From contig NZ_JAVHLD010000002.1 of NCBI RefSeq assembly GCF_031082295.1, positions 110,042 to 174,041 on the forward strand: a stretch of DNA of 64,000 nt. Direction: 5' to 3'. The stretch is from Humidesulfovibrio sp. Lineage in GTDB: Bacteria > Desulfobacterota > Desulfovibrionia > Desulfovibrionales > Desulfovibrionaceae. Positions 1-64,000 of this stretch are shown piece by piece. A program made the translations under genes and the position numbers. Under the pieces are notes generated by a model. It was not told the DNA's origin. It was given only the letters and a program-made list of their open reading frames with translations, and made no database searches. How positions within the stretch are numbered: the first letter of the stretch is position 1; each line of letters begins with the position of its first letter.

Positions 1-53
<53 letters not shown>

Positions 54-59
54 TCTTGA

Positions 60-134
<75 letters not shown>

Positions 135-142
135 TCGTCTAT

Positions 143-217
<75 letters not shown>

Positions 218-231
218 CCAACAGGGGGAAC

Positions 232-260
232 CTTCTACCTGTGCCCCCATCAAGTGTCAA
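232..260 (-). promoter_or_regulatory. Sigma70-type promoter of the tRNA cluster
   Basis: On the minus strand a perfect -35 TTGACA (260-255) is separated by 17 nt from a -10 TAGAAG (237-232). Transcription would start near 225, about 8 nt before the first tRNA-Gly, which is normal for a stable-RNA promoter. The stretch 261-504 between this promoter and dksA shows no ORF with a ribosome site and no clear dksA promoter. Confidence 0.75.
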
Positions 261-504
261 GCCTTGGCGAGCATGTTTTCCATATTCTTCAAAGAGACCG
301 CCAGAATGGGGGTGAATTCGCGCAGGGCATGAGCACAAGGAACTGATATTTCAGATATGGCCTCCGTCAAGACAACCACGGCGCGGCTTTTAAGCCCCTT
401 TACAAGACCTTTGCTTTTGGTTTATCAGGCGCATTCGCATTGCACTCGGAGCGGAGCGGACCCGACGGACGGCCCACCCGCTCCTGTCATTGAGGAGAGT
501 TAGC

Positions 505-867
505 ATGGAAGCCAAAGACATTCAGTTTTTCCGGGAAATGCTCAACGCCATGCTCGATGAAAGCCTCCAGAAAGGACAGGCGACCATCGACGACATGACG
601 GAGACCGTTGAAGTCTACGCCGACCCGGCTGACAGGGCCACGGCTGAATCCGACCGCGCTTTCACCCTGCGCCTGCGCGACCGTGAACGCAAACTCATCA
701 AAAAGATCACGCAGGCCATCCAGCGCATTGAGGACGGCGAATACGGCGTGTGCGTCGACTGCGGCGAAGATATCGGCATCGCCCGCCTCAAGGCTCGGCC
801 CATGACCACGCTGTGCATCAACTGCAAGAGCAAGCAGGAAGAAGACGAGATGGTCCGGGGCGACTAG
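505..867 (+). CDS. dksA: DksA/TraR-family RNA polymerase-binding factor
   Basis: A 120-residue protein of the DksA family, which enters the RNA polymerase secondary channel and modulates initiation together with ppGpp. The coiled-coil tip carries DPADRA, matching the family DxxDxA signature. The C-terminal C4 zinc finger is CVDC then CINC, 17 residues apart. The ATG at 505 is chosen because GAGGAG (492-497) lies 7 nt upstream; the in-frame ATG at 490 has no such site. The NFACT gene follows 44 nt later. It could equally be one of several dksA paralogues in the genome. Confidence 0.92.
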   Translation: MEAKDIQFFREMLNAMLDESLQKGQATIDDMTETVEVYADPADRATAESDRAFTLRLRDRERKLIKKITQAIQRIEDGEYGVCVDCGEDIGIARLKARPMTTLCINCKSKQEEDEMVRGD

Positions 868-911
868 CCCGCACGCCAGGTTCGTTTAACAGTCCAGCCT
901 GGGAGGCACAG

Positions 912-2465
912 GTGGAAGCCAATTTCTTCCGCTTCCTGGCCGTCGACTTGGCCGCGACGCTAACCGGCCTGCGTTTCGAAAAAATTCATGGCCCTGCGCA
1001 AGGGGTCCTCGTTTTCACTCTCCACGGACAAGGCCGCACCGAACACCTGATCTTCAGGCCCGCCAAATCGGCGGGTCTGCTTTTTTTAAGCCCAGAGCGG
1101 CCCGCCAATCCCCCAGCCCCCCCGACACGAGTCATGTGGTTGCGCAAGCGCCTCACCGGACGGCGTCTGCTCGAATCTCGCATTGACTGGCCCAACCAGC
1201 GCCTGGGCTTTCTGCTTTCCCCGCGCGAATTGCCCGCGGCAGGCAACTGGGCCGTGTTCGACCTGCGCGCCAGCCAGTCTGACGGGCTCACGCTGGACGG
1301 CGACTTCACAGCCAGGCCGGATCCCGCCTGGCCGCCGCTGGAGCGGATTCTTGACTCGCTCCACGCAGACGCTGAAATTTGGCGCGAATACCCGCAGATC
1401 ACCCCGCTGCTGCGCAAACGGCTGAGCGCCTTGGCCATGGAGAACCCTCCCCAGGCGGCACGCCTGCTGGCGCGCCTGGCTCAGGGCGTGTCCGACAGCT
1501 TCTTTCTGCCGCCAGCACCTTTGCGTGGAGAGACCCAGGCCATTCCCCCCCTGGCCTGGGATCCCGGGCTGCCGGGAACCGAGCGTTTCGCCAGTTCCAT
1601 TGAGGCGGCAACTGCTTTCGGGCAGCGCACCTTGTTCCCGCAGATCGCCCGCGCAGAGGACCATGAGCAGGTGGATCAGGCCGTTCAGCAGCGCAAACGG
1701 CTGAAACGCCAGGAGGCTCTGCTCGACCAGGACGAGGCGCGACACCAGAAGCTCGCCGGGCTGGCCAAGGCGGCGGAGGCGCTTCAGATCGCGCTCTCCG
1801 GGCTCAAAACCACGCCGCAGCAATCCATCATGCAGCTGGAGCATCCAGAGCACGGGCTGGTCGAGGTGCCCCTAGACCCGCGGCTGACCCCCGCAGAGAA
1901 CATGGCGCACCTCTTCCGGCAAGCGGCAAAGGGCCGACGCGGCCTGGCCCACGTCGAACGCAGGCGCGCCGAGCTCGCCACCGGTACAGGGCCGGAACTG
2001 CACGCGGCGAGTTCCACCCGGCAGAGCCCCCCTTCCCCCCGAACGGCGCCGGTGGTGGTGCCCAAGCGCTACCAGGGCCTGGCCGTCGCGCTCTTCCGCA
2101 CCTCGGACGGCTTTCTCGTGTTGCGCGGCAAGAGCAGCCAGGCCAACCACGACATGCTCACCAAAGCGGCCGGGCCTTACGATCTCTGGTTCCACGTTTC
2201 TGGCGGCCCCAGCGCGCATGTGATCCTCAAGCGCGATTTTCCCGACCAGGACGTGCCGGAGCAGAGCCTCCTTGAGGCCGCTGGGCTGTGCGCGCTCAAA
2301 AGCTTTCGCAAGGACGACGCCAAGGCCGAGGTGCTCTGCGCCAAGGTCCGCGACGTGCGCAAGGTCAAGGGCGCGGCCATCGGCAGCGTGGCCGTGGACC
2401 AGGTCGACAGGACGCTGCTGGTGAGCCTGGACCCCGGCCTTGAAACACGGCTGGCGCTGAAGTGA
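912..2465 (+). CDS. NFACT-family RNA-binding protein (RqcH/Rqc2-like)
   Basis: A 517-residue protein of the NFACT family (RqcH, Rqc2/NEMF), which binds peptidyl-tRNA on stalled 50S subunits in ribosome rescue. The N-terminal half has the NFACT-N pattern around MWLRKRLTGR. The middle is a long charged coiled coil (QQRKRLKRQEALLDQ). The C-terminal NFACT-R (DUF814) domain is marked by YQGLAVALFRTSDGFLVLRG and YDLWFHVSGG. The GTG at 912 has GGGAGG at 901-906; the open frame reaches back into dksA but has no start signal there. Where B. subtilis RqcH has LDR, this protein appears to have NQR, so the Asp of the DR pair needed for alanine tailing seems replaced; that alignment is by eye. Confidence 0.87.
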   Translation: MEANFFRFLAVDLAATLTGLRFEKIHGPAQGVLVFTLHGQGRTEHLIFRPAKSAGLLFLSPERPANPPAPPTRVMWLRKRLTGRRLLESRIDWPNQRLGFLLSPRELPAAGNWAVFDLRASQSDGLTLDGDFTARPDPAWPPLERILDSLHADAEIWREYPQITPLLRKRLSALAMENPPQAARLLARLAQGVSDSFFLPPAPLRGETQAIPPLAWDPGLPGTERFASSIEAATAFGQRTLFPQIARAEDHEQVDQAVQQRKRLKRQEALLDQDEARHQKLAGLAKAAEALQIALSGLKTTPQQSIMQLEHPEHGLVEVPLDPRLTPAENMAHLFRQAAKGRRGLAHVERRRAELATGTGPELHAASSTRQSPPSPRTAPVVVPKRYQGLAVALFRTSDGFLVLRGKSSQANHDMLTKAAGPYDLWFHVSGGPSAHVILKRDFPDQDVPEQSLLEAAGLCALKSFRKDDAKAEVLCAKVRDVRKVKGAAIGSVAVDQVDRTLLVSLDPGLETRLALK

Positions 2466-2523
2466 CGTAGCGAGTCGATCAGAAGGGCGTGCAAGTCACG
2501 CCCGGCAGAGGCTCTCGTCGTTC

Positions 2524-3285
2524 TCAACGCACCAGGTAGATGACTCCGACCACAGTGCCGATGCCGATGACCACGCCACGCAGGACCTTCGGGCTGATGC
2601 GACCGGCAAGCCTTCCCCCAAGCACTCCACCTGCGACAGCCCCCACGGCCATGACCAAGGCAGCCGACCAGACCACCTGGCCGGAGAACAGGAAGTAGAT
2701 CGCCGCTGCGATGTTGATGGCGAAGGACACTGCCTGCTTCAGGGCGTTCAGGCGAGCCAGGTTGTCGTGCAGGACAAGCCCCAGGACAGCGATGACGATG
2801 ATGCTGACGCCCGCCCCGAAGAAGCCGCCATAAATGGCCGCGGGGATGATGGGCACAAGCACCCAGGCGTCGTGCAGCGTGGCGCCAGCGGTCTTGCCGG
2901 CAGACCGCAGGATCAGCGCGCGCAACCGGTCCTGCGCCGCCATGAGCGCAACAGCCATGAAGATCAAGTATGGCACCACGGCCCGAAACACCTGCTCGCC
3001 AGTGTTCAGGAGCAGAAACCCTCCACCGATGCCGCCAAGGACTCCCGCAGGCAAAAGGAGCCATAGGCGAAAGGACTGGCCCTTCAGGTCCTTCAACTGG
3101 GCGAAGGTTCCCCCGAGATAACCGGGACAAAGGGCCACCGTGTTGGTGATGTTCGCGGAGACGGCCGGGACGCCCACGGCCATGAGCACCGGAAAGGTTA
3201 TGAGCGTGCCCCCGCCAGCCAGGGCGTTCACCACGCCACCGGCCACAGCGGCAAGACCCACGAATATCAGTTGAATTATGTCCAT
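2524..3285 (-). CDS. TSUP family permease (TauE/SafE)
   Basis: A 253-residue polytopic inner-membrane protein with about eight hydrophobic segments. The family hallmark [14 protein letters not shown] follows the first helix, and a second glycine-rich repeat ([13 protein letters not shown]) begins the second half. TSUP proteins export or import sulfite, sulfoacetate or other organosulfur anions; the substrate here cannot be read from sequence. The gene starts at ATG 3285 with GAGGAG upstream and is divergent from an AraC-type regulator across a 135-bp region containing an inverted repeat, which suggests that regulator controls it. Confidence 0.88.
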
Positions 3286-3328
3286 CTAGGGCAACTCCTC
3301 GCAAACGAATCGTCTCGGCGCCCCCGCT

Positions 3329-3350
3329 TCTTTGCGTCTATGCGCAAAGA
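3329..3350. repeat. 8-bp inverted repeat, candidate operator
   Basis: TCTTTGCG, then 6 nt, then CGCAAAGA: perfect 8-bp arms between the divergent permease and AraC genes, just upstream of the predicted -35 at 3369. The position suits a regulator site for one or both genes. Binding by the neighbouring AraC protein is an inference. Confidence 0.45.
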
Positions 3351-3368
3351 GAGGTTCCTGTTTTCTGT

Positions 3369-3396
3369 TTGCCAATTACGCCATTGCAGGTATGGT
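3369..3396 (+). promoter_or_regulatory. Promoter of the AraC-type regulator
   Basis: TTGCCA (3369-3374), a 16-nt spacer and TATGGT (3391-3396). Transcription would begin near 3403, 18 nt before the ATG at 3421, which supports that start over the longer open frame. Confidence 0.45.
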
Positions 3397-3420
3397 CGTC
3401 TATCGCACACAAGACAATTC

Positions 3421-4251
3421 ATGTCGCCAAACGGACACTCCATGGAACGAATCCTGCCCGGCCTGACGACCCTGCCCCGACCTGTCTTTGCGCGGGTGGA
3501 GACGCTTGCCAAACCTTCCTGGGTGCGTGAGCACCAGCACCAATGGGTGCAGCTTTCCTACGCGACCAGAGGCGTCCTTGGCGTTCGCACCCGGTCCGCC
3601 AGTCATCTGGCGCCGCCGCAACGTGCCATCTGGGTGCCTCCCGGCGTGGAGCACTCGGTCGTCACAACGGAACGCACCGTCATGCGCAGCCTGTACATCG
3701 AACCGAAAGCCGTGGAGGGTACGCCACTTCAGGAGTACAAGGACTGCAGGGTGCTGGTCATCACCCCCCTGGTGCGCGAACTCATCCGCGCGGTGACCAG
3801 CGCTCCGGTGGAATATGACGAGGCCGGCCCGGACGGACGCCTCGTGGTCGTCCTGTTGGACCAGTTGGCCAGGCTTAAGGAGGCGCGCTTCTCCCTTCCG
3901 CTGCCGGTGGACAGCCGCTTGGAACGATTGAGCGTGAGGCTGGAGCAACACCCTGAGGATGAGCGTGGCCTTGTGGAACTTGCAGCAGAGGCGGGCCTAT
4001 CCACAAGAACCATGACACGCCTGTTTCTGCGGGAAACCGGCCTGAGCTTCCGCGCCTGGCGGCGCAGATTGCGGCTGCTCAAGTCGCTGAACGGCCTGGA
4101 GGCAGGCGAAAGCGTCACCGCCGTGGCGCTTGACTCCGGCTACGCCTCAACCTCGGCCTTCAGCGCGGCATTCCGCAAGGAGTTCGGCATCACCCCGCGA
4201 GAGGCTGTGCAGAACGATCCACCCCAAGCGGCGCCCCGCTGCCCCAAATAG
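3421..4251 (+). CDS. AraC-family regulator with N-terminal cupin
   Basis: A 276-residue regulator. The N-terminal half looks like a cupin sensor (HQHQWVQLSYATRGVL, then a WVPPGVEHSV turn), and the C-terminal ~100 residues are a double helix-turn-helix AraC domain with AVALDSGYASTSAFSAAFRKEF, the second-HTH signature. The ligand is unknown. ATG 3421 is preferred from the promoter position; 3442 is an alternative and neither has a strong Shine-Dalgarno sequence. It is divergent from the TSUP permease, its likely target, and ends at a bidirectional terminator. Confidence 0.86.
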   Translation: MSPNGHSMERILPGLTTLPRPVFARVETLAKPSWVREHQHQWVQLSYATRGVLGVRTRSASHLAPPQRAIWVPPGVEHSVVTTERTVMRSLYIEPKAVEGTPLQEYKDCRVLVITPLVRELIRAVTSAPVEYDEAGPDGRLVVVLLDQLARLKEARFSLPLPVDSRLERLSVRLEQHPEDERGLVELAAEAGLSTRTMTRLFLRETGLSFRAWRRRLRLLKSLNGLEAGESVTAVALDSGYASTSAFSAAFRKEFGITPREAVQNDPPQAAPRCPK

Positions 4252-4254
4252 GAA

Positions 4255-4276
4255 AAGGCGCACCAAGGTGCGCCTT
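4255..4276. terminator. Bidirectional hairpin terminator
   Basis: AAGGCGCACC and GGTGCGCCTT form a 10-bp palindrome separated by 2 nt, flanked by an A-run on one side. It lies between the convergent araC-type gene and the muramidase-domain gene. Confidence 0.65.
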
Positions 4277-4309
4277 CCAACAAAATCAGGATGGTGCAGT
4301 CTCCCCAGA

Positions 4310-5359
4310 TCACACAATCCTGTTCATGCCCTTCTTGTCCAACATGGCCAGGACCATGTCTTTCTCCTGCTTGAGCCGACCCCGCACGCTCTGGCGCACG
4401 GCCTCGGTGGAGCCCCCGAACTGGTTCTGGCGCTTGTTGTAAACCTCGCTCACCAGCGCCTGCTCGAAGCTTTTGCCCTCAGCGGCGACGGCCTGCGCGG
4501 CCTCCGGCTTCTTCAGGAACTTGTCGATGGCCTCGTTGAAGATGCGCGCCGCGCCGCTTGCTCCGTGCTGCACGGCAGTGCTGAACAAGGCCTCGCGCAG
4601 GGCGGGCTTGCTCGCCTCGATGTCCACACCGGTCATTTCGCGAATTTTCTCCCGCGCGGGCTGATAGTGGTCCTTCTTGATGAACTCGGTTTGCAAACGC
4701 TCAAAGCGCTCTGGACTTTCGGCTGCGATCTTGGCCCACTCAGCAGGCATGCCGCCCTTGGTCGAGCCGGTGTTGGCCGGTCCGGCCTTGCGCAGTCGTT
4801 CGGCCATGGCCGGATCCTGTTCGGAAAGGAAATTCAGGAAGCGGCTCATGGTTCCAGCGCGCGAGGAAATCTGGAACTTGCCGTAGCTTGTGCCGCCGGT
4901 GCGATCATAGCCGATGGCCGCCACGCCCTTGTCGCCTGATTCGAACAAAGCGGCGATGGAGCCCAGGCCCTTCACCTCGGGATTGCGAGTAAGGACGTTT
5001 TCCAGCGGCATGGGCGCGGCAGGAGCCATGAGCCCAGGCATCCGCTGTCCGGTGAGGCGGGCGATGGTGCTCAGCGCGTCCATCATCATGCTGTCGTTGA
5101 TGATGTTCATGTCGAAATTCATTGCGGTGGAGTCAGGCTGCTGACCATCGGTCTTGAGGCTGTCGATGCCCATGGCCTGCTGGGCCATCTGCATCTGGGC
5201 CTCAAAGGCGATGGTCTTTGGGTCAATCGCCTTGGCGCCTGACTGAGACAAGCCGCGCAGGCCGGGATTCAGCCCTTTGCCCATGTCGACGCCCTGGCCG
5301 GACTGAGCCTGCTTCAGAATACGGATGGCTTCCGCTATGCTGTTCGAGTCGTTGGACAT
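4310..5359 (-). CDS. Putative muramidase/GH46-like domain protein (VgrG3 C-terminal type)
   Basis: A 349-residue protein without a signal peptide. Residues about 125-330 carry GSIAALFESGDKGVAAIGYD followed by GGTSYGKFQISSRAGTMSRF. This is the signature of the lysozyme-like domain found at the C-terminus of VgrG3-type spike proteins and some phage-like hydrolases; the Glu of FESG and Asp of GYD are the likely acid pair. The first ~120 residues are Met/Gln-rich with no recognised domain. No type VI or phage genes lie nearby. The ATG at 5359 has GGAGGGAG upstream; the open frame back to 5419 has no signal. How the enzyme reaches its target is unclear. Confidence 0.6.
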   Translation of the reverse strand: MSNDSNSIAEAIRILKQAQSGQGVDMGKGLNPGLRGLSQSGAKAIDPKTIAFEAQMQMAQQAMGIDSLKTDGQQPDSTAMNFDMNIINDSMMMDALSTIARLTGQRMPGLMAPAAPMPLENVLTRNPEVKGLGSIAALFESGDKGVAAIGYDRTGGTSYGKFQISSRAGTMSRFLNFLSEQDPAMAERLRKAGPANTGSTKGGMPAEWAKIAAESPERFERLQTEFIKKDHYQPAREKIREMTGVDIEASKPALREALFSTAVQHGASGAARIFNEAIDKFLKKPEAAQAVAAEGKSFEQALVSEVYNKRQNQFGGSTEAVRQSVRGRLKQEKDMVLAMLDKKGMNRIV

Positions 5360-5433
5360 CGCACTCCCTCCGCCGTCGAAAAATTGACCACGGCACGGTC
5401 TTCGAAACCGATAAAGCACATTCCGTGCCTGTC

Positions 5434-5445
5434 ACAAGTACTTGT
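5434..5445. repeat. 12-bp perfect palindrome ACAAGTACTTGT
   Basis: A perfect palindrome in the 108-bp gap between mutY and the muramidase-domain gene, upstream of the latter. Possible regulator site; no protein can be assigned. Confidence 0.3.
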
Positions 5446-5467
5446 TTGATGTCAAGAAGATACGCTG

Positions 5468-6625
5468 TCAGTCAACAGCGCTGAGGAGTGTCTGAAGGCG
5501 TACATCCTCCAGCATGCGGGAAGTCAGGCGGGCATGCCCCGAGGGGAAAGCGAAGGTGAGGAGGTCAGTAGGGCTGACAAGACGGGCTTCCACGGCCTCA
5601 TGCAGGCGGTGGTCGCGCTTCGGGTCCTGTCCGGGCTCCGCTCGGCAGAAGAACCCATGCAGCGTAATGCGGTACCTGGTGTAGCTGGTGCGAACCACCG
5701 CGATCTTGCCCTCTGGCCTCACCGAAAGCTCCGTCTCCTCGCGGAACTCGCGCACCATGGCCTCCTCGGGCGATTCGCCCGGTTCGAGCACCCCGCCCGG
5801 AAACTCCCACAGTCCTGGCCACACGTCGTTGGGCCTGCGCTTCTGGATGAACACCTGGCCCTCTGTGAGCAAAATGCCGCAGGCCATGTCCACGCGAACG
5901 ACCTCTGGCTTCGGCTTGGGCACCGGGCGCAGGTTCACTGTACCTCGCGCGCGCGCCAGGCAATGGCGCGAAACGGGGCAACGCTGGCACTCGGCGCTGC
6001 GCGGGGCGCAGATGAGCGCGCCCAGTTCCATGAGCCCCTGGTTGAAGGCCCGGGACTCCCCTGGCGGAAGCAACTCCCAGGCAGCGGCCAGGATGCGGCG
6101 CTTGACCTCCGGCGCCGACACTGGACGGTCGATGTCGAGCACACGAGAGAACACACGCTCAACGTTGGCATCCACGGCCGGGCGATGAGCGCCGTAGGCA
6201 ACGCTCATGACGGCACCGGCGGTGTACGGTCCGACTCCCGGCAGCGCACGCACGGCCTCGAAATTGGCGGGAAACGTGCCGCCGTGCTCTTTCAGCACTA
6301 CGCGCGCAGCACGCAGGAGATTCTTGGCGCGTGTGTAATACCCCAACCCCTCCCACAGCTTGAGCACCTCGTCCTCATGGGCCTGGGCCAGGCTCACAAT
6401 GTCTGGGTAGCGCAGCAGGAACCGCTCGAAATAACTGACGGCACGGTCCATCTGGGTCTGCTGGAGCATGATCTCCGAGAGCCAGACGTGGTAGGGTTCC
6501 AAGGTTTTGCGCCAGGGCAGGTCGCGGGCGTTTTCGTTGAACCAGCGCAACAACTCCGAGCGGAAACCTCCAACATCAAAGGCTCCGGCCAGGGGCGCCG
6601 GAGCCTCGACAGGTGCCTTTGCCAC
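5468..6625 (-). CDS. mutY: A/G-specific adenine glycosylase MutY
   Basis: 385 residues. MutY removes adenine mispaired with 8-oxoguanine. The HhH-GPD glycosylase domain has catalytic Glu51 in LSEIMLQQT and the helix-hairpin-helix LPGVGPYTAGAV. The [4Fe-4S] site is C-x6-C-x2-C-x5-C (CAPRSAECQRC). The C-terminal NUDIX-like domain, which recognises 8-oxoG, keeps an intact-looking Nudix box (GGVLEPGESPEEAMV, REFREE). Translation starts at GTG 6625, only 6 nt after gpmA, so the two genes are co-transcribed. Confidence 0.95.
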   Translation of the reverse strand: MAKAPVEAPAPLAGAFDVGGFRSELLRWFNENARDLPWRKTLEPYHVWLSEIMLQQTQMDRAVSYFERFLLRYPDIVSLAQAHEDEVLKLWEGLGYYTRAKNLLRAARVVLKEHGGTFPANFEAVRALPGVGPYTAGAVMSVAYGAHRPAVDANVERVFSRVLDIDRPVSAPEVKRRILAAAWELLPPGESRAFNQGLMELGALICAPRSAECQRCPVSRHCLARARGTVNLRPVPKPKPEVVRVDMACGILLTEGQVFIQKRRPNDVWPGLWEFPGGVLEPGESPEEAMVREFREETELSVRPEGKIAVVRTSYTRYRITLHGFFCRAEPGQDPKRDHRLHEAVEARLVSPTDLLTFAFPSGHARLTSRMLEDVRLQTLLSAVD

Positions 6626-6631
6626 TGGCGG

Positions 6632-7384
6632 CTACCCCTTGGCGCCCTTGGCCTGGTCCGCCACAGCCTGGGCAGCCTTGGCAACGGCCTCGGGATCGCC
6701 AAGGTACTCGCGCCCAAGGGACTTCAAGTTCTTGTCCAGGCGATAGACCAGCGGCACGCCGGTGGGGATGTTCAAGCCAGTAACTTCCTCTTCGTTCATG
6801 CCATCGAGATACTTCACCAAGCCACGCAGGGAGTTGCCGTGGGCGGCGACAAGCAGGCGCTTGCCAGAGCGTATCTGCGGGTCCAAAACGTTGTGCCAAT
6901 AAGGCATCACGCGGTCGATGGTCATCTTGAGGCTCTCGCAGCGCGGGAGTTCGTCGGCGGAAAGGGAGGCATAGCGAGAGTCATGGCCGGGAAAGCGCTC
7001 GTCCGAGGGGTCCAGTGCGGGTGGCGGCACGTCGAAGCTGCGCCGCCACTGAAACACCTGCTCGTCGCTGTACTTGCGCGCGGTCTCAGCCTTGTTCAGC
7101 CCCTGCAGCGCGCCGTAGTGGCGCTCGTTGAGCCTCCAGGTGGTCTCAACCGGCAGCCACATGAGGTCCATGCGATCCAGCACGATCCACAAGGTGCGGA
7201 TGGCCCGGCGCAGATAGGAGGTATGGCAGGCGTCGAACACATACCCGGCGTCCTTGAGCGCCCGGCCGCCCTCCTCCGCTTCGCGGATGCCCTGGTCAGA
7301 GAGGTCCACGTCCGTCCAGCCGGTGAAGCGGTTCTCCAGGTTCCAAACGCTCTGACCGTGCCGGATGAGAACCAGGGTGTGCAT
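6632..7384 (-). CDS. gpmA: 2,3-bisphosphoglycerate-dependent phosphoglycerate mutase
   Basis: 250 residues. It interconverts 3- and 2-phosphoglycerate in glycolysis and gluconeogenesis. The RHG motif [10 protein letters not shown] carries the phosphohistidine His9; [13 protein letters not shown] and ERHYGALQG are dPGM signatures, and the second catalytic His lies in AAHGNSLRG. Length matches the family, with a short Ala/Lys-rich C-terminal tail. It lies 44 nt after the large TPR gene and just upstream of mutY on the same strand. Confidence 0.96.
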
Positions 7385-7428
7385 GGCTGACTCCTGCCCT
7401 TGCGGGGTGTTAGAGTGCTTGGGCGAAG

Positions 7429-10182
7429 CTACTTCTTGCCCTTGGCGGCCGACTTGGCCGCAGGCTTTGCGGCGGGCTTGCCTGACGGCTTGGCCTCCGC
7501 CTTTGCGGGGGGCTTGGCCGAAGACTTCGCTGCGGGCTTCACGGCGCTTTTCTTGCTGGCTGCACGGCGTTCAGCATCCGCTTCGAAAAGCTCCTTTTTC
7601 TTTTTCTCAAAGGTCATGACGCTGCGAAGCGAAGCCAGCCCAAGCGAAAAGACCGTGACCAGAAAGATGAGCCCCTTCTGGAAAGCCCATTTCTGGGCCA
7701 GGATGCCATCCACGAGCCAGTTGTTGGCGACCTTTGCAGAATAGAAGAGCAGCACGGGAATGGTCAAGAGGGCCAGGGCAAGCCCCACCACTTCCATCCA
7801 GATGAAGTTCTTTCCCAGGAGCATGGCGAAGAGCGTGCTGTCGCGCACGATGCGCAACGAGACAAGGCGCTTGGACAGCCCCTGGAGGCGCTCCTCAAGC
7901 TCGGGCAGGTTCCTGCGAGCGGTGCGGAAGTTCCCGGCCATGCGCAAAGGCTGGGTCATGACCCAGTTGATGCGCTTGACGCAGTAGTTGAAGTCGCGGT
8001 TGAAATCGCGCAGGAGCTTGGGAAAGGGGAACCAGCCCGCTTCGTACTGCACGTCGCGCAACCGGTCGGCGTAAAGCATCACGCGGTCCTTGATGCGCTT
8101 GATCTCCTCATCGATCTGCTTCTGCATCTCCTGGAAGAATCCGTCCATGCCGCGCACGACCTCTCGGAAGGCCACGTAGTTCTCCGTGCCTGCCAGGTCG
8201 TTCATGCGGTTCAGGTGGTCAAGGCCTGGCTTGCGGAAGTCATGATCCTCATCGAACCACTGCGGCAGCTCCTTGAGTAGAACCTCAACGCGCTTGCCCA
8301 CCTCCTCCGCCTTGGCCTGAGCGTCCCGCCAGCCGTCGCGCAGGCCCGAGAGCACATGCACGCGCCCACGGTCGATTTCCGTGTCCAGCAGAATGCGGTT
8401 GAAGATCTGCGGATCACGCATGACGAGGTCGGCGAAAATTTCCAGGGACTGGCCGGTGAAGCCCATCTTCACCATGCACACGCCCTCGCGGTAGGCAGGC
8501 TCCAGCCAACGCGGCGAACCGGTGCGCACTTGTCGATACAAACCCAAGGCCTCCTTGTACTCCCCGCCGATCTCGTGCAGACGCGCCAGGAGGAACAAGG
8601 TATAGCCCTGCTGCACGTAGGAGGGACCAAGCCGCCCGGCCTCCTGCCAATAGAACTGCGCCATGTGGGGGTCGTCGGACTCCAGTGAGACGAAGCCCTC
8701 CAGGCAGGCGCCCTCGAAGCTGCGCCCCTGCTTGTTGCTCACCGCGCGCAACGATTCCTTGGCCTTGTCAAGATCGCCTGAGAGAAGCGTGTTGTAGGCA
8801 TCCTTGACGGACAAAGGTTCCTCGGGGTTGAGCTGTTCCGCCTCCACCGGCCACTCCCGGTTCTTGATGCGCGGCAACACGGGCAATAGACCCAGCTGGC
8901 AAGGGGTGACGGTGGAAAACATCGCGCGCAGCAAGACAGACTCGATGCTGTTGTTTCCCTTGATGAGAGCGGTGGTCTGCTGAACGAAGCGGGCGCTGTC
9001 CGTCGGCTCGTCCAACCCCTTGAAGGCCGTGGCCATGTCGTCCAGGTTGACGTTACTCATGTCGCGCCAGACATCCGCCCGGAACGGCGGCATCGTCCGG
9101 CTGGGACACTGGGTGGCGGCATGGTTCTTCAGGCCGCAATAAAAGCATTCCTTCCCGGTTCCGGCCAGCCAGCGGCGTGGCAAAGGCACCTCGATGGATG
9201 CGCCGGACTGGGACTCCTCGCCCCGGAAGCTCACGTAGCACCAGGAATCCAGGGTCTCCTGGTCGCCGCCGTAGCTGATCTCGTTGACCTTGAAGCCGTC
9301 AAGCAGGGTGAAGGCATCGCGGTAGCGCATGTGCAGGAAGTCCGGTGTCAGCCGGTTCCAGTCCAGGCTGAAGCGATTCGGCAGGTCCATGGAAAAAGGC
9401 ATGCCTTTCTGATCGGTGAGTGCGAAAACGCAGGGCCAATATGCGCGCTGAGTAGCCTTCAGCTCATTCAGCAGCGTCGATATCTCCACGCAGTACATCC
9501 GCAATTGGCGGTAGCTTTCAAGCGGAAAAATGACGAAGCCCAGGGCGTCGTCAGACAGGTAGCGTATGCCCAGACGCTGAAACATGGCCTGTACTTCGGC
9601 GAAAAATGCGCGCCAGCCCGCGATGGCTTCGCGCTCGCCGAGCCGCCCCAGCGGACGAATGACCGCGTACCAGTTCGCAGGCGATTCGTAGTCAAGCCCA
9701 TGGTCGACCTCAAGAGGCATCCACCCGCAGCTGGACAGCCCCTGCATGGTGATCATGCTGCCGAGCGAAAGTCCGTTCACATTCTTGACGGACTCGATGA
9801 ACTTGGGATGTACCAGTGTTTCAAGGTCTTCGGCCACGCCAGCCTGCTGGCGCGTCAAGTCACGCGGGACGGAAACGGAAAGATTCAGGTCATACCCGAC
9901 CATGGCGGTGATGGGCACCACCTGGCAGAACAGCGGAAGAGGATTCAGCTTGGACCAGATGTGCAGCTTGGCCAGGGCGCGGTAGATCTCCGGAGTGAAC
10001 GACACCCAGAAGCTCTGGCAGGGGTCTTCCACAAGCTGAACCAGGCCGTGGTCGCGCAGGGTGTGGCCGATGGCGTTGTTGAACGAGCCGGACCAGACCA
10101 TCCAAAGGCCGTACCCGGAACTGATGAGCCGCGCCTGGGAGACACTCGGCAGCCTTTCCAACAGCGTCGAAAGAGTATACAT
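7429..10182 (-). CDS. Large TPR membrane protein with CCHC zinc knuckle
   Basis: 917 residues, with no overall family that I recognise. Four regions are visible. (1) Residues 1-340 are globular and unassigned. (2) A retroviral-type zinc knuckle, C-x2-C-x4-H-x4-C, sits at Cys346, Cys349, His354 and Cys359 ([14 protein letters not shown]). (3) TPR-like helical repeats follow at about 460-620. (4) After a coiled-coil stretch come two membrane helices (about 795-816 and 834-853) and a C-terminal tail from about 859 rich in Lys, Ala and Pro (KPAAK-like repeats, as in histone H1-like proteins). The tail is probably cytoplasmic. Nucleic-acid binding by the knuckle or tail is an inference. It starts at ATG 10182 behind GGAGAAG, 36 bp from the divergent moaE-like gene. 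Confidence 0.82.
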
Positions 10183-10218
10183 TTCTTCTCCAGGTGCAAA
10201 TTATACCGGAGGTCATCA

Positions 10219-10581
10219 ATGGACATAAGCCAGACCATCGCAGAACTCAAGAAAACACCAGGATTTTCCGAGAATGTGGGCATGATCCTCGTGCACAACG
10301 GCGTCATCCGCGGCTGGTCGCGCAAGGACCACAAGAACGTCAGCGCCGTCGAAATCACGCCTGACCACGGGAAAATTCAGGCACTCTGCGAAGAATTCCA
10401 GAAACGTCCTGGCATTTTCCGTGCCATCGCACACGCCGAGGGCGGAATCAAACAACCCGGCGACGACGTCCTGTTCATCATTGTGGCCGGGGACATCAGG
10501 GAGAACGTCAAATCCGCGCTCTCCGACCTGCTCGATCGCATCAAGAACGAGGCCGTCAGCAAGCGGGAAGTCTTTGCCTAG
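10219..10581 (+). CDS. MoaE-like protein (molybdopterin synthase large-subunit family)
   Basis: 120 residues, shorter than the ~150 of classical MoaE. The fold signature VGMILVHNGVIRGWSR and the PGDDVLFIIVAGDIRE strand match MoaE, which transfers sulfur from MoaD to precursor Z. The two C-terminal lysines (IKNEAVSKRE) appear kept. The family HRxG motif reads HAEG, so the active-site Arg seems lost, and a MoaD gene is not adjacent. It may be a divergent or repurposed MoaE. GGAGGT at 10208-10213 supports the ATG at 10219. Confidence 0.78.
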   Translation: MDISQTIAELKKTPGFSENVGMILVHNGVIRGWSRKDHKNVSAVEITPDHGKIQALCEEFQKRPGIFRAIAHAEGGIKQPGDDVLFIIVAGDIRENVKSALSDLLDRIKNEAVSKREVFA

Positions 10582-10651
10582 CAAGGCAGTGACTTCGGCA
10601 CCCCCGTCCAGTCAAGCGCCCCGCCCAGGGGCGCATCCATAAAGGTCGCGC

Positions 10652-11758
10652 ATGGTCGTCTTTCAGGTCGTCAACGTCCGCTGGTTCAACGCCACCGCCT
10701 GGTACGGTCTCTATTTGAGCCGCCTGCTGAAAGAGGCCGGGCACACGGTGGTGGTGCTGACCCAGGGCGGCACAGACACGCATGCCAAGGCCCTGGAATG
10801 GGGGCTTGACGCGCAAGCCGTGGACCTGAACAGCGCGAACCCGCTGCGTTTGGCCGCGGCGCTCGCCCATCTCGTCCGGCTCCTGCGCAAGCATCGCCCG
10901 CAGGTGGTCAACTGCCACAGGGGCGAAGGCTTCTTCCTTTGGGGACTGCTGAAGGCCGTGGGCTTTTCCTACAGTCTGGTGCGCACGCGCGGCGATCAAC
11001 GCCCGCCCAGGGCGGACTTCCTGAACCGCTGGCTGCACGCAAAAGTTGCCGACGCTGTCGTGGTCACCAACTCGCGCATGGCCCGCCACTTTCTGAAAGC
11101 CATGCGCACACCGGAAAAAAAGGTCTGGCTCATCCACGGCGGCGTGGACCTTGAGCGCTTTCAGCTTGATCCTGAAGGCCGCAACCGCGTTCGGGCGGAG
11201 TTCGGGTACACGGACAGGGAAACCGTCCTCACCCTGGTTGGCCGTTTCGACAAGGTCAAGGGACAGCGCGAAACGCTGCAGGCTGTCGCCAAGCTGATCC
11301 ACAAGCAGGGCTACCGCAAATTGAGGCTCATGCTGCTGGGCTTTGGCAGCGCCACCGGACAGGATGAGGTCGAGGGCTGGATACGCGAGTTCAAACTGGA
11401 ACGCTTCGTCACCATCACCGGCAAACGTGACGATGTTGCCGCCTGCCTCTCGGCCGCAGACCTCGGTATCGTGGCCTCGCTCTGGTCTGAGACCATAGCC
11501 CGCGCTGCCCTTGAGATCATGGCCGTCAAGCGTCCGCTCATTTCGAGCAACGTGGGCGTCATGCCCGACCTGCTCCCCCCCGAGGCCTTGTTCGATCCGG
11601 GCGATGTGGACGCGATGGTCCGACTCATCGCAAAAGCCATGGACGAACCGGACTACCGAAAGGAGCTCCTGCGAGCGCAGGACCTCACCCTCACACAGCT
11701 TTCCGGCCGCGATTTCCTGCAGCGCACCCTGACGCTCTACGAGGGATTCCTGGACTAG
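10652..11758 (+). CDS. GT4-family glycosyltransferase
   Basis: 368 residues with a GT-B fold. The N-terminal domain has the typical YLSRLLKEAGHTVVVLTQGG element; the C-terminal Rossmann domain has LTLVGRFDKVKGQRE and the E-x7-E nucleotide-sugar motif in SETIARAALE. Such enzymes are retaining glycosyltransferases acting on lipopolysaccharide or other glycoconjugates at the inner membrane; donor and acceptor cannot be read here. It follows the moaE-like gene by 70 nt and ends 36 nt before a convergent lytic transglycosylase. Confidence 0.9.
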   Translation: MVVFQVVNVRWFNATAWYGLYLSRLLKEAGHTVVVLTQGGTDTHAKALEWGLDAQAVDLNSANPLRLAAALAHLVRLLRKHRPQVVNCHRGEGFFLWGLLKAVGFSYSLVRTRGDQRPPRADFLNRWLHAKVADAVVVTNSRMARHFLKAMRTPEKKVWLIHGGVDLERFQLDPEGRNRVRAEFGYTDRETVLTLVGRFDKVKGQRETLQAVAKLIHKQGYRKLRLMLLGFGSATGQDEVEGWIREFKLERFVTITGKRDDVAACLSAADLGIVASLWSETIARAALEIMAVKRPLISSNVGVMPDLLPPEALFDPGDVDAMVRLIAKAMDEPDYRKELLRAQDLTLTQLSGRDFLQRTLTLYEGFLD

Positions 11759-11794
11759 AAGACACGCGCGTTCGGCGGATATGTTCGCGCCGGA

Positions 11795-12742
11795 CTAGAA
11801 GCCGCCGCTGGTGCTGCGCAGAAGATCCGCCACGGCCATGATGGTGCGCGTGTAGGTGTGCGAGTGGTTGTAGCGATAGAGAACGGCCAGCTGGCGCTCG
11901 CGCGTCAAATTCGCCTTCCAGCCATTGGCATTGAGGAAACGTGCGGTGCTCAACAACGCATCCGCCACGCTGAACAGGTCCACACGCCCGTCACCGTCCA
12001 GGTCCTCACCATAGCGCACCGCGTTCGTCGGCATGAATTGGCAGATACCGATGGCTCCGTAGACCGAGCCGGGGATGCTGGCGGGATCAAGCCCGGCAGA
12101 GTCGGCGTACACAAGCAGGGCCTTGAGCTCCTTGTACGCCCAGGCGGCCTTCTGGGCCGTCCGCCAGCGAAGCCACAAGGCCATCTTGGACGAAATGTCG
12201 CGGCGCTCGATCAGTGGGGCAACCAGGGAGAAATCACCCGCCAGGGCCATGCTGGCCAAGGTCGTCAAGGCGCCCCTGCTGCCAACGTTTCGTCCAAGCT
12301 TGGTTTCCACAAGCAGGAGTGCCACAAGGATCTCCTCGGGGACCCCATAGCGCTTGCGAACCTCTCGCAAGGGGCCGCTTTGGCTTTCCAGAAAACTACT
12401 GGCCTGCAAGATGAGAATCGGGTTCAAATAGCTCAGGTAAATTTCCGGCGCCTCGGCCTTTGGCTTGCCCTGGGAGAGCTTCACGTCGAGCAGGGCGTTC
12501 ATCTTGCGAGCCATCACCTGCGGATCGAAGCGCACCTCGGAACGGGCGAAGAGGGACTCCATACGCGCGCGCTCGAACCCGTCCGTCTCCAGTCGGCGCA
12601 CCAACGGGGACCACTCATTGGCAGCGCAGGCAAGCACAGGAGACAACAGCAACATAACGAAAAACGCGGCCCCGAGGGACCGCGCTCCAGTGGAATACTT
12701 CCGCCAGGGATTTCCCAGGGCAGCGAAGATGCCATGCGGCAT
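11795..12742 (-). CDS. Lytic murein transglycosylase, MltB family
   Basis: 315 residues from ATG 12742. It cleaves peptidoglycan glycan strands to 1,6-anhydromuropeptides in the periplasm. The catalytic Glu lies in LLLVETKLGRNVG, and GAIGICQFMPTNAVRYG plus the EF-hand-like EDLDGDGRVDLF are MltB signatures. The N-terminus is a signal sequence ending LLLSPVLAC, possibly a lipobox. The start is uncertain: the strong AGGAGGAGG at 12785-12793 would serve a TTG at 12778, inside the upstream small ORF, whereas ATG 12742 has only a weak site but lies 13 nt after the TAA of that ORF. The two genes are probably coupled. Confidence 0.87.
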   Translation of the reverse strand: MPHGIFAALGNPWRKYSTGARSLGAAFFVMLLLSPVLACAANEWSPLVRRLETDGFERARMESLFARSEVRFDPQVMARKMNALLDVKLSQGKPKAEAPEIYLSYLNPILILQASSFLESQSGPLREVRKRYGVPEEILVALLLVETKLGRNVGSRGALTTLASMALAGDFSLVAPLIERRDISSKMALWLRWRTAQKAAWAYKELKALLVYADSAGLDPASIPGSVYGAIGICQFMPTNAVRYGEDLDGDGRVDLFSVADALLSTARFLNANGWKANLTRERQLAVLYRYNHSHTYTRTIMAVADLLRSTSGGF

Positions 12743-12755
12743 GTCGCCGTGCTGC

Positions 12756-12977
12756 TTACAGGCGATCAAGCGGCACAAAGGCCACCTCCTCCTCAAAGGC
12801 TTCGTCCAACTGCTCAGAGAAATTTCTCACAGGATGTGTGGCGCCGCAAACCTTGCAGCGAAGCGACACCTCGCGTCAGGCCCGGTTGACGAACATTGCC
12901 CCACCGCAAGACGGACAACGCAAACCCTCAAGGGCCTGCGGTTCCGTCCGCCTGCGGTAGGATGACATAAAACCCAT
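12756..12977 (-). CDS. Putative dual-CXXC small selenoprotein with in-frame TGA
   Basis: Read through one TGA codon (12878-12876) this frame encodes 73 residues with CPSC (Cys21, Cys24) before and CKVC (Cys41, Cys44) after the TGA, which is residue 34 (NRA-U-REVSL). The part after the TGA is clearly protein-like (acidic QLDEAFEEEVAFVPL, ending at a TAA), so the TGA is not the natural end. A GGU-capped 8-bp stem follows the TGA at SECIS-like spacing. I recall a curated family called dual CXXC motif small (seleno)protein with this architecture, but cannot check it here. The alternative is a nonsense change of a GGA Gly codon. ATG 12977 has AAGGGG upstream. The gene sits between tolC-type and mltB-type genes on the same strand. 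The function is unknown; zinc or thiol-redox chemistry is plausible. Confidence 0.72.
12842..12860 (-). promoter_or_regulatory. Candidate bacterial SECIS hairpin
   Basis: On the minus strand CGCTGCAA, loop GGT, TTGCGGCG form 8 bp (one G-U pair). The loop begins 23 nt after the in-frame TGA at 12878-12876. Bacterial SECIS elements have a short apical loop beginning with G, often GGU, about 16-37 nt after the UGA, and are read by SelB. The core TGCAAGGTTTGC resembles the E. coli fdhF element. The same bases encode the second CXXC (TGC AAG GTT TGC), so some symmetry could be coincidental. Confidence 0.62.
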
Positions 12978-12987
12978 GCGCCGCCCC

Positions 12988-14400
12988 TTACTTCGCGGTG
13001 GAAAGATCTGGGTTCTTCTCGCCCATTGCAACGTAAAGGCCGGAGATGGCCGTCTGGTAGTCGGAGAGAGCCTGTGAGAGCTGAGCCTCGCTGCTGCTGA
13101 CCTTGGCCTGGGCGTCCAGCACGTCGGTGTTGGTGCCGACCTGAGCCTGATAGCGCGCCAGGGCCATGCGATAGGATTCGCGGGCGGCGTCAACGCTCTT
13201 CTTGGCCACGCCGATGCGGTCGGCGGCCTCACGCTGGGACAAGAGCCCCTGTTTGACCTCGTAGCCTGCGCTGAGGCGGGTGTTGTCCAAGGCCGCTCGA
13301 ACCTTGTTCACGGTCTCGTCGGCGCTTTTGTACTTGAAGAAGGTGCTGCCCCACTGGAAGAAGGTCCAAGAGGCGGTGGCGCCAACGGTCATGTATGATT
13401 TTCCGGTGTTGGAGAGGTTGGGACTACCGGAAAGACCTGGATGGTCACCCTTTTTGTAGAAGTCGACGTCTGCCCCAACCTGGGGATAAAAGTCGCTGGC
13501 CGTGATGCCCGCGTCCTTCTCGGCGATCTGCACGCTCTTGATGCCGACCAGGATGTCCGGACGGCTCGTGAACGCCCGCTTCAGGCACTCGTTCAGGTCC
13601 AGGTTGAACGGAGTGAAAGTAAGGTCGCCGACATACTCCACGGGAGCCTCAAGGGGCAGGTTGAGCAGGGAGTTGAGCTTGGCCCTAGTGGTGTCGAGAG
13701 AGTTCTTGGCCTTGAGCTGGGCCTGCTCCGCGGTGGCAAGGTCAACCTCGGCCTGGAGCACGTCGAGCTTGGGCTTCAGGCCCACGTCGAAGAACGCTTG
13801 CGTGACCTTGAGCTGCGACTTGAGACGCTCCACCGAATCCTCTGCGCTCTTCACGTCCATCTTGGCCTTAAGGTGGGCCAGGAAATTGGTCTGGATGGTG
13901 CTGATGAGGGAGAGCTCCGCCTGGGTCAGGTTGGCCTCGTTCTGTTCCTTGGTCAGCCTGGCTTTCTGGTGTGTCTTCAGCAGCTTGAAGCCGACAAACA
14001 CGGGCTGATGGATATTCAGTCGTCCCGTCCAGGTGGTCTGGTCACCGGAATCGACGCCTGCAGTCGTCTTGGGCTGCGAGCCATAGCGGGAGAAGCCGTA
14101 GGAAGCCGTGGCCGTGGGGAAGAAATCCGCCATGCTCGACTTCACCATGTAGTCGGAGCCCTGCAACTGGGCGCGCGCACCGACCATGGTCGGGTTGGCC
14201 GCCAGGCCGCGTTCCACGCTCTGCTTCAGGTCAAGGCTTGCAGGGACGGGCTGTTCAGCCGCCTGGGTCTGGGCGGCCATTGCGGCAGCCTGCGAAGCGA
14301 CCGGGGCAGCGGCCGGGGTTGAGTCCTGAGCGGAGGCCGGGCCGGCAAGGCACAGAGACAGGCCGAAGGTCAGGGCAAATTGAAGTGCTTTGGTACGCAT
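12988..14400 (-). CDS. TolC-family outer membrane efflux protein
   Basis: 470 residues. Two outer-membrane efflux protein repeats (about 50-250 and 270-460) of alternating long helices and strands, with conserved stretches such as GLAANPTMVGARAQ and AEQAQLKAKNSLDTTRAKLN, are those of the TolC trimer channel. A Sec signal peptide ends ASA-QDS near residue 25. ATG 14400 has AGAGGA upstream; the frame extends to 14664 without support. No periplasmic adaptor or pump gene is adjacent, so it may serve several systems. It lies 10 nt upstream of the small selenoprotein candidate on the same strand. Confidence 0.92.
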   Translation of the reverse strand: MRTKALQFALTFGLSLCLAGPASAQDSTPAAAPVASQAAAMAAQTQAAEQPVPASLDLKQSVERGLAANPTMVGARAQLQGSDYMVKSSMADFFPTATASYGFSRYGSQPKTTAGVDSGDQTTWTGRLNIHQPVFVGFKLLKTHQKARLTKEQNEANLTQAELSLISTIQTNFLAHLKAKMDVKSAEDSVERLKSQLKVTQAFFDVGLKPKLDVLQAEVDLATAEQAQLKAKNSLDTTRAKLNSLLNLPLEAPVEYVGDLTFTPFNLDLNECLKRAFTSRPDILVGIKSVQIAEKDAGITASDFYPQVGADVDFYKKGDHPGLSGSPNLSNTGKSYMTVGATASWTFFQWGSTFFKYKSADETVNKVRAALDNTRLSAGYEVKQGLLSQREAADRIGVAKKSVDAARESYRMALARYQAQVGTNTDVLDAQAKVSSSEAQLSQALSDYQTAISGLYVAMGEKNPDLSTAK

Positions 14401-14519
14401 GGTCTTTTTTCCTCTTATCAGGATGATGAGTAACGGGCGAAGTGGGCCCGTTGTTGTTTCGGATGCTTTCAAACAAGTGTTTATACCCGATGGCCGCGAA
14501 AACCGCAAGTTGCAGAGGA

Positions 14520-15314
14520 TTACACGCTCGCGCACTCCGAGGGGTCGCCCTGGAGTTTTTCGATAGTGTGGGACAAGGCGGGCAGCACCGCGCCCAGGCA
14601 CTCGCGCACAGCCTTGGGGCTGCCCGGCAGGTTCACGATGACCGAGCCGCCAAGGGTGCCGCACACAGCGCGAGAGACTGCTCCGTGCGGCGTCTTGGCC
14701 AGGCTGGTCATGGTCATGGCCCGCTCAAAGCCCGGCAACCGCTTCTCTATGACGGCCAAAGTGGCCTCAGGGGTTACATCCCGAGGAGCCACGCCAGTGC
14801 CGCCCGTGGTGCAAATGAGGTCAAAGGCGTCCTGCAAAGCCAACTGCATCAGCAGTGCGCGGATACCGCGCTCGTCGTCCGGCAGCACGAACCCGCGCGC
14901 CAGGGAAAGCGGCATGGCCGTGCGCACCATCTCCTCGACCAGTGGGCCGGAGGCGTCGACTCGCTGTCCCGCCGCGCCCTTGTCGGACAGCGTAATCCAG
15001 GCAAGGGCAAAGCCGTTGCGCGAGGCCGACAGCAGGCGCTGATCGTCCAGGCCAACGGGCGCGGGCACAAGGGTCTCCAGAAGCCAGCACTGGGCGTCGG
15101 GCAATTGGGCCTGCCCCGGCCACCACATCCGCCCAAGCACCCGATGCTCCTCCTGCTCGCCCTGCAGCACATGGCCGGGCCGCAAGGCCAAGGGACCATC
15201 CGCAAAGGCGCAAGGCACGCCGGGATTGAGCGCCTGAGTCGAAGAATAGACCAGAAAACGCTGGCCAGGGGTCTGGCCCGTGTTTTTAGAGAACCGCAGG
15301 CAGATGTCGCTCAT
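14520..15314 (-). CDS. MogA/MoaB-family molybdopterin adenylyltransferase with N-terminal extension
   Basis: 264 residues. The C-terminal ~165 residues are the MoCF-binding domain that adenylylates molybdopterin before molybdate insertion: TLSDKGAAGQRVDASGP, CTTGGTGVAPRDVTPEA and NLPGSPKAV are hallmark motifs. The first ~100 residues (GQRFLVYSSTQALNPGVPC and onward) are not part of MogA; they could be a MOSC-like or pterin-handling domain, which I cannot assign. The stop is 15 nt from the DUF1614 gene upstream, so they form an operon. Confidence 0.85.
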   Translation of the reverse strand: MSDICLRFSKNTGQTPGQRFLVYSSTQALNPGVPCAFADGPLALRPGHVLQGEQEEHRVLGRMWWPGQAQLPDAQCWLLETLVPAPVGLDDQRLLSASRNGFALAWITLSDKGAAGQRVDASGPLVEEMVRTAMPLSLARGFVLPDDERGIRALLMQLALQDAFDLICTTGGTGVAPRDVTPEATLAVIEKRLPGFERAMTMTSLAKTPHGAVSRAVCGTLGGSVIVNLPGSPKAVRECLGAVLPALSHTIEKLQGDPSECASV

Positions 15315-15329
15315 AAGGGCACCGTTTTC

Positions 15330-16115
15330 CTAAGCCAGAAGTACGGCGATGATGCCAGCAAGAAAAATGCCATCAAAAGTCCCTGCCCCGCCGATGGACA
15401 AGAGCGGCGCGTCAAGCATGGCCCAGGTTCGGCGATTGGCGAGATGCAGAATATCAGCGCCGATGAGCGTGCCGAGCGTTCCCGCCATGTACGCCGCGCG
15501 CGGAGCCAGCGACTCGTGCCCTGGCAGGGTGGAAACATCAGGCGACAATAGGATCGCCGTCAGCGCGGCCACGGCGGGCGGCAGCAGCACCGGCACGGCG
15601 ATGCCGACACCTGGCGTCGGACGCGCTAGCAGGTAGCAGGCCAGGGCCGAAATAACCACACACAGTGCCAGCCAGCCGCCAAGCATCCCTGTGGCGTGGA
15701 TCTGCCAGAGAAACCAGGCCGAGAGCAGGCAGGGCACCACGCAGCCGCCCACGTTCACCGCCACCACCTGCTCCGAGAGCATCAATTCCTCATCCTGCGC
15801 TTGGCCGAAATTCGCCTGGCCAAAATTCATTTGACCAAAACCGACTTGCCCGGGCCGAACGCGCTGCATGCGGAACAGGCGGCTGGCCGGAGCTGCAAGT
15901 CCTCGCACAAGACGCGTGCCCTTGTGCAACGGAATGTTCACGCTGCTGCCGAAAATGGTGGCCAGGAACACGGCCATGCCTTGAAACCCGGTGAGCCCGA
16001 GCTTGCCGAAGGCCGTGGCCAGAATGCTCATGGGCAGGAAAACGAACAGCCCGAAGAGCACGATGATCACCACGAAGACCAAAAGCAGCGGCGGGCCAGA
16101 ACGAAAGACAAACAT
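15330..16115 (-). CDS. DUF1614 multi-pass membrane protein
   Basis: 261 residues with about seven hydrophobic helices. The family signature FGSSVNIPLHK follows helix two, and GTLGTLIGADILHL plus IGGAGTFDGIFLAGI form the conserved C-terminal part. Function of DUF1614 is unknown. A cytoplasmic or periplasmic loop at about 82-108 contains three FGQ repeats (GFGQMNFGQANFGQAQ), which looks like a recent low-complexity insertion. The ATG at 16115 has CAGGGAG upstream. The 202 bp to rmlA hold no ORF with a ribosome site. Confidence 0.8.
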   Translation of the reverse strand: MFVFRSGPPLLLVFVVIIVLFGLFVFLPMSILATAFGKLGLTGFQGMAVFLATIFGSSVNIPLHKGTRLVRGLAAPASRLFRMQRVRPGQVGFGQMNFGQANFGQAQDEELMLSEQVVAVNVGGCVVPCLLSAWFLWQIHATGMLGGWLALCVVISALACYLLARPTPGVGIAVPVLLPPAVAALTAILLSPDVSTLPGHESLAPRAAYMAGTLGTLIGADILHLANRRTWAMLDAPLLSIGGAGTFDGIFLAGIIAVLLA

Positions 16116-16317
16116 GAGAACTCCCTGCGCGGGCCGGAATCGCAACCGCACGGCTTAACCCATGCGGAATCACGAACAAAGGTGCCGACCAGGCGCGGTC
16201 TGTGCGGCCGGGACAGTTGCCAGGGCCGCAGGAATCAGGATATCGACCTGAAAGAATATCAACCCGGACAGGCGTTGTAAACCACGCCAGCCGTTTTAAA
16301 CACGAGGAAGTGAACAC

Positions 16318-17184
16318 ATGAAGGGCATCATACTGGCGGGCGGTTCCGGCACGCGCCTGCACCCGCTGACCAAGGTCATCAGCAAACAGCTCCTGCCCGT
16401 GTTCGACAAGCCCATGATCTACTACCCGCTGTCCACCCTCATGCTGGCGGGCATCCGCGACATACTCGTCATTTCCACCCCTTCCGACCTGCCCCGCTTC
16501 CGCGAGATGCTGGGCGACGGCTCGGACCTGGGCTTGCGCTTTTCCTACGTGGCCCAACCGAGCCCCGACGGCCTTGCCCAGGCCTTCATCCTCGGCGCGG
16601 ACTTCATCGGAAACGACACCGTGTGCCTGGTGCTGGGCGACAACATCTTCTACGCCAAGGGCTTGAGCGAAGTCTTGCAGCGCTCGGCGGCGCTGACCAA
16701 GGGCGGCAGGATCTTCGCCTACCCGGTGAAAGACCCCGAGCGCTTCGGCGTGGTGGAGTTCGACCGCGACCACAAGGTGCTTTCCATCGAGGAGAAGCCC
16801 AAGGAGCCGAAATCGCGCTATGCGGTGACGGGCCTGTATTTCTACGACAACGACGTGGTGGACATCGCGCGGAACTTGAAGCCCTCGGCGCGCGGCGAGC
16901 TTGAGATAACGGACGTGAACAACGCCTACCTGGGGCGCGGCGACCTGACGGTGGAACTCACCGGGCGCGGCTGGGCCTGGCTCGACATGGGCACGCACGA
17001 GTCGCTTCTGCGCGCGTCCAACTTCGTGCACATGATCCAGGAAAACCAGAGCCTGCGCATCGCCTGCGTGGAGGAGATCGCCTACCGCATGGGCTACATC
17101 GACGCCGCGCAACTGGAGAAGCTGGCCTGCTGCATGCTCAAGAACGATTACGGGCAGTATTTGATGGAGGTTCTGCGGGGGTAG
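16318..17184 (+). CDS. rmlA: Glucose-1-phosphate thymidylyltransferase
   Basis: 288 residues, family-typical length. It makes dTDP-glucose from glucose-1-phosphate and dTTP, the first step to dTDP-rhamnose for surface polysaccharide. The nucleotidyltransferase loop [20 protein letters not shown], the VLGDNIFY motif with the metal-binding Asp, and [12 protein letters not shown] are diagnostic. GAGGAAG lies just upstream of ATG 16318. The other rml genes are not in the window, so the pathway genes are dispersed here. It converges on the cysteine-rich ORF with only 3 nt between stops. Confidence 0.96.
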
Positions 17185-17187
17185 AGC

Positions 17188-17484
17188 CTACCGCCGCCCC
17201 TCTCGGCACGCCCGCAGTTCTCCCTCGCACTCCCTCTCGCAGTGCCGCAAGTACATCATGTCGCCGTTCTCGGCGTAGTCGTCCTGGCAGCGGATGCGGC
17301 AGACGGCAAGTCTGTCGGCGCAGCAATGCGGATCGGACGGGTCGCGGCCAGGGCGGCAGTCGCTGCGGTAGTTCTTGAGCGAAGGCGAAGAATCTCGCTG
17401 GTGCAGACGCCCCTCGGCCGCCACCGGCACGGGGTCGCAGCAAGTGAGCAGAAGTCCCAAGGCAAGCCAGAACAGCAGACGCAT
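17188..17484 (-). CDS. Small secreted twin-CX3C cysteine-rich protein
   Basis: 98 residues, no recognised family. A signal peptide (LLFWLALGLLLT core) is followed by a likely signal-peptidase site after Ala23 (VAA-EG). The mature part has eight cysteines (43, 54, 55, 62, 66, 82, 86, 93). Cys62-x3-Cys66 and Cys82-x3-Cys86, with 15 residues between, form a twin CX3C arrangement of the type that makes disulfide-locked helical hairpins. GGGAGGG before ATG 17484 is a strong ribosome site. It follows pdxA by 29 nt, probably as the last gene of glgB-pdxA. Confidence 0.78.
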   Translation of the reverse strand: MRLLFWLALGLLLTCCDPVPVAAEGRLHQRDSSPSLKNYRSDCRPGRDPSDPHCCADRLAVCRIRCQDDYAENGDMMYLRHCERECEGELRACREGRR

Positions 17485-17513
17485 GGACGTCCCTCCCGCC
17501 TAAGGTTGCGGCC

Positions 17514-18554
17514 CTACCCCACCAGCCGCCGCGCCAGATCAAGCGCAGCGACGAAGCTCGTCAACTTCGCCTTGCCCGTGCCCACCAGATCATAGCCCGT
17601 GCCGTGGTCCGGCGAGGTACGGATTATGGGCAGGCCGAGGGTCACGTTCACCGCCTCGCCGAAGTGCAGAAGCTTTAGCGGCGCGAGCCCCTGGTCGTGG
17701 TACATGGCGACCACGGCCGGGTAGCGCCCGCGGGCGGCAAAGTGGAACAGGGTGTCCGCCGGAATGGGGCCTTCGACGTTCAGGCCCTGGGCCCGGGCCT
17801 CGCGCACCGCCGGGCCGACGATCTCCTCGTCCTCGCGGCCAATGCGCCCGGACTCTCCCGCATGCGGGTTCAGGCCGCACACGCCGATCGGCCCCGCAAG
17901 GCCCAGCCGCTCCACAAACGCGGCGGTGTGGTTGAGCGCGCGAAGAATGCCCGCGCGCGTCACAAGGCGCGGCACCTCGGACAGCGGCGGATGCGTGGTC
18001 ACAAGGCTCACCCGCAGCACCATCTGGCTGTCGTCGCTCGGCATCGGCCCGCAGAGATGCATGGTGACGTTCTCGCGGCCGACGCCCAGCCCTTCGGCAA
18101 GAAACTCCGTGTGGCCGGGAAAGGCGAACCCGGCCTGCTGCAGGCTGGACTTGTTCAGCGGGCAGGTGACAAGCCCCCGGATGATTCCCGCTCTCGCCAG
18201 CCTCACGGCAAGGTCCAGGCTGCGACCCGCAGCCAGCCCACCGGCGACCGCGGGCGCCCCCGGCGGATAGTCCAGGTCGGACAGATCCTTGGGCTCCACA
18301 AAATACGCGCCCGGCGGACGCGCGGCGAGTTGCTCGGACACGGGCGCGGTGTCGTCAAGCACCTCGAAAAAACGCGGGCGGCCTTCCAGCGCGCGCACCA
18401 GCGCGGACAGGGGCCCAATGAGAAGCAGGCGTTCGCCGCGTTCCTGATAGTGCTGCGGGGCGTCGGCCAGGGCGCGCACCACAAGTTCCGGCCCAAGCCC
18501 GCAGGGATCGCCCAGAGTGATGCCCAGGGTGGTGGCTGGAATGTGCGAATCCAC
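17514..18554 (-). CDS. pdxA: 4-hydroxythreonine-4-phosphate dehydrogenase
   Basis: 346 residues. PdxA oxidises 4-phosphohydroxy-L-threonine in pyridoxal phosphate synthesis. ITLGDPCGLGPEL at the start, TCPLNKSSLQQAGFAFPGHT (substrate and metal His), LNPHAGESGRIGREDEEI and VAMYHDQGLAPLK are PdxA motifs. The start is taken as GTG 18554 with AGGGGG upstream; the frame runs open to 18977 but upstream sequence is glgB read out of phase. It begins 11 nt after the glgB stop. Confidence 0.95.
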   Translation of the reverse strand: MDSHIPATTLGITLGDPCGLGPELVVRALADAPQHYQERGERLLLIGPLSALVRALEGRPRFFEVLDDTAPVSEQLAARPPGAYFVEPKDLSDLDYPPGAPAVAGGLAAGRSLDLAVRLARAGIIRGLVTCPLNKSSLQQAGFAFPGHTEFLAEGLGVGRENVTMHLCGPMPSDDSQMVLRVSLVTTHPPLSEVPRLVTRAGILRALNHTAAFVERLGLAGPIGVCGLNPHAGESGRIGREDEEIVGPAVREARAQGLNVEGPIPADTLFHFAARGRYPAVVAMYHDQGLAPLKLLHFGEAVNVTLGLPIIRTSPDHGTGYDLVGTGKAKLTSFVAALDLARRLVG

Positions 18555-18565
18555 GAATCCCCCTG

Positions 18566-20458
18566 CTAGCCCGGCATGAAAGCCATGGCCGACAACGGCG
18601 GCAAACTCAGGGTCAGGTGCGTGCCGCCGGGGCTGTCCCAGGCCTGCGCGCCGCCGGCGTTGCCCACGTTGGATCCGCCGTAGATGGCTGCGTCGGAGTT
18701 GAACACCTCTCGCCAATGCCCGCCGCCAGGACAGCGCACGCTGTACTCCTGGCGCACCACGGGCGTGAAGTTGAAGACCCACAGGACCGGCGCGTGGCCT
18801 GGCGCAAGCCGCGCGAAGGCCAGCACGGAGTTGCTCCAGTCGTTGACGCTCATCCACTCGAAGCCCTTCCAGCTGGTGTCGGCCTCGAACATGGCCGGGG
18901 TCTCGCGCAGGATGCGGTTCAGGTCGCCGACGAGGCGCGAAACGCCAGTGTGCGTATGGAATTCGTGCAGGATCCAATCAAGCTCGCGCTTGCAGTTCCA
19001 CTCGTTCCACTGGCCGAACTCGCAGCCCATGAACAGCAGCTTCTTGCCCGGATGCGCCCATTGGTAGGCCAGCAGCAGGCGCAGGTTGGCAAACTGCTGC
19101 CACATGTCGCCGGGCATCTTGGACAGGAGCGCGCCCTTGCCGTGCACCACCTCGTCGTGGGAGATGGGCAGCACGAAATTCTCGCTGAAGGCGTAGAGCA
19201 TGGAGAAGGTCAGGCTGTTGTGGTGGTAGGCCCGGTGCACGGGATCGTGCGCGAAATAGGCCAAGGTGTCATTCATCCAGCCCATGTTCCACTTGAAGGT
19301 GAAACCAAGGCCGCCAGTGTAGGTGGGGCGTGACACGCCGGGCCAGGCCGTGGACTCTTCGGCGATCATCAGCGCGCCGGGATAGTGGGCGTGGACGACG
19401 GTGTTCAGCTCCTTGAGAAGCTCTATGGCGGCGAGGTTCTCACGCCCGCCGAACTCGTTTGGTATCCAGTCACCTGCCTCGCGCGAGTAGTCCAGATAGA
19501 GCATGGAGGCCACGGCGTCGATGCGGATGCCGTCGATGTGGAATTCCTTGAACCAGTAGAGCGCATTGGCCAGGAGGAAGTTTTTCACCTCATGGCGGCT
19601 GTAGTTGAAGATGTAGGTGCCCCAATCCGGGTGCTCGCCCTTGCGCGGGTCTTCGTGTTCGAACAGGGCCGTGCCGTCAAAGCGTCCCAGGCACCAGTCA
19701 TCCTTCGGGAAATGGCCTGGCACCCAGTCCAGTATGACGCCGATGCCTTCCTCGTGGCAGCGGTTCACGAGATAGCGCAAGCCGTCCGGTTCGCCGAAAC
19801 GCGAGGTGGGCGCGAAATAGTGGCTGGTCTGATAGCCCCAGGACTCGTCCAGGGGGTGCTCGGCCAGGGGCATGAACTCGATGTGCGTAAAGCCCAGCGA
19901 CTTCACGTATTCGATGAGCTCATCGGCCAGCTGGCTGTAGGACAAGAAATTGCCGTCGCGCATGCGCCAGGACCCGGCGTGGACTTCATACACCGACTGA
20001 GGACGGTTGAGCGGCGGGTCGAAACGCTTGCGGGCGTCCAGCCACTCGGCATCGCTCCACGTAAAGCCGTCAAGGCTCCAGGCCCGGGCGGCGTTTCCGG
20101 GGCGCATCTCCGCGTACAGGGCGAAGGGGTCGGTCTTGAAAGTGGTGTGGCCGTGGCGATCCTTGACGGCGAACTTGTACAGCTCGCCCTTGGCCAGGCC
20201 AGGCACGAACCCGGCCCAGATGCCGGAGGAGCCCACAGGGTACAGCGGGTGGTCCTTGCCCCACCAGTCGTTGAACGGTCCGACCAGCCGCACCTTGCGC
20301 GCGTTGGGCGCCCAGACCGCAAAACGATAGCCCTGGGCTCCCTCCTGCTCATGCGGATGCGCGCCCAGGATGCGGTAAAGATCCCAGTGTTCGCCCTTGC
20401 CGAACAGGTAGAGGTCGAAGGGTTCGATAAAGACCGGCTGGGTGACGTGATTGCTCAT
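18566..20458 (-). CDS. glgB: 1,4-alpha-glucan branching enzyme
   Basis: 630 residues, GH13 family. It forms alpha-1,6 branches in glycogen. An N-terminal CBM48 domain (YRFAVWAPNARKVRLVG) precedes the TIM barrel with GIRIDAVASMLYLDY (nucleophile Asp), MIAEESTAWP (acid Glu) and LPISHDEVVHGKG (third Asp). ATG 20458 follows GGAGCAACAAGC; the longer frame to 20521 lacks a signal. It is co-transcribed with pdxA. No other glycogen genes are in the window. Confidence 0.96.
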   Translation of the reverse strand: MSNHVTQPVFIEPFDLYLFGKGEHWDLYRILGAHPHEQEGAQGYRFAVWAPNARKVRLVGPFNDWWGKDHPLYPVGSSGIWAGFVPGLAKGELYKFAVKDRHGHTTFKTDPFALYAEMRPGNAARAWSLDGFTWSDAEWLDARKRFDPPLNRPQSVYEVHAGSWRMRDGNFLSYSQLADELIEYVKSLGFTHIEFMPLAEHPLDESWGYQTSHYFAPTSRFGEPDGLRYLVNRCHEEGIGVILDWVPGHFPKDDWCLGRFDGTALFEHEDPRKGEHPDWGTYIFNYSRHEVKNFLLANALYWFKEFHIDGIRIDAVASMLYLDYSREAGDWIPNEFGGRENLAAIELLKELNTVVHAHYPGALMIAEESTAWPGVSRPTYTGGLGFTFKWNMGWMNDTLAYFAHDPVHRAYHHNSLTFSMLYAFSENFVLPISHDEVVHGKGALLSKMPGDMWQQFANLRLLLAYQWAHPGKKLLFMGCEFGQWNEWNCKRELDWILHEFHTHTGVSRLVGDLNRILRETPAMFEADTSWKGFEWMSVNDWSNSVLAFARLAPGHAPVLWVFNFTPVVRQEYSVRCPGGGHWREVFNSDAAIYGGSNVGNAGGAQAWDSPGGTHLTLSLPPLSAMAFMPG

Positions 20459-20580
20459 GCTTGTTGCTCCGGGTTGGGCTGCGACCGTCAGGACCGGGCG
20501 GTGCGGACTTCGGCCTATCAATTCCCTACCCTAGTTGCGGCCCGGAGACAACGCCCCACGCACACCAATCCGGTGCGGCA

Positions 20581-21168
20581 TCAGAGCCCGAGCAAGTCAG
20601 CCAGGGGAGGCCAGGCGGCAAGCAACCCAGCGATCTCGGCGTAGCCCCCGGCGTCAGGATGGATCGCATCACCGGCGGCAAGTGCGTCCATGTAGCCTTT
20701 GGAGGCGGAAAGCGGCGTGAACAGGTCGTAGCCCGGCACGCCCAGTTCGTCGCAGACGGCCAAAAGGGCCAGCCCAAGCTCGCGGTTCCGGGCGGCCCAG
20801 GCCGGGTCGCTGGACGGCGGCGGCGCGATGAACACGGTGCGCCCTAGAGAGGCAGCCTCGCGAAGCATGCGCTTCACGGAGGAGGCGGCGTCCTGCACAG
20901 GCACCTGTTGCGGCCGGTCCGCGGCGCCGAAGCTGAACACGAAGGCCATGTCCTCGCCTGGACGCGTGCGCCGGGCGGTCTCTTCCTGCCAGCGCGCTGC
21001 CACGCGCACGGAGGAGTCGCCACGCAGGCCAAGGTTGCACAAGGTCAGAGCGGTTGCGCGGTTCGGGGCCAAGGCGAAGCTGGCCTGGGCCAGCCGCCCC
21101 ACCCAGCCGAGCGCCTGGGCATCGCCGATGCCTTGCACGGTCGAGTCTCCCACAAAGCAGATGACCAT
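20581..21168 (-). CDS. SGNH/GDSL-family hydrolase
   Basis: 195 residues. Block I is VGDSTVQG, with the nucleophile Ser in GDS; block II is LGLRGDSS; block V is DAIHPDAGGY with the Asp-x-x-His pair. Block III, normally GxND, reads GAAD, so the oxyanion-hole Asn appears lost. No signal peptide is present, so it should be a cytoplasmic esterase, lipase or acyl-hydrolase of unknown substrate. Stop of the flavin-barrel gene upstream lies 9 nt away, so the two form an operon. Confidence 0.8.
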   Translation of the reverse strand: MVICFVGDSTVQGIGDAQALGWVGRLAQASFALAPNRATALTLCNLGLRGDSSVRVAARWQEETARRTRPGEDMAFVFSFGAADRPQQVPVQDAASSVKRMLREAASLGRTVFIAPPPSSDPAWAARNRELGLALLAVCDELGVPGYDLFTPLSASKGYMDALAAGDAIHPDAGGYAEIAGLLAAWPPLADLLGL

Positions 21169-21177
21169 GCCGTCCTC

Positions 21178-21645
21178 CTAGGTGAGCTTCAGCCGTGCGG
21201 TGGCCCGGTCGATGTCGATGGCCAGAACATAGGTTTTGTCGAGGATGCCCTCGTCGTAGGGGAAGTCATCTCGCCCCGCGTGCTTGCGCATGAGGACGTT
21301 CAGCGCCGCCACCTTGTCGCCCGCGAGCGCCACCTCGCGCACATGGCCGGAACCAAGCACGCAGCGGAACTTGTAGCCCCACTGGCAGGCAAGTTCGCCA
21401 GTCTTGGGCTCCAGGTCAACTGCTGCGGAAAAGGCCACACGGGTACCGGTGGCCATTGCCAGGCGAAAGGCCTCGGCCTTGCGCCCCTTTTTGGACGAGT
21501 GCAAGTAGAGCACTCCCCCCTCCAAAGCGGCGTTCACAGGCACCGAATACGGCCCCTCCTCGTCCACCAGGGCCAGAGTCACATACTCGGCGCGATTGAG
21601 AATATCAGCCACAACCGCCTGATCGTCCGTCACATCCTTGCGCAT
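21178..21645 (-). CDS. FMN-binding split-barrel (PNPOx-like) protein
   Basis: 155 residues of the pyridoxamine-5'-phosphate-oxidase-like superfamily (NimA-like branch). Typical features are ILNRAEYVTLALVDEEGPYS, the loop VLYLHSSKKGRKAEAFR, and GYKFRCVLGSGHV. These proteins bind flavin or heme and act in reductive detoxification; the substrate is unknown. ATG 21645 sits 4 nt after TGGAGGATCG; the frame to 21678 starts upstream of that site. It is divergent from the DUF2064 gene. Confidence 0.82.
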   Translation of the reverse strand: MRKDVTDDQAVVADILNRAEYVTLALVDEEGPYSVPVNAALEGGVLYLHSSKKGRKAEAFRLAMATGTRVAFSAAVDLEPKTGELACQWGYKFRCVLGSGHVREVALAGDKVAALNVLMRKHAGRDDFPYDEGILDKTYVLAIDIDRATARLKLT

Positions 21646-21780
21646 CGATCCTCCAAAAACAATTGATGTTGTCTCCACGCCAGAAAGTATCCTTATTGCG
21701 GAGAGGCTTCAAGCGCGCAAAATCATACCCCTTCGGGGTTGCCAGGCCGAGCCCGGGTGCTTACTGTCTGCATCGCCGCC

Positions 21781-21797
21781 GGAGCGAGGATCGCTCC
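21781..21797. repeat. 7-bp inverted repeat in 5' region of the DUF2064 gene
   Basis: GGAGCGA GGA TCGCTCC, perfect arms with a 3-nt loop, 32 nt before ATG 21829. It could be an mRNA hairpin or a regulator site. Confidence 0.3.
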
Positions 21798-21828
21798 GCA
21801 GCACACTGCCAGCGCCACAGGAGACTTC

Positions 21829-22497
21829 ATGAAATCCGCCGTACTGCTTTTTGCCAACACTCCCCTGCCTGTACTCACGCCTGAGGCGATGTCCGGCGCT
21901 GGCCCTGATCCGCTCGCCCTGGCCTTGCTGAAGGACACCCTTCGCAATCTTGCCGACGTCGACGCCGAAGTCTTTCTGTTTCTTGATCCCGGCCAGGACA
22001 AGGAGCAGGCCAAGGCCCTGCTCGGCAAAGGGAGATTCAAAATCAGCAACGCCCTGGGCCGCAACATCACCGTGCAGCAGCGCAACGCCTTCCGCCTCGT
22101 GTTTTCTCGCCAGTACGAGCGTGCCATCCTTGTCAGCAACGCCACGCCCGACCTGCCGACCCACGCCGTGCAGTCGGCCCTGGACGGACTGGGCTGGAAG
22201 AACGCCTGCATCGGCCCGGTGCCGTCGCCGAATGGCGAGCCTGAGGACATCTACGCCCTGGGGTTCCACACCGAGGCCTGGATGACAGAGGCTTTCGATC
22301 AGGTGGACCGCGCCCGACCGGCCCTGTTTCGCCGGCTGGAGACGCTCATGCTCTTCTACGAGCGCAAGGTCCATATCCTTCCGGAATACGCGCCAATCAC
22401 CGACCTGACCCAGTGCCCGGCGCTTGTGGAGCGTTGCAGGGAGACGCGCTTCGCCCAACTGCCGTCGCTCCGCCTTGCCGGGGAACGGTCGGCCTAG
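21829..22497 (+). CDS. DUF2064 / TIGR04282-like glycosyltransferase
   Basis: 222 residues. The opening AVLLFANTPLP, the VTVQQRN-like stretch and YERAILVSNATPDLP place it in the DUF2064 family, a GT-A-fold group whose best known members act in arsenosugar synthesis. Where other members have SDxPxL, this one has SNATPDLP, so the metal-binding Asp is displaced or absent. No arsenic genes are near. ATG 21829 has CAGGAGA upstream. It converges on the MocR gene with 3 nt between. Confidence 0.7.
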   Translation: MKSAVLLFANTPLPVLTPEAMSGAGPDPLALALLKDTLRNLADVDAEVFLFLDPGQDKEQAKALLGKGRFKISNALGRNITVQQRNAFRLVFSRQYERAILVSNATPDLPTHAVQSALDGLGWKNACIGPVPSPNGEPEDIYALGFHTEAWMTEAFDQVDRARPALFRRLETLMLFYERKVHILPEYAPITDLTQCPALVERCRETRFAQLPSLRLAGERSA

Positions 22498-22500
22498 CGT

Positions 22501-23883
22501 TCAGACAATGGCCCGGCCGGGCCGCGGCGCCTGCTGCAGCAGCTCGCGCAGAATCTCAAGCCCACGGCGGAGCTCCTCGTGGCTGCGCGCCGCGCTCAAG
22601 GACACGCGCACGGCCATGGGCGCAGAGGTTTGCCCTACCGCAAAAGACTCGCCCGCGACGACGACGACTCCACGTTCCAGGGCCGCGCGCTCGAAGTCTG
22701 AACCGCGCCAAGGCTCCGGCAACTCCAGCCAAATGAAGTAGCCGTCACGACGTGAACGGAAGCGCTGCCCGGCCAGCACCTCACGCGCCAGAGCGCTACG
22801 GCTCGCGCCCTCGGCCCGCTTGCGCGCCAGCACCTTGTCTGCCGTGCCGTCGCCGATCCAAAGGCAGGCCAGCTCCACGCACAGGGGCGCGGCAAGCCAA
22901 GTGGTGCCGGTGATGCCAAGAGACAGGCGCTCCACGTGTTCCTGGGGGCTGGACACAAAAGCCACGCGCAAGCCCCCGGCGATGCTCTTGGACACGCTGG
23001 CGATGAAAAACGTACGTTCCGGCGCCAGACTGGCCACAGAGAGTGTCGGGTCTTCGGCAGTCAGGGCGTAGGCCGCGTCCTCCACCACCAGCAGCCCGCG
23101 CTGCCGCGCAATTTCGGCCAGCTGCGCCAGCCGTTGCGGACCGGCTCCGGCAGTGGTGGGGTTGTGCACGCCCGGAGCGAAATACAGACCGCGCACAGTC
23201 TCTCGGGAACAGGCCTCGGCCAAGGCCTCGGGCAACACGCCCTCCTCGTCGCACGCCAGAGGCAAAAGCCTCAACCCCGCCAATGCAGCCGCGCTCATCA
23301 TCCCGGGATAGTTCAGCTCAGCCGTGGCGATGCGGTCACCTGGCCGGAACAACGTGGAAAACAGCACCACCAGGGCATGCTGCCCGCCGCTGGTAATCAG
23401 AACTCGCTCAGGCCCGGCGTCGAGCCCATAGCGCGACAACCACGCCGATCCCATCTCGCGATGACGGAGCATGCCGCGTGACGGCTGGTAACGCAAAAGC
23501 TCCTGCGCATCGCCGCGCCTGGCGATCTCTCGCAGCCCCGCACCGAGGTCAGGGTCCAGGCCGTACATGCCCGTCACCAACCCCAAGTCCACCCGTTCCG
23601 GCTGGGCCGTATCGCCGCCCCACCAGGGCATCGCGTCGTCCTTGCCCAGGGAGACGACGGTGCCGCGCCCGACCTCTCCCCGCACCAGTCCGCGCCGCGA
23701 AGCCTCGGCGTAGCCGCGCGTCACGGTTCCCACGGTCACGCCGAGAGCGTCGGCCAAATCGCGATGCGTCGGCAGGCGATCGCCCTGCTTCAGCGCGCCC
23801 CGCTCCACGTCAGCCAGGATGGCGTCCGCGAGGCCAAGGTACTTGGGCTTGTCGTCGGCAAGTTTCGGCGTCCATATTGTCAT
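22501..23883 (-). CDS. MocR-type regulator (GntR HTH plus aminotransferase domain)
   Basis: 460 residues. An N-terminal GntR winged helix (LPTHRDLADALGVTVGTVTR) is fused to a fold-type I aminotransferase domain; APGVHNPTTAG, the PLP-phosphate region VVEDAAY and the Schiff-base lysine in ASVSKSIAGG are all present. MocR proteins bind PLP and a metabolite and usually control a divergent gene. Here that is a LysE exporter, so the ligand is probably an amino acid. ATG 23883 has no Shine-Dalgarno sequence; the predicted -10 ends 8 nt upstream, so the mRNA is probably leaderless. Confidence 0.9.
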   Translation of the reverse strand: MTIWTPKLADDKPKYLGLADAILADVERGALKQGDRLPTHRDLADALGVTVGTVTRGYAEASRRGLVRGEVGRGTVVSLGKDDAMPWWGGDTAQPERVDLGLVTGMYGLDPDLGAGLREIARRGDAQELLRYQPSRGMLRHREMGSAWLSRYGLDAGPERVLITSGGQHALVVLFSTLFRPGDRIATAELNYPGMMSAAALAGLRLLPLACDEEGVLPEALAEACSRETVRGLYFAPGVHNPTTAGAGPQRLAQLAEIARQRGLLVVEDAAYALTAEDPTLSVASLAPERTFFIASVSKSIAGGLRVAFVSSPQEHVERLSLGITGTTWLAAPLCVELACLWIGDGTADKVLARKRAEGASRSALAREVLAGQRFRSRRDGYFIWLELPEPWRGSDFERAALERGVVVVAGESFAVGQTSAPMAVRVSLSAARSHEELRRGLEILRELLQQAPRPGRAIV

Positions 23884-23891
23884 GGGTACAA

Positions 23892-23920
23892 TAAATACAT
23901 TGACCACAAAACAATGTCAA
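23892..23920 (-). promoter_or_regulatory. Promoter of the MocR gene
   Basis: Minus strand: TTGACA (23920-23915), exactly 17 nt, TATTTA (23897-23892). Transcription would start at or next to the ATG at 23883. A GGTACAAT element (23885-23892) overlaps the -10 and start, which fits autorepression. Confidence 0.68.
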
Positions 23921-23981
23921 CAGTAATGCTGTCTACATCGATTCAGCCATGAATCGTCAAGGATTCTGGATAAGAGAAATC

Positions 23982-24000
23982 GGTACAATCATGAATTGTA
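23982..24000. promoter_or_regulatory. Candidate MocR operator/activator site
   Basis: GGTACAAT at 23982-23989 repeats the element over the mocR start (23885-23892). Here it is part of an inverted repeat TACAAT-n5-ATTGTA (23984-24000). It overlaps where the -35 of the lysE gene would be, upstream of a TATATC -10 (24009-24014) that has no good -35, so activation is plausible. Confidence 0.5.
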
Positions 24001-24061
24001 TCGATCACTATATCAAAGAGACTCATCGGACCAAGGAAGAGTTCACAATCAGGAGAAGACC

Positions 24062-24706
24062 ATGACTACGCAACTTTTAGTTTCTCTGTGCCTGTTTGCC
24101 TTTGTCACGTCCGCCACGCCCGGACCGAACAACGCCATGCTCTTTTCCTCGGGCGTGAACTATGGATTCAGGCGTACATTGCCACACCTCATGGGTGTCA
24201 CTCTCGGCTTCACGTTCATGCAATTGGCGCTGGGCCTTGGGGTGGGGATTGTGTTCGAGACCGTGCCGGGCCTCTACTCCGTCCTGCGGGTGCTCGGCCT
24301 GGCCTACATGCTTTATCTTGCCTGGGCCATCGGCACTGCAGTCCCGCCGCTCGCCAACAATGAAACAAGTGCTGCCGCAAAAGACACGGCCAAGGGCACG
24401 CCGATGACCTTCCTGCAGGCCACGGCCTTTCAGTGGGTGAACCCAAAGGCGCTCATGATGTGCATCACCGCGGCAAGCACCTACGCCCCGCCGGACCAAC
24501 CCATCCTTGGCGCGTTGATCGTCACGGCGGCCTTTCTGGTGGTGGGGATGCCCTGCTGCGGGGCCTGGGCCGCGCTGGGATCGCTCATGCGAGGGTTCAT
24601 GCAGGACCGCCGCAGGCTCCGCGTCTTCAACGTCGCCATGGCGTTTGCCCTTGTGGCCAGCATGGCGCCCATGGCCGGTGATCTGCTCTCGGGCAATCTG
24701 TTTTAA
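24062..24706 (+). CDS. LysE/RhtB-family amino acid exporter
   Basis: 214 residues with about six membrane helices. The family motif SATPGPNNAMLFSSG near the first helix is diagnostic of LysE/RhtB translocators, which export amino acids or derivatives across the inner membrane. FQWVNPKALMM in the middle is also typical. AGGAGAAG precedes ATG 24062. It is divergent from the MocR regulator, likely its controller. The substrate is not deducible. Confidence 0.92.
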   Translation: MTTQLLVSLCLFAFVTSATPGPNNAMLFSSGVNYGFRRTLPHLMGVTLGFTFMQLALGLGVGIVFETVPGLYSVLRVLGLAYMLYLAWAIGTAVPPLANNETSAAAKDTAKGTPMTFLQATAFQWVNPKALMMCITAASTYAPPDQPILGALIVTAAFLVVGMPCCGAWAALGSLMRGFMQDRRRLRVFNVAMAFALVASMAPMAGDLLSGNLF

Positions 24707-24737
24707 CCGGGCAAGCCGGACGCGAGGAGGATGCGAA

Positions 24738-24908
24738 ATGGTGCCGCTGCTTTCGGAACTGTGGAGAGGCATAGAATATGTGCTGCGACCAGATGACGAC
24801 AGGCCAGGAGGTCGCCAGCGCCACCCGCTGGCGGGAACGGCGAAGGCGATCTTTTGGGCAACGCTCGCCCTTCTAGCCGGCATCGGCCTGGGGCAGCTGG
24901 GAGCCTAG
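24738..24908 (+). CDS. Small single-pass membrane protein
   Basis: 56 residues, not recognised. GAGGAGG at 24724-24730 lies 7 nt before the ATG. The N-terminal half is polar (WRGIEYVLRPDDDRPGG), and one helix follows (AIFWATLALLAGIGLGQL). It begins 31 nt after lysE on the same strand, so it may be co-transcribed and associated with that exporter. Confidence 0.55.
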   Translation: MVPLLSELWRGIEYVLRPDDDRPGGRQRHPLAGTAKAIFWATLALLAGIGLGQLGA

Positions 24909-24911
24909 CGC

Positions 24912-25538
24912 CTATTGGCGCGACACTGCCTCGCGGATTGCGCCTTCCAACTCCGCGTTGATCTCAGTGACGGCCTGGCGCAGGGAACGCACCAGTTCCG
25001 CCGGGGTGTTGGCGGCCAAGGGCACGGACTTGCGGATGTCGCGGGTCATGATTACGCAGCGCTCAGACCCGACGTTCCTGAGCAGGATGAACTGAATCTC
25101 GGCGACGGCCTGGGCGGGCTTGGCTCCAAAATCACCGTGCAGACCGCTGACGTTGCCCTCAAGAATGTACCCGGGCAAAAGCAGGCTCGACGGGTCCACC
25201 ACATTGGCGAAGAGCCCGGCTGATCCGAGCCAGGTGCGCAGGTCCTGGGTCAGCATGTCCGCGGGAATGACGAAGAACAGGTTGTAGAAGTCAGCGGTCC
25301 AGGCCGATTCCCCGGTGCGGTAGACGAGCTCCCGGCCTGAAACGCGCGGCGAGACCTGCAGGCGCCGCACAAGCAGCGTTGCCGCTGAGGCGGAGGTCGT
25401 CACCGCCGCGCCCGGGCGAGCCACCTCCAACGCGTAGAAACGCTTGTCCACCGGCTTCTGCTCAAGCTTCACGCAGGAGCCCAGAAGCAGCAGCGCGGCC
25501 ATCAACACCATAACATTCCAGCGAGTTGCGCGTGGCAT
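24912..25538 (-). CDS. ABC transport auxiliary lipoprotein (PqiC-like) of the Mla-type system
   Basis: 208 residues. A signal sequence ends in the lipobox LLLGSC, giving a lipid-anchored periplasmic protein. The rest resembles the ABC-type transport auxiliary lipoprotein family (PqiC/YmbA): FYALEVARPG, LLVRRLQVSPRVSGRELVYR and a long C-terminal helix. Such proteins link MCE transporters to the outer membrane. It is the last gene of the four-gene transport operon, 8 nt after the MCE gene. Confidence 0.85.
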   Translation of the reverse strand: MPRATRWNVMVLMAALLLLGSCVKLEQKPVDKRFYALEVARPGAAVTTSASAATLLVRRLQVSPRVSGRELVYRTGESAWTADFYNLFFVIPADMLTQDLRTWLGSAGLFANVVDPSSLLLPGYILEGNVSGLHGDFGAKPAQAVAEIQFILLRNVGSERCVIMTRDIRKSVPLAANTPAELVRSLRQAVTEINAELEGAIREAVSRQ

Positions 25539-25546
25539 AATCCCCC

Positions 25547-26695
25547 CTACTGCCCGCCCAGGGGCGACTTGCTCGGCGGAGGCCCGAAGAGGACCCCGGA
25601 AGGATAGCGTTTGGCCTCGCCGGTAAGCTCCCGCAGATTCTCAATGAGCTGGCGCGTGTTGTCCAGCACTGATTCCACGTTGGCCTGCTGCGAAGCCGTC
25701 AGGTTCTCCACGCGGCCCAGCACCGCGTTCAGGCGCGTGGCGGCGCTCTTGAGCTCGACCACGGTCTCGCGGGCCTGCTGCATGGCGCCAGGCATCTCGT
25801 CCAACTGCTTCCGCGTCGCCGGGCTGGTCAGGAAGGCCTGCAGGGACTTGGCCGAGGCCTTGAGGCTGGCGGCGGTCTCTCTGGCCTCGCGGACCAGGGC
25901 CGCCGCATCGCCGCCGGAGGTTTCCAGAAGCTTGCGCGTGCCGGCCATGGTCTTGGCAGCATCGGGCAGCAGGCTGTCCACGGCGGGGTTCTCAAGCAAC
26001 GCATTGATGCGCGCCAACAGCTTGCTCGTCTGAGCCAAAGTTTCGGTCAGGCGTTTCCCGGCTTCCTGGCCATTGGCGCTCTCCAGAACGTTGCTGGCGC
26101 TGTCGGCGAAGCGGCGGAAGCTTTTCACCGCTTCTGGCAGCTCCGCCTTCTCCAGGCCGGTCATGGTGTTGCTGATGCCGAGCACCGCCTGCTCCACACG
26201 AGACAAGGTGCTGGCGGCGGAGGGAATGTAGATGTGGCTCGGCTCCCAGCCAATAGGCAGCGCCGGATTCTGCACGGGGTCAACATAGTCCAGCCCGAGG
26301 TAAAGCTGGCCCGTAAGGCCCTGGGAGATGGGCCTGGCACGCAACCCGCGCGCTACTTCGTCCTCGGCCTGCTCCTCAGCGGGCTTGTTGCCCAGGCCGC
26401 CGAACAGATCCTTGTCCAGGGTGCATTCCACGTACACGTAGCGATGCCCCTCGGCTTTTTTGCCGTACTTCGAGGCCACGAACCCGATCTCCGAGACGCT
26501 GCCCACGCGCACGCCCCGGTACTTCACCGCGGAGCCCAGCTCCAGCCCGTTCACGGATTCGTTGACGTAGGTCTCCATGATGTAGGTCTTCTTGAAGAAC
26601 CGCCCAGCGCCCAGGGCGAAGAGCACCACCAGCAACAGGGCGACCCCGCCGATGACGAACAGGCCCAGCTTGAAATAGTCGCCGCCTCGGATCAT
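25547..26695 (-). CDS. mlaD: MCE-domain lipid-binding protein (MlaD family)
   Basis: 382 residues. One N-terminal membrane helix (LGLFVIGGVALLLVVLFAL) anchors an MCE domain (about 40-130; GSAVKYRGVRVGSVSEIGF), the hexameric ring that shuttles lipids. The remaining ~230 residues are long helical repeats reaching into the periplasm. It is much longer than E. coli MlaD (183), closer to the Mce/PqiB-like type with a needle. Its ATG overlaps the ATPase stop by 4 nt. Confidence 0.92.
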   Translation of the reverse strand: MIRGGDYFKLGLFVIGGVALLLVVLFALGAGRFFKKTYIMETYVNESVNGLELGSAVKYRGVRVGSVSEIGFVASKYGKKAEGHRYVYVECTLDKDLFGGLGNKPAEEQAEDEVARGLRARPISQGLTGQLYLGLDYVDPVQNPALPIGWEPSHIYIPSAASTLSRVEQAVLGISNTMTGLEKAELPEAVKSFRRFADSASNVLESANGQEAGKRLTETLAQTSKLLARINALLENPAVDSLLPDAAKTMAGTRKLLETSGGDAAALVREARETAASLKASAKSLQAFLTSPATRKQLDEMPGAMQQARETVVELKSAATRLNAVLGRVENLTASQQANVESVLDNTRQLIENLRELTGEAKRYPSGVLFGPPPSKSPLGGQ

Positions 26696-27504
26696 GGCCG
26701 GGCCTCCTCCTGTGTGGCTGTCTGGGCAAGGGGCAGGTGCGCGCCACGCGGAGCCACCTCGCGATCGAAGAAGCGGCGCACCTCTGGGTCGAGGCTTGAG
26801 GCATTCAGCTCGCGCGGGTCGCCCTCGGCGGCGATGCCCTTGACCCCGTCGTCCATCAGTATGACCCGGTCGGCGATGGAGAGGATGCTCGGCACCTCGT
26901 GGGAGACGATGACAAAGGTGATGCCAAGGGTTTCGGCAAGGCTGCGCACCAGGCTGTCCAGCCCTGCGGAGGTCACGGGATCGAGCCCGGCGGAGGGCTC
27001 GTCGAGGAAGAGGATGGGCGGGTCCAGCGCCATGGCCCGGGCGATGGCCGCGCGCTTGACCATGCCGCCGGAGAGCTCCGTGGGCATGAAATGGCCGAAG
27101 CGTTCAAGCCCCACCAGCGAAAGCTTGACCCGCGCGATGGCGTCGATGGCCTCAGGCGGCAGGTCGGTGTATTCCTCAAGCGGCAGGCCAACGTTGCGCA
27201 GGATGCTCATGGACCCGAAGAGCGCCCCGCCCTGGTACATGACGCCGATGCCTTTCAGGATCTCAAGGCGGCGAGCCCCCCGGGCGGTGACGATGTCGCG
27301 CCCGTTCAGGACAATGCTGCCGCTCCGGGGCGAGATCAGGCCGATCATGTGCTTGAGCAGCGTGCTCTTGCCGCAGCCGGAACGGCCGATGACCACGAAG
27401 ACCTCTCCCCGGCGCACGTCGAAGGAGACGTCCTTCAGGACGACCTCGGAGCCGTAGGCGCAAGTCAGGTCGCGCACGGTGATTATGGTGTCGTCTTCGT
27501 TCAT
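26692..27504 (-). CDS. mlaF: ABC transporter ATPase (MlaF family)
   Basis: 270 residues. Walker A is GRSGCGKSTLLKH, the signature is LSGGMVKRAAIARAM, and Walker B is ILFLDEPSAGLDPV, with a switch His in IVSHE. It energises lipid transport with the MlaE permease. ATG 27504 has GGAGAAG 4 nt upstream; the frame begins at GTG 27516, within that site. It is translationally coupled to mlaD. Confidence 0.94.
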   Translation of the reverse strand: MNEDDTIITVRDLTCAYGSEVVLKDVSFDVRRGEVFVVIGRSGCGKSTLLKHMIGLISPRSGSIVLNGRDIVTARGARRLEILKGIGVMYQGGALFGSMSILRNVGLPLEEYTDLPPEAIDAIARVKLSLVGLERFGHFMPTELSGGMVKRAAIARAMALDPPILFLDEPSAGLDPVTSAGLDSLVRSLAETLGITFVIVSHEVPSILSIADRVILMDDGVKGIAAEGDPRELNASSLDPEVRRFFDREVAPRGAHLPLAQTATQEEARP

Positions 27505-27529
27505 GTTCTTCTCCACCGCCCAGACCCTA

Positions 27530-28687
27530 TCAAATCTTCAGGTAATAGAACAAGACCGCGAAGAGTCCGTCGGCAATGGTGATCAGGATGAGACCGCTGA
27601 CCACCGCGCTGGTGGTGCTGCGGCCCACGGCGCTGGCGCCGCCGCCGGTATGCAGGCCGCGCAGGCAGCTCACGCCGGAGACAAGCAGGCTGAACACCAG
27701 CATCTTCACCAGGCTGCCGATGAGGTCATTTGCGGTGACGTTGGCGAACACGCGCGAGGTGAAGGTCACCAGCGGAAAGCCGATGGAGAGCATGACCAGC
27801 GCTCCTCCGATGAGGCTGGCGAAATTGAAGAACAGCGTCATGAAGGGGACCATGGCGACCGAGGCGAGGATGCGCGGGCCGACAAGAAAGCGCACCGGGC
27901 TGATGCCCATGGTGGTCATGGCGTCCAGCTCCTCGTTGACTCGCATGGTGCCGATCTCCGCCGCGAAGGCCGAACCGGAGCGCGCCGCCAACAGGATGGC
28001 AGTGGTCAGTGGCCCCATCTCGCGGAACATGACCAGCCCGAGCATGTTCGGAACGAAAATCTCGCCGCCGAAGCGCTGCAGGGTGATGACCGACTGGAAG
28101 CTCATGATGAGGCCCATGAGGAACCCCACCAAGAGCAGGATGGGCATGGACTCCACGCCCACGGCCATGGCCGCCAGCAGCACGTCCTTCCAGCGCACCT
28201 GCTCCGGGTGGCGCAGCGAATTCCAGACCACCAGCGCGCACTCGCCGACGAACGACACCACATCGACTACACCGGCCACCACGCTGCCAACGCTGCTCCC
28301 AAGGAGAGACTTTAGGCCGCGCCGCTCGGCAGGCTTCTTGACGGCCTCTCGCTCGGCGTCACCGGCCAGGCTCAGCAGGTGCATGTGGCTCTCGGACAAG
28401 CCCAGCACCTCCACCGTTGCGCCACGGGCCTCGGCCTCGGCACGCAGCTTCACCAGCAGCGCCAGCCCTGCCCCGTCGATGTACCCCGCCCGCGAGAGCT
28501 CCAGCCGCACGGCAACGGGTGCCGCCCGGCCCTTGCCGACGCGCAGCAGCGAAAGAGCCGGCCCCCAAATCCGGGCAACGCTCTTGCTGTTCAGGTCGCC
28601 GGAAAAGCCGAGCGTCAGGACGCCCGCGGCGTCCTCGCTAACGGTCAGCCCCTTGGGCAGGGCGTCTGGCTTGGGGGCATGCTGCAT
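27530..28687 (-). CDS. mlaE: STAS-MlaE fused permease of the lipid ABC system
   Basis: 385 residues. The first ~120 form a STAS domain (GVLTLGFSGDLN, LELSRAGYIDGAGLALLVKL), the role of separate MlaB in E. coli. Residues about 130-385 are the MlaE permease: SLRHPEQVRWKDVL, REMGPLTTAILLAARSGSAF and MRVNEELDAMTTMGI are hallmark stretches. The cassette therefore needs no separate mlaB. First gene of the operon; divergent from lrp across 137 bp. Confidence 0.94.
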   Translation of the reverse strand: MQHAPKPDALPKGLTVSEDAAGVLTLGFSGDLNSKSVARIWGPALSLLRVGKGRAAPVAVRLELSRAGYIDGAGLALLVKLRAEAEARGATVEVLGLSESHMHLLSLAGDAEREAVKKPAERRGLKSLLGSSVGSVVAGVVDVVSFVGECALVVWNSLRHPEQVRWKDVLLAAMAVGVESMPILLLVGFLMGLIMSFQSVITLQRFGGEIFVPNMLGLVMFREMGPLTTAILLAARSGSAFAAEIGTMRVNEELDAMTTMGISPVRFLVGPRILASVAMVPFMTLFFNFASLIGGALVMLSIGFPLVTFTSRVFANVTANDLIGSLVKMLVFSLLVSGVSCLRGLHTGGGASAVGRSTTSAVVSGLILITIADGLFAVLFYYLKI

Positions 28688-28773
28688 GATGCCTTCTGGC
28701 TAGCGCAAAAGAATGCGAAAGGCAAAGGTTCTGAAATTCACCCGGCCATTTCGAAAATGCAAACTCATCGCTC

Positions 28774-28802
28774 TTGACATTTTTCATAAAACGAATTTTA
28801 TT
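28774..28802 (+). promoter_or_regulatory. Promoter of lrp-putA with overlapping palindrome
   Basis: TTGACA (28774-28779), a 17-nt spacer and TTTATT (28797-28802; TTTTAT one base earlier). Between and over the -10 lies ATAAAACGAATTTTAT (28786-28801), a 6-bp inverted repeat in an AT-rich tract, the style of site used by Lrp/AsnC proteins and well placed for autoregulation. Confidence 0.65.
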
Positions 28803-28824
28803 CTGCTGAACGACGGAGGACAGA

Positions 28825-29322
28825 ATGATTGACAAGATCGACAAAAAGATTTTGACGATAGTTCAGGACAATGGCCGCACCTCGAACGCCGAAATCGCCC
28901 GCCAAGTCGGCATGGCGCCCTCAGCCGTGCTGGAGCGCATGCGCAAGCTGGAACGCAAGGGCATCATCAAGGGCTTCGAGGCCGTGCTGCGCCCCAAGGA
29001 CGTGGGCTTCACGCTCACGGCCTTCACGTTCGTCCGCGTCGAGGAAAGCGTCGGCGCCATGGACACCGGCAAGGCCCTGGCCCGCGTGCCGGGAGTGCTC
29101 GAAATGCACTACACCGCCGGGCAGGACTCCTATCTGGCGAAGGTCCGGGCGCGCGACACCGAGCACCTGCAGCACATCCTGCAGCAGTTCGGAGCCATCC
29201 CAGGCGTTCGCGACACGCGCACCACCGTGGTTCTGACCACCCTCAAGGAGACACGTGTCCTGCCTCTCGACGCCGAAGAGCAGGAATACCCCACTGAAAA
29301 CGCGCAAGGAGCAAAAGCGTAA
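28825..29322 (+). CDS. Lrp/AsnC-family regulator, probably of putA
   Basis: 165 residues. An N-terminal HTH (DNGRTSNAEIARQVGMAPSA, VLERMRKLERKGII) is followed by the RAM ligand domain (VPGVLEMHYTAGQDSYLAKV). GGAGG lies 7 nt before ATG 28825. The TAA stop overlaps the putA ATG by one base, so translation of the two is coupled; proline or a related amino acid is the likely ligand, by analogy with other Lrp-putA pairs. The short acidic C-terminus after residue ~150 is family-atypical but small. Confidence 0.92.
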   Translation: MIDKIDKKILTIVQDNGRTSNAEIARQVGMAPSAVLERMRKLERKGIIKGFEAVLRPKDVGFTLTAFTFVRVEESVGAMDTGKALARVPGVLEMHYTAGQDSYLAKVRARDTEHLQHILQQFGAIPGVRDTRTTVVLTTLKETRVLPLDAEEQEYPTENAQGAKA

Positions 29323-32300
29323 TGAGCATCGAGATCAAAGCCCTGGACGAAAAGGTCGTCCAGCGTGGCAAGCAGTTCTTCCAGAGCATCGCAGGCGAGG
29401 CCCCGTCCATCTTCAACAAGGGCTGGTGGACAGGAAAGGTCATGGACTGGGCCATGCAGAACGAGGACTTCAAGGTCCAGATGTTCCGCTTCGTGGACGT
29501 GCTTCCCTACCTGAACACTTCGGAGTCCCTGTCACGCCACATCGAGGAATATTTCGGCGACAAGGACGCGAACATTCCCGACGTGCTCAAGTGGGGCGCA
29601 GGCAAGACCGGCTTCGGCGGCGGCCTGGTCGCCATGGTGCTGAACAAGGCCATCCGCTCCAACATCGAATCCATGGCGCGCCAGTTCATCATTGGCGAGA
29701 AGGCCTCCGAGGCTGTCAAAGGCATCCGCCAGTTGCGCAAGGATGGCTTCGCCTTCGTCATCGACCTCTTGGGCGAGGCCACGGTGAACGAGAAGGAATC
29801 CGACGCCTACCAGCGCGGCTACATGGAAGTGCTCGACGCAATTCAGGGCGAGTACAAGAAGTGGGACGGGCTGGATTCCGGCGGCGACCTCGACTGGGGA
29901 CATGCGCCCAAGGTCAATGTCGCGGTCAAGCCCTCGGCGTTCTATTCCCAGGCCAAGGCTGTCGATGTCGCAGGTTCCGTTGAGGGCATGTACCGGCGCA
30001 TCGAACCCATCTACCGCAAGGTCAAGGAGATGGGCGGTTTTTTGTGCATCGACATGGAGCAGCTCAAGTACAAGGAAATCACCATTGAGCTCTACAAGCG
30101 CCTGCGCAGCGCTCCGGAGCACCGCGACTATCCCAACCTGGGCATCGTGTTCCAGTGCTACCTGAAGTGCGCCGACGCCGACGTGTCCGAAATGCTCTCC
30201 TGGGCGCGCAAGGAGAACCTGCCCATCTCCATCCGCCTGGTGAAGGGCGCCTACTGGGATTATGAAACCGTCATTGCCAAGCAGAACGGCTGGGAAGTGC
30301 CGGTGTACACCGTCAAGGCCGAAAGCGACATGGCCTTTGAGCGCATCGCCAAGATGATCATGGAGAACCACGACATCTGCCACTTCGCCTGTGCCTCGCA
30401 CAACATCCGCACCATCTCCGCCGTGCAGGAGATGGCCAGCGCCCTGAATGTTCCCGAAAGCCGCCTGGAGTTCCAGGTGCTCTACGGCATGGCCGAGCCC
30501 GTGCGCAAAGGCCTGCGCAACGTTGCCCGCCGTGTCCGTCTGTACTGCCCCTACGGCGATCTCATCCCCGGCATGGCCTATCTTGTCCGCCGGTTGCTCG
30601 AGAACACCGCCAACGAGAGCTTCCTGCGCCAGAGCTTTGCCGAGGGCGCGGAGATGGAGCGCCTGCTCGAAAACCCTGAAAAAACGGCCCGCCGCGAGAT
30701 CGAGTCCAGGAAGGACGTGGCCCCTGCTCCTGCCCGCGCCAGCAGCATTCCGCCGTTCGTCAACTTCCCCAACGTGGACTTCACTGTCCCGGCCGCCCGC
30801 GCCAACATGCTCCAGGCGCTGGACAAGGTTCGCAAGGACTTCGGCAAGACCTATCCGCTTGTCATCGGCGGCAAGGAAGTGAAGACAGGCGAGACGCTGG
30901 ACTCCTACAACCCGGCCAAGCCTTCCGAGATCATTGGCAAGGTCTGCCAGGCCGGTCTCAAGGAGACCCAGGAAGCGCTCTCCATCGCCAAGAAGGCCTA
31001 CCTCGCCTGGCGCGATGTGGAGCCCGCCGAGCGCGCAAAGGTGCTGTTCAAGGCGGCGGACATCATGCGCCGCGACATCGACGCGCTCTCTGCCCTGCAG
31101 GTGCTCGAGGTCGGCAAGCAGTGGGACCAGGCCCACGCAGACGTGGCCGAGGCCATCGACTTCCTGGAATACTACGGCCGCGAGATGCTGCGCCTGGGCG
31201 CGCCGAGGCGCATGGGCAATGCCCCCGGCGAGATGAACCAGTACTTCTACCAGGGCAAGGGCGTCACTGCGGTCATCGGGCCGTGGAACTTCCCGCTGGC
31301 CATCAGCGCGGGCATGGCCGCCGCGGCCATCGTCTGCGGCAACGCCGTGGTCTACAAGCCCTCCGGGCTGTCCTCGGTCATCAGCTACGGCCTGTCGAGC
31401 ATCTTCAAGGAAGCGGGCCTGCCGGACGGCGTGTTCAACTTCCTGCCGGGCAAAGGCTCGGTCATGGGAGACGCACTGGTGGACCACCCGGACGTGTCCG
31501 TCATCGCCTTCACCGGCTCCATGGAAGTGGGCCTGCGCATTCAGGAAAGGGCCGCCAAGGTGCAGCCCGGCCAGATCCAGTGCAAGAAGGTCATCGCCGA
31601 GATGGGCGGCAAGAACGCCATCATCATCGACGACGACGCCGACCTGGACGAGGCCGTGCTGGGCGTGCTGTACTCGGCCTTCGGGTTCCAGGGGCAGAAG
31701 TGCTCGGCCTGCTCGCGCGTCATCGTGCTCGACCCCATCTACGAACGCTTTACCAAGCGCCTGGCCGAGGCCGCCAGTTGCGTCAAGATCGGCCCGTCCG
31801 AGGACCCGGCCAACTACATGGGCCCGGTGGTGGACAAGGCCGCCCAGGCCAACTGCATGAAGTACGTCGACATCGCCTGCTCCGAGGGCAAGGTGCTGGT
31901 GAAGCGCACGGACATCCCGGCGGAAGGCTGCTACGCCCCGCTGACCATCGTCGAGGGCATCAACAAGACGCACCGCATCGCCCAGGAGGAGGTCTTCGGA
32001 CCCGTTCTGGCGGTCATGCGCGCCAAGACCTTTGACGAGGCCCTGGACATCGCCAATTCGACGCGCTTCGCCCTCACCGGCGCGGTCTACTCCCGCAGCC
32101 CCAAGCACCTGGAAAAAGCCCGCAAGGAGTTCCGCGTGGGAAACCTGTACCTGAACAAGGGCAGCACCGGCGCCATGGTCGAGCGCCATGCCTTCGGCGG
32201 CTTCAACATGTCCGGCGTGGGCTCCAAGGCCGGTGGCCCGGACTACCTGCTGCAGTTCATGGATCCGCGCCTTGTCTCTGAAAACACCATGCGCCGTGGC

Positions 32301-32339
32301 TTCGCCCCGGTGGAGGCGGACGACGACTGGGTTGCGTAA
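29322..32339 (+). CDS. putA: Bifunctional proline dehydrogenase / glutamate semialdehyde dehydrogenase
   Basis: 1005 residues. The N-terminal ~450 form the FAD-dependent proline dehydrogenase barrel (FLCIDMEQLKYKE, SIRLVKGAYWDYE, FACASHNIRT, LEFQVLYGMA). Residues about 500-1000 are the NAD-dependent aldehyde dehydrogenase: GPWNFPLAISAGM, the catalytic Glu in AEMGGKNAI and catalytic Cys in GQKCSACSR. Together they oxidise proline to glutamate. The protein lacks the N-terminal ribbon-helix-helix DNA-binding domain of E. coli PutA and its C-terminal extension, so regulation is left to the Lrp gene that overlaps it. It ends before a strong hairpin at 32361. Confidence 0.96.
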   Translation: MSIEIKALDEKVVQRGKQFFQSIAGEAPSIFNKGWWTGKVMDWAMQNEDFKVQMFRFVDVLPYLNTSESLSRHIEEYFGDKDANIPDVLKWGAGKTGFGGGLVAMVLNKAIRSNIESMARQFIIGEKASEAVKGIRQLRKDGFAFVIDLLGEATVNEKESDAYQRGYMEVLDAIQGEYKKWDGLDSGGDLDWGHAPKVNVAVKPSAFYSQAKAVDVAGSVEGMYRRIEPIYRKVKEMGGFLCIDMEQLKYKEITIELYKRLRSAPEHRDYPNLGIVFQCYLKCADADVSEMLSWARKENLPISIRLVKGAYWDYETVIAKQNGWEVPVYTVKAESDMAFERIAKMIMENHDICHFACASHNIRTISAVQEMASALNVPESRLEFQVLYGMAEPVRKGLRNVARRVRLYCPYGDLIPGMAYLVRRLLENTANESFLRQSFAEGAEMERLLENPEKTARREIESRKDVAPAPARASSIPPFVNFPNVDFTVPAARANMLQALDKVRKDFGKTYPLVIGGKEVKTGETLDSYNPAKPSEIIGKVCQAGLKETQEALSIAKKAYLAWRDVEPAERAKVLFKAADIMRRDIDALSALQVLEVGKQWDQAHADVAEAIDFLEYYGREMLRLGAPRRMGNAPGEMNQYFYQGKGVTAVIGPWNFPLAISAGMAAAAIVCGNAVVYKPSGLSSVISYGLSSIFKEAGLPDGVFNFLPGKGSVMGDALVDHPDVSVIAFTGSMEVGLRIQERAAKVQPGQIQCKKVIAEMGGKNAIIIDDDADLDEAVLGVLYSAFGFQGQKCSACSRVIVLDPIYERFTKRLAEAASCVKIGPSEDPANYMGPVVDKAAQANCMKYVDIACSEGKVLVKRTDIPAEGCYAPLTIVEGINKTHRIAQEEVFGPVLAVMRAKTFDEALDIANSTRFALTGAVYSRSPKHLEKARKEFRVGNLYLNKGSTGAMVERHAFGGFNMSGVGSKAGGPDYLLQFMDPRLVSENTMRRGFAPVEADDDWVA

Positions 32340-32360
32340 CAGCCCGGAATACGTTTGCAA

Positions 32361-32390
32361 AAGGGCCGGAGGCAACCGCTTCCGGCCCTT
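32361..32390 (+). terminator. Terminator after putA
   Basis: AAGGGCCGGA and TCCGGCCCTT form a 10-bp stem with a 10-nt loop, 22 nt after the putA stop. The T-run after it is weak. Confidence 0.65.
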
Positions 32391-32484
32391 CATGTTTCCG
32401 GCCTTGCCAGATGCGGCCAAACCAGGGACAATAGCTGTCGTTCACGCTCACTGAGACGCCCCCTTCAATCGACCAGAGGAACCA

Positions 32485-33159
32485 ATGCGCAAGCCCAAGC
32501 CTTACGACCATAGCGACCCCCGGCCGCCCAGCCGGTCACAGAAAAAGCGCGACAGCGCCGCCCTGCAGGTGCTCGGCGGCAAACTCGCGGAATTGCCGGA
32601 GTCGGCCCTGAAGCGACTGGACCTTGCGCCACGCCTCATGGAGGCCATCATGGACTACAAGGGACTGGCCAAGCACGAGGCCAAGCGCCGCCAGCTCCAG
32701 TTCATCGGCGCGCTCATGCGCGAGACGGATTCTGACCCGCTCGCCCGCGCCGTGGAAGACATGGAGTCCGGCAACCGCACACAGGCGCGCGAGTTCCATG
32801 CGGTGGAAGCCTGGCGCACGGCCCTGCTCTCCGGGGATGAGTCCGGCCTGGAGGCCATCGTGGCGCTGGCCCCGGAAGCCGAACAGGTCGAAGTTCGCAG
32901 CAAGATCCGCCAACTCGTCCGCAACGCCCGCACCGAGGCCGAGAAGAACAAACCGCCTCGCTCAAGCCGTACGCTGTTCCGCCTGCTGCGTGAACTGAGG
33001 CAATCCGGACAGGGCGACCTGCCCGAGAGCCTTCCTGGTGAAGATATTGATGACGAAGGCCAGGGTGGTCATCCTGACGACCAAGCGGACTTTGATAATG
33101 AGACGGAACTGAGCTCGGACGAGGCACAAGACGGTCTTGCTCGAAAAACCACCTTCTGA
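32485..33159 (+). CDS. darP: DarP/YjgA-family ribosome-associated protein (DUF615)
   Basis: 224 residues. SRSQKKRDSAALQVLGGKLAEL and MDYKGLAKHEAKRRQLQFIG are signatures of DarP, a late 50S-assembly factor. The core (about 1-175) matches the usual 180-residue family; the last ~45 residues form an added acidic tail (DIDDEGQGGHPDDQADFD). AGAGGA precedes the ATG. It stands alone between terminators with the small zinc-ribbon gene 79 nt downstream. Confidence 0.88.
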   Translation: MRKPKPYDHSDPRPPSRSQKKRDSAALQVLGGKLAELPESALKRLDLAPRLMEAIMDYKGLAKHEAKRRQLQFIGALMRETDSDPLARAVEDMESGNRTQAREFHAVEAWRTALLSGDESGLEAIVALAPEAEQVEVRSKIRQLVRNARTEAEKNKPPRSSRTLFRLLRELRQSGQGDLPESLPGEDIDDEGQGGHPDDQADFDNETELSSDEAQDGLARKTTF

Positions 33160-33238
33160 AGCCCCTTGACGCCGCGCGTCGACGACTTACCTTTGCTTGG
33201 CCTTACCACCCCCAAGCACCAACAAGGAGCAATCCACT

Positions 33239-33502
33239 GTGATTCATGAATATGCCGGCATCATTACCGAACTGGAAGACCGCGTCTGCCCCCATTGCAA
33301 CAAGCCCATGGAAGCTTGGCTCGCCCCGCCCGACACCGGCTGGGGGGTCATTGTCGTGTGCTTCAACAACGACTGCGACTACTATAAGGGTTCCGAAGAG
33401 GACATCGCAAACAAGCGAGACGCCTCACGCATGGGTTGCCGCTACGCCGAGAACCCGGACAACAACTACACGTCTTTCAATCTGGTCGCCGTCTGCTTCT
33501 AG
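33239..33502 (+). CDS. Small zinc-ribbon-like hypothetical protein
   Basis: 87 residues. Two cysteine pairs, CPHC (N-terminal part) and CFNNDC about 22 residues later, form a probable zinc ribbon of the kind seen in Ogr/Delta-like fingers, with DYYKGSEEDI after it. A role is unknown. GTG 33239 has AAGGAG (33224-33229) 9 nt upstream; the frame back to 33197 has none. A strong terminator follows at 33531. Confidence 0.72.
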   Translation: MIHEYAGIITELEDRVCPHCNKPMEAWLAPPDTGWGVIVVCFNNDCDYYKGSEEDIANKRDASRMGCRYAENPDNNYTSFNLVAVCF

Positions 33503-33530
33503 CTGAACAATCACACTTTCATCGTCTGCC

Positions 33531-33559
33531 GGGGCGCTCAAGACAACCTTGGGCGCCCC
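33531..33559 (+). terminator. Terminator after the zinc-ribbon gene
   Basis: GGGGCGCTCAAG, loop ACAAC, CTTGGGCGCCCC: a 12-bp stem with one G-U pair, followed by CGTCTGTTT. Confidence 0.75.
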
Positions 33560-33576
33560 GCGTCTGTTTAAAACGC

Positions 33577-33605
33577 TTGGACAAGAGTTTTGTTTGCGAT
33601 ATATC
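33577..33605 (+). promoter_or_regulatory. Promoter of the PAS-GGDEF gene
   Basis: TTGGAC (33577-33582), exactly 17 nt, TATATC (33600-33605). Start near 33612, giving a leader of about 98 nt to ATG 33710. Confidence 0.6.
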
Positions 33606-33709
33606 TTCATATAAACAGGAAGAGCACGTGCCCTTTCAGCACTCACAGCGCCTCCCCACGAATCAGGCCTGTACACATGCTCACATATTTCAGCAGTTTC
33701 GAGGGAAGC

Positions 33710-34612
33710 ATGCAGAACGATTTCTACAAGGACCTGCTCGATAATCTCTACGACGGGGTCTACTTCGTCGACACCACGCGCACCATAACCTACTGGAACA
33801 AGGGAGCCGAACGCATCTCCGGCTACAGCGCCGACGAAGTCGCAGGGCGCAGCTGCGCCGACAACCTGCTTATGCATGTGGACGATGCTGGCAATCAGCT
33901 CTGCACTTGCGGTTGTCCTCTTGCCAGCACCCTGAAGGACGGGAAGTTGCGCGAGGCCGAGGTGTATCTGCACCACAAGGACGGGCACCGTGTTCCGGTG
34001 AGGATCCGCATCACCCCCATCACAGACGAACAGGATATCATCACCGGTGCTGTGGAGATCTTTTCAGACAACGCCGGCCAACGAGAAATCCGTCACGAAC
34101 TCAGCGAGATGAAGCACCTGAGCATGCTCGACACGCTGACCAGGCTGGGCAACCGCCGTGCCGCGTCTGAAGATTTCGAACGCAAAATTAAGGCGCTGCG
34201 CAATTTCAAGACCCCCTTCGGCCTACTCTTCGTGGATATCGATGGCTTCAAGCAGATTAATGACAGCCATGGGCACGAGGTCGGCGACCGGGTTCTCGCC
34301 ATGGTTGCCAAGTCGCTCACCAGCGCACTTCGTGGCGTGGACAAGGTCAGCCGCTGGGGGGGCGAGGAATTCCTGGCGCTGATTCCAGGCGTCGACGCGG
34401 CACGTTTCCGGGCCATTGCGGAACGCATGCGTCGGCTGGTGGAGGCAAGCGCCCTGCCCCTGCCCTCCGGGCTGCTCCGCGTCACGGTGTCAGTTGGCGG
34501 CAGCATGGCCCAGCCGACCGACACGCTGGAATCCCTCGTCCAGCGGGCCGATGAAATGATGTACCGAGCCAAGAGTTCAGGGCGGAACTGCACCTCGCTC
34601 GACTGCGCCTGA
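33710..34612 (+). CDS. PAS-GGDEF diguanylate cyclase
   Basis: 300 residues. It makes cyclic di-GMP from two GTP. A PAS domain (about 8-120; NLYDGVYFVDTTRTITYWNK) contains a CTCGCPL cysteine cluster common in this PAS subtype. The GGDEF domain (about 140-295) has FVDIDGFKQINDSHGH and the active-site motif WGGEEF; RGVD, five residues before it, is the RxxD inhibitory site, so product inhibition should operate. GAGGGA lies just before ATG 33710; 33677 and 33590 are less likely starts. The fragment is soluble. Confidence 0.93.
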   Translation: MQNDFYKDLLDNLYDGVYFVDTTRTITYWNKGAERISGYSADEVAGRSCADNLLMHVDDAGNQLCTCGCPLASTLKDGKLREAEVYLHHKDGHRVPVRIRITPITDEQDIITGAVEIFSDNAGQREIRHELSEMKHLSMLDTLTRLGNRRAASEDFERKIKALRNFKTPFGLLFVDIDGFKQINDSHGHEVGDRVLAMVAKSLTSALRGVDKVSRWGGEEFLALIPGVDAARFRAIAERMRRLVEASALPLPSGLLRVTVSVGGSMAQPTDTLESLVQRADEMMYRAKSSGRNCTSLDCA

Positions 34613-34614
34613 GG

Positions 34615-35274
34615 CTACAGTCCGAGAACCGCGCCACCAGGACCAAGAAGAAGCTCGCGGCCAAGCCCTGCAGCCAGCACCCACATGGTCAGGCAAACGA
34701 TGGCGTCCAGCACGCGCCAAGCCACAGGCTTGCGCAGCACAGGCGCCAACAAGCGTCCGCCCAGGCTGAGCGAAAAGAACCACAAGGCCGAAGCCAGCAC
34801 TGCGCCCATACCGAAGCTGAGCCGTCCCGGCGCATCCAAACGCGCTGACAATCCGCCGATGAGCACGACTGTGTCGAGCAGTGCGTGAGGATTGAGCAGG
34901 CTCACGCCCAAAGCAGCAAGTACTATGGCGCCGACAGAAGGCGTCGGCGCGGCGAGCTCGAGGCCCAGAGTTTCGCCTCGCAAAGCGTTTTGCATGGCCC
35001 TCAGTCCGTAGAGAACAAGAAAGAGCACTCCACCCAAAGCGAGAAGGCTTGAGGCCAGCGGCGTCCGTGACACCGTCAGGCCGACCCCGCCTACCCCAGC
35101 GCTGATGAGCAACCCGTCGCAGAGGGTGCAGACTCCTGCCACAAGCCAGGGCCGATGCCCGCGTGCGCCCTGCGTCAGCACAAAGACGTTCTGCGCGCCT
35201 ATGGCCACAATGAGCCCAAAGCTCAGGGCAAACCCCTGCGCCAACTGCGGCCAGACAAACTCAACTCCAGGCAT
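34615..35274 (-). CDS. argO: Arginine/lysine exporter, ArgO (LysE) family
   Basis: 219 residues, six predicted helices. FGLIVAIGAQNVFVLTQGARG is the LysE/ArgO signature and LGVSLLNPHALLDTVVLIG the second conserved stretch. It exports arginine, canavanine or lysine. ATG 35274 has GAGGAGG upstream. The divergent neighbour is an ArgP-type LysR regulator, which in other bacteria activates argO, so the pairing supports function. Confidence 0.92.
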   Translation of the reverse strand: MPGVEFVWPQLAQGFALSFGLIVAIGAQNVFVLTQGARGHRPWLVAGVCTLCDGLLISAGVGGVGLTVSRTPLASSLLALGGVLFLVLYGLRAMQNALRGETLGLELAAPTPSVGAIVLAALGVSLLNPHALLDTVVLIGGLSARLDAPGRLSFGMGAVLASALWFFSLSLGGRLLAPVLRKPVAWRVLDAIVCLTMWVLAAGLGRELLLGPGGAVLGL

Positions 35275-35331
35275 GTTCGCCTCCTCTTGGCCCGCACATA
35301 CCCCGCCAAGCACAACAAGTACAATTAATTC

Positions 35332-35360
35332 TTTTCAAATGTCATTCATTATGCTAATAT
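35332..35360 (+). promoter_or_regulatory. Promoter of argP, close to the start codon
   Basis: TTTTCA (35332-35337), 17 nt, TAATAT (35355-35360). The -10 ends 6 nt before ATG 35367 and there is no Shine-Dalgarno sequence, so argP mRNA may be leaderless. Confidence 0.5.
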
Positions 35361-35366
35361 ATACTC

Positions 35367-36287
35367 ATGATCGAAGCCAAACACCTGGAAACGCTAACGG
35401 CCGTCATTGAAGAAGGCGGCTTTGAGCGAGCGGCACGGCGGCTCAACATCACGCAATCAGCGGTATCCCAGCGCATCCGGCAAATGGAGGAGGCGACAGG
35501 GCAGCCTGTGCTTACACGCACGCAACCTCCACGCCCCACAGGGCCAGGTCGAGCCTTGCTCCGCCATGCGCGCCGTGTGACTCTGCTGGAGGCCGAACTT
35601 GAGGCGGAGATGGAGAGGTTGTGCGCTTCGTCGGAACACGCAGACGCAAACGGTCAGCCCTGGCAGCCCTTGGCCCTTGCCGTCAACGCCGACACGTTGG
35701 CCACATGGCTGGCCGATGCCGTGTTACCGGTGCTTGCCTCGGAGCGGATAGCGCTTGATCTTCGCGTGGACGACCAGGAAAAGACGCTGGAACTCTTGCG
35801 AAACGGCGAGGTGTCTGGGTGCATCAGCGCGCGAAAGACTCCGCCGCAGGGCTGCCGGGCAGAGTTCCTGGGGCATATGACCTACCATTGCGCCTGCAGC
35901 CCAGCCTTTGCCCAACGCTGGTTTGCGGACGGCCTTTCTCTCAAGGCCGCGTGGAAGGCACCGGCAGTGGTCTTCAACCGCGACGACAATGTGCATGACA
36001 GCTACTTGGCCATGGTCCTGGGCGTGAGCCCGGAAAACGCGCCGCGCCATCACGTGCCCGACTCCGAGCGGTTTGTCGACTTTGTGCTCGGAAGCGCCGG
36101 ATACGGACTCATTCCACATCTTCAAGCCAAGCCGCACTTCGCCACCGGTTCGCTCGTCGATTTGTCGCCTGTCACCATGCCGGTGCCGCTCTACTGGCAC
36201 TGCTGGAACATCCCTTCAAGGCTCCTGGCGCGCATGGGCAAGGCGCTGAAGGCCGAGGCTCGGAAACAGCTGCTGCCAGCGCCATGA
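35367..36287 (+). CDS. argP: LysR-family regulator ArgP
   Basis: 306 residues. The N-terminal HTH region LETLTAVIEEGGFERAAR, LNITQSAVSQRIRQME and the run VLTRTQPPRPTGPGRALL are the close signature of ArgP (IciA), which senses arginine and lysine and activates argO. The C-terminal effector domain (about 95-300) is intact. The start agrees with the ArgP N-terminus. Divergent from argO with 92 bp between. Confidence 0.93.
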   Translation: MIEAKHLETLTAVIEEGGFERAARRLNITQSAVSQRIRQMEEATGQPVLTRTQPPRPTGPGRALLRHARRVTLLEAELEAEMERLCASSEHADANGQPWQPLALAVNADTLATWLADAVLPVLASERIALDLRVDDQEKTLELLRNGEVSGCISARKTPPQGCRAEFLGHMTYHCACSPAFAQRWFADGLSLKAAWKAPAVVFNRDDNVHDSYLAMVLGVSPENAPRHHVPDSERFVDFVLGSAGYGLIPHLQAKPHFATGSLVDLSPVTMPVPLYWHCWNIPSRLLARMGKALKAEARKQLLPAP

Positions 36288-36323
36288 AAAAGGCCGGAGC
36301 AGGTCGCCCTGCCCCGGCCTTTT
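36288..36323. terminator. Bidirectional terminator between argP and ahcY
   Basis: AAAAGGCCGG and CCGGCCTTTT, 10 bp, with an inner GCAG/CTGC stem. A-run on one side and T-run on the other serve the convergent genes. Confidence 0.85.
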
Positions 36324-36356
36324 GCCGATCTATCTGTCTTGCTTCGCCCGTCTCGC

Positions 36357-37775
36357 CTAGTAGCGGTAGTGGTCGGGCTTGAAGGGGCCGTCCACGGACA
36401 CGCCGAGGTAGTCGGCCTGGGCCTTGGAGAGCTTGTCGAGCTGCACGCCCAGGCGCTCCAGGTGCAGGCGCGCGACCTCTTCGTCCAGCTTCTTGGGCAG
36501 GATCATGACCTTAGGCTCGTACTTGTTGGCGGCCAGGTCGAGCTGAGCCAGCACCTGGTTGGTGAAGGAGTTGCTCATGACGAAGCTGGGGTGGCCGGTG
36601 GCGCAGCCCAGGTTCACCAGACGGCCTTCCGCCAGGACAATGAGGGATTTGCCGCTGGGCAGGGTCCACTTGTCCACCTGGGGCTTGATCTCAAGCTTCG
36701 TGCACTTGGGATTGTTCTCCAGGAAGCTCATCTCGATCTCGGAATCAAAGTGGCCGATGTTGCAGAGGATGGCCTCGTCCTTCATCTTGAGCATGTGCTT
36801 GGAATTGACCACATGGTAGTTGCCGGTGGCGGTGATGAAGATGTCGCCAAGCTCGCAGGCCTTGTCCATGGGCAGGACTTCATAGCCTTCCATGGCCGCC
36901 TGGAGCGCGCAGATGGGGTCGATCTCGGTGACGATGACGCGGGAGCCGAAGCCGCGCATGGACTGGGCGCAGCCCTTGCCCACGTCGCCGTAGCCGACAA
37001 CCACGCTGATCTTGCCGGCGATCATGACGTCGGTGGCGCGCTTGATGCCGTCAGCCAGGGACTCGCGGCAGCCGTACAAGTTGTCGAACTTGCTCTTGGT
37101 CACGGAGTCGTTGACGTTGATGGCCGGGAACAGCAACTCGCCCTTCTTGGCCATCTCGTACAGACGATGCACGCCGGTGGTGGTTTCCTCGCTCACGCCG
37201 CGCACCTTGGCCGCGATCTTGGTCCACTTCTTGGGATCGGACTTGTAGCCGTGGGCCAGGCGGTCCATGATGATCTGGAATTCCTTATTGTCCACCTTCT
37301 TCTTGAGCAGCGCGGGCTGCTTCTCGCATTTCACGCCCTGATGAATCATGAGGGTGGCGTCGCCGCCGTCGTCCACGATGAGGTCCGGGCCGGAACCGTC
37401 AGGCCAGGTGAGGGCCTGCTCGGTGCACCACCAGTACTCCTCCAGGCTCTCGCCCTTCCAGGCGAAGACCTTGGCGGTCTTGGCCTTGGCGATGGCGGCG
37501 GCGGCATGGTCCTGGGTGCTGAAGATGTTGCAGGAGGCCCAGCGCAGGTCCGCGCCCAGGGCGGCCAACGTCTCAATGAGCATGGCGGTCTGGATGGTCA
37601 TGTGCAGGCTGCCCATGATCTTCAGGCCCTTCAGGGGCTTCTTCTTGCCATATTTCTTGCGCAGCGCCATGAGCCCGGGCATCTCGTTCTCGGAAAGCTG
37701 CAGCTCCTTGCGGCCCCAATCGGCCAGGGACATGTCGGCAACGCGGTAGTTCATCTTCAGGTCAAGTTCCATCAT
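36357..37775 (-). CDS. ahcY: Adenosylhomocysteinase
   Basis: 472 residues. It splits S-adenosylhomocysteine to adenosine and homocysteine, closing the SAM cycle. [16 protein letters not shown] is the substrate site, [18 protein letters not shown] the NAD-binding loop, and the C-terminus ends PDHYRY as in the family. GGAGGATAG precedes a double ATG at 37775/37772. It follows the SahR-type gene by 50 nt on the same strand, so one operator at 38771 should control both. Confidence 0.97.
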
Positions 37776-37825
37776 TTCGCTATCCTCCGAAAGTGTTTAC
37801 GAAAAAGGTTTAACCAGGGCAGTTG

Positions 37826-38755
37826 CTATGGTCTCGCCGCCTCGGCGAGAAGCACGTTGAGCCCCTGGTTGACTGGGTACAGTTCCACCGGACCGGGCAC
37901 AAAACCGGCCTCCTCAAACCATGCGCGCAATTGCTGCTGATCCAGGCCGAGACGCGCATCGCCGTATTGCACGCGCATGGCCTCGTTCTCGTGGCGGTCA
38001 AAATCGGCGATGATGAGACGCCCGCCGGGACACAGCACGCGGCGCGCCTCCGAAAGCGCGGCCACGGGGTCCGGCAGGTGGTGCAAGACCATGGAAAGCA
38101 CGGCGGCGTGGGCCTCGCCTTCGCGCAAGGGCAAGTGCGTCAAATCGCCCAGTCGCAAGCTGACCCCGGCCTGACCGCTCTGCGAGGCCTTGCCGTTCAG
38201 GCGCTGCCCAGCCAGCTCCAGCATGCGCTGCGAGTTGTCCACGCCGATGACCAGACAGGCGCGCTCGCTCAGGCGCTCCAAAAGCTCGCCCGGGCCGCAC
38301 CCGAGGTCGGCAACGGCTGCGCCCTCCGGCACTCGTTCGGCGATGATTCCAGGCAGATCCAGCTCGCCCAGGACCTCGCGCGAAAGGTCGCGCCAGCGCC
38401 CGGCCACGGCGTCGAAGAACCGGCGCGTGGCCTGTACGCGTTCACGCACAGCGGCGTCGGCTCGTGCGGCGTCGGTAACGAATTCAGGCGTATCCATAAA
38501 TTCGGCGGAGGTGTCGAGCAGCGTCCTCCCCGGATCGCTGGAGGCCGCGCGGTAAAAGGCCCAAAGCCCTTCGCGGCGGCAGTCAACCAACCCGGCCTCG
38601 TCCAGTATCTTAAGGTGCCTGGAGATGCGCGGTTGGCCCATGCCCATGACCGCCACCAGCTCTCCCACGTTGAGCTCATGGCGGCGAAGGATGCCGACGA
38701 GCCGCAGTCGGGTTTCATCGGCCAGGGCTTTGTGTATGCGCAAGAGGTCGGTCAT
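37826..38755 (-). CDS. sahR: SahR-type ArsR-family regulator with methyltransferase domain
   Basis: 309 residues. The N-terminal ~90 are an ArsR winged helix (ALADETRLRLVGILRRHELN, GQPRISRHLKILDEAGLV). Residues about 130-309 are a class I methyltransferase fold with the SAM-binding loop VADLGCGPGELLERL and MVLHHLPDP. SahR regulators of Desulfovibrio have this build, bind S-adenosylhomocysteine and repress SAM-cycle genes, and lie beside ahcY as here. The metal-binding cysteines of classical ArsR are absent. A near-perfect palindrome lies 16-33 nt upstream of the ATG. Confidence 0.9.
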   Translation of the reverse strand: MTDLLRIHKALADETRLRLVGILRRHELNVGELVAVMGMGQPRISRHLKILDEAGLVDCRREGLWAFYRAASSDPGRTLLDTSAEFMDTPEFVTDAARADAAVRERVQATRRFFDAVAGRWRDLSREVLGELDLPGIIAERVPEGAAVADLGCGPGELLERLSERACLVIGVDNSQRMLELAGQRLNGKASQSGQAGVSLRLGDLTHLPLREGEAHAAVLSMVLHHLPDPVAALSEARRVLCPGGRLIIADFDRHENEAMRVQYGDARLGLDQQQLRAWFEEAGFVPGPVELYPVNQGLNVLLAEAARP

Positions 38756-38770
38756 TGGTCTCCATCATTA

Positions 38771-38788
38771 TATCAATATATCTTGATA
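38771..38788. promoter_or_regulatory. SahR operator (18-bp palindrome)
   Basis: TATCAATATATCTTGATA: arms TATCAA and TTGATA are perfect, and 8 of 9 position pairs are complementary. It sits upstream of sahR-ahcY where an autoregulatory operator should be. Confidence 0.75.
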
Positions 38789-38859
38789 AAGAGTTCTTAC
38801 GACTCGGTCACCTCTTCGTCAAGCACTTTTTCGTCGAAGGCTGGCTAAATTCTATTCAA

Positions 38860-38874
38860 TGGCACTCAGTGCCA
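38860..38874. repeat. 15-bp perfect palindrome upstream of the chemoreceptor gene
   Basis: TGGCACT C AGTGCCA, 89 nt before ATG 38963. It could be a regulator site; nothing identifies the protein. Confidence 0.35.
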
Positions 38875-38962
38875 ACCTATTGTATTGATAGACTCCATTG
38901 CGCCAGCCTATAGCTCGTGTTATGGCGCAGGCAATCATCATCCTCATACCCTGGAGATTCAG

Positions 38963-40879
38963 ATGAAGAACCTGCGCTTGTCCATGAAGTTAGGACTTGG
39001 TTTCGGGTCCGTTCTCGTGCTGACCGCCCTGATCGCATTGCTCGCCTGGCAAGGCTACTCCGAAGCGATTGACCGCATGGACAAGTCTGATGCCATGTCC
39101 GACATAATAAAGTCGGTACTGGAAATCAGGCGTCAGGAAAAGAATTTCCAGATTCGGCATGACGTGAAGAGCGTCGAGGAAGTCGGCAAGAATGTCGAAG
39201 CCATCCAGGCCAAGGCCAAGGTCTACAAGGATCGCTTTTCAGACACTGCAAACAAGGAACAAATGGACCACGTTCTCAAGGCCACCCTCGGATACGCCGC
39301 TGCTTTCAAGGGTTTTATCGATAGCTATGAGCAGCGGCTGAACACGCAGAAGACGATGGGGGCCTCAGCGCTGAAGGCCATGCATAAGGCCGAAGAGCTG
39401 AACAAGGACCAGAGCGCGGAAATGACTCGGGGCATCCGCTCCAAGTCCAACGCCCAGACCCTGGAACGTCTCCTGCTTAACACAAACGATGCGGGCAAAC
39501 TTGAAGCCCAATTATGCCTCATGCGCCTCACAGTCATGTACTACATCCAGACCACTGATCCGGCGTACGCCCAGAAGGCCCTGGAAATCGGACAGGGCGT
39601 TCTCAACCAAGGTGCAGCCCTCAAGGCGCGCCTGGTTAAGCAGGAGAACATAGCTCTTGCCACCCAGATACTGGCCGAAACGTCTGAGTACATGAACAAT
39701 ATCAACGCATATTCCAAACTTATTGCTAACCAGAAGGCAATGGAACAGCAGTTGATTGCCAGCGCACGTGACATGCAGAAGGTGTGCGAGATGGCGCGAG
39801 AGGATCAAAAAAGCAAGATGTTCAGCGGGATCGCGCGCTCGCGCGTCCTGCTCGCAAGCGGCGCCCTCCTGGCCCTGCTGCTTGGCACGGTGTTCGCGCT
39901 GTTCATCACCCGGGGCATTACCGGGCCGGTGCGCAAGGGGCTGATTTTCGCCAAAGAGCTTGCCGAGGGCAACCTCGCGGCGCACATCGAGGTTAACCAG
40001 AAGGACGAGATCGGGGCATTGGCCGCTGCGCTCACGAACATGGCTGGTCACCTGCGCGATGTTGTCCTCCAGGTCAATTCTTCAGCCGAGGCAGTGGCTT
40101 CCGGATCAGAAGAGCTGGCAGCGTCAAGCGAGTCCCTCTCTCAAGGTGCGACGGAACAGGCGGCCAGCGTGGAGGAGATATCCTCCAGCATCGAGGAGAT
40201 GGCCTCAAACATCCGTCAGAACGCTGATAACGCTCAGCAGACTGAGGTCATGGCCAAGAAGAGCTCAGAAGATGCCCGCGAGGGCGGTGCTGCGGTTGAC
40301 CAAACCCTGAATGCAATGCGAGAGATCGTTGAAAAGATTGGCTTCATCGAGGAGATCGCTCGGCAGACAAACCTGTTGGCCCTGAACGCCGCCATCGAGG
40401 CTGCTCGCGCGGGCGAACACGGCAAGGGCTTTGCCGTGGTTGCGGCGGAAGTGCGCAAGCTGGCCGAGCGTAGCGGGGCTGCGGCCAACGAGATCGGCCA
40501 GCTTTCCAACAGAAGCCTTGTGGTGGCCGAGAAGGCTGGCCAGATGTTGGGCAAGATCGTGCCGGACATCGAGCGCACCAGCGAACTGGTGCAGGAGATC
40601 AGCGCGGCCTGCAACGAACAGCATAACGGCGCGACCCTGATGAACAAGGCCATCCAGCAGCTCGATCATGTAATCCAACAAAACGCCTCGGCCTCTGAAG
40701 AAACGGCCAGCACCAGCGAGGAGTTGGCGGCCCAAGCGCAACGTATGCAACGCGTGATGCAGTTCTTCAAGCTCGACGGCGGCCCGAGTCGCTCAAAGCC
40801 GCTCGCGCTGGAGGCCGCGACAGCCAATCCTGAATCGAGCGTGGACAAGTTGGAGGACGACGGCTTCCAGAAATTCTAG
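38963..40879 (+). CDS. Methyl-accepting chemotaxis protein
   Basis: 638 residues. Transmembrane helix 1 ([20 protein letters not shown]) and helix 2 (about 293-313) bracket a ~250-residue periplasmic helical sensor whose [14 protein letters not shown] opening recalls HBM-type sensors. A HAMP domain follows ([19 protein letters not shown]), then the coiled-coil signalling domain with its conserved tip [19 protein letters not shown] near residue 463. It reports an unidentified ligand to CheA/CheW. TGGAG lies before ATG 38963. There is no C-terminal NWETF-type pentapeptide. Confidence 0.94.
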
Positions 40880-40907
40880 CCGACGGCTCAAACGAATGAA
40901 CGAAAAA

Positions 40908-40933
40908 GGCCCCGGGGCGGATGCTCCGGGGCC
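40908..40933 (+). terminator. Terminator after the chemoreceptor
   Basis: GGCCCCGG and CCGGGGCC, an 8-bp stem with a 10-nt loop, preceded by an A-run and followed by GATTGTTTTC; may also serve the convergent recJ. Confidence 0.75.
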
Positions 40934-40959
40934 GATTGTTTTCAAAGGGGCACGAAACT

Positions 40960-42741
40960 CTACCCGTCCCAGTCCTTCACCTGCAACTCTATCTTCGGGA
41001 TGCCGTCGAAGCGGTCGATCCTCGGCGTGAAGGCGAAGCGCATGAGCTTGCCCTGCACCGCGCTGGTGAGTTCCGCCGCCTTGCGCCAGACCTTGGCCGG
41101 AAGCAGCAAGCCGGGGCGGTCCCCTCTGCTTTCCGGCGTCCCCTGCTCAGCCAGCCCGAGCTTCACATGGTCCTTGCCGAATACCCGGTAGGTCTTCACC
41201 AGCACCGGCGGCGACACGAACAGCGGCTCCGGGTTGCCCATGCCGAAGGGCTGCAGCATCTCCAGCTCCTTCAACAATGTAAAGGAGATATCGCCGAAGC
41301 CCAATTCCCGGTCCAGCTTCAGCGAGGGCCGCAGCGGCACAGGGCCGAGCGCGGCCTCAACGGCCAGGTGGAAGCCCTCGCGCAGGGCATCAAGGTTCTG
41401 AAGCGCCATGGACAGCCCCGCCGCCTGCTTGTGCCCGCCGAAGCCCAGAAACAGATGCTCCAACCCGCTCAGCCCTTCGTGCAGGTCGAACTCCGCCACG
41501 CTGCGGCCCGAGCCCTTCCAGTGCGCGTCCTCGCCTTCGCCTTCGCGGCACAGCATGAGGACAGGCTTGTAGCAGCGCTCCACCACGCGCGAGGCCACGA
41601 TGCCGATGACGCCCGCGTGCCAATCCTCGCCCGCCAGCACAAGACCGAGACGGTCCTTCTGCTCCTCGGCCTGGGCCAGCGCCTGTTCCAGAATCTCCTG
41701 CTCCGAGCTGCGGCGTTTGGCGTTCAGCCCGTCGAGCTTGCTCGCCAGCGGGTTGGCCGTGTCCATGTCCGGCGCCAGCAGCATCGTCAGCGCGATCTGA
41801 GGATCGGCCATGCGCCCTGCGGCGTTGATGCGCGGGGCCAGGCCGAAGCCGATCTGTCCCGCCCCAAGTTCCGCCAGACGGTCATAGCCGCTGTACACCT
41901 TGAGCGAGGCGATGCCGGGGCGCCTGGCCTCCTTGATGAGCAGCAGCCCGTTCTTGACCAGGATGCGGTTCTGGGCGGTGAGGTGCACCACGTCGGCCAC
42001 GGTGCCCAGGGCCACAAGGTCCAGAAACTGGCGCATGTCCACGGGCTCGCCCGGAAGCAGTCGGTTGAGCGCCGCCATGAGAAAGAAGGCCACGCCCACG
42101 CCCGCCAGGTCACACAGGCCCGTGCAGTTGCCTTGGCAAATTTTCCCCTGGCACAACTGTGGGTTGCAGATGGCGGCTGCGGCGGGGAGTTCGTCCGGCG
42201 GCAGGTGGTGGTCGCTGACGACGACAGTCAGGCCGAGCTCATTGGCGCGCGCCACCTCGGCAACGGAGCTGATGCCGCAGTCCACCGTCAGCAACAGCTG
42301 CACGCCCTCGGCAGCCAGGCGCTCGATGCTTGGAATGCTCAGGCCGTAGCCGTGTTCCTTGCGGTTGGGCAGGAAGTGGCGCACCTGGCCAGAGCCGTCC
42401 AGGGGCGCGACCTCCGGCCCGAGGCGCTTGTGCAGAAAGTCCTTCACCAGCGCGGTAGAGGTGATGCCGTCCACGTCGTAGTCGCCCCAAACGCAGAACG
42501 TGGCGCCCTGGGTGATTTCGCGGGCGAGCACCGCGACCGCCTGCGTCAGGCCGGGAATGGTCTCAGGCGGGAGCAGATGGCGCAGGCCGGGCGAGAGGAA
42601 GCGGTCCATGTCCTGCGCAGAGGTGTAGCCACGGCGCCACAGCACCTCGGCAATGACTCGGGTGATGCCGAGTTCCTCGGCAAGCGTTCCGATGGAGTCC
42701 GGCACGGGCGCGTCGGACAGGAGTTTCCAGTTGCAGGGCAT
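40960..42741 (-). CDS. recJ: Single-stranded-DNA-specific exonuclease RecJ
   Basis: 593 residues. RecJ degrades single-stranded DNA 5' to 3' in recombination and mismatch repair. FCVWGDYDVDGITSTALV, LLTVDCGIS and the DHH motif VVVSDHHLP hold the metal ligands of the DHH phosphoesterase domain; AGRMADPQIALTMLLA precedes the DHHA1 part with FGGHKQAAGLSM. The OB-like C-terminus binds DNA. It is the last gene of the seven-gene operon, 8 nt after pyrF. Confidence 0.95.
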   Translation of the reverse strand: MPCNWKLLSDAPVPDSIGTLAEELGITRVIAEVLWRRGYTSAQDMDRFLSPGLRHLLPPETIPGLTQAVAVLAREITQGATFCVWGDYDVDGITSTALVKDFLHKRLGPEVAPLDGSGQVRHFLPNRKEHGYGLSIPSIERLAAEGVQLLLTVDCGISSVAEVARANELGLTVVVSDHHLPPDELPAAAAICNPQLCQGKICQGNCTGLCDLAGVGVAFFLMAALNRLLPGEPVDMRQFLDLVALGTVADVVHLTAQNRILVKNGLLLIKEARRPGIASLKVYSGYDRLAELGAGQIGFGLAPRINAAGRMADPQIALTMLLAPDMDTANPLASKLDGLNAKRRSSEQEILEQALAQAEEQKDRLGLVLAGEDWHAGVIGIVASRVVERCYKPVLMLCREGEGEDAHWKGSGRSVAEFDLHEGLSGLEHLFLGFGGHKQAAGLSMALQNLDALREGFHLAVEAALGPVPLRPSLKLDRELGFGDISFTLLKELEMLQPFGMGNPEPLFVSPPVLVKTYRVFGKDHVKLGLAEQGTPESRGDRPGLLLPAKVWRKAAELTSAVQGKLMRFAFTPRIDRFDGIPKIELQVKDWDG

Positions 42742-42749
42742 GTGAGGCC

Positions 42750-43475
42750 CTATGCCTGGGCCATGCGACGCAATATGTCGCGAGCGCTCTGGGCCGGATC
42801 AACAGCGCGGGTGATGGGGCGTCCCACCACCAGATAATCCGAACCGGCGGCCACGGCGGCCTCCGGGGTCATGACGCGGCGCTGGTCGTCGCCCTGCGCT
42901 GAGGTCGTCGCCGACGGATCGGGAATGCGAATGCCCGGCGTGAGGCACAGGAAGTCAGGCCCGCACTCGGCCTTGATGCGCGCCGCCTCCTGGCCGGAGC
43001 AGACCACGCCGTCCAGGCCCGCAGCACGCGAGGCCTTGGCCAGTTCCAGCACCACGGCGGCGGGTTCCCGGCCGTTCAGCACTGGCAGCGAGGGATCCAT
43101 CATGCTCGTGAGCACGGTGACGGCGAACAGCAGCGGCTTGGCGGCAAGCGCCATTTCAGCGGCGGCTTCGTCGCGCGCGGCAACAGCCACGCGGGCCATG
43201 TCCACCCCGCCACAGGCGTGGATGTTCAGCATGTCCGCGCCGGACTTGACGCACGAGCGCACCGCCCCGCGCACGGTGTTGGGGATGTCCAGAAACTTGA
43301 GATCCACGAACACCTTGAAGCCCAGAGCCTTGAGCTCCCGCACGATGCCCGGCCCCTCGGCCACGAACAGCTCCAGGCCGACCTTCATCCAGGGCGCGAC
43401 GCCCTGGACCTTCGCGGCCATGGCCACGGCCTCGGCCTGGGTCTGAAAATCAAGGGCGACGACAAGCTGGGCCAT
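42750..43475 (-). CDS. pyrF: Orotidine 5'-phosphate decarboxylase
   Basis: 241 residues. It makes UMP from OMP. The catalytic Asp-Lys-Asp cluster is in KVFVDLKFLDIPNTV; the phosphate loop is near YLVVGRPITRA. Its ATG at 43475 overlaps the gmk stop by one base (TAATG), and GGAGGCG lies inside the gmk end; the longer frame to 43490 is not needed. Confidence 0.95.
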   Translation of the reverse strand: MAQLVVALDFQTQAEAVAMAAKVQGVAPWMKVGLELFVAEGPGIVRELKALGFKVFVDLKFLDIPNTVRGAVRSCVKSGADMLNIHACGGVDMARVAVAARDEAAAEMALAAKPLLFAVTVLTSMMDPSLPVLNGREPAAVVLELAKASRAAGLDGVVCSGQEAARIKAECGPDFLCLTPGIRIPDPSATTSAQGDDQRRVMTPEAAVAAGSDYLVVGRPITRAVDPAQSARDILRRMAQA

Positions 43476-44128
43476 TACTTCGCCTCCCACTGGGCCAGCA
43501 GCGCGTCGAGCAGGCCGGGCCGGTTGATGGTGCGGGTGCGGCCAGCCACGTAAATGGCGCGCAGCTCGTCCGCGGCGGTGTCCAGGTCGTCGTTGACGAT
43601 GAGGTAGTCGAACTGCCCGGACTGGCTGAGCTCGCCCAGGGCGTTGCCCAGGCGCTTGGCTATGGCTTCCTCGGAGTCGGTGCCGCGCCCGCGCAGACGG
43701 CGCTCCAGTTCCTGCCTCGACGGCGGCTGGATGAACACGAACAGCCCCTGCGGGAACACCTTCTTGACCTGTAACGCGCCCTGCACGTCGATGTCGAAGA
43801 GCACATCGCGCCCGCTGGCGAGGTGTTCCTCCACCGGGGCCTTGGGCGTGCCGTAGAGGTTGCCGTGAACCTCAGCCCACTCGGCGAAGTACCCAGCGTC
43901 GCGACGGGAGAGGAACTCCTCGCGAGTGAGGAAGTGGTAGTCCACGCCGTCCTTTTCCTGGCCGCGCGGAGCGCGCGTCGTGCAGGAGATGGAGTAGGCG
44001 AAGTGCGGAAACTCCGCGCGCAGGCGCTCCACCAGGGTGCTCTTTCCCGCGCCGGAGGGCGCGGAGATCACCAGGCACAGGCCCAGTCGCGGCGTGTTCT
44101 CGATGCTGCTTGCGCTTGTGGCGACCAC
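43475..44128 (-). CDS. gmk: Guanylate kinase
   Basis: 217 residues. It phosphorylates GMP to GDP. The P-loop is SAPSGAGKSTLV; SCTTRAPRGQEKDGVDYHFL is the GMP-binding region and RLRGRGTDSEE the LID. The start is GTG 44128, immediately after the remA TAA, with GAGGAGG upstream. Co-transcribed with yicC and remA, a common bacterial order. Confidence 0.96.
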   Translation of the reverse strand: MVATSASSIENTPRLGLCLVISAPSGAGKSTLVERLRAEFPHFAYSISCTTRAPRGQEKDGVDYHFLTREEFLSRRDAGYFAEWAEVHGNLYGTPKAPVEEHLASGRDVLFDIDVQGALQVKKVFPQGLFVFIQPPSRQELERRLRGRGTDSEEAIAKRLGNALGELSQSGQFDYLIVNDDLDTAADELRAIYVAGRTRTINRPGLLDALLAQWEAK

Positions 44129-44419
44129 TTAATCCTCCTCGCGGCGGGAGCTGGCGTCCTCGGCCTGGAAACGCTGACCAATGGTCTCGGCCTGGATTGC
44201 CGACAGAATGACATGGTTGGAATCCGTGACCACGATGGCGCGCGTCTTGCGGCCCTGGGTGGCGTCGATGAGCCGGTTGTCCTGGCGCGCATCTTCACGG
44301 AGCCTGCGCATGGGCGCGCTGGCGGGGTCGACAATGGCGACGACGCGAGAGGCCACGACGAAGTTGCCGAAGCCAAGGTTCACCAACCGCTGGCGATGTT
44401 TCTGCGCGGTCTTGTCCAT
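44129..44419 (-). CDS. remA: RemA-like DUF370 family DNA-binding protein
   Basis: 96 residues. [25 protein letters not shown], then [21 protein letters not shown], are the signature of DUF370 (RemA/RemB), which in Bacillus acts as an oligomeric DNA-binding activator. In Gram-negative bacteria its role is less known, but its position between yicC and gmk is conserved. Its stop touches the gmk start. Confidence 0.88.
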
Positions 44420-44426
44420 ACCCCAC

Positions 44427-45308
44427 CTACTCCAGATTCTGCACCTGTTCGCGGCATTTCTCCAACTCCACCTTGAACTCCACGGTCAGACGGCTCAGCT
44501 CCACGTCCTGGGCCTTGTTGCCGCAGGTGTTGATCTCACGGAAGGCCTCCTGGATGAGGAAGTCCAGTCGCTTGCCCGCCTCGCCGTCCGACGACACGGC
44601 TTCTTCCAGGCGATCCAGGTGCGCTGCGAGCCGGGTAATCTCCTCGCTCACGTCCAGGCGGTCGGCCAGCACGGCAACTTCCTGCGCCAGCCGCTCCTCG
44701 GTGAAGGTCATGCCCGCCTGGGCCACCAGGGCGTTCAGACGCTCCGCCGTGGCGGCCTGCTTGTCCTTCAGCACCACGGGCACGCGCTCGCCGACTGCGG
44801 CCGCAAGGACGCGCAGCCGGGCAAAGCGTTCCTTAAGGTCGCGGGCCAGCTCCTCGCCCTCAACACGGCGGGAGCTGTTCCAATCCTGCAGCGCCTTCTT
44901 GAGCCCCTGCTCCAGGCTGGCCGCAAGGCCGGGGTCAGGCTCGACGGAATCGTCGCGCCAGAGGTGCGAGGCCGAAATGAGGCGGTTCAAGTCCGGCGTG
45001 AACTCGACCTTCTGGATGGCGGCCAAGGCCCGCAACTGGTCGAGCATTGCTCCGGCCTGGGCGGTGTTCAGGCTGACGCCCAAAAGCGCGGCCGAGCGCG
45101 TCTCCACGCTCAGGGAAACGTCCACGCGTCCGCGCGCGGCGTTCTTGCGCAGGATCTTCTCGAAGCGCGTCTCCAGGCTGCGCAGCACGGAAGGCATGCG
45201 CCATTTCATGTCGAGGAAGCGGTTGTTGACGCTCCTGATCTCCCAGACATGGCTGAAGTCGTCGGCAATAGTCTCATGTCGGCCAAAGCCGGTCATGCTC
45301 ACAGGCAT
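44427..45308 (-). CDS. yicC: YicC-family endoribonuclease
   Basis: 293 residues. [12 protein letters not shown] is the conserved N-terminus and [17 protein letters not shown] the next block; the C-terminal DUF1732 contains [20 protein letters not shown] and the acidic C-terminal end. YicC proteins are metal-dependent endoribonucleases acting in RNA turnover. ATG 45308 has GGAGCAAAC; it overlaps the DUF4416 stop by 10 nt. The frame to 45425 lacks a start signal. Confidence 0.92.
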
Positions 45309-45892
45309 TCGTTTGCTCCTTCGGGCGCGGACTCGTCCGCTGCCTCTACGGTTGTTTTGTACAGCGCGCGCAGTTCCGTCAAGCGCCGTTTCATGTCCTC
45401 GGTGGCATAATCCGGGAAGGTCCAAGGCAAGACGACCCAGCCCGACTTTTTGTTGTAGATCATGGTCAGGTCGGCCCAGATGCCCCGCCCCAGGTACACC
45501 CGGTGCGTGAAATTCTTGCCCGAGGCCAGCACGAGGCGCTCCAGGGTGATGAGGCCGGGATCGAGGTTCACCCGGCGCGCACCATTGGGAGCGTTGTTCG
45601 CGGGACGGGCGTGGGCGCGCTCGTCGTCGTTGGTGGCCAGCTTTACGGCCACAAGACCATCCAGGGGCACCAAACGCGCAAACCCAAGAATGCGCCTGGC
45701 CAGGGGAACGCCAAGCTCCTCGTCGTAGTAGGCCGTGTGGTCGAAGAGCAGCGGCGGCGATTCATAGTCGATCGGACCATAGCGCTTCAGGAGCTCCGAG
45801 CGGTACCCCGGCCAGGAGATTTCCCACCAGTCGCTTGCTGCCAGCACCGAGAGCACCAGCTTGCCGGGGGTTGGCTCGCGCGGGATGCTCAC
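45299..45892 (-). CDS. DUF4416 family protein
   Basis: 197 residues. LLFDHTAYYDEELGVPLARR, then VNLDPGLITLERLVLASGKN and WADLTMIYNKKSGWVVLPWT are DUF4416 blocks. The function is unknown. Its ATG overlaps the mtaB stop by 4 nt (ATGA) and its end overlaps yicC, so it is locked into the operon. Confidence 0.88.
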   Translation of the reverse strand: MSIPREPTPGKLVLSVLAASDWWEISWPGYRSELLKRYGPIDYESPPLLFDHTAYYDEELGVPLARRILGFARLVPLDGLVAVKLATNDDERAHARPANNAPNGARRVNLDPGLITLERLVLASGKNFTHRVYLGRGIWADLTMIYNKKSGWVVLPWTFPDYATEDMKRRLTELRALYKTTVEAADESAPEGANECL

Positions 45893-47184
45893 GCCGGCTC
45901 CCCCACGGCTTCGCCCACAAGGCGGCCATCCTCAACGCCTTCAGGACGCATGCGCACCAGGCTGCCGGGCCGCAGCCCCTGTCCCCGAACCTGGCATTGC
46001 GCGTAATACTCGCACACGCCGTTGCCCTCGCCAGTCTCCACCAGCACGGTCAGCTCCGGCAGCTCGGCCAAGGACTTGAGGAAGGCGCGCTTGCGGGACT
46101 CGGCGAGGCCGCGCAGCCGTGCGGCGCGTGCCGTGCGTTCGGCCTTGGGCAGGGCGTCGGGCCAGTCGGCGGCGGGAGTGCCGGGCCTGGGCGAATAGGG
46201 GAACACGTGGGCATAGGTGAGGGGAAGCTCGCGGCAGAAGGCGTAGGAATTCTCGTACTGGGCCTCGGTCTCGCCGGGAAAACCGGTGAGCAGGTCCGCG
46301 CCGAGTCCCAGGCGAGGCCAGAAGCGCTTAAGCTGCGCCAGGAACTCCAGCACCTGCTCAGGCCGGTAGTGGCCGCGCCCCATCCGCCGCAACACCTCGG
46401 AATCACAGCTTTGCAACGACAGGTGCAGATGCGGAGCCACAAGCCGGGACGTGCCTAAGACCTCCAGCGCCTTGGCGCCGAGCTGCCCCGGCTCGACGGA
46501 ACTCAGGCGCAGGCGCGCGCGGCCCGCCCACTGCGGCGAAAGCTCATGCTCGATGCGCGCCAGCAGGTCCCAAAAATCCAGCGGGCTCGGCAAGTCGCGG
46601 CCGAACTGGCGCAGGTTCACGCCGGAGAGCACAAGCTCCCGGTACCCAGAGTCAAGCAGGCGACGCATTTCCGAGAGGACTTCGTCCGGTTCGCGGCTGA
46701 CGCTCGCCCCACGGGTGAGCGGAACGATGCAGTAGGTGCAGCCGTGGGAACAGCCGTCCTGCACCTTGACCACGGCCCGGGCGCGATTGAACGCGCCGAT
46801 CTGGAAAGGCGGAAAGGGACGTGGCTGCGGCAGAGGCTCAGTGGCGTGGGGCTCAAGCGGCCAGTGCAGAAGGTCGGTCTTGCGGTCCTGGGGCACCACA
46901 ACGTCCACCTCGGGCATGGCGGACAATTCCTCGCGCAGCACCTGGGCCGCGCACCCCGTGACCACGATGCGCGCGCCGGGGTTCGTTTTCCGCAGGCGGC
47001 GCACCAGGGCGCGCAGATCACTCACCGCGCGGCTGGTGACGGCGCAGGAGTTCACCAGCAGCACCTGTGCCTCATCCGGCACGGCGGCTTCCACAAGTCC
47101 CTGGGCGCGCCAGGACTCTGTCAGCGCCTCGGACTCGTACTGATTGATCTTGCAACCAAGCGTGGATACGTGAAATTTCTGCAT
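45889..47184 (-). CDS. mtaB: tRNA t6A37 methylthiotransferase MtaB
   Basis: 431 residues of the MiaB/radical-SAM methylthiotransferase family. The UPF0004 domain (VSTLGCKINQYESEAL, with cluster cysteines) precedes the radical-SAM motif CSHGCTYC and a C-terminal TRAM-like end (VLVETGEGNGVCEYYA). The GCKINQYE form and length point to MtaB, which makes ms2t6A37 in ANN-reading tRNAs. ATG 47184 is used; the frame to 47226 adds a poor N-terminus. First gene of the operon. Confidence 0.9.
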   Translation of the reverse strand: MQKFHVSTLGCKINQYESEALTESWRAQGLVEAAVPDEAQVLLVNSCAVTSRAVSDLRALVRRLRKTNPGARIVVTGCAAQVLREELSAMPEVDVVVPQDRKTDLLHWPLEPHATEPLPQPRPFPPFQIGAFNRARAVVKVQDGCSHGCTYCIVPLTRGASVSREPDEVLSEMRRLLDSGYRELVLSGVNLRQFGRDLPSPLDFWDLLARIEHELSPQWAGRARLRLSSVEPGQLGAKALEVLGTSRLVAPHLHLSLQSCDSEVLRRMGRGHYRPEQVLEFLAQLKRFWPRLGLGADLLTGFPGETEAQYENSYAFCRELPLTYAHVFPYSPRPGTPAADWPDALPKAERTARAARLRGLAESRKRAFLKSLAELPELTVLVETGEGNGVCEYYAQCQVRGQGLRPGSLVRMRPEGVEDGRLVGEAVGEPA

Positions 47185-47259
47185 GGCCCCAATCTTTTCG
47201 TGGAATATTTTCAGCTTCCGGGTCACAATGTAACTCGCTCAACCAACCGGAGACAACGC

Positions 47260-47793
47260 ATGCGCCACATCAACCTCGCCACCGCACTCGCCTTGTGCGC
47301 CTGCGCAATGCTGCACCTTTCCGGCTGCGCTGGCGGCACAAACGGCTGGCTCATCCTGACCGACGCCGACCAGCGCCGGGCCATCGAGCGCTACAGGACG
47401 GCGCTCGCCAAAGAGCCGGACGACTGGATGCTCCAGAAGCGCCTGGGCCTGGCCTACTTCGACCTCAAGGACTACGCCCTTGCCGAGCACAGCCTTGAAC
47501 GGGCACAGGCGATCAATCCCGGCGAACCGGAGAGCCTCTTGTACCTGGGCCTGTCGCGCATTGGCAAGGGCGAGCGAGAGACCGGGCTGGACCAGCTTGC
47601 CACTTTCCGCTGGCCCTTCAAGTTCTATCACCAGCAGTTCGTGCAGGAGGAGGCCAATCGTTTGCGCAAGCACCCGGAAGAGCCGTCCGAACAGGTCATC
47701 AAGGACATCCTGGAGGCCCTGAAGAAAGGCAAGCGCGAACAGTGGGAAATGGAGAGCGACACACCAAGCGGCAGGCGGCCAAACTGGTATTAG
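47260..47793 (+). CDS. TPR lipoprotein
   Basis: 177 residues. A signal sequence ends in the lipobox HLSGC, so the mature protein is membrane-anchored. Two or more TPR-like helices follow (WMLQKRLGLAYFDLKDYALA, AINPGEPESLLYLGLSRI). Probably a scaffold in envelope assembly; partner unknown. CCGGAG precedes ATG 47260. It is divergent from mtaB. Confidence 0.82.
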   Translation: MRHINLATALALCACAMLHLSGCAGGTNGWLILTDADQRRAIERYRTALAKEPDDWMLQKRLGLAYFDLKDYALAEHSLERAQAINPGEPESLLYLGLSRIGKGERETGLDQLATFRWPFKFYHQQFVQEEANRLRKHPEEPSEQVIKDILEALKKGKREQWEMESDTPSGRRPNWY

Positions 47794-47830
47794 GCCTTCG
47801 CGCAGCTCAGTCCGCGACCTGTCCGGCCTC

Positions 47831-48880
47831 TTACGATCCGGCCACCACCGACCCGGCCAGCACAACGCCGGCGGAATCGTAAACCGCGGCCACCTGTCCC
47901 GGCGCGGGCTTCAGCTGCGGGTCGAAATACTGCACGACCAGGGAGAGCGCGCCAGGACTTGTCCCGGAAACCTCCACCCGTGCGGGCCGGGCCGACTCGC
48001 GGTAGCGCGTCTGCACCTGCACCTCGGTCGGCCAGTGCCGCGGCTCCACCAGCAGGTTGACCTCCGTCGCCAGGAAGGACCGTGCCTGCAGCGCCTCTCG
48101 CGGGGCCACCACCAGCACGTTGCGGTGCAGATCCTTATCAAGCACGTAAAGCGGCTCGCGCCAGGCGATGCCCAGCCCACGCCGCTGGCCGATGGTGGTG
48201 CGCCAAAGCCCCTGGTGCCTGCCGACCACGGTTCCGTCGGGCAATTCCACCGTCCCGCCCTCCGGAAGCCTGGCGCAACGCCCGGACAGGAAAGCCCGGT
48301 AGTCGTCTCCAGGCACGAAGCATATCTCCTGGCTCTCCTCCGGCAGAGGTGACGTGCAATTCCGGCGCTCCAACTCCGCCCGGGCCTCCGACTTCAGGCG
48401 AAGGGCCAGGGGAAACACGGCCCGCGACAGCCGCTCACGCGGCACCAGGGACAGGAAGTAGCTCTGGTCCTTGGCCGGGTCCACCCCACGCGCAAGCGCC
48501 CAACCGTAGACATCGTGCGTACCGCAGGCCGCGAAATGCCCGGTGGCGAGGCTGTCCGCGCCAAGCTCCAGGGCTCTGTCCAGCACCAGCCCGAACTTGA
48601 GGTGCGCGTTGCAGCGCGCGCAGGGGTTGGGCGTGCGCCCGGTCAGATATTCCTCGGCAAAGGGGGCGGCCACAAGGGCCTCGAACTCCGCCCGCAGGTC
48701 GAGCAGGTGCAGGGGAACGCCGAGCCGCGCGCAGGCCTCGGCCAGGCCTTTCGCCGCGGCATCGTCGATGTTGGGCAGGAAGAACCCGTGCAATGCCATG
48801 ACCTCGTGACCGGCATCGCGCAGGGCCAGCAGCGCGGCCAGGCTGTCGCCGCCACCGCTCACGGCAACGGCGATGGTCAA
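47831..48880 (-). CDS. mnmA: tRNA-specific 2-thiouridylase MnmA
   Basis: 349 residues. It thiolates U34 of tRNA-Lys, -Glu and -Gln. The PP-loop is VAVSGGGDSLAA (Gly where most have Val), TPNPCARCNAHLKFG carries the first catalytic Cys and SQEICFVPGDDYRAFL the second; TTIGQRRGLGIA is the C-terminal signature. The start is a TTG at 48880 overlapping the stop of the preceding glycosyltransferase gene (TTGA), with GGGGG upstream; no in-frame ATG fits. Confidence 0.92.
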   Translation of the reverse strand: MTIAVAVSGGGDSLAALLALRDAGHEVMALHGFFLPNIDDAAAKGLAEACARLGVPLHLLDLRAEFEALVAAPFAEEYLTGRTPNPCARCNAHLKFGLVLDRALELGADSLATGHFAACGTHDVYGWALARGVDPAKDQSYFLSLVPRERLSRAVFPLALRLKSEARAELERRNCTSPLPEESQEICFVPGDDYRAFLSGRCARLPEGGTVELPDGTVVGRHQGLWRTTIGQRRGLGIAWREPLYVLDKDLHRNVLVVAPREALQARSFLATEVNLLVEPRHWPTEVQVQTRYRESARPARVEVSGTSPGALSLVVQYFDPQLKPAPGQVAAVYDSAGVVLAGSVVAGS

Positions 48881-49653
48881 GGCTTCGGCCCCCAGTCCTC
48901 GCGCTCGGTGGCGCGCACATACTTGAGGAAGGCGTAGAAGGCGCCGTGCACGGCGTTGATGTACCCTGCGCGGCCGTCCAGAATGCCGAGCTTCAGCAGG
49001 TACAGCTTGGCGAAACGCGCCAGGCCGTGGATGGTCCCGGCCAGCACGCCGCCGGGGCGGCCCTTGGCCTTGAGCGCATCCGCACCCTGCTGGGCGTAGG
49101 AGTTGATCTTGTCCAGGTGCTCCCGGAAATTGCGGTAGGGATAGTGGATGATGTCGCCGTCGAGCCTGCCGGTGTCGCCCAAGGGGTGAAAGCTGTAGTG
49201 CGCCCCGCTTACGTGGACCTCCATGCGCGAGGGCCGGAACAGGCGCAGCAACCGGTCCGGGTACCAGCCGCTGTGGCGCATGAACCGGTCGAAATAAAAC
49301 GACGAGCGCGGCATCCAATACCCCGCGAGGTCTTCCTCGCGAGTCACGGCGGCGCGGATGCTCGCGGCCAGCTCGTCGGTGAGGTACTCGTCCTGATCCA
49401 GGCTGACCACCCAGTCCACTGCCGGTACCAGAGACTTGATGTGCTCCAGCGCGTAGCGGAACTGTGGCCCCGGCCCCTCCCAACGGCGCTCCAGCACCAC
49501 CGCCCCGGCGGCGCGGGCGATGTCGCAGGTGGCGTCCGTGCTGAGCGAGTCCACCACGATGATCTGGTCGCAGAAGGATAGGCTGGCCAGGCAGCGCGCC
49601 AGCAGGCGTTCGCCGTTGTAGGTCAGGATGAGTCCGAGGGTGCGTGGGGCCAT
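48877..49653 (-). CDS. GT2-family glycosyltransferase (WaaE-like)
   Basis: 258 residues. An inverting GT-A enzyme: GLILTYNGERLLARCLASLS, the metal-binding DxD region LDQDEYLTDEL, and WYPDRLLRLFRPSRM of WaaE/KdtX-type transferases that add sugar to the LPS inner core. ATG 49653 is used; the frame to 50001 is noncoding by composition. Translation is coupled to mnmA by the TTGA overlap. It is divergent from the RluA-CoaE fusion gene. Confidence 0.85.
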   Translation of the reverse strand: MAPRTLGLILTYNGERLLARCLASLSFCDQIIVVDSLSTDATCDIARAAGAVVLERRWEGPGPQFRYALEHIKSLVPAVDWVVSLDQDEYLTDELAASIRAAVTREEDLAGYWMPRSSFYFDRFMRHSGWYPDRLLRLFRPSRMEVHVSGAHYSFHPLGDTGRLDGDIIHYPYRNFREHLDKINSYAQQGADALKAKGRPGGVLAGTIHGLARFAKLYLLKLGILDGRAGYINAVHGAFYAFLKYVRATEREDWGPKP

Positions 49654-49762
49654 GCGCGGGCTTGTACGACGCGCGCACTCGGGGGTCAAGTTGCGGTGCG
49701 CTCTGCTGCGCGTGTCCAGGCGTGTTTGTGCTTTTACCCTCGCCGGGTTATAGAGGCGAACC

Positions 49763-51550
49763 ATGAACGAAACGCCTGAATCAAAATGTTTTGAGCGCGC
49801 TGCCGCGCCAAACGACGCCGGGACGCGCCTGGACCAGTTCTGGTCGCGCGAGCTCTCCGGCTCCGGCATCTCCCGTGAACGCATCAAGGACTGGATCGTC
49901 GGCGGCTTCGCCAAGATCGGCGGCAAGGCCTGCCGCAAGCCCGGCCATCGGCTGGAGGGCGACGAGAAGCTGGCCCTGCTGCCACCGGCCTTCTCCATCA
50001 AGGACTCGCCAGGCGCCGAGGACGGCCCACTGCCCGTGGTCTATCGCGACGACGACCTCGTCGTCATCGACAAGCCAGCCATGCTGGCCACCCATCCCGC
50101 GCCCGGAAAACCCGACGGAACGCTGGTCAACCGCCTGCTGCACCATTTTCCTCAGCTCCTGCCGGAGACCTCGGGCATGGAGGGCGAGCGGCCGGGCATT
50201 GTGCACCGCCTGGACAAGGACACCACCGGCCTCATCATGGTGGCCCTGAACGAGGGCACGCGCCTGGCGTTGTCCAAGGCTTTCGCCGCGCGCGCCGTGA
50301 GCAAGACCTATCTGGCCATCGTGCACGGCCGCCCCAAGGCCGAGCTGGTGGACCAGGAGGCGGGCGACGCCAACACGGGCCGCATCGACCTGCCCATCGG
50401 CCGCCACCCCTCCATCCGCACCAAGATGGCCGTGCTGCCGAAGGGCGGACGCGAGGCGCGCACCAGCTGGCGCAGACTGTGGACCGACCGCCTGGGCCGC
50501 GCGAGCCTCATGGCCGTGCGCCTGCACACGGGCCGCACCCACCAGATCCGCGTGCACCTGGCGCACATCGGCCACCCGCTGCTGGGCGACCCGGTTTACG
50601 GTCCGGCCCAGCACGCCCTCTGGGGCGCCCACGGCGGGCCGCTTGCTGGCCTTGCGCCCCGGCAGATGCTCCACGCCTTCCGGCTGGCCTTCCGGCATCC
50701 GCGCACAGGCGAGGTGCTGGACATCCGCCGCGACCCGCCGGAAGACTTTTCCGCGCTGCTGAACGCGCTTGAAGCCGACTGCCAGCGCGTGGTGCTTACC
50801 GGCATGCCCGGCTGCGGCAAGTCCGCCCTGCTGCGCGCCCTGGGGCGCCAGCCGCAGCCCCCGCCGACCTTCAGCGCCGACGCTTGCGTGGCCGCGCTGT
50901 ACGCTCCCGGAGCCGACGGCGCGACGCTCATCGCCCGCAGCTTCGGCCGCGAGCTGCTGGACGAGAGCGGCGGTGTGGACCGCCCGCGCCTGCTGGCCCT
51001 GCTGCAGGAAAAGCCAAGCTTGCGCCGGGAGCTGGAAGACATCATCCACCCGCTGGTGCAGCATGCCCTGCGGGAGTTTTGGGCCGCCCACGCCAGCGCG
51101 CCCCTGGCCGTGGCCGAGGTGCCTCTGTTCCTCGAAGCGGGCTGGCGTTCCGGTTCCGGCGAGGCCAAAAGCTCTCAGCCCGATGTGCTGGCCGATGTGC
51201 TTGTGGGCGTTCGCTGCCCAGAGGAAATGCGCCAGGGGGCCATGCGCGAGTCGCGCGGGCTGACGCCGGAAACCCTCGCGGCCTTCGATTCCTGGCAGTG
51301 GCCCGCCGAGCGGAAGCTTTCCGCCTGCGATCTCGTCATCGACAACGACGGCGGGCTTGAAGGGCCGGACGGGCTGGACGGCCGCGCCAAGGAGCTGCTC
51401 GCGGCCCTGGCGGCCCAGCGACAGGAACGGGCCAGGCTCTTCAAGGCCCGACAGGACGCCTTGCTCGACGCAGTTGCCGGCGAGACGGTGGAACTGCCCG
51501 GAGAGGATCTCGACGAGAGCGAGTTGGATTGGGAGGAAGACGAGGCGTGA
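49763..51550 (+). CDS. RluA-family pseudouridine synthase fused to dephospho-CoA kinase
   Basis: 595 residues in one frame. An S4-like RNA-binding domain (about 18-75) precedes an RluA/RluD pseudouridine synthase (about 90-330) with catalytic Asp151 in HRLDKDTTG and the LHTGRTHQIRVHLAHIGHPL block. From about 342 a CoaE domain begins: P-loop GMPGCGKS at 347, FSADACVAALYA, IIHPLVQHAL and VAEVPLFLEAGW are dephospho-CoA kinase motifs, phosphorylating dephospho-CoA to CoA. No stop separates the parts. The last ~50 residues are acidic. GTG of the rhomboid gene overlaps its stop. Confidence 0.93.
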   Translation: MNETPESKCFERAAAPNDAGTRLDQFWSRELSGSGISRERIKDWIVGGFAKIGGKACRKPGHRLEGDEKLALLPPAFSIKDSPGAEDGPLPVVYRDDDLVVIDKPAMLATHPAPGKPDGTLVNRLLHHFPQLLPETSGMEGERPGIVHRLDKDTTGLIMVALNEGTRLALSKAFAARAVSKTYLAIVHGRPKAELVDQEAGDANTGRIDLPIGRHPSIRTKMAVLPKGGREARTSWRRLWTDRLGRASLMAVRLHTGRTHQIRVHLAHIGHPLLGDPVYGPAQHALWGAHGGPLAGLAPRQMLHAFRLAFRHPRTGEVLDIRRDPPEDFSALLNALEADCQRVVLTGMPGCGKSALLRALGRQPQPPPTFSADACVAALYAPGADGATLIARSFGRELLDESGGVDRPRLLALLQEKPSLRRELEDIIHPLVQHALREFWAAHASAPLAVAEVPLFLEAGWRSGSGEAKSSQPDVLADVLVGVRCPEEMRQGAMRESRGLTPETLAAFDSWQWPAERKLSACDLVIDNDGGLEGPDGLDGRAKELLAALAAQRQERARLFKARQDALLDAVAGETVELPGEDLDESELDWEEDEA

Positions 51551-52272
51551 TCCCGCTCAAGGACGACATACCCAGGGTGCATACGCCCTACGCCGTCATT
51601 CTCGTCATCCTGGCCAACGTGGTCATGCACGTGCTCGTCAGCAGGCTGCACCCGGTGGGCCAGGAGCACGCCTACTACCTGTTCGGCGTGGTGCCCGCGC
51701 GCTACCTGTTTCCCGACTGGGCGGCTTTCGTGGGCTTCCCAGCCTTGGGCGTACTGCCCTTCTTCACGTACATGTTCCTGCACGGCGGCTGGTGGCATCT
51801 GGCCATGAACATGTGGATGCTCTGGATCTTCGCCGACAACATCGAGGACGTCATGGGTCCGGGCCGGTTCCTGGCCTTCTACCTGCTCTGCGGCCTGGCC
51901 GCGCTGGCCCTGCACATGTTCTTCAACATGGACGCCACCACGCCCATCATCGGCGCCTCCGGGGCCGTGGCCGGGGTCATGGGCGCGTATGTGCTCCTGT
52001 ACCCGCGCGGGAAGGTGCTCACCTTCATCCCCATCATCATCATTCCCTACATTGTCCGCCTGCCCGCCTGGCTATTCCTTGGGTTCTGGTTCATCTCACA
52101 AGTATTTTCAGGGCTCTTCGAGCAGATGGGCGCGCCGGTCAGGGGCATCGCCTGGTGGGCGCACGTGGGCGGCTTCCTGGCCGGCATGGTGCTGGTGCGC
52201 CTGTTCATGACGCCGGAGCGCTGCTACTATTGCGAATACAAGGGAACTCGCACGGACTTCCGCTTCGAGTGA
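51547..52272 (+). CDS. Rhomboid-family intramembrane serine protease
   Basis: 241 residues. Six or so membrane helices. The nucleophile Ser138 lies in GASGAVAGVMG, the partner His206 in WWAHVGGFLAGM, and HGGWWHLAMNMW provides the oxyanion loop. It cleaves membrane proteins within the bilayer; targets are unknown. GTG 51547 overlaps the preceding TGA. The C-terminus is a short tail with CYYC, a possible zinc ligand pair. Confidence 0.92.
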   Translation: MIPLKDDIPRVHTPYAVILVILANVVMHVLVSRLHPVGQEHAYYLFGVVPARYLFPDWAAFVGFPALGVLPFFTYMFLHGGWWHLAMNMWMLWIFADNIEDVMGPGRFLAFYLLCGLAALALHMFFNMDATTPIIGASGAVAGVMGAYVLLYPRGKVLTFIPIIIIPYIVRLPAWLFLGFWFISQVFSGLFEQMGAPVRGIAWWAHVGGFLAGMVLVRLFMTPERCYYCEYKGTRTDFRFE

Positions 52273-52288
52273 ATCCACGCAGAAATGG

Positions 52289-54226
52289 CTACATGCCCTT
52301 CCTGGGCTTCCACTTGGCGGCCTGGGCGTCCAGCTTGACGCGCTCCTCGGCCGGAATATCCGGCGCCAGGGAGCGCAGCCTGATGCCGGACACATCGGAA
52401 CCGTTGCGCGCGCCCACGGCGAACCAATAATAGGCCAGCGACCGGTTCTTCGGCACGCCTTCACCGTCAAGATACAGGGTCCCCAGCCCGTAGAAGGCGT
52501 TCTGGTCGCCCTTGTCCGCCAGGCCCTTGAGCATGGCCAGACCGCCCTGCGGGTCCTTGGGCACGCCCTCGCCGAGGATGGTCATCTTTGCAACATCGAT
52601 CAAGGCGCTCGTGTTTCCCAGGTCCGCGGCCTTGCGGAACCACTTGAAGGCCTCCACCTGGTTCTTCTTCACGCCGAGATCCTCGCTGCCATAGCGAAGA
52701 GATATCCCCAAGGTCGTCATGGCCCAGGTATAGCCACGGCCCGCGGCCTTCTCATACCAGGACCACGCCTCATAGGGGTCCTTCTTCACATGCCCGCCGC
52801 GCTCGTACAGTTCCGCCATGAGCATCATGGCATCAATATCGCCCAGGCTGGCGGCCCGCCGCGCGTAGGCCACGCCCTTGGCGTCGGCATCAGGCTTCGG
52901 CAGAACCTTCTCGGAAAACTCGAGGTAGGCCAACGCAACCTTGGTCCCGTAGGCCGGTCGCTCACGCACGAGGTCGGCAAAGAGCCGCTCGCCACCGGCA
53001 ACGTCCTTTGGGCCGCCCTTTCCGAGAATGAACAGCCGACCGAGGTCGAGCCTGGCCTCGGGCTCTCCCATGTCCATGGCTCGGCGCAACAGCTCGCGGG
53101 CCTCCACCACGTCCGACGGCGACACCGGCTGGTCCGCAAGGAACTCGGCCCGGAGCACCAGGGCCAGGGGAATGCCCAGCTTGGCGGCCTTGGCCACGGC
53201 CTGGTTGCGCACCGCCTCGTCCTCGCTCAACCAGCCCTGGGCAAGCAGGCCGTAGGGGCTGCCCTTGGCCGCCAGCGCCTTGGCCCTGGCAATGAGCTTG
53301 GCCTCCACATCCTCGTCACGCTTGGTGCCGCGGTATGCGCCCAGGTCGGACATGAGCCGTGATTCCTCCGGGCTGGCTGGCGGCGGCACCTGAAACGCCG
53401 GTGCGGACGCAGGCTTGGGAGCAAGGGACGCCTGGAGCGCGGGCGCGGGAGCAGGTGCTGCCACCGGTCCGGCGAGGGAGAATCGTCCAATGAGCGAGGT
53501 GTTTTCCCACGGCACCTGCTTCTTGCCGGAATCGCGCACAACGGCCTCGCGAACGCTCATGAACATGTCCGAAACCGAGAGGCCGGGCGTCGCGATGTTG
53601 CGCAGCAGGTGCTGGGTGTACAGGCCGTTTCGCCCGTCGCCATCAGAGGCCACCTTGCCGGGGGCCGTGGCGTAGGCGATGATGGAGCCGGTGGGCGCGT
53701 CCATGCGCGCCAGGCCAGCCTCCGCGCTACGGAAAGAGCGCGCAAAGGGGTTGTTGCGGCAGGCGTCGAGGATGACGACATTGGGGCCGTTCCCGGCGTC
53801 CTCCATCTTGGCCAGCACCAGTCCGGCGTTCAGGCAACCGTATTTCACATCGCCCTCGGACTGGATCACCGCGTTCACAGGCACAAGATAGTTCTCCCCA
53901 GCCACCTGCACGCCATGCCCGGCGAAGTAGAACAGGCCAGTGCCGCCTTGGCGCAGCTTGAGCCCAAACTCGCGAACGGCCTCTTCCATCTGCTGCATGG
54001 TGGCGTTCTTGAGCAGCACGACGTCGAAACCAAGCTTCTTGAGCGCTGCAGCAACATCCGCAGCGTCGTTGGCGGGGTTTTTGAGCGGGGCGGTGGGATA
54101 GGCAGAATTGCCGATGACCAGGGCCGTGCGCGATGACGCCAGGGCTGAACCAGTTGCAAACAGCAGCAAGCTCGTAACAATAACCAGAATGGGCAGCCAA
54201 AGAGGCTGGGGAAAATTGCGATGCAT
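52289..54226 (-). CDS. Caspase-like protease with Sel1 repeats
   Basis: 645 residues. A signal peptide or anchor (LPILVIVTSLLLFATGSALA) is followed by a caspase p20-like domain with the dyad His104 (FYFAGHGVQ) and Cys156 (VILDACRNNPF). A Pro/Ala-rich linker (about 250-285) leads to Sel1-type repeats: PEARLDLGRLFILGKGG, AMMLMAELYERGG, ALIDVAKMTILGEG, AFYGLGTLYLDGEG. Family members cleave after basic or acidic residues in periplasmic or stress pathways; substrate unknown. Convergent with the rhomboid gene. Confidence 0.9.
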   Translation of the reverse strand: MHRNFPQPLWLPILVIVTSLLLFATGSALASSRTALVIGNSAYPTAPLKNPANDAADVAAALKKLGFDVVLLKNATMQQMEEAVREFGLKLRQGGTGLFYFAGHGVQVAGENYLVPVNAVIQSEGDVKYGCLNAGLVLAKMEDAGNGPNVVILDACRNNPFARSFRSAEAGLARMDAPTGSIIAYATAPGKVASDGDGRNGLYTQHLLRNIATPGLSVSDMFMSVREAVVRDSGKKQVPWENTSLIGRFSLAGPVAAPAPAPALQASLAPKPASAPAFQVPPPASPEESRLMSDLGAYRGTKRDEDVEAKLIARAKALAAKGSPYGLLAQGWLSEDEAVRNQAVAKAAKLGIPLALVLRAEFLADQPVSPSDVVEARELLRRAMDMGEPEARLDLGRLFILGKGGPKDVAGGERLFADLVRERPAYGTKVALAYLEFSEKVLPKPDADAKGVAYARRAASLGDIDAMMLMAELYERGGHVKKDPYEAWSWYEKAAGRGYTWAMTTLGISLRYGSEDLGVKKNQVEAFKWFRKAADLGNTSALIDVAKMTILGEGVPKDPQGGLAMLKGLADKGDQNAFYGLGTLYLDGEGVPKNRSLAYYWFAVGARNGSDVSGIRLRSLAPDIPAEERVKLDAQAAKWKPRKGM

Positions 54227-54316
54227 GGCGGCACCTCCGAGCTAGCCGATATTTAACGTGATTCCTATCGCATGGCAAGAATACTCAACGGAAGCTGAAA
54301 CCTGTGGAAAACTCCC

Positions 54317-54344
54317 TTGACTTAGCGAAAGTACAGGTTATTCT
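54317..54344 (+). promoter_or_regulatory. Promoter of the cbpA operon
   Basis: TTGACT (54317-54322), 16 nt, TATTCT (54339-54344). This is sigma70-like; a CIRCE element is not seen. Confidence 0.55.
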
Positions 54345-54398
54345 GGCAGACTGGAACAGAAGATTGCGCCCGATGGCGCGCAAGGAGCAAAGCCCGCA

Positions 54399-55367
54399 AT
54401 GAGCGTCGAATACAAGGACTACTACAAGATTCTCGGGGTGGCGCGCACAGCCAGCCAGGACGAGATATCCAAGGCCTTCAAGAAGCTGGCCCGCAAGTAC
54501 CACCCGGACCTGAACCCCGGCAATCCCGAGGCCGAGAGCAAGTTCAAGGAAGCCAACGAGGCCAACGAGGTGCTGAAGGACCCAGAGAAGCGCAAGCTCT
54601 ACGATCAGCTTGGCGCCAACTGGCAACAGGGCCAGAATTTCCAGCCCCCTCCGGGGTTTGAGAACATGCACTTCCAGTTCAATGGCGGGCCGGGAGGCGG
54701 CTTTGGCGGCGGCGGCTTCAGCGACTTTTTCGAGACCCTGTTCGGCGGCGGCGGCCCACGCGGAGGCTTTGGCGGAGCTGGCGGCTTTGGCGGCCAGCAC
54801 ATGCGCGCCAGGCGCGGCCAGGACGCCGAGGTGAGCTACGAGATCGGCCTGGAACAGGCCTACAACGGCGGGCCGCAGTCCTTGAGCCTGCAGGAGCAGG
54901 TCTACGGCCCGGACGGACACCCGCGCATGCAGACCAAGACCCTCAAGGTCAACATCCCCCCGGGCGTCAAGGACGGCCAGAAGATCAGGCTGTCCGGCCA
55001 GGGCAGCCCCGGCGCGGGCGGCGGCGGCGCGGGCGACCTGTACCTCAAGATCAAGCTGGCGCCGCACCCGCATTTCAAGGTCAAGGACGACAATGTCATC
55101 TTCGACCTCAAGCTTGCCCCCTGGGAGGCGGCGCTTGGCGCCACCGTGCGCGTCCCCACCCTGGACGGCGCCGTTGAGATGAAGATTCCGCCAGGCGTCA
55201 GCTCTGGCGCCAAGCTGCGCGTGCGCGGCAAGGGCCTGGGCGCGGCCGGGCATCGCGGCGACCAGATGGTGCGCATCATGATCCAGTCGCCCAAGGACCT
55301 TTCGGATGCGGAACGCAAGCTGTGGGAAGAGCTTGCAAAGGCCTCCAGCTTCAGCCCCAGGGGTTGA
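54399..55367 (+). CDS. cbpA: DnaJ-class co-chaperone CbpA
   Basis: 322 residues. The J domain (1-70) has [20 protein letters not shown] and the HPD motif in [11 protein letters not shown] long Gly/Phe linker ([12 protein letters not shown]) leads to two substrate-binding beta domains ([20 protein letters not shown]). There is no zinc-finger module, so it is the CbpA (class B) type. It activates DnaK, encoded in the same block. RBS CAAGGAG; cbpM follows 36 nt later. Confidence 0.95.
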
Positions 55368-55403
55368 GCCAATACTTAGAGTTGTAACCCGCGAGGGAAA
55401 ATC

Positions 55404-55718
55404 ATGACGCTTAAAATGAATGATCCCGATACGCTGCCCATTCCATCGGAGCTCATCGCCTGGACCAGGCTGGTGGAAGTGACCTGTGTGGAGCCAGCCA
55501 CCATGGCTGAACTGCTGGACATGGGCTGGATCGACCCCGTGCGCACCCATGCCGACGAGTATCTGTTCCGCTCGCGCGACGTGTACCGCATCCAGAAACT
55601 GCAGCGCCTGTGCCGCGACCTGGAGATTTCCCACGCCGCGGGCTGCATCATCGTGGACCTGATCGACCGCGTTGAGCGCCTGGAGCAGGAGCTCAGCGAA
55701 TTGCGCAGACTTTTGTAA
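55404..55718 (+). CDS. cbpM: CbpA modulator CbpM
   Basis: 104 residues. A MerR-like small protein (MAELLDMGWIDPVRT, YRIQKLQRLCRDLEISHAA) with a C-terminal coiled coil (IDRVERLEQELSELRRLL). CbpM binds the CbpA J domain and inhibits its action on DnaK. Directly after cbpA, as in E. coli. Confidence 0.88.
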   Translation: MTLKMNDPDTLPIPSELIAWTRLVEVTCVEPATMAELLDMGWIDPVRTHADEYLFRSRDVYRIQKLQRLCRDLEISHAAGCIIVDLIDRVERLEQELSELRRLL

Positions 55719-55783
55719 ACGCCTCAACGACTCAACTTTCCCGCCTGGGCGATTCCCCGGCGGCATTACCGGGAGGACACGAC

Positions 55784-58465
<2,682 letters not shown>

Positions 58466-58488
58466 CCTCAACTCATCTGACTCACCGC

Positions 58489-58524
58489 CGGGCGGGCCGA
58501 CGTTGAAATTGTTAGGCTCGCCCG
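58489..58524 (+). repeat. Hairpin between clpB and the M29 peptidase gene
   Basis: CGGGCGGGCC and GGCTCGCCCG form 10 bp (one G-U pair) around a 16-nt AT-rich loop, ending 3 nt before the ribosome site. There is no T-run, so a terminator is doubtful; an mRNA processing or translation element is possible. Confidence 0.4.
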
Positions 58525-58537
58525 AGCGGAGGTATAC

Positions 58538-59743
58538 GTGCGACTATTCACCCACGACCAGCTCGCCTCCTACGCCGAGGTCCTCATCTGGGCCTTGCGC
58601 ACCAGCCGCAGCGTGCCCTTCAAGAACGGCGAGCTGGTGCTCCTGCGCTACGACCACGACGCGCTCCCGCTCGCCGAGGCCGTCTACGCCACGCTCATGG
58701 ACGCGCACCTGCACCCGCTGCCCATGGCCCTGCCCACAGCCTTCATGCAGTCCGAGCACTTCGGCAACTCCAGCTTCGGCCAGCTCACCTTCAGCCAGCC
58801 CGGGCTGGACGAGCTCTACCGGGGCACCGCCGGGGTCATCACCATCCTCGCGCCCGACGACCTGACCCACCTGGGCCACATCGACCCGCGCACCATCGCC
58901 GCGGGCGAGCAGACCGAGATGCAGGCCGCCAGCGTGCTTGACCGCCGCCGCCGCGCGGGCCTGCTCGGCTCCACCGTCTGCCTCTACCCCACCGAGGCCC
59001 TGGCCGAGGCCAGCGGCATGGACTTGAGCGAGTACGCCGAGCGCCTGGCGCGGGCCTGCCTGCTCTTCACGCCCGACCCCGTGGCCGAGTGGAAACGCAC
59101 CCGAAAGGAGCTGACGGAGATCGGCAAGTGGCTGGACGGGCTGAACATCTCGCGCCTGCACCTGGAGAGCGCTCGCACCGACCTGACGCTTTGCCCCGGC
59201 GACAAGCGCAAATTCGTGGGGGTCACGGGCCGCAACATCCCCGGCTTCGAGCTGTATCTTGCCCCGGACTGGCGCACGGTGGAGGGCGTGTACTTCGCCG
59301 ACCAGCCGTCCCTGCGCTGGGGCCGGATATTGTCCGACGTGCGCCTGGAGTTCCACGGCGGGGTCGCGGTGAACACCGAGGCCGGTCGCGGCGCACAGTT
59401 CCTGGCCGGGCGGCTGGCAAGCGACGGGGGCGCGCGCCGTGTGGGCGAGTTCTCGCTCACGGACAAGCGCCTGTCCAAGGTGGAGCGCTTCATGGCCCAC
59501 ACGCTGCTGGACGAGAACTACGGGGGCGAGTTCGGCAACTGCCACATCGCGCTGGGCGGGGCCTCGGCGGCGAGCTTCACCGGCCCCTCGGACGAGCTGA
59601 CCCAGGAGCGCGAGGCCGAGCTCGGCTTCAACGCGTCGAGCATGCACTGGGACCTGGTGAACACCGAGGCCAAGCGCGTCACGGCTATCCTGCCCGAAGG
59701 CCGCCGCCGCACCATTTACGAGGACGGCCAGTTCCTCGTCTAG
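58538..59743 (+). CDS. M29-family aminopeptidase
   Basis: 401 residues. The thermophilic metallo-aminopeptidase (AmpS/PepS) family: LTDKRLSKVERFMAHTLLDE, GGEFGNCHIALGGA with the metal ligands, and FVGVTGRNIPGFELYLAPDW are family blocks. It removes N-terminal residues in the cytosol. The start is GTG 58538 after CGGAGG. The region 59744-59911 to grpE holds a promoter. Confidence 0.85.
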   Translation: MRLFTHDQLASYAEVLIWALRTSRSVPFKNGELVLLRYDHDALPLAEAVYATLMDAHLHPLPMALPTAFMQSEHFGNSSFGQLTFSQPGLDELYRGTAGVITILAPDDLTHLGHIDPRTIAAGEQTEMQAASVLDRRRRAGLLGSTVCLYPTEALAEASGMDLSEYAERLARACLLFTPDPVAEWKRTRKELTEIGKWLDGLNISRLHLESARTDLTLCPGDKRKFVGVTGRNIPGFELYLAPDWRTVEGVYFADQPSLRWGRILSDVRLEFHGGVAVNTEAGRGAQFLAGRLASDGGARRVGEFSLTDKRLSKVERFMAHTLLDENYGGEFGNCHIALGGASAASFTGPSDELTQEREAELGFNASSMHWDLVNTEAKRVTAILPEGRRRTIYEDGQFLV

Positions 59744-59793
59744 CGCGAGCGCGATTTCGGGTCTTTCGCGGTCAAAAACCGCACCTCTCCCTG

Positions 59794-59821
59794 TTGACAT
59801 CCCAAAGCCCGTGTTTACTTA
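59794..59821 (+). promoter_or_regulatory. Promoter of grpE-dnaK
   Basis: TTGACA (59794-59799), 16 nt, TACTTA (59816-59821). No CIRCE inverted repeat or obvious sigma32 pattern is seen around it. Confidence 0.45.
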
Positions 59822-59911
59822 TTTCAATGTCGCGACGCCGGGACAGCTTGTGTTCAAGCCTCCCGGCGTCCTTGCACGTTTTTAGAGCAACACGCACACG
59901 ACGGAGCCGAA

Positions 59912-60463
59912 ATGTCGAAAACCGAGAAGAACGAAGCGCAGGAGCCCGAGGCCGAGGCTCCCAAGGTCGACCTGAGCGAGGAAGAACTCCAGGCGCTGTG
60001 CAAGGCCCACGTCTGCACCAAGTGCGCGGTCATGGCCGAGGCCGAAGACATCAAGCTGCGCGCCCTGGCCGACAACGAGAACTTCAAGCGCCGCATCCAG
60101 CGCGAAACGGAAGAAGTGCGCCGCTATTCCACGGAGTCGGTGCTTTCCGACCTGCTGCCCGTGCTGGACAACCTGACCCTGGCCCTGGAACACGCGGGCG
60201 ACAACCCGGCATGCAAGAACCTCGTCATGGGCGTGGAAATGACCCGCAAGATCTTTCTGGACACGCTGAAACGGCATGGACTGGAGTGCGTGGGCGCCTG
60301 CGGCGAGACCTTCGACCCGGCCAAGCATGAGGCCATCGGCACCGTGTGCGAGGCGGGACAGGAAGAAGACTGCGTGACCAAGGTGACCCAGAGCGGCTAC
60401 GTGCTGAAGGGGCGCGTCATCCGTCCGGCCAAGGTCCTGGTGAACAAGAAAACCGAAGCGTAA
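59912..60463 (+). CDS. grpE: Nucleotide exchange factor GrpE, cysteine-rich
   Basis: 183 residues. It releases ADP from DnaK. The long N-terminal coiled coil continues into LADNENFKRRIQRETEE and VLPVLDNL-type sequence; FDPAKHEAIG is the beta-domain signature. Unusual: eight cysteines, including Cys30, Cys35 and Cys38 (CKAHVCTKC) before the coil and C-x3-C (ECVGACGE) near the end. Most GrpE proteins have few or none. dnaK follows 84 nt later. Confidence 0.93.
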   Translation: MSKTEKNEAQEPEAEAPKVDLSEEELQALCKAHVCTKCAVMAEAEDIKLRALADNENFKRRIQRETEEVRRYSTESVLSDLLPVLDNLTLALEHAGDNPACKNLVMGVEMTRKIFLDTLKRHGLECVGACGETFDPAKHEAIGTVCEAGQEEDCVTKVTQSGYVLKGRVIRPAKVLVNKKTEA

Positions 60464-60547
60464 GCTTTCCGGTCTTTACAACGACGAAAGCGGACTTACT
60501 AAAAGCCTCAACGACAAACATCATCCCCCACCCTGGAGGTTTGCATC

Positions 60548-62470
<1,923 letters not shown>

Positions 62471-62519
62471 CGCATAAGCGCGTTTGCTTGCCTTGCGGGG
62501 CAAGAGCGAGTAGAGTTTA

Positions 62520-62555
62520 CCCGGCCTGCGGACTTCCGTGGGCCGGGTTTTTTTT
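62520..62555 (+). terminator. Terminator after dnaK
   Basis: CCCGGCC and GGCCGGG with an inner CGGA/TCCG stem, followed by a run of eight T. Confidence 0.92.
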
Positions 62556-62581
62556 GCCGATCAGGCCAGGGAGACAGGCAC

Positions 62582-64000
62582 ATGAAGCACACTTCGCGCC
62601 AGTACGGCGCTCGCCCCAATTCGCCAAAAGTCCTGGCCGCGCTGGTTCTCCTCCTGTCGCTCATATCCTTCGGCTGCGTGGAGCTGAACCTGCCCCAGGC
62701 GAGCCAGGCACCGCTTGAGGCGCCGCTTGAACAGTCCACGGAAGATCTGGCCAAGGAGGCCGACGGCTTCTTTACAAGCGGCAACTTCCCGCAGAGCGAA
62801 CTGCTCTACACCCGCCTGCTTGAGCGCGAGATGAGCACCGACGAGCGCCTTCAGGCCCTGAACCGCCTGGCTGTCAGCGCGTTCAATTCCCGTCATTACT
62901 ATCAGGCCAAGTCCGCCCTGGACCGGCTGGTGGTGGCGGACGGCACCGTGCTGACCACCTGGCGCTGGCATGAGCTGTACATCAAGACACTGGGGGCGCT
63001 GAACCGCCCTGATCTGCTTGAAAACCACAGGGTCTGGCTGGCCTCGCACGTTGAGCTGCCCTTCGAGGTTCGCTCGCGCGCGGCCATGGCCTTTGCCGGT
63101 GTCTACACCCAAAGCGGCAGCATGGCCCGTGCAATCGAGATACTCGCCCAAGCTCACGGCAAGGCGCCGGACCGCAAGGCAAAAGCCGCCATGGAGGCCG
63201 AATACGCCGAACTGCTGCGCGACATGCCCTCAGAGCAGCTGCAGGGGCTTGCGAGCCTTGTCGGCACCGCGGGCTCCGCCACCTTCCCGCATGCCCTCAT
63301 CCAGCGCGAAGTCCAGCGCCGGGCCTTGTCTCCGCGAGCCGACGCCGGCAGCCCCCTGCTGGCGCAGTCCAGCCGCAACACCGTGGCGGACATCGGCAGC
63401 CCGCTTGCGGCAGGTCCTGGCGCTGTCCATGTGGCGCTTGTGCTGCCGCTCACCGGCCGCTACGCCCCCACGGCAGTCAAGGTGCTGCGCGGGGCGGAGA
63501 TCGCCCAGGCGCGCCTTGCGGCCAGCGGCAGGCAGGTGGAGATCAAGGCCATCAACGTCGACGCCCCTGACTGGCGCGAACAGCTCAAGGCCTTGCCCCA
63601 AAGCTATTCCGTGGTGGGCGGGCCGATGCTTGTTGACAGCTTCCGCGACATGCTCAAGGGCGGAGTGCTCTCCTCACGCGCCGTTTTCGCCTTCCTGCCA
63701 GACCTGGGCGAAGCTCAGGAAGGCGCTCAGGCCTGGCGCTTCTTCACCAGCCCAAGCGACCAGATGCGCGCCCTTGTCGACCTCAGCGCCGACCAGCTTG
63801 GTATCCGCTCCGTGGCCGTACTTGCCCCGAAAAGCCGCTATGGCCAGCGCATGTCCGAGGTTTTCCAGGCTGAGGCCAAGGCCAAGGGCTTGCGTCTGGC
63901 CTCCAGCGAATTCTACCCGCCGGGCGATCACCCTCGCTGGCTGCACAGCGTCAGCCGCCTGCTCAAAGTCCCGGATGCCTTCCGCCGCAACAAGAACATG
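62582..64000 (+). CDS. LpoA/LppC-like lipoprotein, penicillin-binding protein activator (partial)
   Basis: At least 473 residues; it runs off the window. A signal sequence (VLAALVLLLSLISFGC) points to a lipoprotein. Residues about 45-270 are TPR-like helices, then HVALVLPLTGRYAPTAVKVL opens a periplasmic-binding-protein fold (AVLAPKSRYGQRMSEVF). This two-part plan is that of LpoA, the outer-membrane activator of PBP1A. GGGAGA lies before ATG 62582. Confidence 0.83.
   Translation, partial: MKHTSRQYGARPNSPKVLAALVLLLSLISFGCVELNLPQASQAPLEAPLEQSTEDLAKEADGFFTSGNFPQSELLYTRLLEREMSTDERLQALNRLAVSAFNSRHYYQAKSALDRLVVADGTVLTTWRWHELYIKTLGALNRPDLLENHRVWLASHVELPFEVRSRAAMAFAGVYTQSGSMARAIEILAQAHGKAPDRKAKAAMEAEYAELLRDMPSEQLQGLASLVGTAGSATFPHALIQREVQRRALSPRADAGSPLLAQSSRNTVADIGSPLAAGPGAVHVALVLPLTGRYAPTAVKVLRGAEIAQARLAASGRQVEIKAINVDAPDWREQLKALPQSYSVVGGPMLVDSFRDMLKGGVLSSRAVFAFLPDLGEAQEGAQAWRFFTSPSDQMRALVDLSADQLGIRSVAVLAPKSRYGQRMSEVFQAEAKAKGLRLASSEFYPPGDHPRWLHSVSRLLKVPDAFRRNKNM

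Follow-up and report, generated by a model that had tools for sequence, protein, structure and literature searches.

The closest described system is the selenoprotein family modeled by NCBIfam entry NF041197 (CxxC_Se_CxxC). According to the accessible part of a 2026 review (PMC13188914), NF041197 corresponds to OS_HP3, has the motif RxU, and is credited to Zhang and Gladyshev (2007), which dates its first record to 2007. The same portion of the review enters NF041197 a second time, as hypothetical protein DW with the motif GxU, and attributes it to Xiao and Zhang (2025; PMC12013277). In the excerpted text of a 2022 review (PMC9312934), OS_HP3 has the accession that PMC13188914 gives for DW, so both names have been applied to one sequence. 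The accessible parts of PMC13188914, PMC12013277, and PMC9312934 give no function for NF041197/OS_HP3, the literature covered being mostly that outside subscription journals. Literature searches on the names of the family pointed to no further sources on it, and a search for a selenoprotein joined with a CXXC motif, Desulfovibrio, and SECIS found no paper.

Other small proteins share the arrangement of two CXXC motifs in a short stretch. The FmdB zinc ribbon (TIGR02605), Lar, and HypA resemble the protein described here in this respect and gave weak profile matches, each below its curated cut-off. FmdB scored 18.1 bits (cut-off, 31.3), and the Lar restriction alleviation models PF14354 and TIGR03655 scored 19.9 bits (cut-off, 28.6) and 19.5 bits (cut-off, 39.6), respectively.

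Here we describe a recoded gene that was picked up from raw sequence and that would be truncated at a TGA codon or missed in routine gene calling. Because the family, as cited in the accessible review text, has been known since 2007, what is added here is firmer support for the annotation and a testable proposal for the place of selenium in the protein, not a discovery.

A dual-CXXC gene with an in-frame TGA codon

The window is the whole 64,000-nucleotide stretch of Humidesulfovibrio sp. DNA that was analyzed. Positions 12756 to 12977 of its minus strand comprise 73 codons and a TAA stop (12758-12756), starting from an ATG at 12977-12975 and interrupted by an in-frame TGA at codon 34 (12876 to 12878). 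Read through from 12977 to 12756, the 73-residue translation is MGFMSSYRRRTEPQALEGLRCPSCGGAMFVNRA-U-REVSLRCKVCGATHPVRNFSEQLDEAFEEEVAFVPLDRL, followed by the stop. The sequence-only reading had proposed this frame, with TGA at codon 34, and had given no strand; the frame was borne out, on the minus strand. The TGA also lies between two CXXC motifs, as had been claimed: in the translation, CPSC (residues 21-24; 12906 to 12917) precedes it and CKVC (residues 41-44; 12846 to 12857) follows it. The start codon is backed by congeners whose proteins begin with M/V-GFLSS (e.g., L035, L043, L044, and L046). Frame 1 of the plus strand over 12756-12977 was rejected, as it is without CXXC and contains nothing similar.

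The read-through protein matched NF041197 with 73 bits (cut-off, 40; E = 1.6e-20) over profile positions 1-53 of 53, and its RxU motif is R32-A-U34. The named family of small dual-CXXC (seleno)proteins to which the sequence-only reading had pointed is thus real and is NF041197. The likeness comprises the full-length profile match, the RxU motif, the two CXXC motifs, and the existence of Cys homologs. No defining difference was found; a Leu in the window protein replaces the Cys in the C-terminal PCDR tail of many relatives. That tail, PCDR[LIV], is found in many relatives and corresponds to window residues 69-73, and the window and the sampled congeners shown have Leu or Met in place of its Cys. 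A profile search identified a single NF041197-family match in the window's genome. The nearest named relatives, in one scan, were three uncultured MAGs labeled Desulfovibrionales or delta proteobacteria, with 78-86% identity. The read-through protein hit 26 Pfam families with E values no higher than 1, and none of the 25 listed reached its cut-off.

We compared 12 genus-level sequences, including the window, and obtained pN/pS values of 0.37 for codons 21-33 and 0.36 for codons 35-73. By this sequence measure, constraint after the TGA is the same as before it. Judged from the NF041197 E value and these ratios around the TGA, the dual-CXXC frame is far beyond chance.

Codons found at residue 34 in related genomes

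Homologs were collected from 59 genomes, namely the window's own and 58 relatives. NF041197 matched in 49 of these genomes (over cut-off in 46), giving 55 stretches in total, including the window. Residue 34 of the homologs, a check that had been proposed with Cys, Gly, or Sec in mind, is encoded by TGA (Sec) in 42 stretches and by TGC or TGT (Cys) in 13; no other codon occurs in any of the 55, and Gly is found in none. All nine stretches that scored below the cut-off carry TGA. The 42/13 count refers to these 55 stretches only. When 395 genomes were sampled evenly across the phylum, 112 matched NF041197 (88 over cut-off), and the Sec position was read for part of these matches. A tblastn search of plasmids with the selenoprotein returned no match.

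For conservation, an alignment of 70 sequences was used, made up of all 55 stretches (window included) and 15 further loci. It omits L132, because of its length, and L108, L110, L114, L127, L128, and L134; L108, L114, and L127 carry Cys, and L110, L128, and L134 are out of register with the profile by at least one residue.

These data bear on two readings of the codon that involve no selenocysteine. The first takes it as an ordinary stop, which TGA is by default, so that the product would be a 33-residue peptide and the downstream part a decayed remnant. Purifying selection is, on the contrary, equal on either side of the TGA. The TGA is also kept at the same codon in 42 of the 55 stretches (window included), with the frame continuing past it, and the two cysteines beyond it, C41 and C44, are present in all 70 aligned sequences. 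We therefore consider an ordinary stop highly improbable. The second reading, an assembly or sequencing error in place of a sense codon, is conceivable in principle, since a single base could be wrong in a draft genome such as this one, which comprises 73 contigs. That the same TGA recurs in 11 congeners and in 30 further stretches from other assemblies, and that a codon other than TGA or Cys appears in 0 of 55, makes such an error scarcely credible.

In the genus to which the window belongs, TGA is shared by the window and 11 congeners, G004 has Cys, and G007 and G011 (incomplete) are without a match. One genus thus offers a clean Sec/Cys series, G004 with Cys against 11 congeners and the window with Sec, for a family that is still catalogued as hypothetical. 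Seven Sec/Cys interchanges were counted on a quick tree, and at least four by its starred branches; this tree was built from 53 sequences (40 Sec and 13 Cys) with the Sec column removed, has few columns, and leaves 30 of its 50 inner branches open.

Selenocysteine machinery

The presence of selA, selB, selC, and selD in the genome had been suggested as a check, and all were found. The window's genome encodes a tRNA-Sec (80.9 bits), which ARAGORN also reports as SeC(tca), and profile searches identified SelA (584.1 bits), SelB (384.6 bits), and SelD (327.4 bits). SelA and SelB are encoded on the same contig as the window, approximately 29-33 kb past its end. SelD carries its own in-frame TGA near the N-terminus, in the sequence GUAAK (UxxK motif), and FdhA (1465.4 bits) contains one in-frame TGA.

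Across the 59 genomes, selA was matched in 36 of the 37 that have a TGA form, counting G006 with a partial match below the cut-off, versus 14 of the 22 without a TGA form (Fisher p = 0.001, uncorrected for relatedness). The sole TGA-form genome without a selA match, G010, is 81% complete.

A bSECIS-like hairpin over the codons of the second CXXC

A hairpin resembling a bacterial SECIS element was identified at 12842 to 12860 on the minus strand. It begins 15 nt past the TGA and has an 8-bp stem and the loop GGU (12852-12850); it overlies the codons of the second CXXC, which form its core. The bSECIS rules quoted in the accessible text of PMC13188914 are a loop of 3-9 nt, an upper stem of 4-16 bp, a G in the first two loop positions, a distance of 16-37 nt from the TGA, and an MFE of -7.5 or lower. 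We applied the rules as quoted there. The window hairpin agrees with all four, with a 3-nt GGU loop, 8 bp, 23 nt from TGA to loop, and -10.3 kcal/mol for the local 36 nt. A search of 12600-13200 against Rfam at E up to 10 returned no SECIS family and three matches at E 1.5 to 5.

The hairpin differs between the two forms of the gene. TGA forms (n = 42) make on average 7.29 of the 8 pairs versus 4.85 in Cys forms (n = 13; one-sided p = 2e-7), and against a synonymous-codon null the mean z was -1.26 in TGA forms and +0.10 in Cys forms (one-sided p = 1.5e-4), the local 36-nt p-values being post hoc because that region was picked after folding of 63 nt. As a SECIS test, folding the entire 63 nt gave no distinction between the TGA and the Cys forms (p = 0.49). 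The loop opens with G in 41 of 42 TGA forms versus 5 of 13 Cys forms. Several stem positions are paired with different bases in different TGA forms: pair 25/29 occurs as GC, CG, or AT (paired in 31/42), pair 20/34 as CG, TA, or TG (40/42), pair 19/35 as GC, AT, or TA (38/42), and pair 18/36 as CG or TA (33/42). When the register was shifted from -12 to +15, a single peak remained at the predicted place, with 7.29 of 8 pairs; no other register exceeded 4.71. The Cys forms have their peak at this place too, with 4.85 pairs, since the two Cys codons force part of the pairing.

The window's own hairpin showed no extra stability over its synonymous recodings (z +0.08, p 0.55), which is a point on the side of the ordinary-stop reading. 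The hairpin signal belongs to the family, not to the window's individual sequence. The first x codon starts with A in 34 of 42 TGA forms versus 1 of 13 Cys forms; a SECIS stem-loop lying within the CXXC codons would limit the residues possible between those cysteines.

The comparisons support insertion of selenocysteine at the TGA by the tRNA-Sec, SelA, SelB, and SelD of the same genome, with a hairpin whose sequence also encodes the second CXXC. The original call of a probable selenoprotein gains backing from homologs that have only TGA or Cys at this position, from the sel genes, and from the bSECIS-like hairpin. We conclude with high confidence that this is a functional selenoprotein gene of the known NF041197/OS_HP3 family.

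Predicted fold and placement of Sec34

A structure model computed with the 70 aligned sequences was weak overall, with a mean pLDDT of 65.6 and a pTM of 0.43; for residues 21-50, the pLDDT per ten-residue block was 73-81. The model contains strands at residues 15-20, 27-32, 37-41, and 47-49 and a helix at 50-64. Its first three strands, together with the CXXC pairs, suggest a resemblance to a zinc ribbon. Comparison with solved structures gave no convincing match in Foldseek (best E 0.1), and the best VIA-align Z of 3.6 is under that tool's telling level. A PDB sequence profile search gave no family assignment; its best match was 2jrp_A, "Putative cytoplasmic protein" (E 3.6e-4 over 25 profile positions).

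In the model, Sec34 occupies the turn that joins strands 27-32 and 37-41. By topology, this turn position probably places Sec34 away from the CXXC knuckles. The sequence-only reading had held that a redox or metal residue would fit a position between the CXXC pairs. This is the weaker part of that reading, given the probable placement of Sec34 away from the knuckles.

We propose that the product may be a small soluble protein resembling a zinc ribbon, whose two CXXC knuckles would hold a metal, probably zinc. Sec34, at the central hairpin turn, would be an exposed nucleophile that could act in thiol/selenol redox reactions or in electrophile trapping. A metal-stabilized ribbon with an exposed selenol or thiol for redox or electrophile chemistry is the reading that we favor, and we put its chances at about even. 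More tentatively, and with a probability that we judge to be rather low, the protein could represent a zinc-ribbon selenoprotein with selenium at the hairpin tip, apart from the structural metal, the residue there being an exchangeable nucleophile (Sec or Cys). A zinc ribbon with selenium at its tip is a mechanistic kind that we did not find described in the literature covered.

Conservation leaves some room for a different role of residue 34. The alignment of 70 sequences has C21, residue 34, C41, and C44 as its only invariant positions, and C24 is lost in L057, L060, and L063; residue 34 is therefore kept more strictly than C24, and there is room for it in the metal site. Sec34 might accordingly be a metal ligand itself, or be bonded to a CXXC cysteine, instead of an exposed nucleophile in a turn. 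Against this, the model seats residue 34 in the turn of strands 27-32 and 37-41, and C24 is kept in at least 90% of the 70 sequences, so that most members have all four CXXC cysteines. We regard a ligand or bonded Sec34 as possible, though on the unlikely side, and prefer the exposed nucleophile at the turn.

In L057, L060, and L063, the first CXXC has degenerated to CSHEQ, CPHDQ, and CNHGP, each containing C-x-H, and Sec and the second CXXC are kept.

GxU-type relatives and other variants

A second type of relative with a TGA and a GxU core was found in eight loci (L065, L066, L067, L068, L069, L070, L071, and L072); it scores lower and sometimes co-occurs with the first type. Genome G042, for example, has the first type as a Cys form and the second as a Sec form. 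Like hypothetical protein DW, which has the arrangement C-x2-C, Sec, C-x2-C, these eight relatives show identical spacing and a TGA; they differ from the window protein in their GxU core and are without the DR[LIV] tail. On the basis of the common model and motif, L065-L072 appear to be DW. In whole-genome searches, these DW-like relatives were below the NF041197 cut-off, and one reached 42.5 bits with Sec written as Cys.

Among the loci omitted from the alignment, L108, L110, and L114, from other families of the phylum, are Cys-type or shifted and end in IIYD, not DR[LIV]; they may represent a further subtype. The Sec gene at L132:6998-7507 is of the GxU type, and its frame is open for 170 residues, possibly a C-terminal fusion.

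Gene neighborhood

The selenoprotein gene is closely flanked on both sides by genes on the same strand. Upstream, a gene for a TolC-like outer membrane efflux protein (12988 to 14664, minus strand; PF02321, 204.8 bits) ends 10 nt before the ATG. Downstream, a gene for an MltB-like lytic transglycosylase (11795 to 12742, minus strand; PF13406, 171.2 bits) begins with an ATG at 12742, 13 nt past the TAA; this start was chosen by eye and is probable, and the ORF tool begins the gene at 12796 with a TTG. Given gaps of 10 nt upstream and 13 nt downstream, the gene lies within an apparent single transcription unit, and the TolC-like gene is a probable operon partner.

We examined neighboring genes in a sample of the matches comprising 61 loci, of which 41 belong to the main type (window included) and 20 are lower-scoring, using home-made calls of ORFs of at least 90 amino acids clustered by blastp. 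In 7 of the 41 main-type loci, the TolC-like gene immediately precedes the selenoprotein gene in the same orientation, and in 4 of 41 (G004, G009, G018, and G021), as well as in the window, an MltB-like gene immediately follows it, again in the same orientation; all of these belong to the window's own taxonomic family. The clustering missed the window's MltB-like gene, for which the ORF caller preferred an antisense ORF.

Neighbor clusters that recur at between 3 and 12 of the 61 sampled loci were typed by one Pfam representative each. They comprise UvrC (6 loci), an HDOD-domain protein (5 loci), an HDOD response regulator (12 loci, mostly distant), a glycosyltransferase (7 loci), a poly(A) polymerase head domain, an M50 peptidase, and a class I tRNA synthetase (W/Y) (3 loci each), and one 5-locus cluster without a Pfam match. 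These neighbors look like unrelated genes common within lineages, and none among the 61 sampled loci indicates linkage of the gene to a pathway.

Elsewhere in the window, positions 7429-10182 of the minus strand encode a protein of 917 amino acids that has weak TPR matches only and a C-terminus formed by an Ala/Lys/Pro-rich repeat tail. This protein also contains a 14-residue stretch of Cys/His zinc-knuckle type, which we take to fit the pattern CX2CX4HX4C.
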